From positions 1-38,791 of the forward strand of contig CALUXV010000014.1 of NCBI GenBank assembly GCA_944324835.1: a stretch of DNA of 38,791 nt. Direction: 5' to 3'. The first letter of the stretch is position 1; the number at the start of each line of letters is the position of its first letter. This document shows positions 1 to 38,791 of this stretch, in pieces. Made by a program: the position numbers and the translations under genes. This DNA is from Candidatus Gastranaerophilales bacterium (GTDB lineage Bacteria; Cyanobacteriota; Vampirovibrionia; Gastranaerophilales; Gastranaerophilaceae). The notes under the pieces are model-generated. The model was not told the origin of the DNA, ran no database searches, and saw only the letters and a program-made list of their open reading frames with translations.

Positions 1-44
1 AAAATGTATATATTACGTAATTCGGTGACAAAAATTTATCAAAA

Positions 45-105
45 AAGCTGTAGGGTGGGCAAAGCGTTAGCGTGCCCGCCGAATTATTCAAAATTCAAAT
101 TATTA
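45..105 (+). repeat. Extragenic palindromic repeat, copy 1
   Basis: This 61-bp unit is repeated at 176-236 with two differences. Its core is a hairpin with arms GGTGGGCA and TGCCCACC (one arm mismatched in this copy). A third copy lies inverted at 32479-32523. It looks like a REP/MITE-like intergenic repeat. Confidence 0.85.
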
Positions 106-175
106 ATCTTATTCTTATCATCAAAATTACACCAATCTTTTTGATAAAAACCTGATTTAACAAATTTTTTGAAAG

Positions 176-236
176 AAGCTGTAGGGTGGGCAAAGCGTTA
201 GCGTGCCCACCAAATTATTCAAAATTCAAATTATTA
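176..236 (+). repeat. Extragenic palindromic repeat, copy 2
   Basis: This is the second direct copy of the unit at 45-105. Its palindrome GGTGGGCA/TGCCCACC is fully paired here. The conserved tail of about 25 nt after the hairpin shows that the repeat unit is longer than the hairpin. Confidence 0.85.
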
Positions 237-558
237 GATTTTCTTAATCACTTAGTCACTCCATTACTTGTTTAGAGAGATTCTTCGGCTAAAGCCTCAG
301 AATGACGGGAAACAGTCATTGCGAGCGATAGCGTGGCAATCTATTTTCAGTGATTAGTGAACAGTGAAGAGTGAGGAGATTTACAGTCGTCCTGAACGTA
401 TGTGAAGGACCGCATTGTTGAACACTTCGGAATTTCTTAATCACTTATAAAAATATTTGTCAACCTGAATTTATTTCATCTATTCACTCCTCACTACTCA
501 CTATTCACCTGAAATAGATTACTTCACTTCGTTCGTAATGACGAAAAAACATTTCCCC

Positions 559-1548
559 CTAATCTCTTGTCAAATACGCATAAGCCGTTTTTATACTATC
601 CTCAAGCGTATGCTCAGGATTCCAGCCGAGAATTGTTTTCGCTTTTGTATTATCGGCAACCAGTGATGCCGGATCGCCTTCTCTTCTTGGCATCATATTA
701 ACCGGAATATTTTTACCCGTAACTTTTTCACAGGCAGAGAATACTTCTTTTACGGTATCACCGTTTTTTGTACCCAAATTAAAATAGTTTGTTTCTCCGC
801 CTTTTGCAAGATATTCCAATGCCAGAATATGTGCCTGTGCTAAATCTTCTACATTTATATAATCTCTGACACAGGTACCGTCTTTTGTCGGGTAATCATT
901 ACCGTACATTTCAAAAGTTTTGCCGCCTGATAGCGTTGATTTCAAGATATTTGGTATCAGGTGAGTTTCAGGGTTGTGCCATTCTCCTACTCTTGTTTTA
1001 GAATCTGCACCTGCAACATTAAAATAACGGAGTCTTACACTTCTTAAATCATACGCTTTTGAATAATCGTCCATTATTTTTTCAACCATTAATTTGCTGT
1101 TTCCGTAAGGATTTATAGGGTTTTGAGGATGGTTTTCATCAATCGGAATATATTCAGGTTCGCCGTAAGTTGCGGCGGTAGATGAGAATACAATCTTTTT
1201 GACATCGTGAGACATCATAGCATTTAGCAAATTCAATGTCCCGTATACGTTGTTATAATAGTATTTTTGAGGCTCTCTTACAGATTCGCCGACAAGAGAT
1301 AGTGCCGCAAAATGGACAACTGCATCAATTTTATATTTATCAAAAACAGAATTTATATCTTCAAGATTTTTTAGGTCACCTTTGACAAACTCAACTTTCC
1401 CTTCTTTTTGTATAGTTTCAACAGTTTCGATATGACCTGTTTCCAGACTGTCAAAAATAACAACATCAAAACCTTTATTTAAGAGAGCCAAAACACAATG
1501 GCTTCCGATATATCCTGCTCCGCCTGTTACTAATATAAAATTACTCAT
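559..1548 (-). CDS. galE: UDP-glucose 4-epimerase
   Basis: GalE interconverts UDP-glucose and UDP-galactose in the cytoplasm and supplies galactose for surface glycans or the Leloir pathway. The 329-aa protein is a full-length extended SDR. The NAD-binding glycine motif GGAGYIGSH is at residues 8-16, a serine/threonine stretch (FSSTAATYG) lies near residue 121, and the catalytic YGNSK (YxxxK) is at about 148-152. The C-terminal half has the typical substrate-binding segments (RYFNVAGAD, CVRDYINVEDLAQAH, NLGTKNG). It appears monocistronic, reading left from a 216-bp gap shared with a divergent gene. The ATG at 1548 is well placed for the Rossmann fold. Confidence in the family is very high; epimerase specificity rests on overall similarity. 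Confidence 0.95.
   Translation of the reverse strand: MSNFILVTGGAGYIGSHCVLALLNKGFDVVIFDSLETGHIETVETIQKEGKVEFVKGDLKNLEDINSVFDKYKIDAVVHFAALSLVGESVREPQKYYYNNVYGTLNLLNAMMSHDVKKIVFSSTAATYGEPEYIPIDENHPQNPINPYGNSKLMVEKIMDDYSKAYDLRSVRLRYFNVAGADSKTRVGEWHNPETHLIPNILKSTLSGGKTFEMYGNDYPTKDGTCVRDYINVEDLAQAHILALEYLAKGGETNYFNLGTKNGDTVKEVFSACEKVTGKNIPVNMMPRREGDPASLVADNTKAKTILGWNPEHTLEDSIKTAYAYLTRD
654..671. other. Placeholder for coding-strand palindrome inside galE: none asserted
   Basis: No independent feature is asserted here; the only palindrome of note upstream of galE is the hairpin listed at 1654-1671. Confidence 0.05.
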
Positions 1549-1653
1549 TATGATTTCTTATCCTCGTTAATATTCAATAACATATAATTATTTTACACTA
1601 AATAAAAGATTATTTAATACTTAAACATAATTTCAAAACACATAAATATAGAT

Positions 1654-1671
1654 GGTAGACTGAAGTCTACC
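1654..1671. repeat. Short perfect hairpin between galE and the next gene
   Basis: GGTAGAC and GTCTACC form a 7-bp stem around a TGAA tetraloop, in the divergent gap between galE and the gene at 1765. It could be a small extragenic palindrome or an operator. No T-run follows, so a terminator is unlikely. Confidence 0.5.
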
Positions 1672-1764
1672 CTACTACTACTCTATTTTTTATTTCTCAT
1701 TTATATCGCTGATTTTATTTATTGAGTCAATTCGTATAATAATTTTTAACTTGGAGAGGCAATA

Positions 1765-2784
1765 ATGAATATAGGTACATTTACGAGTAGTGTAAATAAT
1801 AGTACAAATTCTATATTAACCAGTAACATTTACAAAGATTATACTAATAAAGCTGATAATACATTATTATCAGCAAATGTTTTTGCGGATATATATGAAT
1901 CTCAAATATCTTCAGAACAATATCAAAATTTATCGGACTATGAACAAATAATGCATGCCGGAAATACTCAATTAGAGACTCTCAAGAATTCTTTTATGAA
2001 CAGAGACTATAACTGTCCGCAGGATCATACTTATTATGAATTTACATTTGCTAATCTATTATTAGAAAAAATACCATCAAAAGAGTCTCTTTTAAACATG
2101 ACTAGAGATGAATTCAATGGTATTATAAACAATATTAAAACAGAATTTTCAAATATTAATCATAGCGAGAAATATAAAGAATTTGAACAGGACTGGCATA
2201 ATGCATATATCAAAGGGCGTCTGGAATATACCGGGTGTAAAGACGAAAAAGAATTAGAAATTTTTAATAATTTGGTTACAAACGTTGATGGGTTATACCA
2301 TATAGATACAAGAGAAGAGTTGGAATATTATATTTCCGTACAGGCCGCCTCTGGCTATAATGCCGTTTTTCAAGCTGTTTATCCGCCTAATGGACAAATA
2401 CAATATATTGACGACCCAAGATTTCCGAATATAAGTGAAACTTTATCTCAACTAAGCATGGAAGAGTTGGCTCAATGGGATTTTATCGAGAAAAAAACTC
2501 CTTATAACTATTCATCCTTTGATAGCTTAAAATCATTGAAGAATTTTATTAGCGGAACAATTTTAACAAGTGATAATTTAAGTGCAGATTTAAAAGGTAA
2601 TTGGTCATCATTTTATAACCTTTCTGAACAATATGCAGACAAAATTCTTGCAAAATGTGAGGAAATTGACTCAAAAATGTATGAAGAACTTTTAGAGAAT
2701 GAACCTAAAGAAAAGGCTGTTCATAAAAATAATTATAATATTATAAACTTTAACCAACAAAAAATTAATCAATATATTGCATAG
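1765..2784 (+). CDS. Hypothetical protein, unrecognised
   Basis: I do not recognise this 339-aa protein. The N-terminal 50 residues are rich in Asn, Ser and Thr. The rest is acidic and mostly helical in character, with aromatic-rich stretches (YYEFTFANLL, EYYISVQAASGYNAVFQAVYPPNG). I see no signal peptide, membrane segment or nucleotide-binding motif. The ATG at 1765 follows a good Shine-Dalgarno (GGAG) at about 9 nt, and a TATAAT box at 1735-1740 lies shortly before it, so it is probably a real single-gene unit. A hairpin at 2806-2833 lies just downstream. Its neighbours give no functional hint; it is probably lineage-restricted. Confidence 0.75.
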   Translation: MNIGTFTSSVNNSTNSILTSNIYKDYTNKADNTLLSANVFADIYESQISSEQYQNLSDYEQIMHAGNTQLETLKNSFMNRDYNCPQDHTYYEFTFANLLLEKIPSKESLLNMTRDEFNGIINNIKTEFSNINHSEKYKEFEQDWHNAYIKGRLEYTGCKDEKELEIFNNLVTNVDGLYHIDTREELEYYISVQAASGYNAVFQAVYPPNGQIQYIDDPRFPNISETLSQLSMEELAQWDFIEKKTPYNYSSFDSLKSLKNFISGTILTSDNLSADLKGNWSSFYNLSEQYADKILAKCEEIDSKMYEELLENEPKEKAVHKNNYNIINFNQQKINQYIA

Positions 2785-2805
2785 TTATTAGTAATTAGCC
2801 TGTAG

Positions 2806-2833
2806 GTTGTGGTAAATTAAAATTCACCACAAC
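2806..2833. terminator. Possible hairpin terminator
   Basis: GTTGTGGT pairs with ACCACAAC, with a partly paired interior. It lies 22 nt after the stop of the 339-aa gene. No T-run follows on the + strand, so its role as a terminator is uncertain. Confidence 0.35.
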
Positions 2834-2865
2834 AAAAATGTTTCAAATGAACTTAAATGTTAAAT

Positions 2866-2894
2866 GATGGGGTAAATCCCAGATTTACCCCATC
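2866..2894. repeat. Perfect 12-bp hairpin containing the GGGGTAAAT motif
   Basis: GATGGGGTAAAT and ATTTACCCCATC form a perfect 12-bp stem with a 5-nt loop. The GGGGTAAAT word recurs in inverted form at 2980-3006 and in other intergenic regions (30078-30101, 32408-32459). Confidence 0.7.
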
Positions 2895-2996
2895 CTACTT
2901 TTCTCTACCAATGAGATTCTTCACATTCGTTCAGAATGACCATATATTTGGTAGGCGCAAATTTAATTCAAACACATTTACCCCTATTTACCCCAT

Positions 2997-3725
2997 TTAC
3001 CCCTTTACCCAGTATTTGTCGAGCCATTTAGTAGGGAGAATCATTCTGAATCCCATTTTACCGAAGTAGCCTTTGTATGCTTGTTCAGGGTTCGGTTTTC
3101 CGTGGAAAATTACAATTTTTGCTTCTTCAGGGTCTCTCGGCACTTTGAACCAGCAAAGCGGGAACTTATGCAGACAGCAGCGCTTAAAACTTACACACCA
3201 GTCAGGATTCCAGTATTTCAAAATTCCCTTTTCAAACATTTCATAGGTCAAAAATGCTTGTTCGTTTTGGAAATGCTTTCTGACAGCAGGCCCCAATTGA
3301 TTAAAATGTGTCAAAACTTCCGGGTGTTTGCCGATTTCAAATCTGAATACGGAGGAATTCCCGATAATATCATTCGGAAAATCCCAGTCTTTTATTATTA
3401 AGAACTCGCCTTCTTCTTCAAAGAACGGATCTAAACTCTGGCGAATTACTATATCTAAATCCAAAAATAATGCTGTACCTTTTAAATCTGAGAGTTCTTT
3501 ATTGAACACGGTTAATTTTTTCCACATTCTGTCAGGAATACCATCTTCGCAAAGAGGCGGGATTGGTCTTATTTCAACATTCGGGTTTATACCTTCTCCG
3601 TTATCGGTAAAACAAACAAATCTGTGAGGAATTGTTATATTTTTTTCAACCATTTCATAAAGCCGGTTAACATACCCTGCATCAAACTTGTCTCCCCACT
3701 TCATACAGATGATATTCTTATCCAT
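2997..3725 (-). CDS. Glycosyltransferase-like protein
   Basis: This 242-aa protein resembles small GT-A fold (nucleotide-diphospho-sugar) transferases. An acidic DxD-type motif (LFLDLDIVI, near residue 95) would bind the metal and sugar nucleotide. Further segments are CFTDNGEGINPNVEIRPIP near the N-terminus, a WDFPNDIIGNSSVFRF stretch after the DxD, and a C-terminal IVIFHGKPNP that resembles the HG-x-KP ending seen in GT8-like enzymes. The substrate cannot be read from sequence. It starts at an ATG after an AGGAGAGAG-like ribosome site and stands alone, pointing at the G/C-rich repeats at 2866-3006. It could act on surface polysaccharide or LPS. Confidence 0.75.
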   Translation of the reverse strand: MDKNIICMKWGDKFDAGYVNRLYEMVEKNITIPHRFVCFTDNGEGINPNVEIRPIPPLCEDGIPDRMWKKLTVFNKELSDLKGTALFLDLDIVIRQSLDPFFEEEGEFLIIKDWDFPNDIIGNSSVFRFEIGKHPEVLTHFNQLGPAVRKHFQNEQAFLTYEMFEKGILKYWNPDWCVSFKRCCLHKFPLCWFKVPRDPEEAKIVIFHGKPNPEQAYKGYFGKMGFRMILPTKWLDKYWVKG

Positions 3726-3892
3726 AAACTCTCTCCTAAAAAGTAATTACAAATTAATTATAACATCAAATCCTACTGTTAACATAAAATGTGACAATGC
3801 TTTACGTTTTATAAACGTTTATAAAATATATTTATATAAAAATAGCAAAAAATTTTTTTAGATGATTTTATACAAAAAAAGGCAGGTGTTTT

Positions 3893-4489
3893 ATGACAAT
3901 AAATTTTACAGGTGCAGCAAAGATTCAGTATCAATCACCAAAACAATTTGAAAAAACAATTCAAAATTTACGTGCAAAAGAAGTTTGTCCATTCCCGAAA
4001 TATTGTTTTCATAATAAAGTAACATCTAATAAACCAATGTTTTCTCAATACGCAAATACCTGTTCAATATTGGATATAAACGATACTATGGTACATTTAT
4101 CCCCGGAAACAAGAACTCATGATTTAATGAAAAAAATTACCAACCTTATAAAAAAAGAAAAAGATGAAAAAGGTGATGTTACGGCATTTATTATCGGGGG
4201 ACAAAATAACGATACAAAGAGTTTTGATTTATTTAATGATATAGGAAATGTTTTAGATAAAGAAGGTATTGATTTTAGTATGATTTGCGGCAAAAATGAA
4301 AAATCCAGAAAAGGGCGTGATGCACTTTTAAAAAATGGCGATACTTTCATTTTTACACAAGAAAATAATCCACAGATGAGTAATTTTATTGAAGAAAATA
4401 AATCATTAACAGGTGACGGCTTAAAAAAAGTATTTGAATTATTTTATGATATTGTTGATTTCTCTCCAAAACATAAAATAATTAAATAA
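3893..4489 (+). CDS. Hypothetical protein with INFTG N-terminus
   Basis: I do not recognise this 198-aa protein. It begins MTINFTGAAKI, a style I associate (from memory) with lineage-restricted Gastranaerophilales proteins. The middle has an alternating hydrophobic pattern suggesting a small alpha/beta domain (DVTAFIIGGQNND, then GIDFSMICGKNE and GDTFIFTQENN), but no catalytic motif stands out. There are three cysteines near the N-terminus (VCPFPKYCFHN and NTCS). There is no signal peptide. It converges on the FlhA-domain gene, with only two bases between their stop codons. Confidence 0.7.
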   Translation: MTINFTGAAKIQYQSPKQFEKTIQNLRAKEVCPFPKYCFHNKVTSNKPMFSQYANTCSILDINDTMVHLSPETRTHDLMKKITNLIKKEKDEKGDVTAFIIGGQNNDTKSFDLFNDIGNVLDKEGIDFSMICGKNEKSRKGRDALLKNGDTFIFTQENNPQMSNFIEENKSLTGDGLKKVFELFYDIVDFSPKHKIIK

Positions 4490-4491
4490 TT

Positions 4492-5955
4492 TTATAAAAC
4501 ATCAACTATTTTAATAGGACAGTCACAATTAATTTCTTCATGTGCAACAACTGTCAGGTTGTTTATGAACTCAGAGAAAATAGAGAATGTCATATGTCTG
4601 ATTTCCATTGGAACAATTAATAAGATATCTTCAATCTCATTTTCATCTGCAATTTTTTTCAAGCGCTTTGCAAGTTTTCCTGCAATTTTACCGTCAACTT
4701 TTATGACTGTTTCATCGTCAGATTCTGTTAATTTAAACATAGTATCCAAAGTATCAGCAGAAAACTCAATTGCTTTAATTTCAGAACCTTTTGACGCAAT
4801 ATCTTTTGAAATATATTTAGCAAGCGATAATCTTATCTTATCCAATAAACCATCTTTTGACGGCTCATCTGAAAAATCATTTATTTTTTCAAATATATAA
4901 TCAATATCTTTAATAGAAACACGTTCTCTAATTAAATTTATAATAATATACTTTAATTCTGATAAAGTTAGAAAATCAGGTATAATATTATTTACTAAGA
5001 AAGAATTTCTTTTTTCAACAAGAGAAATATACCTGTTAATATCGCCGTAATCCAATATTTCAGAAACATATTTTATGCCGACAAACTCAATTGCCCTTGC
5101 AATATATTCAATAGGAGTCCATCCTACAGTCCAGAAATTTTCCGTTTCTTCATTAGGAATCCACCAGATTTCTTTTTCGGTAATAACATCTTTTGAAACT
5201 ATTGTTCCTTTCGGTTTTCTTGATAAATGTAATTCGTCTTTAAAAAATGCTCTATGCTCAGGTACAGCTATTGTATGATAAACATTTAATGAATGAACAT
5301 TAATTGAAAATTCATACGGTTCTAATGATTCATCATCGAGAAATACCATTCTTGGCAATACATAGCCCAATTCATCCGTTAATTTTTGACGCAATTTTAC
5401 TGTTTCAGATAGTAAATCATCTTCTGAATCAGGGCTTACAAACTCTATTAATTCTTCACTTAAATTAACTGTAAATTTTTCTTCGCCGATTCGAGAATAC
5501 ATTATTCCCGGAGATAATTCTCTTGTTAGATTTTGTTTTAATTTATCAAGTTTCTCTATTTCTCTTGACATTTGATTATTTAATGCGCTTCTTTGAGATA
5601 ATTCTTCTTTCTCAAGATTTGATTTTATTTCCGCAATTTTTTGTTTTTGCTCTCTAATCTTTGATGTAATTTCCTTACAGGATTCATAAGGTGTAAGATT
5701 TGCAGAAAGCATTTTTTCCATTTGTGATTTAAAATTATTTACTTTCACAATCTTATCAAAATCTTCTGTATCATCAGTTGTTTCTTTATCGCGCATAAAT
5801 ATACAGTTATATTGATACTCATCATCAGATTCAACCTCATGCATAGTATATAAATCCCAACCAGCATCAGACATCTCATTTAGTAAATCTTCAAGCAATT
5901 GTTTATCATCTGTAGGAACAGATTTGATTACATATTCCATTTTTCTATTAAACAT
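4492..5955 (-). CDS. DUF4177-like domain fused to FlhA/FHIPEP cytoplasmic domain
   Basis: The 487-aa soluble protein has three parts. Residues 6-57 look like a DUF4177-type domain (start EYVIKSVP, then DAGWDLYTMHEVE and a closing CIFMR). Residues of about 80-145 are a charged coiled coil. Residues of about 150-480 match the C-terminal cytoplasmic domain of FlhA/FHIPEP: LTDELGYVLPRMVFLDD, then WWIPNEETENFWTVGWTPIEYIA, IPDFLTLSELKYIIINLIRE and a VVAHEEI segment. No membrane segments are present, although canonical FlhA has an N-terminal membrane domain of about 300 residues. FlhA-C is the docking platform of flagellar/type III export for chaperone-substrate complexes. Here the gene overlaps the phosphorylase gene by 8 bp and ends the bamA cluster. 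The role is unknown; an adaptor for export or a repurposed scaffold are both possible. Confidence 0.75.
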   Translation of the reverse strand: MFNRKMEYVIKSVPTDDKQLLEDLLNEMSDAGWDLYTMHEVESDDEYQYNCIFMRDKETTDDTEDFDKIVKVNNFKSQMEKMLSANLTPYESCKEITSKIREQKQKIAEIKSNLEKEELSQRSALNNQMSREIEKLDKLKQNLTRELSPGIMYSRIGEEKFTVNLSEELIEFVSPDSEDDLLSETVKLRQKLTDELGYVLPRMVFLDDESLEPYEFSINVHSLNVYHTIAVPEHRAFFKDELHLSRKPKGTIVSKDVITEKEIWWIPNEETENFWTVGWTPIEYIARAIEFVGIKYVSEILDYGDINRYISLVEKRNSFLVNNIIPDFLTLSELKYIIINLIRERVSIKDIDYIFEKINDFSDEPSKDGLLDKIRLSLAKYISKDIASKGSEIKAIEFSADTLDTMFKLTESDDETVIKVDGKIAGKLAKRLKKIADENEIEDILLIVPMEIRHMTFSIFSEFINNLTVVAHEEINCDCPIKIVDVL

Positions 5956-7270
5956 TTTGGTCGTCCCTTACTACTTTGTATATTATATTTTTATGCGCTT
6001 CTTGATTATCAGAAATGCTAAATGCATTATAACAATATTCTTTAACAAGTTCAATTTCTTCATGCTTATTCGCATAAATCGTAAATAGAGTATCTCCTTC
6101 AAAAACTTGTTCTCCAGTTTTCTTGTTTAAATATATTCCTGTACTTTTATCTATCTCTTCATTCTTCTTAGTTCTTATAGCATTCAATAGCTTACAGGCA
6201 TAAGCAATTTTATATCCGTCAATTCTATTTATAAATCCGGACTTATTTGCACTGCAAGATATTTTATATCTTGGAAGTTCAAAGATATCATACGAATCAA
6301 TAACTTTGCTGTTTCCTTTTTGTTTTTGTATTAATTCTCTAAATTTTTCAAGAGCAGCACCCGATGAAACTAAATATTTAAGATATTCTTTTGCTTGTTC
6401 AACGGAATCATAACGTTTTAAATTTATAAGCGCAATCGCCGCAAATTCATAAGTTAAATCGGCTAAATCACTTTCTTGATTTTTTCCTTTTAAAAATTCA
6501 ATTGCTTCAATTACTTCAATCGCATTCCCAATTGAACGCCCTAAAGGTTCATCCATAGAAGTTATAACCGTTGTAATTGATTTATTTAATTTTTTCCCGA
6601 CATTTACAATAAGACGTGCTAATTTTTCAGCATCTTCTGTAGTTTTTAAGGATGCACCTGAACCATATTTTATATCTATAATTATATTTCCGGCTCCTGT
6701 TGCAACTTTTTTTGCAATAACAGAAGCAGCAATAAGCGGAATAGAATCCATTATACTCGTTGTATATTTAATCGCCTGTAAGGTTCTATTTGCAGGTGCA
6801 ATATTATGAATATTAGAAGATACTGCAACTCCGATTTTTTTTAACTGTCTTATCATATCCGATATTGCAAGCCCTGTACTAAAACCGGGAATAGACTTTA
6901 GTTTATCTATGGTCCCTCCCGTATAACCAAGACCAGGCCCCAAAAGTTTAATAATTGGGATTCCGGCAGAAACTAATAAAGGTATCAACGTTATACTCAC
7001 TTTATCACCAACACCGCCGGTTGAATGGATATCAACAATTTTTGGGGTTAATTCTTCAAAGTTTACGATATCTCCGGATTGAATTAACGCATCAGTTAAA
7101 TAGACTGTTTCGTTTTCAGTTAATCCTTGAAAATACACAGCCATCAGCCAGGCACTAATTTGATAATCCGCAGAAGAATTATTCATTAGTGTATCAATAA
7201 TAAAATTTATTTCTTCTTTAGTATGTTCCTGACCGAGTTTTTTCTTTTCAATTAATTCTAAAATTTTCAA
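5948..7270 (-). CDS. deoA: Pyrimidine-nucleoside (thymidine) phosphorylase
   Basis: This enzyme cleaves thymidine/uridine-type nucleosides with phosphate in pyrimidine salvage. The 440-aa length equals that of typical DeoA. The family signature region is clear: DIHSTGGVGDKVS at about residues 87-99 and LLGPGLGYTGGTIDKLKSIPGF at about 116-137, followed by KKVATGAGNIIIDIKYGSGA. The C-terminal domain has the usual YKIAYACKLLNAIRTKK and GEQVFEGDTLFTIYA segments. The start is TTG at 7270, two bases after the upstream gene's stop, with a weak AAGG; no in-frame ATG fits better. It overlaps the next gene by 8 bp, implying translational coupling. Thymidine versus broader pyrimidine specificity cannot be settled. 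A uridine phosphorylase is also encoded at 24083. Confidence 0.93.
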   Translation of the reverse strand: MKILELIEKKKLGQEHTKEEINFIIDTLMNNSSADYQISAWLMAVYFQGLTENETVYLTDALIQSGDIVNFEELTPKIVDIHSTGGVGDKVSITLIPLLVSAGIPIIKLLGPGLGYTGGTIDKLKSIPGFSTGLAISDMIRQLKKIGVAVSSNIHNIAPANRTLQAIKYTTSIMDSIPLIAASVIAKKVATGAGNIIIDIKYGSGASLKTTEDAEKLARLIVNVGKKLNKSITTVITSMDEPLGRSIGNAIEVIEAIEFLKGKNQESDLADLTYEFAAIALINLKRYDSVEQAKEYLKYLVSSGAALEKFRELIQKQKGNSKVIDSYDIFELPRYKISCSANKSGFINRIDGYKIAYACKLLNAIRTKKNEEIDKSTGIYLNKKTGEQVFEGDTLFTIYANKHEEIELVKEYCYNAFSISDNQEAHKNIIYKVVRDDQNV

Positions 7271-7272
7271 AA

Positions 7273-7722
7273 TTATTTGCTGCCTTTTAATCTTTCAATA
7301 ACCAAATTAGTAATATCCATACCGCCTACAAAAACCGCTCTATCACTTATAACCGCAGTTAATTTATGCTCAACCATGATATCATTAGCTGCAGCTTTTA
7401 TTTTTTCAAATATTTCATTTTCGCTTTTTGCCTTTAATTTTAAATAAGCAGTTTCTTTTGCTTTAAAATCGTTTGCAACTTTATCTTGGAAATTTTTCTT
7501 TTGAATTGGGGTATCTATAGCTTTATATTCTTTTTCTTTATCAACAAGATATTGTTGTAATTCAAGTGCTTTAGAATCAAGTGATTTCATAGTATCTCTT
7601 GCAAACGGTGTTGATTCAACTACTCTTTGATAATCAATATAACCTAATCCTTCTGCCAACGCTATATTTGTAGTAGTAAATGCCATTAAAAAGGTGATTG
7701 CTAAAATTTTTAATTTTTTCAT
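7273..7722 (-). CDS. OmpH/Skp-family periplasmic chaperone
   Basis: The 149-aa protein has a signal peptide (lysine-rich start, hydrophobic core, cleavage near ALAEG at about residue 24). The OmpH core follows: GYIDYQRVVESTPFARDTMKSL, a charged helical hairpin of about 80 residues, and the closing AVISDRAVFVGGMDITNLVIERL, a typical OmpH/Skp C-terminal strand. Skp proteins hold unfolded outer-membrane proteins for the BAM complex. Its place 18 bp after the bamA gene fits that role exactly. The ATG at 7722 follows GGAG at 7 nt. Confidence is high for the family; chaperone function is inferred from family and context. Confidence 0.92.
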   Translation of the reverse strand: MKKLKILAITFLMAFTTTNIALAEGLGYIDYQRVVESTPFARDTMKSLDSKALELQQYLVDKEKEYKAIDTPIQKKNFQDKVANDFKAKETAYLKLKAKSENEIFEKIKAAANDIMVEHKLTAVISDRAVFVGGMDITNLVIERLKGSK

Positions 7723-7740
7723 AATATTTCTCCTTAATTA

Positions 7741-9666
7741 TTAGTACATCATATCACCAACACCGAATGTGAAGTAACCGCCAGGATTACCGTATTCACC
7801 CGGATTTGTAAGCGGAATACCATAGTCAACGGATAACGGACCAACACCCGGAATATATAGTTTCAAACCGACACCAGCAGTAATAGCTTGCATTGGTCTG
7901 TCAAACAACTCATCTGTAACGTACGGTCTAAATACTTTACCTGCATCAACAAAGAATGTCAAGCGAAGATTTTTAAAGAAACTTGCCTTTAATCTGTCTA
8001 AGAAAAATACAGGAGTCGCAAGTTCAACAGAACCCATAACGAATGCGTCACCGGTACCAACCCCGTTAACTTTAAAACCTCTTATAGTATAAGGACCGCC
8101 GAGTCGATAAGCCATAACTTCAGGCATATCATCCCCGTGAATCTTTCCGCCGGCTCTAGCTGTAAATGACAATGATGAAAATTTCATTATCGGTATATAT
8201 TTTTTTACCATACCGGCTAATTTACCGTTAGTTTTACTAAAACCATTCAAACAAAATGCCTCATCATATCTTGCAGTAGCCAAAACCCCGTTTCTCGGGT
8301 TAAGTGCTGAATCTCTGGTATCATAAACAAGTCCCGGACTTACATTAAAGAATATACCGCCTTCAAGTTGTTTTGCACGTTCTGCGATATCAAGTCCTTT
8401 TGCAGCATACATTCCTTCAATTCTATGTCTATCACCTTCCATTACATTAATTTTTTCTACTCCTAAAGATAATGTCGATGAAAGATGTTCATTTCTTTTA
8501 AATTTATGCCCGATAGTTGCTTCCAGCCCGAAACGTTCTTCAACAGCAAGCGGTACTTGATAACTTCCTAAACTTCTGTAGAACAATTTACTCATCAATG
8601 AGTTATCAGCATTTAAAAAGTATGGTTCAAAGAAGCTTAACTCTCCTTGAATATTCATATAATCTTTGATAGTTGAATCACTCATGATTATCCCTGAACC
8701 AACTAAACCGTTTATCCCAACTCTCTGATTTAGACCTCTGAAGTTGTTATCGCTTATACCGACAGATCCAAAAGCACCTGTATGAGAATCTAAACCACCA
8801 CCGAGAGATACCGTTGCTGTTCGTTGTTCTTCAACATTAATGGTTACGTTAAATCTTGTAGGATCGTCTTCGCAAACTTCAATATTCCTATCAACATTTT
8901 TGAATGCTTGTGTTGAGTATAATCTTACTAAATCTTTTTTCAGAACATTATCGTTGTAAACAGTATCAGGTTCAGTAAGAATGTTTCTTGTAATAACATA
9001 ATCTTTTGTTTTCTGGTTCCCGGAAATCATAATTTTGTTAATTGTACCTTCAACAATTTCAACGTTAATAGTTCCATCAGGATCATCAGAAATAGCACTA
9101 ACTCTAGCTAAGATATAGCCTTTAGAGTTATAGCAGTCGTTTATTTGCTCAATTGCCTCATTAATTTTCCCGATATTTTGAGGCTGGCCAACCAAAGGTA
9201 GTAAATACTGCATTAATTCTTCAGTTGGCACGACAGTGTTGCCTTCTACCGTAACATTTGTTACCGGTAAATTTTCTTCTACAACAAGTTTAAGGTTTAT
9301 TGTACCATCAGGGTTATCAGTAGGTACAGCCTTCATTCTATCTGTGAAAAAACCAAGTTGATAAAGAGATTTTAAACCTTCTTGAACGGCATCAGTAGTG
9401 TAAACGTCGCCTTTATGGAGATTGAATTTGGATAAAATGTAATTTGAGGTAACTGCATTGGCGCCGATTACTTGTATATCATTAATATACTTTACCGGAG
9501 TAGATTTCTTTTCTGTATCAACAGTTTTAACTACTGGATTAGGGTTGTCAATTTTTGTTTTAATAAAAGTTTTTCCATAACAAACAGGAGTACTCAAAAG
9601 TACCCAGACGAGCAGCAATACTCCCACTATTCCTTTTTTTATGTCGAATGAGTTCAACGACCCCAA
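7741..9666 (-). CDS. bamA: BamA/Omp85 outer-membrane assembly protein
   Basis: BamA folds beta-barrels into the outer membrane. The 641-aa protein has an N-terminal signal sequence (KKGIVGVLLLVWVLLSTPVCYG) and about three POTRA repeats between residues 55 and 285. The repeats are marked by VTNVTVEGNTVVP and VEIVEGTINKIMISGNQKTKDYVI. A 16-strand-type barrel follows, with the conserved loop-6 motif (GGPYTIRGFKVNGVG; RGF) and an aromatic final residue. Three POTRAs rather than five match cyanobacterial-type Omp85. The start is non-ATG: TTG at 9666, or TTG at 9657 with a better-placed GGGG upstream. It lies 100 bp after recF and 18 bp before the Skp-like gene. Confidence 0.93.
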   Translation of the reverse strand: MGSLNSFDIKKGIVGVLLLVWVLLSTPVCYGKTFIKTKIDNPNPVVKTVDTEKKSTPVKYINDIQVIGANAVTSNYILSKFNLHKGDVYTTDAVQEGLKSLYQLGFFTDRMKAVPTDNPDGTINLKLVVEENLPVTNVTVEGNTVVPTEELMQYLLPLVGQPQNIGKINEAIEQINDCYNSKGYILARVSAISDDPDGTINVEIVEGTINKIMISGNQKTKDYVITRNILTEPDTVYNDNVLKKDLVRLYSTQAFKNVDRNIEVCEDDPTRFNVTINVEEQRTATVSLGGGLDSHTGAFGSVGISDNNFRGLNQRVGINGLVGSGIIMSDSTIKDYMNIQGELSFFEPYFLNADNSLMSKLFYRSLGSYQVPLAVEERFGLEATIGHKFKRNEHLSSTLSLGVEKINVMEGDRHRIEGMYAAKGLDIAERAKQLEGGIFFNVSPGLVYDTRDSALNPRNGVLATARYDEAFCLNGFSKTNGKLAGMVKKYIPIMKFSSLSFTARAGGKIHGDDMPEVMAYRLGGPYTIRGFKVNGVGTGDAFVMGSVELATPVFFLDRLKASFFKNLRLTFFVDAGKVFRPYVTDELFDRPMQAITAGVGLKLYIPGVGPLSVDYGIPLTNPGEYGNPGGYFTFGVGDMMY

Positions 9667-9766
9667 TCCCCATACTTTATATAATAAATAAATATATCAC
9701 GAACATGTTTTGAAATCTAATAATTTAAAATTATTTAAAAAAAATTTACTTAAGTAATAATTATCT

Positions 9767-10846
9767 TTATTGTATTAATGTTCCATTTTTTATATTATAA
9801 ATTTTTACATCATCCAGAAATTTGTCATCAAAAAGCAAAGTATCAACAGATGTAATAATTGTTTGAGTATTTTTTTCTATTGATTTGAGGAGGTAATTTT
9901 GCCGTATATCATCAAGTTCCGCAAGTACATCATCAAGCAAAAGAACCGGAGATTCACCAATTTTTTCTTTAATTAAATTAAGTTCAGCAAGTTTAAGAGC
10001 AAGTACAATGGTTCTCTGTTGGCCTTGAGATGCATATTTTGTTGCATCATTATTGTTTATAAAAAACAAAATATCATCTCTATGAGGACCGACACATGAT
10101 TGTTTACGAATAATTTCTTCTTGTTTTCTATTATTTAATTCTTCTTCTAAATATTTTGCAATTTCATCAATATTTTCTAACGGAAGACTGTATTTTATAT
10201 CAAAATTTTCGCATTCAGCAATATTGCTATGTTTCAAAACAGCATATTCTCTTAATTCTTTTAAAAATTTCTGTCTCAAGAGAATTATATTAGAACCTGT
10301 TATAACCATTTGATGATTATAAACATCCAGTAAATCGTAGTTTATTTCAGGCAATTTAAGTAAATTATTTTTTTGAGTTTTAATTTTTTCATACTTGCTT
10401 AATCTTTCATCGTATGCCGGATAAATTTGAGATATTGCTCTATCAATCCAATTTCTTCTGTCTTGCGGTGCACCGCGAAGCAGTAATAAATCTTCTGTTG
10501 AAAATAGTACGGTTTTAAACGCAGTTTTAAAATTTTTTTGAGTTGTTTTTAAATTATTAAGTTTAAGTGTTTTCTTTGTATTTTCATAAATTACAGACAT
10601 ATCAATGTTAGTATCTGCTTTATTTATAGTTGCAAGAATTTCAAAGAATGAATTTTCAAATTTGACTAATTCTTTTATATTTGAAGTTCTTGGAGATTTT
10701 AACTGCGATAGGAAATAAATACTTTCCAAAATATTCGTTTTGCCTTGCGCATTTTTTCCAATAATTAGTATTTTATTAGAAGTCAAGTCAAGTGAAATAC
10801 TTTGACAGTTTCTATAGTTTTTTAGTTCAAGATTAAGTATTTTCAT
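9767..10846 (-). CDS. recF: DNA replication and repair protein RecF
   Basis: RecF loads RecA at gapped DNA as part of RecFOR. The 359-aa product (from ATG 10846) starts MKILNLELKNYRNCQSISLDL and has the Walker A motif GKNAQGKTN at about residues 29-37. The SMC/ABC-type signature is ASQGQQRTIVLALKLAEL, and Walker B is VLLLDDVLAELDD. The open frame runs further upstream to 10960, but those 38 residues are unlike RecF, so I start at 10846. No Shine-Dalgarno precedes this ATG; instead TATAAT (10859-10854 on the minus strand) lies 7 nt before it, suggesting a leaderless transcript. dnaA and dnaN are not next to it. Confidence 0.94.
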   Translation of the reverse strand: MKILNLELKNYRNCQSISLDLTSNKILIIGKNAQGKTNILESIYFLSQLKSPRTSNIKELVKFENSFFEILATINKADTNIDMSVIYENTKKTLKLNNLKTTQKNFKTAFKTVLFSTEDLLLLRGAPQDRRNWIDRAISQIYPAYDERLSKYEKIKTQKNNLLKLPEINYDLLDVYNHQMVITGSNIILLRQKFLKELREYAVLKHSNIAECENFDIKYSLPLENIDEIAKYLEEELNNRKQEEIIRKQSCVGPHRDDILFFINNNDATKYASQGQQRTIVLALKLAELNLIKEKIGESPVLLLDDVLAELDDIRQNYLLKSIEKNTQTIITSVDTLLFDDKFLDDVKIYNIKNGTLIQ

Positions 10847-10950
10847 ACAAACAATTATACTTAGAATAATTATTAAAATAAACAACTTGATTTTAGAGTT
10901 ATTAGATGTTAGACTAAACACACAGAGGGCATTATAAGAGCCTTTTGTAA

Positions 10951-10971
10951 AAGTCGTCACGGGCCTGTGGC
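10951..10971 (+). repeat. Duplicated tRNA 5' end with its 5' flank (outer copy)
   Basis: This 21-bp stretch is identical to 11062-11082. It comprises 10 bases of 5' flank and the first 11 bases (GGGCCTGTGGC) of the CAT tRNA. It is the outer, truncated tRNA 5' end; right after it comes the terminal inverted repeat ACTCTGCCGA at 10972-10981. Confidence 0.9.
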
Positions 10972-11061
10972 ACTCTGCCGACGAGAAGGATTAAGTATCC
11001 TTCGAGGAGAGGGAAGGTAGCGGTACGCTACCGCAAGCCAAAGGTTCATGATATAATAAAT
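10972..11061 (+). repeat. tRNA-edge element A (left, with terminal inverted repeat)
   Basis: The element begins with ACTCTGCCGA, the exact inverse of 19490-19499. Next is a hairpin GAAGGAT-TAAGT-ATCCTTC (10985-11003), then GAGAGG, then a second hairpin GGTAGCG/CGCTACC (11016-11032). Positions 11024-11044 closely match the reverse complement of the tRNA's D-arm and 5' acceptor region. The homologous right-hand element B at 19411-19499 shares the TIR, the pentaloop and the GAGAGG block but has a different, still paired stem. The element separates an 11-nt tRNA fragment from the intact tRNA. Confidence 0.75.
11052..11057 (+). promoter_or_regulatory. Probable -10 box of the intact CAT tRNA
   Basis: A TATAAT hexamer lies 14 nt before the first base of the tRNA and inside the end of element A. 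No convincing -35 box was found. The outer truncated copy has its own TATAAG at about 10933, so the duplication would have needed a new promoter for the intact gene. Confidence 0.45.
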
Positions 11062-11071
11062 AAGTCGTCAC

Positions 11072-11143
11072 GGGCCTGTGGCGCAGCGGTAGCGCAGAGG
11101 ACTCATAATCCTTTGGTCGTGGGTTCGAATCCCTCCGGGCCCA
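11072..11143 (+). tRNA. tRNA with CAT anticodon (Ile2 or elongator Met)
   Basis: The cloverleaf is readable: acceptor GGGCCTG/CGGGCCC, D-stem GCGC/GCGC, anticodon stem GAGGA/TCCTT with loop CTCATAA (anticodon CAT), T-loop TTCGAAT, discriminator A. CCA is not encoded. One T-stem pair (the second, T-T) is mismatched. C4-G69 and C5-G68 are the pairs TilS favours in E. coli tRNA-Ile2, so a lysidine-modified tRNA-Ile is possible; elongator Met cannot be excluded. The 3' part is the attachment site of the island. The left copy is complete, so integration preserves the gene. Confidence 0.9.
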
Positions 11144-11148
11144 TTTTT
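11098..11148 (+). repeat. attL of the integrative island (51-bp direct repeat)
   Basis: This covers the anticodon-stem-to-3'-end half of the CAT tRNA plus five T residues, and is identical to 19335-19385. It is a classic tRNA 3'-end attachment site used by a tyrosine integrase. Confidence 0.93.
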
Positions 11149-11156
11149 TAAAAGAT

Positions 11157-11193
11157 AATAATAGCAAGCGTTTTAAGACTTGCTATTATTTTT
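11157..11193 (+). terminator. Rho-independent terminator inside the left island end
   Basis: AATAATAGCAAG and CTTGCTATTATT form a perfect 12-bp stem with a 10-nt loop, followed by a T-run. It would end transcription from the tRNA before the helicase gene. It replaces the native tRNA terminator that now lies beyond attR (19386-19410). Confidence 0.8.
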
Positions 11194-11215
11194 GTCAAAA
11201 TGTCAAAATTAAAAT

Positions 11216-11236
11216 TTGTCGGAATTTTGTCGGAAT
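11216..11236 (+). repeat. Putative integrase arm-type site, left
   Basis: A 21-bp sequence built from two tandem copies of TTGTCGGAATT is identical, and in the same orientation, to 19191-19211 near the other end of the island. Two related TGTCAAAA words lie just upstream (about 11193-11208). Symmetric placement just inside both att sites suggests binding sites for the integrase or excisionase. Confidence 0.6.
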
Positions 11237-11281
11237 TGAAAATAAAAAATGATTTAAAGATGGCTTTTGTGAGGTTTGCTT

Positions 11282-14002
11282 ATGTTAAATATTGATAGTG
11301 GAATATTAACAATCGACAAAGCAATCTGCAAAAATATTTCGTTATTCGACAAAACCGGGCGAGGTCTCTTATCGCAAAATATTTTAGATAAACTTAGGAA
11401 TTTTGTTGAACATATATTTTTAAAAATATATGCGAATGGCAAAGATATTGATAATTCTTACGAAAACATAACTAAAGCAATATCCTACGTTCAAACACGA
11501 GGAAATTTAAGATTTTTATATAAATTTCATAAATTACTACAAAAATCATCTTCGCATTACACTTTAGATGAGGAAAATTCCGAAAGATTAATGTTGAAAT
11601 ATTATGAGTTTTTATTAAGAATCAAAATTTTTCTTAAAAATTCGTATAACATGGATGTTCTTGAAAATATCAACGATTTTCCTTTAAATACAGATGTTAG
11701 CCTATATAAATACTATGAAAAAATAGCGGAAAAAATTGATTATTTTGAAACATTTCACAATGAACCAAGGTTTAAATGGCGTTATTATATACAGAAAAAC
11801 AAGCCATTTTTTGTAAATAATAAAATTTATTATCAAGTTACATTTTGTTTAGCCAATGGCAAGATGAGCAAATTTGATAGAATTATTGCTTTTACAAATT
11901 TGGAAATATCTGATGATTACGCTGTAAAACTTTCTATTAGAAAAACAAATATTGAAATTTTAGGTAAAAAAATGCCCGTGTTTATTATTGATAATTGGGA
12001 AGTTTCAATAAGACCTTGCGAAATAAATAATTTTGCGAATATATTTAACGAATTTAAAACGATTTCGTCGACTTCTAGAGAGTATATAAACTTAATGTCG
12101 TTATTGACTGTACACAAATTAAACTTGACCGAAATTATGGAAATGTCCGATAGTTATTATAATTATTATCAAAATAAAATTATGGAGAATGCAAAAACAT
12201 TTCAAATTACGGAGTTATTAAGTAAATGTCGTGCATTAATTTTAAACAATCAACCCGGGGCAAATATAATTAGATATTTGCTTTTACATTTAAACAATGT
12301 AATTATAAAAAATCAATATAAAAACGAGGCTTGCAAACGTCTATCTTCTTTAAATTTGCAATATGGATGTATCCCATTTGATGATATGCCCTTTAGCACA
12401 TCCTTAATTGCTCATAATCCTAAATTTTCGGATTTGCTTATGTGTATAGATACAGAACATAGAGAGCATGAATTTCTTGCACGAAAAATAAAAAATAATA
12501 CAGAAATAAACGGAGAGTTATATACTAAAATTGATGATTTACAAGAATTTGAAAATATTGATGAGTTAGTTAAACTTTATAATAACAAGCTGTATTATAA
12601 ACATTATCATCGCTCAATTCAAAATTATCATAATCAATACTATATATCCGGGTATGAAAAAGATACTGTTGACATATTGAAAGTTCTTAAAAATCTGTCA
12701 TCTTCGGGGATAAATAAATACACGGATTCTTTTGATGATTGGTTAAGTAAAAGCGAGTATCTTATAGATTGCGAGGAAAAAAAGGCAGTTCTTAGAAAAA
12801 TGTTTGAAGATTCAAGAGTTGCACTTATCTATGGTTCGGCGGGAACCGGCAAGTCGACAATAATAAACCACTTATCAAATTTCTTCAACAATAAATCAAA
12901 ACTATATTTAGCAAATACAAATCCAGCGATTGATAATTTAAAACGTAAAGTCAAAGCCTCAAATGTTACGTTTAAAACTATTGCAAGTTTCTTGATGTCA
13001 AAAAATTTCAATACCGAATTTGATATTTTAATTATTGATGAATGTAGTACGGTGAGTAACCGCGACATGGTTGATATACTTGAAAAGGCAAAATTCAAAC
13101 TACTTGTTTTAGTTGGGGATATATATCAGATTGAATCAATTATTTTTGGTAATTGGTTTAATTTAGCAAAAAACTTTATTAAAAATTCCGCAGTAACTGA
13201 ACTAACTACACCTTATCGCAGTAATTGTGAACATCTTTTGAATTTATGGAATAAAGTTAGAAACATGGATGACGATATTATCGAGTTAATTACAAAAAAA
13301 AATTATTCTAAAACATTGGATGATTCAATTTTTGAACGCACCGAAGATGACGAAATAATATTGTGTTTGAATTATGACGGACTTTATGGAATTAACAATA
13401 TAAATAACTTTTTACAAGAGAATAACCCTAATCCACCTTATACATGGGGAGTGCAAACTTATAAAGTTGACGACCCCATAATTTTTAACGAATCAGAAAG
13501 ATTCTCATCCGTTTTATACAATAATTTAAAGGGGAAAATTGTTGATATAAATTTATTTGAAGATAGGATTCAATTTGATATAGAAATTGACAAAGTAATA
13601 AACGAATCAGATATATGGGAATATAGTAATTTAGAGTTGGTTGATAATCCTAATTGCACAAATTCTGTTGTTAGGTTTTCGGTATACTCAAATAAAGTAA
13701 ATGACGATAACGATGACGATGAATCTCTCGAATATATTGCACCATTCCAAATTGCTTATGCAATTTCTATTCATAAGGCTCAAGGCCTAGAGTATAACTC
13801 TGTTAAAATTGTCATTACAAATGAAATTGACGAGATGATTTCTCATAATATATTCTATACGGCAATAACTCGAGCAAAACAGAATTTAAAAATCTACTGG
13901 TCTCCGGAATCTGAGAAAAAAGTCTTGGAAAATCTTGAGGTTAAAACTTATAAAAAAGATATTTCGTTATTGAGAACAAAATTCTCGGAATTAAAAAATT
14001 AA
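11282..14002 (+). CDS. SF1 RecD-like helicase with large novel N-terminal region
   Basis: The 906-aa protein has a superfamily 1 helicase/ATPase core in its second half. Walker A is GSAGTGKST at 518-526, Walker B is IIDECS with D586-E587, motif III is GDIYQ, there is a TPYRS arginine motif, and the C-terminal SIHKAQGLEY (H831) and FYTAITRAK motifs are those of RecD2/UvrD_C_2-type helicases. Residues 1-500 are AT-rich-encoded, charged and unrecognised. The ATG at 11282 (GAGG at 7 nt) is preferred to the TTG six bases earlier. It is the first island gene beside attL, a common cargo position. Replication helicase or anti-phage defence are both possible; the sequence does not decide. Confidence 0.85.
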   Translation: MLNIDSGILTIDKAICKNISLFDKTGRGLLSQNILDKLRNFVEHIFLKIYANGKDIDNSYENITKAISYVQTRGNLRFLYKFHKLLQKSSSHYTLDEENSERLMLKYYEFLLRIKIFLKNSYNMDVLENINDFPLNTDVSLYKYYEKIAEKIDYFETFHNEPRFKWRYYIQKNKPFFVNNKIYYQVTFCLANGKMSKFDRIIAFTNLEISDDYAVKLSIRKTNIEILGKKMPVFIIDNWEVSIRPCEINNFANIFNEFKTISSTSREYINLMSLLTVHKLNLTEIMEMSDSYYNYYQNKIMENAKTFQITELLSKCRALILNNQPGANIIRYLLLHLNNVIIKNQYKNEACKRLSSLNLQYGCIPFDDMPFSTSLIAHNPKFSDLLMCIDTEHREHEFLARKIKNNTEINGELYTKIDDLQEFENIDELVKLYNNKLYYKHYHRSIQNYHNQYYISGYEKDTVDILKVLKNLSSSGINKYTDSFDDWLSKSEYLIDCEEKKAVLRKMFEDSRVALIYGSAGTGKSTIINHLSNFFNNKSKLYLANTNPAIDNLKRKVKASNVTFKTIASFLMSKNFNTEFDILIIDECSTVSNRDMVDILEKAKFKLLVLVGDIYQIESIIFGNWFNLAKNFIKNSAVTELTTPYRSNCEHLLNLWNKVRNMDDDIIELITKKNYSKTLDDSIFERTEDDEIILCLNYDGLYGINNINNFLQENNPNPPYTWGVQTYKVDDPIIFNESERFSSVLYNNLKGKIVDINLFEDRIQFDIEIDKVINESDIWEYSNLELVDNPNCTNSVVRFSVYSNKVNDDNDDDESLEYIAPFQIAYAISIHKAQGLEYNSVKIVITNEIDEMISHNIFYTAITRAKQNLKIYWSPESEKKVLENLEVKTYKKDISLLRTKFSELKN

Positions 14003-14105
14003 TATTTGCATTTGAATTTCTAACACTAGAAAATCAAATACAATTTACACGTTCAAATTTTATCCGAGAACGTTTCTCCGAACATTTTAAAAGAGAAATA
14101 AAATA

Positions 14106-14222
14106 AACGGTGAAACACACGCACAGCAAGGGTCTTAGCCTTACGGGTCCTGTGTCTGGTTTGAGGGAAAACGGGGGTTGTTGTCCTGCACGCCGGCACT
14201 TAAAAAATGCCCCAATTTTTTT
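14106..14222 (+). ncRNA. Candidate structured RNA, GC-rich island in AT-rich DNA
   Basis: This block is strikingly GC-rich against its surroundings. CACAG/CTGTG encloses an AAGG/CCTT hairpin (about 14120-14153). A G-rich segment follows, and the block ends with GGCA...TGCC followed by a run of T residues (about 14196-14222), like an intrinsic terminator. The only open frame through it starts at GTG without a ribosome site and reads into low-complexity sequence, so coding is unlikely. It matches no RNA family I know; the fold is drawn by eye. Confidence 0.4.
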
Positions 14223-14261
14223 AATTTGGAAATTTGCAAAATTTTCGCGAATACCTCAACT

Positions 14262-14356
14262 CCTTATTATTATTGCTTTTCTCTCGCTTTTAACTTGTTA
14301 AGTAATTTGCAAAAAATAAATAAAATTTAATTCCTCAAAAAGCAATAATAACAAGG
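14262..14356. repeat. Long inverted repeat (19-bp arms, one mismatch)
   Basis: CCTTATTATTATTGCTTTT (14262-14280) pairs with AAAAGCAATAATAACAAGG (14338-14356) at 18 of 19 positions, around a 57-nt loop that contains the palindrome ACTTGTTAAGT. It could be a regulatory or replication structure. It lacks the layout of an ordinary terminator. Confidence 0.5.
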
Positions 14357-14711
14357 GTTTTAAGAGAAAAATAAAAAAATAATTTGTTAACTGGATTTTG
14401 TTAAGTATTAGAATATAAAAAAATAATTTTCTTATCCCTTATAATCAGTAATTACGCTAATTTCCAAGATTTTTTTATTATAAAAACTTGTTAAGTTGAT
14501 TTTTTAAAATTATTTTGTTTAAAATTTACAAAAAAATAATGTGCAATTTTACACCTTTAAAAAAAGAAAATAATAATCCGTGAAAACTTTGAATAATCTA
14601 CAAAAAAAGAAAATAAGTGCAAAAAAATTACAATTTTGAATTTTTCTTTTATTTTATGAGTTTTGCCTTTGTTACTTATCAATAAAACATTTTAACCATT
14701 TGAAAAATTGG

Positions 14712-14717
14712 TATAAT
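14712..14717 (+). promoter_or_regulatory. Probable -10 box of the phage-like operon
   Basis: TATAAT lies about 80 nt before the ATG of the excisionase-like gene, the first gene of the three-gene tail module. No clear -35 hexamer at 16-18 bp was found, so it may need an activator or may be a chance match in AT-rich DNA. Confidence 0.35.
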
Positions 14718-14797
14718 TTGGCACTACTTTTTTATAAAAGAAAAGCTAATAATAAAATCGTTAAAACAATTTTAAAAGATATAGCAAAGGAGAAAAA

Positions 14798-15022
14798 ATG
14801 CAAAATCAATACCAAAACAAAAACGAAAAACCTAAAATTATTCCATTATCAAAATGGAATGAGTATTACGACTTCCCGTCCGTTGGTTCATTGAGGCAAC
14901 TTGTTTTCCATAATACCAATAAATTTAAGGAAAAAGTAATTAGAAAATTCGGCAATGGCCGTCAATATATAGACGTTGACGCGTTTTTTAAATGGGCCAA
15001 TTCTACTGAAAATGTATCGTAA
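14798..15022 (+). CDS. Small excisionase-like DNA-binding protein
   Basis: The 74-aa protein resembles small winged-helix excisionase/AlpA-type proteins of phages and integrative elements. SVGSLRQLVFHNTNKF could be the recognition helix, and a basic KVIRKFGNGRQYIDVDAFFKWANS tail has the usual 'R..G.R..IDVDAFF.W' ending. It would help excision or control transcription of the island. The ATG at 14798 follows GGAG at 7 nt. It starts a co-directional unit with the next two genes (20-bp and 18-bp gaps). The family call is by pattern, not by search. Confidence 0.6.
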   Translation: MQNQYQNKNEKPKIIPLSKWNEYYDFPSVGSLRQLVFHNTNKFKEKVIRKFGNGRQYIDVDAFFKWANSTENVS

Positions 15023-15042
15023 AGTTAAAAGGAGAAAAGAAA

Positions 15043-15477
15043 ATGGAAATTAGAAAAAAACTTGAGGAAAATCAAGCATTACAAGCAATTGAAAACATCA
15101 AAACAAAAATATTCGGAGAAAACATTTTAAACGTTCTTGATTCAAAAAACGTGGAAAAATCTTTCCAAAAGATTAAACCGGGCCGTTATTTACTTGCTGC
15201 AGTTATGGCCGGCGTTGTGTTTTATGACGACGAAAAAGGTTGTCTTGTTCAAGAAATGTTTAAACCGCTAAAATCGGGCGAACAAGAGGCAAACGCCTTG
15301 TATTTCAAACACGATATAACAATGGGAATGATGAGAGACGAAAACACATCTAACGAAATGGCGTTGACAATTAACATGATTTCTCGAATTACCGGACGTT
15401 CAAAACAAATAATCGAAAAGATTTGCGGCCAAGACCTAAAAATCACTCAAGATTTAGCAAATTTTTTCTACTCATAA
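15043..15477 (+). CDS. Putative phage tail assembly chaperone
   Basis: The 144-aa protein is not recognised directly. It lies immediately upstream of the tape-measure gene, where tailed phages usually encode tail assembly chaperones, and its size fits. The sequence has an N-terminal helical, charged half, a short hydrophobic stretch (GRYLLAAVMAGVVFYDDEKG, about residues 46-65) and a C-terminal helical part (ITGRSKQIIEKICGQDLKITQDLANFF). No programmed frameshift site is obvious. It has a strong ribosome site (AAGGAG). A structural tail protein is the main alternative. Confidence 0.5.
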   Translation: MEIRKKLEENQALQAIENIKTKIFGENILNVLDSKNVEKSFQKIKPGRYLLAAVMAGVVFYDDEKGCLVQEMFKPLKSGEQEANALYFKHDITMGMMRDENTSNEMALTINMISRITGRSKQIIEKICGQDLKITQDLANFFYS

Positions 15478-15495
15478 GGAAAATAAGGAGAAATA

Positions 15496-17295
15496 ATGTC
15501 TAAGGGATTTTCAGTTTTTACGGTTTTTAAGGCAACGGACGAAATAACGCCGACATTTAAGACAATGACAAAGGGGGCGATCGTATTTTCTCGAAATATG
15601 CAAGCAACTCGGAGCCAATTAAATAATTTCGGCAACAATATAAAAAACACATTTGGGAAGTTTAACACGTTATTTAATGCGGCTATTAGTTTTGTTGCAT
15701 TTGACGCCGTCAACGAAAAAATTAATTCATTTGTAAACTCTGCGTCAGATTTACAAGAAACCGTCGGAAAAACGGGACAGGTTTTCAAAAATAATTCGGC
15801 CGAAGTTGAAAATTGGGCAAAAACTTCCATTAAGTCAATGGGTTTAGCTGAACAAACAGCACTCGACACAGCTTCATTATTTGGAGACATGGGGACAGGA
15901 ATGGGAATGTCAACCAAAAGAGCGGCCGAAATGTCTATGAGTTTAACTCAACTCTCTGCAGATTTAGCCTCATTTAAAAATATTAGTCAAGATATGGCCG
16001 CAAATGCTTTAAAAAGCATATTTACGGGGGAGACGGAATCTCTCAAAAATTTAGGCGTTGTAATGATGGAATCAACATTACAAGAGTATGCACAAGCAAA
16101 CGGCATTCGTAAAAAATTAAAAGATATGACGCAAGCCGAAAAAATAGAATTGCGTTACCAATACGTCATGAAAGCAACAACAAACGCTCAAGGCGATTTT
16201 ATACGAACATTCGGCAACTATGCAAACCAAAAACGCGTCGGAGAGGAACTTAAAAAGCAAGCCGAAATAAATATCGGCCGAATTTTACTTCCTGTTTGGA
16301 ATCGTTTCATGGTTATGTATAATACTTTTTTTACTAATAACCTTGACGGTATAACAAAAACTTTCGATAAGACATTCCGTTATGTTTCCGGATTGGTAAA
16401 TTCTTTTAAACCGGTTTTCAATGAGTTGCAAAAAACTATTTTGATTTTTAGAGAATCCGTCGGTCCGGCTTTAGTAGAGCTTGGCCCTCCGGTTGAAAGT
16501 TTATTCAAAAATATTTTAGTTCCGGGGTTGGTTTTGGCAGTTGCCGGTTTTAATAAACTGTTAACCGTTTTTATGGCAACTTACAATTTTATTTCCGATA
16601 ATTGGATTCCGATTGTCTCAATACTTGCCGGAGTTGGCGGAATGTTAGCGTTAAAAAAAGCGTTTGACCTCGTAACTGCTGCCATTACTTGGTATAATGC
16701 AACGCTCATGGTTTCAACAACTCAAGGAATCGCGGCTTTGTCCGGAATAGCAAAAATTAAATTTATGTTGTCTAGTTATACGGCCGTTGTTTGGCAATCA
16801 GTCAAGGCAATAGCCGCACAAACTAAAGCGTTATTTATGAACCCGTGGACGTGGGTTGCGGTTGGGATTGCTGCCGTCGTTGCCGGTGCGATTCTTGTTT
16901 GGAAAAATTGGGACAAAATAACAGAGGCTTTGAAAACATTTTGGGCAAAATGCGTCGAGGTTTTCTCTCAATTTAAGGCATTTTTTCAAAATAATTTCAT
17001 TGATTGTATTTTAGCGGCTATGGGTCCGATAGGTTGGATTATTACAGGGATAAGGCGAATCGGAGACGGAGTCCGAGGGATAAAAAAAGACTCGAACGGA
17101 GGTTCAATCGAAACAAACTCAAACGCAAAAACCGCCGCAAATCAAAAAGTCCCGACAAATTATAAGCAAAACCAAAACAATCAATTCAACGGCTCGATTG
17201 ATGTCGGGGTTAAGATTGATAATTCAACAGCGTTTCCTGCCTCGTCTTATTTGAATTTAACAGGAAATCACGGATTAACCTTGAGTCCGGCATAA
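15496..17295 (+). CDS. Phage tail tape-measure protein
   Basis: Tape-measure proteins set tail length and help DNA pass the host membrane. The 599-aa protein has the family layout. The N-terminal domain (SVFTVFKATDEITPTF, then coiled coil) is followed by a segment typical of phage tape measures, ASDLQETVGKTGQVFKNNSAEVENWAK and SQDMAANALKSIFTGETESLKNLGVVM. Hydrophobic segments follow near 335-365, 370-390 and 450-472, and the tail end is low-complexity Asn/Gln-rich. It is short for the family, predicting a short tail if functional. Codon choice is less AT-biased than in the helicase gene, suggesting different origins for the two ends of the island. No baseplate or head genes follow. Confidence 0.85.
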   Translation: MSKGFSVFTVFKATDEITPTFKTMTKGAIVFSRNMQATRSQLNNFGNNIKNTFGKFNTLFNAAISFVAFDAVNEKINSFVNSASDLQETVGKTGQVFKNNSAEVENWAKTSIKSMGLAEQTALDTASLFGDMGTGMGMSTKRAAEMSMSLTQLSADLASFKNISQDMAANALKSIFTGETESLKNLGVVMMESTLQEYAQANGIRKKLKDMTQAEKIELRYQYVMKATTNAQGDFIRTFGNYANQKRVGEELKKQAEINIGRILLPVWNRFMVMYNTFFTNNLDGITKTFDKTFRYVSGLVNSFKPVFNELQKTILIFRESVGPALVELGPPVESLFKNILVPGLVLAVAGFNKLLTVFMATYNFISDNWIPIVSILAGVGGMLALKKAFDLVTAAITWYNATLMVSTTQGIAALSGIAKIKFMLSSYTAVVWQSVKAIAAQTKALFMNPWTWVAVGIAAVVAGAILVWKNWDKITEALKTFWAKCVEVFSQFKAFFQNNFIDCILAAMGPIGWIITGIRRIGDGVRGIKKDSNGGSIETNSNAKTAANQKVPTNYKQNQNNQFNGSIDVGVKIDNSTAFPASSYLNLTGNHGLTLSPA

Positions 17296-17350
17296 ATTCA
17301 TATTGCTAAAAACGTTTTTTAATAATATAATTTAGATACGATTTTATTTT

Positions 17351-17384
17351 TAACCCGTTTTGACATAAAAGCGGGTTATTTTTT
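17351..17384 (+). terminator. Rho-independent terminator after the tape-measure gene
   Basis: TAACCCG and CGGGTTA pair around a 14-nt loop and are followed by six T residues. It ends the rightward phage-like operon 55 bp after its last stop codon. Confidence 0.85.
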
Positions 17385-17517
17385 GTTAAAAATCTCGTGA
17401 GTATTTGACGTGTTTTTAAAAGAATACTCGCAAAATAGATAAGTATATCCTTAAAGTAAAATTAACCGCCTTAAAATCGATTTTGCGTGTTTTAAAAATT
17501 TACATATATATTTATAA

Positions 17518-17545
17518 TTAGTATTTAATTATTAGTATTTAATTA
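17518..17545. repeat. Two tandem 14-bp repeats (TTAGTATTTAATTA)
   Basis: The unit TTAGTATTTAATTA occurs twice in perfect tandem (17518-17531 and 17532-17545). It lies 25 bp from a second array, at 17571-17607, of different sequence but the same 14-bp period. Confidence 0.75.
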
Positions 17546-17570
17546 TTAGGGATTTTCCGACTCGGCTCAA

Positions 17571-17607
17571 CCGTTACGGAAAACCCGTTACGGAAAACCC
17601 GTTACGG
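17571..17607. repeat. Three CCGTTACGG palindromes at 14-bp period
   Basis: CCGTTACGG (a palindrome around the central T) occurs at 17571-17579, 17585-17593 and 17599-17607, joined by AAAAC or a near variant. It lies between two convergent operons, not at a promoter, so an iteron-like or protein-binding maintenance site is as likely as an operator. Confidence 0.75.
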
Positions 17608-17634
17608 GTGTAAATAACCGCATTTGAAAAATAT

Positions 17635-17835
17635 TCAATTAAATTCCTCGAAAAGATAATCGGCCGATAATTTGCAATTAAAAAATTCAACGATTTTAAT
17701 AATGTCTCTATAAAAAAAATTCTTTTTGCCTTGTAGTTTCAGCGAAAATACTTGATAAGACATATTGATAAATTTTGCAAAATCTTTAACCGTTAAATCT
17801 CGTTTAGAAATTTCGTTCATTAAATTACAATACAT
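17635..17835 (-). CDS. Small XRE-like helix-turn-helix regulator
   Basis: The 66-aa protein has a helix-turn-helix of the XRE/Cro type. LTVKDFAKFINMSYQVFSLKLQGKKNFFYRDIIKIVEFFNC spans residues of about 14-54, with the usual A-x(3)-N-x(5)-S spacing. It would bind DNA as a phage-type repressor or Cro-like switch. The ATG at 17835 follows a strong AGGAGGG. It is the last gene of the leftward integrase unit, 29 bp after the integrase stop. Its target is unknown; the CCGTTACGG array just downstream is a candidate. Confidence 0.75.
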   Translation of the reverse strand: MYCNLMNEISKRDLTVKDFAKFINMSYQVFSLKLQGKKNFFYRDIIKIVEFFNCKLSADYLFEEFN

Positions 17836-17864
17836 CGTCCCTCCTATTGTTCCCAGAATTAAAA

Positions 17865-18965
17865 TTACTTGCTGCCTACATTTTTAAACATTTGCATATT
17901 CATATTTTCCAAAACCTCACCAGTGTGTCCTTTAGTTAAATGGGAATACCTTTGAACCATAGCCAAGGTTTTATGCCCCAAAATAGTCGCAATTTCGAGC
18001 AAACTTGCCCCGTTTTTTGCAAGGAAACTCGCCGCCGTATGCCTTAAATCGTGAAAATGAAAGTCCTCGATTTTGGCTTTTTTAACTGCTCTCTCAAATT
18101 GCCCCCGCAAATAAAGGGTTTTGCGACCGTCTTTTGTTGCAAATAGCATATTAGATTTGATATTTCGAACTTTTTGGAATTCTAAAAGTTCGTTATAAAC
18201 GTTTGATGTAATTTTTGCCCCTCGGTCCTCTCCGTTTTTTGTATCTAAAAAATGAAATTGTCTGTTCTCGAGGTCCACATTATCCCACGATAAATTTAAA
18301 ATTTCGCTATATCTCGCCCCGGTTGATAATGCAATCAACACGCATAAGTGTAATTCTTTTGATTCTTTTAAACATTCCGTTAATAATTTTGGAATTTGTC
18401 GGTCGTTCAAGTATCTTACACGCCCTCTCGGCTCTCGTTTTTTAACAACTTTTAACATCGGATTTTCGTCAAGCCACCCATATTGTTTAACGGCAACACT
18501 TAAAACCGTTGAAAGTGTTGACATATATCGATTAACGGTTGAATTTGAACGAGTTTTTTCACTAATTTTTGGAGACATATTTTTTCGCGGAATTAAGCAT
18601 TTTTCTTTTGACAATTTGTCTCTATATTCCGAAAGCATAATGTTATCAATAGTTGATAAATAATAGGCCCCGATTTGTTGTTTCCACCACGTAAGGTGCA
18701 TTTTGAATTTTTCATGGTCTGATTTTCTGTCTTTTAATTCATGTTCCAAGTATCGGTCGATTAGTTCATTAACAGTGTGTTTCTGAGCGGTATAATTTTT
18801 TAAATATTTACCCCTCTTCAATGGAGTTTCATTTTCGGAAACCCATTCCCGTGCGTCTGTTAATCTCGAAAATGTCGCGGTTAATGGCGGATATCCCTTG
18901 ATTCTTATACAAGCCGTATAGGAATATTCCCCATTTTTCTTTTTTCTTTTTTTAATTTCCGCCAT
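17865..18965 (-). CDS. Tyrosine recombinase (site-specific integrase)
   Basis: The 366-aa integrase moves the island in and out of the CAT tRNA. The N-terminal arm-binding domain (KKRKKKNGEYSYTACIRIKGYPPLTATFSRLTDAREW) is of the AP2-like phage type, followed by a SAM-like core-binding domain (about residues 60-160). The catalytic domain shows the first Arg in STGARYSEILNLSWDNV, then HFHDLRHTAASFLA, the later His in ILGHKTLAMVQRYSHL and its Tyr nucleophile. All expected catalytic residues seem present, so it is probably active. Its start overlaps the upstream XRE gene by 14 bp. It lies about 370 bp inside attR, as usual for this class. Confidence 0.95.
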   Translation of the reverse strand: MAEIKKRKKKNGEYSYTACIRIKGYPPLTATFSRLTDAREWVSENETPLKRGKYLKNYTAQKHTVNELIDRYLEHELKDRKSDHEKFKMHLTWWKQQIGAYYLSTIDNIMLSEYRDKLSKEKCLIPRKNMSPKISEKTRSNSTVNRYMSTLSTVLSVAVKQYGWLDENPMLKVVKKREPRGRVRYLNDRQIPKLLTECLKESKELHLCVLIALSTGARYSEILNLSWDNVDLENRQFHFLDTKNGEDRGAKITSNVYNELLEFQKVRNIKSNMLFATKDGRKTLYLRGQFERAVKKAKIEDFHFHDLRHTAASFLAKNGASLLEIATILGHKTLAMVQRYSHLTKGHTGEVLENMNMQMFKNVGSK

Positions 18966-19170
18966 ATTCTAACCCCTTTATTACCTTGTTAATATCTATT
19001 TGCAACAAATAACATAGGCTTACAAGAGTTGGAGCCTTTAAACGTCTTTTGCCGCTTAAAATTTTTATTAAGACATTTCTATTAATATCCGTATAATTAG
19101 CCACATCTTTAATTGATAGGCCATATTGTTTAATCTTTTTTGAAATTTCTTTTACGATTTTATTTTTCAT
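18952..19170 (-). CDS. XRE-family helix-turn-helix regulator upstream of integrase
   Basis: The 72-aa protein is a compact XRE-type repressor. QYGLSIKDVANYTDINRNVLIKILSGKRRLKAPTLVSLCYLLQID covers the five-helix domain at about residues 13-57, followed by a short tail. It overlaps the integrase start by 14 bp, implying coupled translation and joint control of integration. Similar length and fold to the 66-aa protein at 17635, but the sequences are not near-duplicates. The promoter of the leftward unit must lie between here and attR, close to the 21-bp arm-like repeat. Confidence 0.8.
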   Translation of the reverse strand: MKNKIVKEISKKIKQYGLSIKDVANYTDINRNVLIKILSGKRRLKAPTLVSLCYLLQIDINKVIKGLEYGGN

Positions 19171-19190
19171 AATTTACCAATTTTTTAAAA

Positions 19191-19211
19191 TTGTCGGAAT
19201 TTTGTCGGAAT
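19191..19211 (+). repeat. Putative integrase arm-type site, right
   Basis: The 21-bp repeat is identical to 11216-11236 in the same orientation and contains two tandem TTGTCGGAATT-like words. It lies just upstream of the leftward XRE-integrase unit and 124 bp inside attR. Confidence 0.6.
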
Positions 19212-19334
19212 AATTCTCAAAAAAATTATAAAATCCTGTAAAAGATTATAAAACTAAAATTTTAAAAAATCAATAAATATAAGCAATATCGGGAAAATAT
19301 TTTTTTAGATTTTTTTAAAATTTTTTAAAATCAA

Positions 19335-19385
19335 AGGACTCATAATCCTTTGGTCGTGGGTTCGAATCCCTCCGGGCCCATTTTT
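19335..19385 (+). repeat. attR of the integrative island (51-bp direct repeat)
   Basis: This partial copy of the CAT tRNA (anticodon stem to 3' end plus five T) is identical to 11098-11148. It lacks the 5' half, so it is not a functional tRNA. It marks the right border of an 8.2-kb insertion. Confidence 0.93.
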
Positions 19386-19410
19386 AAAACTCCTTTCGAG
19401 GAGTTTTTTT
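19386..19410 (+). terminator. Original downstream terminator of the CAT tRNA
   Basis: AAAACTCCT and AGGAGTTTT pair around TTCG and are followed by T residues. Before the island inserted, this would have followed the tRNA directly. Confidence 0.85.
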
Positions 19411-19499
19411 AGTAAGGATTCGAACCACGAATTTCCTTCGTAAATTCTAGGGTTCTTACCTCTCACAAAACAATACTTAATTGTTTTGTTCGGCAGAGT
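19411..19499 (-). repeat. tRNA-edge element B (right, inverted partner of element A)
   Basis: Read on the minus strand from 19499, this starts with ACTCTGCCGA, then a perfect 10-bp stem ACAAAACAAT/ATTGTTTTGT around the pentaloop TAAGT, then GAGAGG, matching element A in order. A second hairpin GAATTT/AAATTC follows. Positions 19416-19430 are an inverted copy (one base missing) of the tRNA's T-arm. The stem differs from that of element A at several positions while staying paired, which points to selection on structure. Confidence 0.75.
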
Positions 19500-19516
19500 C
19501 TCCGGGCCCATTTTTT
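19500..19516 (+). repeat. Duplicated tRNA 3' end (outer copy)
   Basis: CTCCGGGCCCA plus six T residues repeats the last 11 bases of the CAT tRNA and its T-run. It directly follows the terminal inverted repeat of element B, mirroring the 5' fragment at 10951-10971. Confidence 0.9.
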
Positions 19517-19518
19517 CT

Positions 19519-19544
19519 AAAAGAGATCCGAAAGGCTCTTTTTT
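19519..19544 (+). terminator. Terminator after the outer tRNA 3' fragment
   Basis: AAAAGAG and CTCTTTT pair and are followed by a T-run. The outer tRNA fragment therefore has its own terminator, as if it were once the end of a tRNA gene. Confidence 0.75.
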
Positions 19545-19639
19545 ACTAGCTTTTCGTTTGTGGTCTGCATTTACAGATTTTGAGTATTTTGAGAAGAATT
19601 TTTAAAAATCGCTAGAACTCTTTTATATTGATGTTTTTC

Positions 19640-19813
19640 TTAGTCTCTAAGAACTTTGGCAAAAGCCTTTTCGGAATATTCCGGAATTTTTACTCCTTTG
19701 ATTTTTGCTAAATTCTCAAAAAATTGTTGATAAAGAATTGCCGTTTCTTCTTCTGAATATTCTTTATCGTCAAATGTGATTATTACATTTATCTCTTTTT
19801 GTTTTTTGGGCAT
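19640..19813 (-). CDS. Small hypothetical protein (57 aa)
   Basis: This short frame encodes MPKKQKEINVIITFDDKEYS at its start and continues as an acidic/basic helical protein ending in KAFAKVLRD. The composition is protein-like: no low-complexity runs, and charged and hydrophobic residues spaced as in a small alpha/beta domain. No clear Shine-Dalgarno precedes the ATG at 19813, which lowers confidence. It lies outside attR, so it belongs to the chromosome rather than the island. I do not recognise a family. Confidence 0.45.
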   Translation of the reverse strand: MPKKQKEINVIITFDDKEYSEEETAILYQQFFENLAKIKGVKIPEYSEKAFAKVLRD

Positions 19814-19859
19814 ATTACTTTTTTAAGAATAAATTTTCCAAAGTAAAGAAAAAATAAAA

Positions 19860-19952
19860 TGTCATTCTGAATTTATTTCAGTATCTTACCAGTTTATAGT
19901 CATAACATCTAGTTGGTAAGACCCTGAAACAAGTTCAGGGTGACAACAATAT
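19860..19952 (+). repeat. Diverged copy of the 139-bp intergenic repeat
   Basis: This segment starts TGTCATTCTGAATTTATTTC and ends with the CCTGAAACAAGTTCAGGGTG element, as do the tandem copies at 20278-20692, but it is shorter inside. It immediately precedes the GIY-YIG gene. Confidence 0.75.
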
Positions 19953-19970
19953 CTTACAGATATTGCGTGT

Positions 19971-19976
19971 TATAAT
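19971..19976 (+). promoter_or_regulatory. -10 box directly before the GIY-YIG start codon
   Basis: TATAAT ends 6 nt before the ATG at 19983 and no ribosome-binding site is present. Transcription would begin at or next to the start codon, giving a leaderless mRNA. Confidence 0.5.
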
Positions 19977-19982
19977 TAGTTT

Positions 19983-20273
19983 ATGAACAAAACTTATGCT
20001 GTCTATATAATGACTAATTATTCACAGACCTCTTTTTATATCGGGGTAACCGGAAATTTACAAAAAAGAGTTTGGGAACATAAAAATAAATTCGTTGAAG
20101 GTTTTACTAAAAGATATAATATTGACAGATTAGTATATTATGAATTAACCGATTCTGTAGAAGCTGCTCTCAATCGTGAAAAACAATTAAAACGATGGCA
20201 TAGAGATTGGAAGATAAACTTGATTAAAGAGATGAATCCTCAATTTAAAGATTTATCAATGGATTGGGAGTAA
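19983..20273 (+). CDS. GIY-YIG domain endonuclease
   Basis: The 96-aa protein is a stand-alone GIY-YIG (URI) nuclease domain, the type annotated as 'GIY-YIG nuclease family protein'. AVYI at 6-9 and FYIG at 18-21 form the two core strands. R29 and H33 (RVWEHK) and E66 (NREKQLKRW) fit the catalytic Arg, His and metal-binding Glu. Members cut or nick DNA, but the role of these small versions is unknown. It sits between a diverged repeat copy and a tandem array of the same repeat, so nuclease and repeats may be linked. It has no Shine-Dalgarno (see the -10 box at 19971). Confidence 0.9.
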   Translation: MNKTYAVYIMTNYSQTSFYIGVTGNLQKRVWEHKNKFVEGFTKRYNIDRLVYYELTDSVEAALNREKQLKRWHRDWKINLIKEMNPQFKDLSMDWE

Positions 20274-20277
20274 ATAT

Positions 20278-20692
20278 TGTCATTCTGAATTTATTTCGGG
20301 ATCTTACCGGTTGAAAACATAAACTTCAAGTTGGCAAGATTCTGCACTTCATAAGGACAGGCTCACACAAAATTTTTAAGGCTCTGAAACAAGTTCAGGG
20401 TGACAGCAATATAAAATGTCATCCCGAATTTATTTCGGGATCTTACCGGTTGGAAACAGAAACTTCAAGTTGGCAAGATTCTGCACTTCATAAGGACAGG
20501 CTCACACAAAATTTTTAAGGCTCTGAAACAAGTTCAGGGTGACAGCAATATAAAATGTCATCCCGAATTTATTTCGGGATCTTACCGGTTGGAAACAGAA
20601 ACTTCAAGTTGGCAAGATTCTGCACTTCATAAGGACAGGATGACAAAAATTTTGGTTCGCTTCGTCAAACAAGTTCTGGGTGACAGCTAACT
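20278..20692 (+). repeat. Tandem array of about three 139-bp repeats
   Basis: Units start at 20278, 20417 and 20556. Each begins TGTCATYCYGAATTTATTTC, contains TTCAAGTTGGCAAGATTCTG, and ends near AAGTTCAGGGTGACAGC; the third unit diverges in its last 50 bases. Within a unit the two ends are partly inverted (TTATTTCGGGATC versus CTGAAACAAGTTCAG). Unit length and the lack of unique spacers exclude CRISPR. The rest of the gap to 20827 holds nothing I recognise. Confidence 0.9.
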
Positions 20693-20827
20693 GATTGCTT
20701 AAATACAAGATAACGTTCTAAAAGCAAGACTGTATCTGATTTTTTGAGTTCTTCAATCAACTATTTTATATACTTCAAAAAGTTCGAACTTCGCCGCTTT
20801 ACGCCCTATAAAAAAAGAATATAAGAT

Positions 20828-21700
20828 TTAATCCATCAACGGCATCTGACGGAGCATATTTCTTAATTTAATTGCGGTTTTCGGCATTGGTTCTGCAATG
20901 GTCAATCCCACAATATCTGATTCTTTTGAGATATCATTAATGACTCTTGTTACTTCATTTATTTTCATCCCATCCGGAACAATTCCAACAGCCGGTATAA
21001 TTTCATTCGGGTCTAAAACATCCATATCAAAATGTATTACAACATGCTTTGCTCCTGTGGCTTTAATCCAGTCCAAAACTTTAGAGGAAGTCTTTGCGAC
21101 ATCTGCCGGAGTCAAATGTTTTATACTATATTCTTTTTGGCGTTGTTTAATATCTTCTCGTTCCCAATCTCTTAATCCGACAAATAAAATTCTATCCGGA
21201 CTAATTTGAGCCGGGAGAGCTGATATTATGTCTTTATCCCCTTTCCCCATGATGGCTGCTGCAGCCATTGCATGATATCCGTTATATGTTCTATCATCCG
21301 GTAAAGTTATATCAGGGTGAGCATCAATCCAAATCATTGCAATATCGTTATTATATTTATCTGCAAGATATGTAAAAGGAGGAACACTTACGGAACATTC
21401 ACCTCCAAGTGTTAATATTTTATCAGGATTTAGTTCTTTTATTATATTCAAAGCATCTTTTGTTTGTTTAAGAATATATTTGTATCCGATTATGCCATGT
21501 TCTTCTGTTCTGTTTATATCTTTTGAAACAGGAATTGTAATTGTTTGGTTTACGGTTTCCGGAGCTAAAAAATTAAGCAAATACGCTCCTAAATAATACC
21601 CCTGCGAAGCATCATTTGGAGTTAAATCTTGTATTAAATTTGTGATATTTCCACCTTGCCACTGAGGAAAAATTAAACGAATTATCTTGGATTTAGACAT
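20828..21700 (-). CDS. Arginase/agmatinase-family ureohydrolase
   Basis: The 290-aa protein has the ureohydrolase fold and most Mn-binding residues: WIDAHPD (D126, H128, D130) and HFDMDVLDP (D225, D227). The first motif, usually GGDHS, is GGECS at 99-103, so the usual His ligand is Cys102. From memory, a subset of bacterial arginase-family proteins carries Cys here, so the gene is probably intact but the substrate may not be arginine or agmatine. HAM near residue 143 and the C-terminal GLTIAEPMPK also fit the family. Single gene, reading left toward the repeat array. Arginase, agmatinase, formimidoylglutamase or another guanidino substrate remain open. Confidence 0.88.
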   Translation of the reverse strand: MSKSKIIRLIFPQWQGGNITNLIQDLTPNDASQGYYLGAYLLNFLAPETVNQTITIPVSKDINRTEEHGIIGYKYILKQTKDALNIIKELNPDKILTLGGECSVSVPPFTYLADKYNNDIAMIWIDAHPDITLPDDRTYNGYHAMAAAAIMGKGDKDIISALPAQISPDRILFVGLRDWEREDIKQRQKEYSIKHLTPADVAKTSSKVLDWIKATGAKHVVIHFDMDVLDPNEIIPAVGIVPDGMKINEVTRVINDISKESDIVGLTIAEPMPKTAIKLRNMLRQMPLMD

Positions 21701-21944
21701 ACAAAATTACTTTCTAAAATAATATTTTATAGAATAACATAAAATAAAAATATAAATTTATTATAAACAATCATGGCTTTTTATTTTATTGGTGTTAATA
21801 TTTTCTTTGTTGGAAAATGCTAATATATTGTAAAGAATTATTACAATAGAACATGTGTTACTAGCAAAAAAAAATATGTTTGTTTTTAAATTGAATATAC
21901 GCTAGTTAAGGATATTAACACTAGTTTATTAAGGAGGTTAAAAT

Positions 21945-22796
21945 ATGAATTTAAGAACAGGGATTATGGCCCTTACAATGGCAACTTCTGCTATCGCAGG
22001 ACATGCTCAACAATCAGTTAAAACAATAGCAAGAAATGATTCTATCGCACACGTAGTTCAAAATGCAGTTTCTCATAAAGTTGATTCAGCAGCTACAGTT
22101 GCTTTTGCACAAGCAAAAAATATGATGGGTAAAAAAGTTCCGGCTGGAATGGTAAAAGTTACTCGTGAATCTGGTAAATTCGTTGGAAAAGTTACTCCTC
22201 AAGGTTTAAATGGAGATTTAACTTATTCAACTGCTTCAAAAATGATTCGTGATCCAAAAGCAAACCCAATTAAAGTTACTTATGGTGCAAGTTATTTACA
22301 CTCTCAAAACTTAAGACATGCCGGTTTAGCAGAAGCTACTGTTGAAAAAGGTAAAAATTATATTACAGGTCAAATGTACTTAGGTAAAAGACGTGACGAT
22401 GTAAAAGGCGGTTTGAAATTATTCTTTGGACAAGATTACAAATTAGGTAAAGGTTTCACTTTAGGACCACAAGCCGGTTTACATACAGATATGGAAAAAA
22501 TCCGTACAGCTAGTATGCCGCAAGGTGACCTTAAAGGACGTTTCGCACCTGAATTATCAATCATTGGTAAATATAAACATGAATTTGATAACGGTGTAAG
22601 AGTTGGCGCTCATCTTGGAATGGGTGGAGCTGCTAAATTAGGTTACAACAGAAGAAGCACTTTCGTTGGTTCTATTGTTGATACTTATAAAGCTGGTGCT
22701 AGCGTTGGTTTCAAAGGCGCTGATTTAGTTGTTACAGGTGGTAAAGATGTTCACCTTGGTAATAACGTTTCTGCTGGTATCAGATTTACATTCTAA
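21945..22796 (+). CDS. Exported, barrel-like outer-membrane protein candidate
   Basis: The 283-aa protein starts with a signal peptide (MNLRTGIMALTMATSAIAGHAQQ, cleavage near AHAQ). The second half is Gly-rich with alternating polar/hydrophobic strands (KVTYGASYLHSQNL, KGLKLFFGQ-type segments, GVRVGAHLGMGGAAKLG) and ends GIRFTF, an aromatic C-terminus of the kind recognised by BAM. This suggests a small beta-barrel, though I recognise no family. A strong AAGGAGG precedes the ATG and a strong terminator follows, and codon use is narrow (TTA, GGT, GTT), all consistent with high expression. Single gene. CTAGTTAA...TTAACACTAG near 21902-21925 may be an operator. Confidence 0.7.
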   Translation: MNLRTGIMALTMATSAIAGHAQQSVKTIARNDSIAHVVQNAVSHKVDSAATVAFAQAKNMMGKKVPAGMVKVTRESGKFVGKVTPQGLNGDLTYSTASKMIRDPKANPIKVTYGASYLHSQNLRHAGLAEATVEKGKNYITGQMYLGKRRDDVKGGLKLFFGQDYKLGKGFTLGPQAGLHTDMEKIRTASMPQGDLKGRFAPELSIIGKYKHEFDNGVRVGAHLGMGGAAKLGYNRRSTFVGSIVDTYKAGASVGFKGADLVVTGGKDVHLGNNVSAGIRFTF

Positions 22797-22820
22797 TTTT
22801 CATGATACAATAAAACACCC

Positions 22821-22851
22821 AAGAGCTGTCATTCCCTGGCAGCTCTTTTTT
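22821..22851 (+). terminator. Strong Rho-independent terminator
   Basis: AAGAGCTG and CAGCTCTT form an 8-bp stem (extendable by a wobble and a C-G pair), followed by T residues, 24 nt after the stop of the exported protein gene. Confidence 0.92.
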
Positions 22852-22870
22852 AATATGATATTATATATTT

Positions 22871-23635
22871 ATGCTGGATAATTTAAGAAACAATATTGAT
22901 TTCTTTTTAAGAAATAAAACTAAATTTTCAAGAAAGAACTACTTTGAATCATCAGAACCTAAAGATAACTTAAATTTTACAAACGAAGAAGTCGAACTTG
23001 AAAATATATTGTTGAATAAATATGATTTTAAAAATTATAGAAATAATTCAACAATTATAAATTATAAACAAAATCTTTACACATTATATTTACTTGATAA
23101 ATATTTAAATCCTGATTATTCAGACGAATTATCAATTCTTGATATTGGCTCTAAAAATTGGTTTTATGTAAACGCTGAATTTTCATTCTTTAAGAAATAT
23201 ACTAAAAAACTTTATCTTGATGGAGTTGAAATAGATGCATACCGTCTATATTCAAATTTATACAGCAGGTATGAAGTTGCAAAATTTTATACAAAGCATT
23301 TGAATAACGTTAATTACATTCCGGATAATTTAATGAATATAAAAAAACGTTATGATTATATTACTTGGTTTCTTCCATTTGTAATAATTCAGCCGCATCG
23401 TTTTTGGGGGCTTCCGGATAAATATTTTTATCCGGAAAAACTTTTTGAACATGCTTATTCATTATTGAAACCGAATGGAAGCATGCTTATAATAAATCAA
23501 GGAAAAGACGAAGCTGAGGTACAAAAAAATATAATCAGAGAAAGACGTTTTGAAGTATTTAAACTTGCTTCACCATTTTATGCGTATAAAAATGAACGTT
23601 TTCTTTACCGTATTATAAAAAATGGAGAGGTTTAA
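22871..23635 (+). CDS. SAM-dependent methyltransferase-like protein
   Basis: The 254-aa protein looks like a class I methyltransferase. Motif I is LSILDIGSKNWFYVNAEFSF (about residue 88), motif II an acidic LDGVEIDAY, and a later LLKPNGSMLIINQG strand resembles motif VI. The glycine motif is degenerate (DIGSKN instead of DxGxGxG), so SAM binding is likely but unproven. The substrate is unknown. Its stop overlaps the start of the YkgJ-like gene (TAATG), so the two are translated together. The start has no Shine-Dalgarno; TATTAT (22859-22864) sits 6 nt before the ATG, suggesting a leaderless mRNA. Confidence 0.7.
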   Translation: MLDNLRNNIDFFLRNKTKFSRKNYFESSEPKDNLNFTNEEVELENILLNKYDFKNYRNNSTIINYKQNLYTLYLLDKYLNPDYSDELSILDIGSKNWFYVNAEFSFFKKYTKKLYLDGVEIDAYRLYSNLYSRYEVAKFYTKHLNNVNYIPDNLMNIKKRYDYITWFLPFVIIQPHRFWGLPDKYFYPEKLFEHAYSLLKPNGSMLIINQGKDEAEVQKNIIRERRFEVFKLASPFYAYKNERFLYRIIKNGEV

Positions 23636-24027
23636 TGTTAAAATGGATAAAATATTATTTAAATAAATTGCAATCACCAAAATATATTTTAAAAGGGAAA
23701 TGTAATAAATGCGGCAGATGCTGCCGGAATATAATATTTTATGCCTATGGAGTTCCAATAAAAAATGAAGAAGTTTTTGAAGAATTAAAATTAAAAAACA
23801 AACGAATGAATTTGTTTTACCCATCAGGCAAAAATGAATATGGAGAAATTTTATTTACCTGCAAATCATTACTTCCGAATAACCGTTGTAAACATTACTT
23901 TTTTCGTTCGCTATATTGCAGAAAATACCCGATGGTAAAATCATTAACAACCGGAAGATATTTAACACCTCCTGAAGAATGCGGTTACACAATTGAACCG
24001 GAAAAGCAGTTTAAGGATTATATTTGA
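23635..24027 (+). CDS. YkgJ-family cysteine cluster protein
   Basis: The 130-aa protein has the YkgJ/Fli-type zinc or iron-sulfur cluster motif: KCNKCGRCCRN (Cys about 23-30) and, near the C-terminus, CKSLLPNNRCKHYFFRSLYCRKYP and EECGYTI. Cysteine number and spacing fit this family of putative metal-cluster proteins, whose biochemical role is not settled. The start codon overlaps the methyltransferase-like gene's stop by one base. The stop codon overlaps the -35 box of the udp promoter at 24024. Confidence 0.85.
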   Translation: MLKWIKYYLNKLQSPKYILKGKCNKCGRCCRNIIFYAYGVPIKNEEVFEELKLKNKRMNLFYPSGKNEYGEILFTCKSLLPNNRCKHYFFRSLYCRKYPMVKSLTTGRYLTPPEECGYTIEPEKQFKDYI

Positions 24028-24052
24028 CAGAATACTGTATAATTGGTAAAAT
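24024..24052 (+). promoter_or_regulatory. Sigma70-type promoter of udp
   Basis: TTGACA (24024-24029) and TAAAAT (24047-24052) are separated by 17 bp. The -35 overlaps the stop codon of the upstream gene. The predicted leader is about 24 nt and carries GAGGG before the ATG at 24083. Confidence 0.8.
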
Positions 24053-24082
24053 GCAGGTGTTAATTAGTATAGAGGGACTATT

Positions 24083-24850
24083 ATGAAATATGCAGAAGAT
24101 GGGAAACAGTACCATATAGATTTAAAAGAAGGGGATGTTGGTGAATATGTAATTTTGCCGGGAGATCCTAAAAGATGTAAAAAAATTGCAGAATATTTTG
24201 ATGATGCAAGATTAGTTGCGGACAAAAGAGAATACGTAACATATACCGGATTTTTAGATGGAGTAATGGTTAGTGTTACATCAACCGGTATTGGCGGGCC
24301 ATCTGCTGCAATTGCAATGGAAGAACTTGTAAAAGTAGGTGCAAAATATTTTATTCGTGTTGGTACATGCGGAGGTATGGACATAAACGTAAAAGGCGGA
24401 GATATTGTAATTCCGACAGGTGCAATCAGAATGGAGGGTACTTCAAAAGAATACGCACCTATTGAATTTCCTGCGGTTGCAAGTTATGATATTGTGGAAA
24501 AACTTGTTGCTGCTGCAAAAAATGCAGGCAAACCTTATCATGTCGGTGTTGTTCAGTGTAAAGATTCTTTCTACGGACAGCATTCACCAGCATTAATGCC
24601 GGTAAATTATGAACTAATTAACAAGTGGAATGCATGGTTAAAATTAGGATGTCTTGCGTCCGAAATGGAATCAGCAGCATTATTTACTGTTGCCGCATAT
24701 TTAAGAGTAAAAGTCGGTTCTGTATTTTTAGTAATAGCAAATCAAGAACGAGAAAAAGCCGGTTTAGATAACCCTGTTGTTCATGATACCGATACAGCAA
24801 TTAAAACTGCCGTAGATGCAATAAGATTGATGATAGCAGAACGCAGATAA
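24083..24850 (+). CDS. udp: Uridine phosphorylase
   Basis: Udp splits uridine to uracil and ribose-1-phosphate. The 255-aa protein is a complete member of nucleoside phosphorylase family [14 protein letters not shown] at about 23-35 (phosphate-site Asp/Arg region), [16 protein letters not shown] at about 71-86, RVGTCGGMD at about 96-104 and the ribose-binding EMESAALF near 195. Hexameric cytoplasmic enzyme in the family. It has its own promoter, with the 263-aa HExxH gene 44 bp downstream. Together with the DeoA-like enzyme at 5948 this gives two pyrimidine phosphorylases, pointing to nucleoside scavenging. Confidence 0.94.
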
Positions 24851-24894
24851 TCAAAATTATTGGCAAAAAAATAATTTACAAGTCTTATTTATAT

Positions 24895-25686
24895 ATGGCT
24901 CAAGTAATTAATAATGTTAAATTTTCATATAATTTGATAAAAGGTTCTGTAAAAAAAAGGGAAGAATTTGTATCAAATTTAAATGAACAGTTTTTTAATG
25001 CATTAGTTCCTGTATACAAGAAAAATAAAATTACATTAACAGATATAAAACGAGAATACTTCTCTTTATTGCCTGAAAAAAAAGTTGTAAAGATTAAACC
25101 TCTCAATGCAAAATTTAAATTAGACGGAGCATCTGATTATATTTATATAGACAATTCTATTGCGGGCATAACTTTGGAAATGCCTCTTAAGCATTCAATA
25201 TTACCCAAAGATTCTTTTGTAACATTTATGCATGAAAATACTCATGTTTTGGACACGCTCGCAAATCCAAAACATACAGCATTAACATTAAAATTATTTC
25301 AAGAAAATAAATACGATAATAAACGAAATAAATGGTTTGATAATATTATTTATAATAGAGAGCCGATAAATAAAACAACCAAAGAAAATATTTTATTAAA
25401 TATCAAAAATCAAACACAAAACTTTTTAAAAGGAAAACAAATAGAAGATAAAATAGCAATATTACAAGATGCTAGATATCAACTTGAACAAGAAAAACAC
25501 GCTTATAGTGAACAATTAAAATATGCATTAAAATTGAAAGCAAAAAATATGCCGGTTACAGAGAAAGATTTGGTTGATGAATCTAAAAATTTTTTATTTG
25601 ATGAAAAAATACAACTATTAAAAGAAATAACTTTTAATTTGATATCAAAAGAACGTAAAAAACTTGCAAAGAAATTAGAGAAATAA
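24895..25686 (+). CDS. Putative zinc metallopeptidase-like protein (HExxH)
   Basis: The 263-aa protein is not in a family I recognise. It contains HENTH at 113-117 in a hydrophobic helix (FVTFMHENTHVLDTLANP), the classic HExxH zinc motif; a helix with QLEQEKHAYSEQ further on could supply the third ligand (Glu), as in gluzincin-type proteases. There is no signal peptide, so it would act in the cytoplasm unless exported otherwise. The C-terminal half is strongly basic and helical. No Shine-Dalgarno is seen before the ATG. It ends 44 bp before tRNA-Gly. HExxH can arise by chance, so peptidase function is only a suggestion. Confidence 0.65.
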   Translation: MAQVINNVKFSYNLIKGSVKKREEFVSNLNEQFFNALVPVYKKNKITLTDIKREYFSLLPEKKVVKIKPLNAKFKLDGASDYIYIDNSIAGITLEMPLKHSILPKDSFVTFMHENTHVLDTLANPKHTALTLKLFQENKYDNKRNKWFDNIIYNREPINKTTKENILLNIKNQTQNFLKGKQIEDKIAILQDARYQLEQEKHAYSEQLKYALKLKAKNMPVTEKDLVDESKNFLFDEKIQLLKEITFNLISKERKKLAKKLEK

Positions 25687-25691
25687 TTTGC

Positions 25692-25719
25692 TTGCAAAAA
25701 AAATATGTCCATGTATAAT
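25692..25719 (+). promoter_or_regulatory. Promoter of tRNA-Gly
   Basis: TTGCAA (25692-25697) and TATAAT (25714-25719) are 16 bp apart, ending 10 nt before the first base of the tRNA. Good match to a housekeeping promoter. Confidence 0.75.
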
Positions 25720-25729
25720 TAGTATACAC

Positions 25730-25804
25730 GCGGGGGTAATTCAGTGGTAGAATGCCTCCTTGCCAAGGAGGATGTCGCGAGTTCGAGCCTCGTCTCCCGC
25801 TCCA
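25730..25804 (+). tRNA. tRNA-Gly (GCC)
   Basis: All arms pair: acceptor GCGGGGG/CTCCCGC, anticodon stem CCTCC/GGAGG with loop TTGCCAA (anticodon GCC), and T-arm GCGAG/CTCGT with loop TTCGAGC. Discriminator T and CCA are encoded. No duplicated end or inverted fragment is seen next to it, unlike the other two tRNAs of the window. Confidence 0.96.
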
Positions 25805-25810
25805 TTTAAA

Positions 25811-25836
25811 ACAGACCTTAAAAGGTCTGTTTTTTT
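25811..25836 (+). terminator. Terminator of tRNA-Gly
   Basis: ACAGACC and GGTCTGT form a hairpin with a short loop followed by seven T residues, starting 6 nt after CCA. Confidence 0.92.
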
Positions 25837-25983
25837 GTATCGGTGAAGACTCGGCAAGCCTTCTCTTGGAATATTTAGCCCATCCCATGTAAATAAAACT
25901 ACATATTAAATTTATTTCGTTTGACTTTTAAAATACAATTGTCGTAAAATTTTTACTATAAAGTATCGTTATCGGGAGATTTA

Positions 25984-26619
25984 ATGAATATGAATGGTCA
26001 ACAAAATGGAATATATGATTTATTAAGAGCGCTGGAAGAATCTTTAGATAAAGGATTTCCTCTTTTATCTAACTATATGGTAGTTGTAAAAAGGGAAGTT
26101 GTAGAATCGCTTTTAGATAGGATTTATGCATCATTACCGGCAGAAGTACAGGATGCACGCTCACTGCTTAGACGCAGAGATGAAATCCAGCATGAAGCAC
26201 AACAACGTGCAGAAAAAATTATTAATGATGCTCAAAATGAAGCAAGCAGGCTATTGAGTGAATCAGATTTATTGTTGGCTGTTCAAAAAGAAGCTGATAA
26301 AATTAAAGAACAAGTTATTGCTGATTGTGAAGAAATAAAAAGAAAAGCTTTGGATGATGCAGAAGCTATCAGAATTCAAGCACAAGATGAAGCTGCAAGA
26401 ATTCAAGACGGTGCATCTGTTTATGCAGAACAAGTTTTGACTAATTTAGAACAAAACTTGAATCAATTACAACAAATCGTTAAAAACGGACAGGTTCAAC
26501 TAGAACGCAGAAGAAATGAATCTGCCGCAGCATACACTTCTTCATCATTAAAAACTGTATATCCTGAATCTCAAAATCAGGAACAAAGAGAGTATGCTAC
26601 AAATTTTAAAATTGATTAG
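25984..26619 (+). CDS. Coiled-coil protein (DivIVA/ATP-synthase-subunit-like)
   Basis: The 211-aa protein has a short N-terminal domain (about 1-60, with GIYDLLRALEESL and KREVVESLLDRIYASLPAEVQDAR) and a long charged coiled coil from about 62 to 175 rich in Ala, Glu, Gln and Arg. Clostridial and cyanobacterial proteins of the same layout (residues like 'v.re.l.lldrira.LP.e...A') are often annotated as ATPase subunit-like or DivIVA-like, but their function is not established. No signal peptide. The ATG follows GGGAG. It is a single gene ending in a hairpin terminator that overlaps the end of trmFO. Confidence 0.75.
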   Translation: MNMNGQQNGIYDLLRALEESLDKGFPLLSNYMVVVKREVVESLLDRIYASLPAEVQDARSLLRRRDEIQHEAQQRAEKIINDAQNEASRLLSESDLLLAVQKEADKIKEQVIADCEEIKRKALDDAEAIRIQAQDEAARIQDGASVYAEQVLTNLEQNLNQLQQIVKNGQVQLERRRNESAAAYTSSSLKTVYPESQNQEQREYATNFKID

Positions 26620-26651
26620 TAGTAAAAGTTGGATTTTTATTTAATACGGTT

Positions 26652-26680
26652 AACTCCTAATATGAATTAGGAGTTTTCTT
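26652..26680 (+). terminator. Terminator overlapping the trmFO stop
   Basis: AACTCCTAAT and ATTAGGAGTT form a perfect 10-bp stem with a 4-nt loop and a T-rich tail (TTTTCTTTT on the + strand). It serves the coiled-coil gene and overlaps the last codons of the convergent trmFO gene. Confidence 0.85.
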
Positions 26681-27986
26681 TTATAAATTTTTCAAGTGTA
26701 TCAATCGAACGATTTGCAAGAATAGTATTTTTTTCTTTTTTATTTTTTCTTATCTGTCTTGGAAGTTCTATATCTTTGACAATTGCCCAGTTTGAATTTA
26801 TGGGCTGGAATTTCTCATGCTCAGGATTTGTTATATAACTCATTAATGCTCCGAGCATAGTTTCTGTAGGTAATATAATTGGAGAAATTCCTTTTATCAA
26901 CCTTGCCATATTTATACCTGCTAAAAGACCTGATGCAATTGATTCCGTATAACCTTCTGTACCAGTTATTTGACCGGCGAAGAACATATCTGTTCTGTTT
27001 CTGGTTTGTAATGTTGGATTTAGGATTCTCGGGCTGTTTATAAACGTGTTTCGATGCATAACCCCGTATCTCATAATATTTGCATTTTCTAATCCGGGAA
27101 TTAAGGATATTAATTCTTTTTGTGCTCCCCATTTGAGATTTGTTTGGAAACCGACTATGTTGTATAAAGTTTTTGCTGCGTTATCCTGTCTTAATTGAAC
27201 TACTGCATAGTTTTTTTCACCGGTTCTGTCATCTACAAGTCCTACAGGTTTCATCGGACCAAAACGAAGAGTATCAACACCTCTCGAGGCTAAAACTTCT
27301 ACCGGCAGACAAGATTCAAAAAATTTTGCATCTTTTTCAAATTCTTTAAGTTCTATTTTGGGCGCATTAATCAGAAAATTATAAAATTTTTCATACTCAT
27401 CTTTATTCATCGGACAATTAATATATGATGCTTCGCCTTTGTTATAACGGCTAGCATAGAATGCTTTATCAAAATTAATGCTGTCTTTTTCTATAATCGG
27501 TGCTATCGCATCAAAAAAATGCAAGTGTTCGCTTTGGGTAAATTCTTTTATAGAATCTGCCAGCGGTGTGCTTGTAAGCGGCCCGGATGCTATTATTACA
27601 TTTTCATCCTCAGGTATTTGTGTAATTTCTTCTTTGATTACATTAATATTCGGGTTGTTATTTATTATATCTGTGACTTTTTGAGCAAACCCTTCCCTAT
27701 CAATTGCAAGAGCATTTCCTGCCGGAACAGAATTTTCAAGTGCAATTTTTATTAATTCTCCGCCAAGTAACTCCATTTCTTTTTTTAAAAGCCCGCTTGC
27801 ATTTGTGACATCAAGAGAGCCTAAACTATTTGAACATACAAATTCCGCATACTTATCCGTCTTATGCGCCCCTGTAGTTTTATCAGGCCGCATTTCATAA
27901 AGGTCAACCTGAATACCTCTTTTGGTAAGTTGTAATGCAGCCTCTGAACCCGCAAGACCTGCTCCGATAACTATTGCTTTACTCAT
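26667..27986 (-). CDS. trmFO: Folate/FAD-dependent tRNA (uracil-54-C5)-methyltransferase
   Basis: TrmFO makes ribothymidine-54 in tRNAs using methylenetetrahydrofolate and FADH2. The 439-aa product is full length. The FAD-binding [13 protein letters not shown] is at about residues 8-20, LYEMRP follows, and family blocks include [20 protein letters not shown] (with the conserved Cys), [36 protein letters not shown] and [23 protein letters not shown]. Its start overlaps the CHASE2-GGDEF stop by 8 bp, so the two are cotranslated. This co-location need not mean a functional link. Confidence 0.96.
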
Positions 27987-29790
27987 TCTTCCCTACCTGG
28001 TTTCTGCCGTGTTCTTTTGCCCAATAAAGCGCTTTATCAGCTTTTTCAATAATCGCTTGCGGAGTGTCTCCGTCTTGAGGAAATGTTGATACTCCCAAAC
28101 TGATTGTTACATTACATTCCACATTGTTCGTTAGTCTGAATATGTGACTTGATACAGCTTTACATATTCTTTCTGCATTTGCAAGAGCCTCCTTATTATC
28201 TGTATAAGGAAGTATAATACTCATTTCCTCTCCGCCGTATCGACAAACAAAATCTGTTGCACGTGTATTCCGTTTTAAAATATGTGCAACACTTTTTAAT
28301 ACCGCATCACCGGCCTGGTGACCGTATGAGTCATTAAAGTTTTTAAAGAAATCAATATCTATAATTATTAATGAAAACGGCTGATTGTATCTCTTCGATG
28401 TTTCAATTTGTTTTCTTAAGGTATCCTGAAAATATCTATGGTTATACAATTCTGTCAAACCATCTGTTGTTGCTAATTTATACTGATACTCAAAATCTCT
28501 TGATTTAAGAAGATATTTTGCAAGATATGATATTGCAAAAGTAATAAGAATAGAAAATAACGGTAAAATATCCGGAACCCATAAATTAAAGAACTTCATT
28601 ATATAATATGATGCCATATAATATGCCGTTGCAATAAGAGAGGTTGAAAGAATCGCAAATATGGCAGATGTTGATAAAAATACTATAGTTGTAACTACAA
28701 TTATTAAAAATATAATAATTATACTATCTGCTATTTGTGTAGTTTTTCTTATAAACGTATTATCAATTATATTATTTAAATAAGTTGCATGAATTTCTAC
28801 ACCCGGATAAATTTTATCAATAGGAACACTTTTGGTATCAAAAAGACTTTGTGCAGTTGTCCCGACAAAAACAATTTTATCTTTAAAATTATACGTATCA
28901 GAAATTTTATGACCTTTACTTAATTCTACCAGTTTATAAAATGGAATATTTTTATACGTTTGTTGAGCAGGGCCATACCAATTAAGAACACATTCTCCGG
29001 TATTTGTTAAAGGAATATTTAAATTCCCTGATTTTAGATTAGAATTTTTATCAATGACAAATGCTTTTTTATCATTATTGTTAACATAATCATTCCCAAC
29101 TATCAAAGATAAATACGGATAATATTCTCCTTTATAAACCGCAAAAGATGGAGCAGTTCTAATAATTCCATCATTTGAACGGTTAATATTTATCATCCCG
29201 ACTTTAGTTGTATTATCTAATAACTGTTGAATAATCGGTCTGCAATTTGTAAAACGGAATACTTTTTCAAAATTAATATTCTTATTTTGAATATCAACAT
29301 TAGACTTCATTTTCTCCGGCATATCTATCGGTTTTCTTAAATCGAATGATTCATTATCAAAATTGATTCCGGTATAAATATTATCGTACTTAGCCATTGT
29401 ATCAGCAAGAAGTTTATCAGATGCTGAATCATTTTTGAATGATTTAATAAACATCAAATCAAATACTATCGCCTTCGGTTTATCTTTTTCAATTAGGTTT
29501 ATAATATCTGTATAAACTTTTCTTGATATTGGCCATTCACCATAATGATCAAGTACATACTCATAACTGGCATCATCAATTGCCAAGATTACAATATTAT
29601 TATTCGGTTTAAGATGTTTATGTTTAACCAGCAATGACTGTCTGTAATCAAATGACTTGTTTTCAGCATCATTGAAAAAATTCAAAATCATTTTATTATT
29701 TGAAACAAACAGTGTTATAAATATAATTGAAATAGTTATAAGAAAATATGCAATATAATCAATAAACTTGCTGTTAATATTAAATTTCAT
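27979..29790 (-). CDS. CHASE2-domain diguanylate cyclase
   Basis: The 603-aa membrane protein makes cyclic di-GMP in response to an outside signal. It has one N-terminal membrane segment (about 12-32), an extracytoplasmic CHASE2 domain (about 45-340: [14 protein letters not shown], then AIVFDLMF and [14 protein letters not shown]), three membrane segments (about 345-430) and a C-terminal GGDEF domain. The active site is GGEEM at 519-523, and an RxxD inhibitory site (RATD, 510-513) sits five residues before it, so product inhibition is expected. Met in the last position of GGEEF is slightly unusual but the catalytic GGEE is kept. AAAGGAG overlaps the stop of the upstream 55-aa ORF. Confidence 0.94.
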
Positions 29791-29806
29791 ATAAATATTT
29801 ACTCCT

Positions 29807-29974
29807 TTAATTCTCTGCAGAAGAAAAGTTTAGTTTGATATTCTTTGATAAAAAATTCTTTAACAAAAACTTTTGCTCAAGAATAAGATTATTCAGCTTC
29901 AAAAGTTCCGTCGTATTAGAAAGTTCATCTGGATATCTAAGATAATTTAACAAACATTCTTCATGTAAATTCAT
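29807..29974 (-). CDS. Small ORF upstream of the diguanylate cyclase (55 aa)
   Basis: This frame encodes a 55-aa helical, Leu/Asn-rich peptide (start MNLHEECLLNYLRYPDEL). It ends 16 nt before the CHASE2-GGDEF start, and its stop codon overlaps that gene's Shine-Dalgarno, so it looks like the first gene of the unit. No strong ribosome site precedes its own ATG. I see no membrane segment or known motif. It may be a real small protein, a leader peptide that controls the downstream gene, or chance. Confidence 0.45.
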   Translation of the reverse strand: MNLHEECLLNYLRYPDELSNTTELLKLNNLILEQKFLLKNFLSKNIKLNFSSAEN

Positions 29975-30077
29975 GTGAGGTACCTATTATAATATAAATA
30001 TCTATTATCATGATAAATTGAATTTGAATAAACACCATCCGCCAAAAGTTGAGAGTTTTGTATAACTAAAGTATGAA

Positions 30078-30101
30078 GGGGTAAATGTAGTGGGGGGGGG
30101 G
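30078..30101 (+). repeat. G-rich tract with a run of ten G
   Basis: GGGGTAAATGTAGT followed by ten G residues (30092-30101) lies in the gap between two divergent genes. It belongs to the same GGGGTAAAT family as 2866-3006 and 32408-32459. The homopolymer could vary in length by slippage. Confidence 0.7.
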
Positions 30102-30210
30102 AAAATGATTGGAAGTATATAAGTGGGGATAGGTAAATTTATCATATATTAATAATTACGCAATTTTTTAGAATAATTTGTTTTTATATTAGAAAAGGAT
30201 TGTAGGTAAA

Positions 30211-30846
30211 ATGTATAAATCAGATTTGATAAAAAATATAAATAATGCAGTTATTGATATAACCAAAAATATATCTGCAACAAACAAAATAAATTCTAAA
30301 CATGCACCTATTACAAATACTGTCAAAAATCAAACTAAAGACACTTTCACCCGTGCTTGTGAATGCGTTTTTGGATTTGATGATTCTAAAACTATGGTAT
30401 TTGGAGATTTTCCCAAAGATTATGTTAATATCGAAGAATTTCTATCGGAAGCAGAACCGGAGCATTACTCCCGCATACTCAAAAAACTTATTCCTGCTCG
30501 TCCCGCCCAAATAATGTATACTCAAACTCTAAAACCATCATACTTTATATCGCACTTATTTTCTCATGGCAAAGGTCAAGGGAAAGAAGCCGTAAAAAAT
30601 GTTGTGAAAAAAAGTTTGGAAGATTCCAGAACTCAAGGACGAGTAACTCTGCAATCTGATATTATCGATGGCAAAACATCACCTTCCGGATTTTATTACA
30701 AATTAGGATTTAGATTTGCCGTAGATGATAAAAATAAACTTTTACAAGATTGGATAAATAAAGGCGGAAATAAAGCCGATGCTCCTATGATTACAGGCCT
30801 TATGTATCTGCCTAAAGAAAATATTTGCCAATGTCTGAACTATTAA
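30211..30846 (+). CDS. GNAT-like acetyltransferase candidate
   Basis: The 211-aa protein has a basic, unstructured N-terminus (about 1-45) and a domain with acetyltransferase marks. HGKGQGKEAVKNVVKKSLE at 119-137 resembles the acetyl-CoA binding Q/RxxGxG/A motif and helix, followed by GRVTLQSD and SPSGFYYKLGFRF at 157-169, where GNAT enzymes have 'a..FYeklGF'. The substrate is unknown. Single gene with a convergent hairpin terminator at 30857-30883. The N-terminal style is like other lineage-specific proteins. Family assignment is by eye. Confidence 0.65.
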   Translation: MYKSDLIKNINNAVIDITKNISATNKINSKHAPITNTVKNQTKDTFTRACECVFGFDDSKTMVFGDFPKDYVNIEEFLSEAEPEHYSRILKKLIPARPAQIMYTQTLKPSYFISHLFSHGKGQGKEAVKNVVKKSLEDSRTQGRVTLQSDIIDGKTSPSGFYYKLGFRFAVDDKNKLLQDWINKGGNKADAPMITGLMYLPKENICQCLNY

Positions 30847-30856
30847 CAATAAAATT

Positions 30857-30883
30857 ATGGGCCGGATAAAATATCCGACCCAT
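30857..30883. terminator. Convergent hairpin between the GNAT-like gene and gltX
   Basis: ATGGG-CGGATA pairs with TATCCG-CCCAT with one opposed mismatch and a 3-nt loop. The T-run after it is weak and interrupted, but its position 11 nt after the stop suits a terminator. Confidence 0.55.
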
Positions 30884-30901
30884 TAAACTTTATTTTTAAT
30901 T

Positions 30902-32365
30902 TTATTTAATTGCTGCTTTAATACGTTTCTCAACTTTTTCTTTACCGAGTATTGCAAGAGTTGCAGTCATATCAGCCCCTCTTGTCCTGCCAGTTACCGC
31001 AGCTCTTATTGCCCACATTGTAACTTTTGGCTTAATACCTTTTTCTTTGAAGTATCCTCGGAATGCATCAAGTTTTTCATGAAGATTTTCTTCTTCATAT
31101 ACCCAATCCTTAGATTGTTCTATATACTCTTTCAACACCTCTTGTGATGTTTCAGTATCAAGAACATCTTTTTGCACCTCAGGTTCAATTTCTACGGAAT
31201 CACCAAAGAAATAAGTAACCGCATCTGTTATATCTGATAATAATACCAACGGCTCTCTTGTTACTTCTACCATTCTTGTAAATTGTTCGTCCGTTAATTC
31301 AGACAAATCATATTTTTCAAGATACGGCATCAAACGTTTCTTTAACTCATCCATAGGAAGCATTTTTATATAATGGCTATTCATCCATTTTAATTTATCG
31401 TATTCAAAAATAGAGTTTGAAGAAGATATTTCATTTATTCTGAAATCTTCCGCAATTTTTTCAACAGGCTTAATTTCTTCACCATCAGACGGAGCCCAGC
31501 CCAATAATGCAACAAAGTTGATTAGTGCTTCCGTTAAATACCCTTCTTTTACAAAATCACTTACTGCAGTTGCACCGTGTCTTTTTGACAGTTTACTTCT
31601 GTCAGGAGCAAGAATCATTCCTAAGTGTCCAAACTGCGGCACTTCTACACCTAACGCTTCGTATATAAGAATTTGTTTATAAGTATTTGAAATATGGTCC
31701 TCTCCTCTGATAACATGAGAAATTTTCATCAACATATCATCAATTACAACCGCAAAATTGTATGTCGGAGCACCATTTGATTTTTGGATAACAAAATCCC
31801 CTAAAAGGTCTGTATCCATATGTAATTCACCTTTTACAAGGTCATTGAATTTTAATATTGAAGAATCATGGAAAGCCTTTTGAGCCTTTGCAATATTAAA
31901 CCTGATTGCAGGTTTTCTCCCTTCTGCTCTTAATTTAGCTTTTTCTTCTTCTGTTAAGTTTTCACATTTTTTAGAATAAACATAAGGTTTTTTGTTTCTT
32001 GTAGCTTCTTCTTTTTCAGCTTCCAATTCTTCCGGAGTACAGAAACATTCATAAGCATACCCTGAATCCAAAAGCTGTTGAACGTATTTAGGATAAATAT
32101 CAAACCTTTCGGATTGAGTATAAGGGCCATAAGGTCCTCCAACATCCGGACCTTCATCCCAATTTAATCCAAGAGCTTTCAAGCTGTCAAAAATATTATC
32201 AATATATTCCTGGCTTGTTCTCTCTGCATCTGTATCCTCTATTCTTAACACGAATTTACCGTGATTTTTCTTTGCAAACAAATAATTAAATAAAGCCGTT
32301 CTGGCTGTTCCAACGTGTAAGTTTCCGCTTGGTGACGGAGCTATTCTTACTCTAACTTCTTCCAT
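30902..32365 (-). CDS. gltX: Glutamyl-tRNA synthetase
   Basis: GltX charges tRNA-Glu (and possibly tRNA-Gln in organisms using the amidotransferase route). The 487-aa class I synthetase has the HIGH-type motif as PSPSGNLHVGTARTALFNYLFA (about 10-31) and the KMSKS-type motif as DRSKLSKRHGATAV near residue 255, with VIDDMLMKISHVIRGEDHISNT between. The C-terminal anticodon-binding helical domain is complete. The ATG at 32365 follows AAAGGAC. Single gene. Its upstream region contains the G-rich repeats at 32408-32459, so its promoter lies beyond or inside them. Confidence 0.97.
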   Translation of the reverse strand: MEEVRVRIAPSPSGNLHVGTARTALFNYLFAKKNHGKFVLRIEDTDAERTSQEYIDNIFDSLKALGLNWDEGPDVGGPYGPYTQSERFDIYPKYVQQLLDSGYAYECFCTPEELEAEKEEATRNKKPYVYSKKCENLTEEEKAKLRAEGRKPAIRFNIAKAQKAFHDSSILKFNDLVKGELHMDTDLLGDFVIQKSNGAPTYNFAVVIDDMLMKISHVIRGEDHISNTYKQILIYEALGVEVPQFGHLGMILAPDRSKLSKRHGATAVSDFVKEGYLTEALINFVALLGWAPSDGEEIKPVEKIAEDFRINEISSSNSIFEYDKLKWMNSHYIKMLPMDELKKRLMPYLEKYDLSELTDEQFTRMVEVTREPLVLLSDITDAVTYFFGDSVEIEPEVQKDVLDTETSQEVLKEYIEQSKDWVYEEENLHEKLDAFRGYFKEKGIKPKVTMWAIRAAVTGRTRGADMTATLAILGKEKVEKRIKAAIK

Positions 32366-32407
32366 TTTTTTGTCCTTTCGTTTCTGTAAATAATTTTCTC
32401 ACAAACA

Positions 32408-32459
32408 GGGGGTAAATAAAAGGGGGGGGGTAAATGCAAGGGGGGTAAATGTAAGGGGG
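32408..32459 (+). repeat. Four G-runs with GTAAAT spacers, possible G-quadruplex
   Basis: G-runs of 5, 9, 6 and 5 (32408-32412, 32422-32430, 32440-32445 and 32455-32459) are separated by 9-nt TAAAT-containing spacers. This fits a G-quadruplex on the + strand, in the leader or promoter region of the leftward gltX. Confidence 0.75.
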
Positions 32460-32478
32460 TAGATAATGTCTACATTGC

Positions 32479-32523
32479 TGAATAATTTGGTGGGCACGCT
32501 GACGCTTTGCCCACCCTACAGCT
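32479..32523 (-). repeat. Extragenic palindromic repeat, copy 3 (inverted)
   Basis: The reverse complement of this segment matches the repeats at 45-105 and 176-236, with one T-to-C change in the loop and GGTGGGCA/TGCCCACC arms. Apart from this, the G-rich repeats and the terminator at 32712, I see nothing in the gap 32366-32766. Confidence 0.85.
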
Positions 32524-32711
32524 AATTCCTGCCATCATTTACCTCAAAACTATATAATTATTCCCATCTATAATTATAAACAACAGTAAAAATATAAAAT
32601 TGCCCCGCCACATCATATCATATCATATAGGGCATTATAACTGAATTCCAGCCTAAATAAACTCATTTTAACATTTCATTACAAAGCAAAGTGTAATGAA
32701 TTTCGAAATAT

Positions 32712-32748
32712 AAAAAATCCCGAAAGAGAAGAATCTCTTCCGGGATTT
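32712..32748 (-). terminator. Terminator of the pyrophosphatase gene
   Basis: AAATCCCG/CGGGATTT and the inner AAGAGA/TCTCTT form a long hairpin, followed by a T-run on the minus strand, 19 nt after the stop codon. Confidence 0.9.
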
Positions 32749-32766
32749 AAGTTATAAGATATAATC

Positions 32767-35187
32767 TTATTTATTACCTTGTATTCTCATTGCGTAGAAT
32801 GAACGAATTACGAATACAATTGCAATTAACAAGAATACAACACCGGCGATTTTTGCACAGTCTCTGAAACTTGGGTTAATTGCGATTTCCATTGCCAATA
32901 AACCGAACAATGTTGTGAACTTAATAATAGGGTTCATAGCAACAGATGATGTATCTTTGAATGGGTCACCAACAGTATCACCAACAACTGTAGCTTCGTG
33001 TAATGGTGTACCTTTTTCATCCATATCTACTTCAACGATTTTCTTTGCGTTATCCCAGCATCCGCCGGCATTTGCCATAAATACAGCTTGGAATAAGCCA
33101 AATACAGCAATTGCAATCAGATAACTTACAAAGAATGATACAGGTGATGAATCAGCACCAACAGGAGCTGATAAACAAGCTAATGCTAAAGCAAATGCAA
33201 ACAATGCGATGAAGATGTTTACCATACCTTTTTGAGCGTATTGAGTACAGATTTTAACAACTTCTTTTGAATTTGCAAGGTTTGCAGATTTATCATCAGC
33301 TTCACCTAATTTAATGTGGTTTTTAATAAACTCAGTTGCAGAATATGCACCTGTTGTAACAGCTTGCATTGATGCACCTGAGAACCAGTAAATAACAGCA
33401 CCACCGGCAATGAAACCTAACAATGTGTAAGGGTTCAATACGTTAAGTACCATTTCTGGCTGGATACCTAATGTTTGTTTGATTACAAGAATCAATGAGA
33501 AAATCATTGTTGTAGCACCAACAACTGCAGTACCGATTAATACCGGTTTTGAAGTTGCTTTGAATGTGTTGCCGGCACCATCATTTTCTTCTAAGTATTT
33601 CTTAGCATTATCAAAATCAGGTTTGAAACCATATTCTTTTTCAATGCCGTTTGCTACATCAGGAACTTCTTCAATCAATGATAATTCATATACTGATTGA
33701 GCGTTATCTGTAACAGGACCATAGCTGTCAACAGCAATTGTTACAGGTCCCATACCTAAGAAACCGAATGCAACCAAACCAAATGCAAATACTGAAGGAT
33801 AAATCATGAATGTTGCCGGAATGAATGTGCTTGCAGCATAAGCCAAAGCCATTAACAACACAATGATTGAACCAATCCAGAAACCTGAGAAGTTACCTGA
33901 AACAATACCTGAAAGGATTGTTAAAGATGCACCGCCTTCTTGAGATGCAGTAACAACTTCTTTGGTGTGTTTTGCTTTTGGACTTGTGAATACTTTTGTT
34001 GCTTCCGGAATCAAAGCAGCACCTAACGTACCACAAGAAATAATTATTGATAAGACTAACCACAGATTTGGATCTGAAAGTCCGCCTAACAACCATTTAC
34101 TTACAACAAATGTCATAATGATTGAGAATATTGAAGTTAACCAAACTAAGTTTGATAGAGGTAATTCAAAATCAAATTTTTGAGTATTTGCTGCATAAAC
34201 TTTTGTGATTCCTTTGTTTACCCAGTAAGCAAGTACTGATGTAATAATCATTAAGAATCTCATTGTGAAAATCCAAGTTAATAATTGAACTTGGTATTCA
34301 GGTTTTAATACACCTAACAAGATGAAACTAACAAGAGCAACACCTGTTACACCGTAAGTTTCAAAACCGTCAGCTGTAGGCCCGATTGAATCACCTGCGT
34401 TATCACCTGTACAGTCAGCGATTACACCAGGGTTTCTAGGGTCATCTTCTTTGATACCGAATTGAATTTTCATCAAGTCAGATCCGATATCAGCAATTTT
34501 TGTAAAGATACCACCTGCTACACGAAGAGCAGAAGCACCTAAAGATTCACCGATTGCAAAACCGATGAAACAAGCACCGGCAATATTACCAGGAACAAAT
34601 AACAAGATGATTAACATCATGATAAGTTCAACTGATACAAGTAATACACCAATACTCATACCTGCATTAAGAGGAATATTTAAAATATTTAAAGGATTTC
34701 CTTTTAATGCTGTAAATGCTGTTCTGGCATTTGCTAAAGTGTTCATTCTGATACCAAACCAAGCAACAGAATAAGAACCTAAAATACCAATTACTGACCA
34801 TCCTAAGATAATCAATACGTTGGTTAAAGTCATTTTTTCGAGGTATCCAAAGTAGAACGCAATACATAGAGCGATTAATACCTCTAAAACAATTAAAAAC
34901 TTACCTTGTTGAACAAGATAGGTTTTACATGTTTCGAAAATTGTGTTTCCCACATTTGCCATACAAGTGTGTACATCAAGTTTCTTAACTCTTAAGAACT
35001 CTACGAACCCGAATATTACACCGATAACAGATACAGCTAAACCTATTAACAATAAGTTGTAGCTCATTGCATCAGCTTTAATATTAGGAACGACCAGAGA
35101 TGCTTCACTTGCAAAAGACGGCAGAGTTACCATTAATAATGACATCACTGAGAGCATTATCTTAGGTAAGATACTTTTCTTTCTCAT
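32767..35187 (-). CDS. hppA: Divergent membrane-bound proton-translocating pyrophosphatase
   Basis: This pump uses PPi hydrolysis to move cations across the membrane. The 806-aa protein (ATG 35187, AAGGAG at 7 nt; the open frame extends 14 codons further) has about 16 membrane helices. The PPi/Mg site is around residues 245-275, with EDDPRNPGVIADCTGDNAGD and GPTADGFETYG. Lys543 in GNTFKATS is the lysine that marks K+-independent enzymes. The core differs from usual HppA (DIGSDLMKIQFGI where most have DVGADLVGK..), recalling the divergent, Na+-inhibited H+-PPase group described for Chlorobium and Cellulomonas. An extra N-terminal hydrophobic signal-like helix (about 5-25) is present. Single gene with its own terminator. 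Confidence 0.92.
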   Translation of the reverse strand: MRKKSILPKIMLSVMSLLMVTLPSFASEASLVVPNIKADAMSYNLLLIGLAVSVIGVIFGFVEFLRVKKLDVHTCMANVGNTIFETCKTYLVQQGKFLIVLEVLIALCIAFYFGYLEKMTLTNVLIILGWSVIGILGSYSVAWFGIRMNTLANARTAFTALKGNPLNILNIPLNAGMSIGVLLVSVELIMMLIILLFVPGNIAGACFIGFAIGESLGASALRVAGGIFTKIADIGSDLMKIQFGIKEDDPRNPGVIADCTGDNAGDSIGPTADGFETYGVTGVALVSFILLGVLKPEYQVQLLTWIFTMRFLMIITSVLAYWVNKGITKVYAANTQKFDFELPLSNLVWLTSIFSIIMTFVVSKWLLGGLSDPNLWLVLSIIISCGTLGAALIPEATKVFTSPKAKHTKEVVTASQEGGASLTILSGIVSGNFSGFWIGSIIVLLMALAYAASTFIPATFMIYPSVFAFGLVAFGFLGMGPVTIAVDSYGPVTDNAQSVYELSLIEEVPDVANGIEKEYGFKPDFDNAKKYLEENDGAGNTFKATSKPVLIGTAVVGATTMIFSLILVIKQTLGIQPEMVLNVLNPYTLLGFIAGGAVIYWFSGASMQAVTTGAYSATEFIKNHIKLGEADDKSANLANSKEVVKICTQYAQKGMVNIFIALFAFALALACLSAPVGADSSPVSFFVSYLIAIAVFGLFQAVFMANAGGCWDNAKKIVEVDMDEKGTPLHEATVVGDTVGDPFKDTSSVAMNPIIKFTTLFGLLAMEIAINPSFRDCAKIAGVVFLLIAIVFVIRSFYAMRIQGNK

Positions 35188-35319
35188 AAGTCTCTCCTTT
35201 TTAAATAACAGAACTATAAGTTCACGCAATAATTATATTAGAGAAACTAAAATAAATCAATAGAAAAGCATGCCTTTATTCGTGAATGATGGGAGTAAAT
35301 ATTTTAACCGTTTTAATAT

Positions 35320-35550
35320 TTAATTTTTACATGGAATACTAAATATTGAATCCAGTAATTCCCCGACTCTGCGGCCTTTCAACTCCAATTCTTCGGCTAA
35401 AGTTAATTCTTCTCCTGCTTTAAATTTTTCTTCAAGTTCTTTAAGTCTATACTCTGATTTTAATTTCTGTTTATGTTTGTAATAATCTCTTAAGACATCA
35501 ATTGGATATTTATTATTATGAATACCTACACCGCCGCAAGTTTCAGTCAT
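35320..35550 (-). CDS. Small protein (76 aa) downstream of radical SAM gene
   Basis: The 76-aa protein is taken from ATG 35550, which follows GGAGG at 6 nt, rather than seven codons upstream. It begins MTETCGGVGIHNNKYPIDVL, has a charged helical middle (residues 20-65) and ends SIPCKN, with cysteines only at 5 and 74. It lies 146 bp after the radical-SAM gene on the same strand. Size and position would suit a modified-peptide substrate or a partner protein, but the helical, charged body is also typical of a small cytoplasmic adaptor. I know no family for it. Confidence 0.65.
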   Translation of the reverse strand: MTETCGGVGIHNNKYPIDVLRDYYKHKQKLKSEYRLKELEEKFKAGEELTLAEELELKGRRVGELLDSIFSIPCKN

Positions 35551-35696
35551 AAAACCTCCATTAATACACACAACTACCTTATGTATTAATAAAGTAATTT
35601 TATAAAATATAATTGCAGAATAAAGTTAAAATTTAATATTTATTTACAAATTAGATTTACTGGAATTTAGAATTTTTACATTTTCAATTCTATAAT

Positions 35697-36533
35697 TTAC
35701 GTAATATTCACTGAAAACATCGGCTCTTTATTCTTTATACAGGCGGCGCAAAAAGCTGTTTCCAAACAGACATTTTTTGAATAATCCTTGAAATCTCTGC
35801 CGGACCTGCCTCTATAATCATTTGAAAGAAAAGGACAAGAAAATATTCCGTTTTGAGTTAACAGCCTTCCATATGTACAATCATAAATACCATTCATTGA
35901 ATCTTGGTTTAAGCAATCATTATTTGATGCTGCCCATTCCGTTACTTCTACCATTGTATTATGAAGTTCAGAATTAGTTATCAGATTATTAAACATATCT
36001 GTAATCATTTTTGAATCTTCTTTATAATAATTATTTACACAGGCAATTGTTGTAAAATCGTATTTATCAAGACATTTCAGAGCATACATATTTTGACGAA
36101 ACGCCCCTCTAAATCGAACTTCGTCGTTACGTAACTCATCATAACTTGCAAAAGAAAGTACAAAAATTATTTGGTATTCGGATTCATCTTCCACTTTTTT
36201 CAAAAATCTTGCCTTTTTCTCATTTATAAAAGTTGCGTTTGTAAAAATACAAACATTTGTTCTTTTAAGACAAAGTCTTAATATCGTATTGAAATCCGGA
36301 TGAGTCATAGGTTCAGCGCCGGTAAAATATATACATTTCAAATCTTCATTTGAAGTATCAGACAGTGCTTTTTTTATTCTATCTATTTGAATAAAATCTT
36401 TTACATTCTTTGTTAGCGGAAAATCAATATAACATTTTTTGCATCTTTGATTACAATTTTTAGCCGTTAATTCAATAAAAAGATGATTAAGTGCCTCTAG
36501 CTTACATACAGGCGGAGTAAAGATTTCAGACAT
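35697..36533 (-). CDS. Radical SAM protein with C-terminal cysteine-rich segment
   Basis: The 278-aa enzyme carries the radical-SAM iron-sulfur motif CNQRCKKC (C27, C31, C34; CX3CX2C) and the GGE-like motif TGAEPM at 71-76. Its C-terminal 60 residues have several cysteines (YDCTYGRLL, GIFSCPFLSN, NVCLETAFCAAC), in the style of SPASM/twitch auxiliary cluster domains found in peptide- or protein-modifying enzymes. It is slightly short for a full SPASM protein, so one auxiliary cluster may be bound. The start follows AGGAGGG. Substrate unknown; the 76-aa protein just downstream is the obvious candidate partner. Confidence 0.85.
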   Translation of the reverse strand: MSEIFTPPVCKLEALNHLFIELTAKNCNQRCKKCYIDFPLTKNVKDFIQIDRIKKALSDTSNEDLKCIYFTGAEPMTHPDFNTILRLCLKRTNVCIFTNATFINEKKARFLKKVEDESEYQIIFVLSFASYDELRNDEVRFRGAFRQNMYALKCLDKYDFTTIACVNNYYKEDSKMITDMFNNLITNSELHNTMVEVTEWAASNNDCLNQDSMNGIYDCTYGRLLTQNGIFSCPFLSNDYRGRSGRDFKDYSKNVCLETAFCAACIKNKEPMFSVNIT

Positions 36534-36735
36534 AAAGCCCTCCTTTTTTTACTTTTTATATTACTGTTTAAAAGTAAAAAAGATATTACCCGACTGTCTG
36601 AAATCAGAGCTATTCTGGAATGAACTTATATTTATTCATACTTCATTTACTCACAATTATTAATAAATTATTAACTAATAGTCAAAATCAGATTTGTAGG
36701 TTATAATGTGCTTATTAAGTAGAAGGAGAATAACG

Positions 36736-37467
36736 ATGGCAAATCCGATTTTAAACGATAACTTTGGACAAACAGAAGAAAGAGTTCTTTCCGGTGCTCC
36801 AATGACTATTAACGGAACAATTAATAAAACATTTTTACTATTCTTATTTGCTGCAGTTCCGGCATTTTACACGTGGTCACAATTCTTAGCAGGTTTTATG
36901 GATAAAGCTATGATGTTAACAACTATTGGTGCGATTGTAGGATTTATAGTTGCATTGATTGTTGCGTTTACGAAAAATGTTTTCTTTATCCCTGTATATG
37001 CTGTATGTGAAGGCTTATTCTTAGGCGGTATTTCTGCAATGTTTGAAAAACAGTATCCAGGAATTGCTTTTCAAGCTGTATCCGGAACATTTGCTGCAAT
37101 GTTTTCAATGCTTGCATTATATAAACTAAATATTATAAAGTGTACAGATAAATTTAGAAGCGTAATCTTTACAGCAACATTATCAATTGCTGTTTTATAT
37201 CTTATGCAGATTATTGCGTCATTCTTTCATTATAGTATTCCTGGAATATTTGAATCAGGAATGGTTGGTATCGGATTTAGTGTAATTGTTGTTGCAATTG
37301 CGGCATTAAATTTAATTCTTGATTTTGATTTTATTGAACAAGGGGCGCAAAATATGATTCCTAAATCTTACGAATGGTATGGCGCATTTGGTTTAATGGT
37401 AACTCTTGTTTGGTTGTATATAGAAATACTTAAACTTGTTGCAAAATTAAGAGATAATAATAATTAA
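36736..37467 (+). CDS. Bax inhibitor-1/YccA family membrane protein
   Basis: The 243-aa protein is a member of the bacterial BI-1-like family. It has a short soluble N-terminus (MANPILNDNFGQTEERVLSGAPMTINGTINKT) and seven hydrophobic segments between about 30 and 238. Family blocks include FFIPVYAVCEGLFLGGISAMFE, ALNLILDFDFIEQGAQNMIPKSYEWYGAFGLMVTLVWLYIEILKL, where conserved Asp residues form the di-acidic core. Relatives conduct Ca2+ or regulate membrane stress, but the bacterial role is unclear. I start at ATG 36736 (AAGGAG at 8 nt), ten codons inside the longest frame. Single gene with its own terminator. Confidence 0.92.
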   Translation: MANPILNDNFGQTEERVLSGAPMTINGTINKTFLLFLFAAVPAFYTWSQFLAGFMDKAMMLTTIGAIVGFIVALIVAFTKNVFFIPVYAVCEGLFLGGISAMFEKQYPGIAFQAVSGTFAAMFSMLALYKLNIIKCTDKFRSVIFTATLSIAVLYLMQIIASFFHYSIPGIFESGMVGIGFSVIVVAIAALNLILDFDFIEQGAQNMIPKSYEWYGAFGLMVTLVWLYIEILKLVAKLRDNNN

Positions 37468-37491
37468 ATAAATGTTTGTTTTTAATCAGAC

Positions 37492-37530
37492 AAAATGCGG
37501 TAAATCACAAATTTGCCGCATTTTATTATT
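37492..37530 (+). terminator. Terminator of the Bax-inhibitor-like gene
   Basis: AAAATGCGGTAAAT pairs with ATTTGCCGCATTTT (one T-G wobble) around a 5-nt loop, then a T-rich tail. It starts 25 nt after the stop. Confidence 0.9.
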
Positions 37531-37571
37531 TATTATTGGTTAAAATTTTTACACAAGCAAAAATTTTAATG

Positions 37572-37577
37572 TATAAT
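37572..37577 (+). promoter_or_regulatory. -10 box directly before the PAP2 gene start
   Basis: TATAAT ends 7 nt before the ATG at 37585, with TTTACA/TACACA-like words about 17-19 bp upstream. No Shine-Dalgarno lies between. Transcription would begin at or just before the start codon. Confidence 0.6.
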
Positions 37578-37584
37578 AGAACCT

Positions 37585-38520
37585 ATGAATTGGCTTAGCT
37601 GGCAGATAGATTATTTGTTATTATTACAAAATTTCAGAGATGTAACAGGCGGAATATTTGATAATTTATTTCTGCATATTACAATATTTGGCGAAGTCAT
37701 TATCCCTATGCTTTTTATTTGCGCAATTTATTGGTGTGTAAATAAACAAGCAGGAATATATATCCTTTGGAACTATATGTTTGGATTTATTACAAATATG
37801 TTTTTAAAATGTACCGCCTGCGTATATAGACCATGGATTCTTGATTCCAGAATACACCCTATTGAATCTGCGCTACCTGCAGCAACAGGGTATTCTTTCC
37901 CTAGCGGTCATACAGCAGGAGCAGTATCTGTTTGGGGAGGGAGTGCCGTTGCATTCTGGAAAAATAAAATTTTAAGATATTCGTTAATAATTTTGGTTTT
38001 ACTGATTGGATTTTCAAGGAACTATATAGGTGTACATACGCCTCAGGATGTAATTGTATCACTTTTTGTTGGAGCATTTCTTTTGTGGTGTACCCAAAAG
38101 CTTATGAATTGGGTTTATAATGACAGAGAATCAGGCAAGCGGGATTTATTAACAGTTGTTAGTGTTTCATTAATAAGTATTCTGATTTTGTTGTATGTTA
38201 ATTTGAAATGGTATCCTACAGATTATTTAAATGGGAAATTGTTGTTTGATACAACACATGTAAAAATAGACGCATTTGCGCGTGTCGGAATGATTATCGG
38301 AACAATGTGCGGCTGGATTATTGAGAAACGTTTTGTTAATTTTGAAACAGGAAATGTTAGTTTTTTAAAAAATATATTTAGATTTTGTATTGGAATAGGA
38401 TTCCTTTATTTACTTTATTCTTTTGACACAGAGTTAAGAAGTTTATTATTTATTCAGTATTTTACCGCCGGAATATTTATAACACTAATTTATCCATATA
38501 TTATGAAAAAATATGTTTAA
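37585..38520 (+). CDS. PAP2-family membrane phosphatase
   Basis: The 311-aa protein is a lipid-phosphate-type phosphatase with about eight membrane segments. The three PAP2 motifs are complete: K75-X6-R82-P83 (KCTACVYRP), PSGH at 106-109 and SRNYIGVHTPQD with R145, H151 and D155. The active site would face the periplasm in the usual topology. Possible substrates are undecaprenyl pyrophosphate, phosphatidic acid or similar lipids; sequence does not decide. The C-terminal half adds three or four extra hydrophobic helices beyond the minimal PAP2 core. Single gene read from a probable leaderless promoter. Confidence 0.93.
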   Translation: MNWLSWQIDYLLLLQNFRDVTGGIFDNLFLHITIFGEVIIPMLFICAIYWCVNKQAGIYILWNYMFGFITNMFLKCTACVYRPWILDSRIHPIESALPAATGYSFPSGHTAGAVSVWGGSAVAFWKNKILRYSLIILVLLIGFSRNYIGVHTPQDVIVSLFVGAFLLWCTQKLMNWVYNDRESGKRDLLTVVSVSLISILILLYVNLKWYPTDYLNGKLLFDTTHVKIDAFARVGMIIGTMCGWIIEKRFVNFETGNVSFLKNIFRFCIGIGFLYLLYSFDTELRSLLFIQYFTAGIFITLIYPYIMKKYV

Positions 38521-38580
38521 ATGCTTGCAATTTTTTTTTCAGCAGACTAAAATAGTTTTACGGTGATTGAATCTCCGTAA

Positions 38581-38608
38581 TGAAAATTGAATATGGGAGC
38601 GTAGCTCA
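38581..38608 (+). repeat. Duplicated tRNA-Asp 5' end with its flank (outer copy)
   Basis: This 28-bp stretch is identical to 38701-38728, exactly 120 bp further on. It contains 14 bases of 5' flank and the first 14 bases of tRNA-Asp (GGGAGCGTAGCTCA). After it the sequence leaves the tRNA. Confidence 0.95.
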
Positions 38609-38700
38609 CACGGCAGCCGAGGAATGGTAAGATTGGTAAAGCCGAAGGATGCCGAGGTTCAACATAGGAACCAAACTGAGCTACAATCTAACAAACAGTT
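38609..38700 (+). repeat. tRNA-Asp edge insert with inverted D-arm copy
   Basis: This 92-bp unique segment lies between the two tRNA-Asp 5' ends. Positions 38669-38684 are the exact reverse complement of tRNA-Asp bases 38721-38736 (16 nt of the D-arm), so part of it can pair with either tRNA 5' copy. It also has three GCCGA words, a GGTTC/GAACC hairpin (38656-38672) and CGGCA/TGCCG arms. Layout resembles element A at 10972-11061: truncated tRNA start, GCCGA-containing insert, inverted D-arm, repeated flank, intact tRNA. Confidence 0.7.
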
Positions 38701-38714
38701 TGAAAATTGAATAT

Positions 38715-38791
38715 GGGAGCGTAGCTCAGTTTGGTTAGAGCGCATGCCTGTCACGCATGAGGTCGCGAGTTCGAGCCTCGTCGTTCCCGCC
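38715..38791 (+). tRNA. tRNA-Asp (GTC), running off the window edge
   Basis: Acceptor GGGAGCG/CGTTCCC, D-arm GCTC/GAGC, anticodon stem CATGC/GCATG with loop CTGTCAC (anticodon GTC), and T-arm GCGAG/CTCGT are all present. Discriminator G is followed by CC at the last two bases, so an encoded CCA is likely cut by the window edge. The 3' flank cannot be inspected. Confidence 0.95.

What the first reader, a model, noticed from the sequence alone, without database searches (positions are those of the whole stretch)
38581..38736. Second tRNA (Asp) with duplicated 5' end and an inverted D-arm copy in the insert
A 28-bp exact repeat (period 120) duplicates the flank and first 14 nt of tRNA-Asp. The 92-bp insert ends with a 16-nt perfect reverse complement of the tRNA D-arm. 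The order (truncated tRNA start, GCCGA-containing insert, inverted D-arm, repeated flank, intact tRNA) is the same as at the CAT tRNA, 27 kb away. Two of three tRNAs in the window show it; tRNA-Gly does not. Recurrence argues for a family of tRNA-edge elements rather than an accident. The inverted D-arm could also pair with the nascent tRNA or the truncated fragment.
Basis: partly seen in the sequence, partly recalled or inferred. Interest (0 to 1): 0.65.

Follow-up and report, generated by a model that had tools for sequence, protein, structure and literature searches.

The report
Tiny insertions that duplicate tRNA-gene ends
In a family of gut bacteria related to cyanobacteria, about half of all tRNA genes carry small folded DNA insertions that copy one end of the gene, so the gene still works, and that often also carry a short sequence complementary to that same gene; the piece beside tRNA-Asp in this window is one of them, and I found no description of such a system.

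Summary
In detail: an exact 28-bp repeat (38581-38608, 38701-38728), a 92-nt insert, and a 16-nt perfect reverse complement of the D arm (38669-38684). It is not a local accident. In five congeneric genomes 82 of 174 tRNA genes (47%) have a duplicated end, against about 1% when tRNA ends are sought beside other tRNAs. Two mirror forms exist: 5' (insertion in the D loop, sense strand) and 3' (T loop, opposite strand). Presence varies between congeners: tRNA-Asp is empty in G002, G003, G007, filled in G000, G004, G005. Inserts are modular: a scaffold hairpin of one of several families, often a segment antisense to the host's own tRNA across the insertion point, then a tail. The commonest core (CTCT-GCCGA-stem-loop-GAGAGG; 74 distinct versions, stems nearly fully paired) occurs in 41/60 genomes of the family and 0/96 of other families; named genomes are mostly Candidatus Gastranaerophilales gut MAGs. 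Best reading: non-coding, non-autonomous mobile mini-elements that regenerate the tRNA they enter. Reverse transcriptase, Y1 and IS110 transposases are each missing from element-rich genomes, so the moving enzyme is unknown. Whether the antisense segment guides insertion is open.

The parts
38581..38594 (+). outer copy of the tRNA leader (TGAAAATTGAATAT), left half of the direct repeat
   Evidence: the empty site in G002/G003/G007 has a single such leader directly before the tRNA
38595..38608 (+). truncated copy of tRNA-Asp nt 1-14 (segment L)
38609..38700 (+). 92-nt insert: scaffold hairpins, antisense segment and tail; absent at the same gene in G002, G003, G007
38669..38684 (-). 16-nt exact reverse complement of tRNA-Asp nt 7-22 (38721-38736), spanning the insertion point after nt 14
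38701..38714 (+). inner leader copy with the recurrent tail motif TGAMAAYTRAATA immediately before the tRNA
38715..38791 (+). intact tRNA-Asp(gtc); contig ends here
10951..10971 (+). outer copy of leader + tRNA nt 1-11 at tRNA CAT
10972..11012 (+). type-1 core hairpin (ACTCTGCCGA..GATTAAGTATC..GAGAGG) of the 5' element at tRNA CAT
11016..11034 (+). copied D-arm segment GGTAGCG followed by its reverse complement CGCTACCGC
11062..11082 (+). second repeat copy: leader + nt 1-11 of the intact tRNA CAT
11072..11143 (+). tRNA with CAT anticodon (intact)
19459..19499 (-). type-1 core of the 3' element belonging to the same tRNA CAT, now separated from it by an ~8.2-kb integrative element
19500..19510 (+). 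duplicated tRNA CAT 3' end (CTCCGGGCCCA) beyond the 3' element

Best explanation
The tRNA-Asp feature is one copy of a family of non-coding, non-autonomous mobile mini-elements (about 65-250 nt) specialised for tRNA genes. SHOWN: an element lies in the D loop (sense) or T loop (opposite strand); the gene end up to the insertion point is present twice, so one full tRNA remains; occupancy differs between congeners; inserts are modular, with a scaffold hairpin of one of several families shared by different tRNAs, often a segment antisense to the host's own tRNA across the insertion point, and a new leader (5' form) or a terminator (3' form); tandem arrays are common. INFERRED: a recombinase or nuclease-ligase acting in trans inserts the element in folded or single-stranded form; the antisense segment, with the flanking copies, forms a three-way junction and probably helps recognise or align the target; arrays grow and shrink by recombination between the direct repeats; only insertions that leave a working tRNA survive, which explains the restored ends.
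For: Genome-wide occurrence: 82/174 tRNA genes against 33/3250 in the control. Filled/empty sites: Asp, Trp in the rpmG-trnW-secE context, Arg-tct with a nearly unchanged outer leader. Same core at many different tRNAs, at the tmRNA 3' end and in palindromic repeats. Core structure: 74 distinct cores, 55 distinct 5' arms almost all paired, loop TAAGT/TAAAT/TGAGT. Core replaces about 5 nt: 37x5, 23x6, 11x4 of 95. Antisense to own tRNA >=10 nt in 27% of 97 inserts, against 3.7% for other tRNAs and 0.1% for shuffled inserts. The same scaffold style (CTAGGCGA..GTTCAAAAT) carries an Asp antisense in one gene and an Asn antisense in another. Restricted to one family: 41/60 against 0/96 genomes, reversed-pattern control 0. 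Many identical dispersed cores in G012, G124 and G167.
Against: No encoding enzyme was found; RVT_1, Y1_Tnp and Transposase_20 are each absent from G003, and RVT_1 and Y1_Tnp also from G027. The direct repeat is not of fixed length: about 11-30 nt in simple cases, longer in arrays. Many type-1 units also contain a copied D-arm segment after the core, not expected of a simple target-site duplication. Many dispersed identical cores in G012 and G167 sit inside larger repeats, so those copies may have spread with the larger repeat. Movement has not been observed.
Confidence: 0.7

Rival explanations
1. Host-driven replication errors: template switching at hairpin-forming tRNA arms makes a partial tandem duplication of the gene end plus an inverted copy, and hairpins later accumulate in the dispensable copy.
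For: The architecture is a tandem copy with inverted segments and junction hairpins; in several units the segment after the core folds back on itself. L243, not at a detected tRNA, has the same tandem layout.
Against: The core is a conserved family across tRNAs, tmRNA and palindromic repeats and lineage-restricted. The antisense runs straight across the insertion point without the core, so it was not copied from the interrupted copy; mismatches cluster at the junction (8 of 14 at -1/0).
Confidence: 0.15
2. Cis-acting regulatory RNA: the units are leader RNAs that tune processing or folding of the pre-tRNA by pairing with the truncated copy or the D arm.
For: The Asp precursor folds with the antisense paired to the tRNA D arm or to the truncated copy; 5' units probably lie in the transcript.
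Against: About half of the elements lie at the 3' end on the opposite strand, often beyond a terminator, and cannot pair with the tRNA RNA; occupancy is patchy among congeners.
Confidence: 0.08
3. Scars or miniature satellites of tyrosine-integrase elements: attachment-site-like remnants using D-arm or T-arm dyads as att cores, mobilised by integrases in trans.
For: The repeated block often runs from the insertion point to the gene end, as in tRNA-integrating elements; tmRNA 3' ends are also used; an ordinary tRNA-integrating element with an integrase is present in the window.
Against: Conserved scaffolds and antisense segments are not features I know of att sites; D-loop insertion restoring the 5' end is unusual (own knowledge); no full-size element with the same ends was seen; an integrase search was not run because such genes are near-universal and would not discriminate.
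Confidence: 0.2
4. Assembly artefact at repeats.
For: The window contig ends exactly at the tRNA, and several contigs of this MAG end at tRNAs.
Against: The same architecture appears inside long contigs of many independent assemblies from different studies and with unique flanks on both sides.
Confidence: 0.02

Closest known systems
Rickettsia palindromic elements and other small non-autonomous bacterial repeats (PMC2229807)
   Same: about 100-150 nt, strongly folded, non-autonomous, can sit in RNA genes (tmRNA, RNase P RNA)
   Different: the review describes them inside genes without a duplicated gene end; no segment antisense to the host gene and no tRNA-wide occupancy are described in the section read
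Integrative elements at tRNA/tmRNA genes (partial duplication discussed in PMC9897764; sublocation work of Williams 2002 cited there, not readable here)
   Same: partial plus complete tRNA copy; the gene is restored
   Different: those examples are many kb and bring genes; these are 65-250 nt, non-coding, use both gene ends in mirror form, form tandem arrays and carry a target antisense
REP/BIME sequences with RAYT Y1 transposases
   Same: small palindromes in many copies, nested in other repeats
   Different: Y1_Tnp is absent from element-rich genomes G003 and G027; not tRNA-specific
IS110 bridge-RNA systems
   Same: works-like resemblance only: target complementarity on both sides of the insertion point
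   Different: no IS110 transposase in G000 or its seven congeners; contiguous antisense on one strand; tRNA end duplicated

Membership tests
Tyrosine-integrase integrative element in a tRNA gene | direct repeat from the insertion point to the gene end, tRNA restored | tested here: met
Tyrosine-integrase integrative element in a tRNA gene | encodes an integrase between the repeats | tested here: not met
   inserts in the surveyed set are about 65-400 nt, too short for an integrase
Tyrosine-integrase integrative element in a tRNA gene | mobilised by an integrase in trans | not testable with these tools
   needs an experiment; integrase families are near-universal
MITE / small palindromic element | short, non-coding, folded, multi-copy, polymorphic | tested here: met
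MITE / small palindromic element | ends shared with an autonomous transposon of the same genome | tested here: inconclusive
   none seen; RVT_1, Y1 and IS110 are each missing from element-rich genomes, other transposase families not searched
MITE / small palindromic element | fixed-length target-site duplication | tested here: not met
   the repeat varies from about 11 to over 40 nt
REP/RAYT | co-occurring Y1 RAYT transposase | tested here: not met
   absent in G002, G003, G007 and G027, which carry 11-21 motif copies
IS110 bridge RNA | IS110 transposase | tested here: not met
   absent in all eight genomes of the genus
Group II intron / retroelement | reverse transcriptase available in the genome | tested here: not met
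   RVT_1 absent in G000, G003, G005 and G027
Known structured RNA (Rfam) | match above the gathering score | tested here: not met
   only tRNA and tmRNA reach the gathering score

The most novel reading that the evidence does not exclude
A nucleic-acid-guided miniature mobile element: a constant scaffold plus a 13-21-nt segment complementary to the host tRNA gene directs insertion into the D or T loop, and the segment is renewed for each new tRNA, giving guide-programmed homing without a linked protein gene.
Probability: 0.25. Interest if true: 0.92.

Novelty: new variant of a known kind. Interest (0 to 1): 0.72.

Why it matters
tRNA genes are the classic landing sites of large mobile elements. 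Here nearly half of the tRNA genes surveyed carry tiny, modular insertions at either end, which regenerate the gene and often carry a matching antisense segment. This gives a natural catalogue of filled and empty sites to dissect how such minimal elements recognise their targets, and it may lead to an unknown small-element mobilisation enzyme in gut Gastranaerophilales. It may also explain why MAG contigs of this group often break at tRNAs.

Tried and rejected
Rfam search of the window and 16 element loci: no known RNA family besides tRNA/tmRNA. Kink-turn/box C/D (TIGR-like) reading of the GCCGA bulge: considered from the sequence only, not pursued because the elements sit at their own targets and no guide array is seen. 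Reverse transcriptase, Y1 transposase and IS110 as a general partner: no correlation. Viral origin of the core: 0 matches in IMG/VR. Promoter reading of the tail motif TTGACAATTAAATA: rejected as a general rule because it abuts the tRNA. Snap-back synthesis on the interrupted copy: rejected because the antisense lacks the core. Literature: no description found in the held open-access papers.

Full report
WHAT IS THERE. The window is the whole 38,791-base contig C14 of a 1.98-Mb genome. At its right edge, tRNA-Asp(gtc) at 38715-38791 is preceded by an exact 28-nt repeat of its own leader and first 14 nt (38581-38608 and 38701-38728), with a 92-nt insert between. Within the insert, 38669-38684 is the exact reverse complement of tRNA nt 7-22. 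The insertion point, after nt 14, lies in the middle of that antisense. Folding the unit as single-stranded DNA pairs the truncated copy with the left half of the antisense, around two hairpins.

GENOME-WIDE. A scan of the tRNA genes of this genome found many with a duplicated 5' end 97-160 nt upstream, or a duplicated 3' end downstream. The 3' elements are the same kind of element read on the other strand: many of their inserts carry the reverse complement of the same core. In five congeneric genomes (G000, G002-G005), 82 of 174 tRNA genes have a duplicated end of at least 9 nt; the same test on the flanks of a different tRNA gives 33 of 3250.

FILLED AND EMPTY SITES. tRNA-Asp is empty in G002, G003 and G007 and filled in G000, G004 and G005 at the same position, with different inserts (92 and about 65 nt) that carry the same 16-nt antisense. 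tRNA-Trp, in its rpmG-trnW-secE context, is empty in G001, G002 and G007 and filled with one or more units in G000, G003, G004 and G006; remnants of an older unit seem to remain in some empty sites. At Arg-tct the outer leader of filled G005 is nearly identical to the empty G003 site, and the repeat is the tRNA 5' end plus three bases. In the outermost unit the repeated leader is short (0-4 nt) in 22 of 95 cases and long (13 nt or more) in 52, the latter including arrays.

ANATOMY. The commonest core is CTCT-GCCGA-stem-loop-GAGAGG, with a stem of 8-12 bp and loop TAAGT, TAAAT or TGAGT. Among 171 copies there are 74 distinct versions with 55 distinct 5' arms, nearly all paired: the folded form, not the stem sequence, is conserved. 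The core sits after tRNA nt 8, 11-12, 18-19 or 26 (5' form), or 11-14 nt from the 3' end (3' form), and replaces about 5 nt of the tRNA. Other scaffolds share the position: AAGGACTCCG, CCNAG (Trp, Val, Asn and others; a related CTAGGCGA form at Asp and Asn in G005), and, only at 3' ends, GTCTTG. The tail before the intact tRNA often contains TGACAATTRAATA. The core also occurs at tmRNA 3' ends and in palindromic repeats; the tmRNA assignment rests on my reading of the sequence.

ANTISENSE SEGMENT. Inserts match the antisense of their own tRNA end at 10 nt or more in 27% of 97 cases, against 3.7% for another tRNA and 0.1% for shuffled inserts; 37 of 52 5' inserts reach 8 nt. With mismatches allowed, 61 of 97 score 8 or more against 35 of 211 in the control, and 28 reach across the insertion point; in the distinct spanning cases 8 of 14 mismatches are at the two junction positions. 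Similar scaffolds carry different antisense segments at different tRNAs. In many units the right half also has a short partner inside the insert, so a purely structural role (three-way junction) remains possible. Because 3' elements lie on the opposite strand, pairing with the tRNA RNA cannot be the general function; target recognition at DNA level fits both forms.

DISTRIBUTION. The 11-base loop motif is enriched across the family. The full core pattern is present in 41 of 60 genomes of the family and in none of 96 genomes of other families of the class, with no match to the reversed pattern. In named genomes the matches are mostly Candidatus Gastranaerophilales or Melainabacteria gut MAGs, plus a few with other or uninformative titles; there are none in viral contigs.

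MECHANISM. Best supported: non-autonomous mobile mini-elements moved in trans, which survive at tRNA genes because the inserted arrangement leaves one complete gene. The enzyme is unknown; RVT_1, Y1_Tnp and Transposase_20 fail as general partners. Tandem arrays fit recombination between direct repeats. The role of the antisense is not settled.

COMPARISON. Small palindromic elements such as RPEs are similar in size and folding and can enter RNA genes (PMC2229807); integrative elements produce a partial and a complete tRNA (PMC9897764). I found no report that combines the two, or that describes gene-matched antisense. The held library is open-access only, so novelty is provisional.

LIMITS. Most data are MAGs; contig ends truncate arrays. 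tRNA ends were tested only to about 450-500 nt, so duplications separated by larger elements are missed. No expression or movement data exist here. Statistics from related genomes are not independent events.

Noticed in passing
11098-19385: An ordinary ~8.2-kb integrative element sits at the CAT tRNA: direct repeat from the anticodon arm to beyond the 3' end (about 11098-11148 / 19335-19385), tyrosine integrase at 17865-18965, and a 908-aa helicase (11276-14002) matching PADLOC candidate PDC-S53. It separates the tRNA from its own 3' mini-element.
   Followed up: partly
9767-10960: SMC/RecF-like ATPase beside the CAT tRNA; best PADLOC match mad3.
   Followed up: partly
L437-L446: In G012 identical cores lie inside a larger dispersed repeat, several copies of which also end in GTTGACAATATGAAAT, like the tail motif of the tRNA elements.
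   Followed up: partly
L193, L220, L239, L249, L447-L453: The core lies at one and the same site of a REP-like palindrome (TCATCCTGAGC|core|GCGAAGGATC and variants) in many copies.
   Followed up: partly
L206, L252, L089: The 3' form appears to occur at tmRNA gene 3' ends (read from sequence).
   Followed up: partly
G000 contigs C9, C14, C65, C85: Contigs of this MAG end at or within a few bases of tRNA 3' ends, as expected if repeat arrays there break the assembly.
   Followed up: no
L088, L182, L187, L195: Type-1 cores appear nested inside the long GTCTTG-type elements.
   Followed up: no
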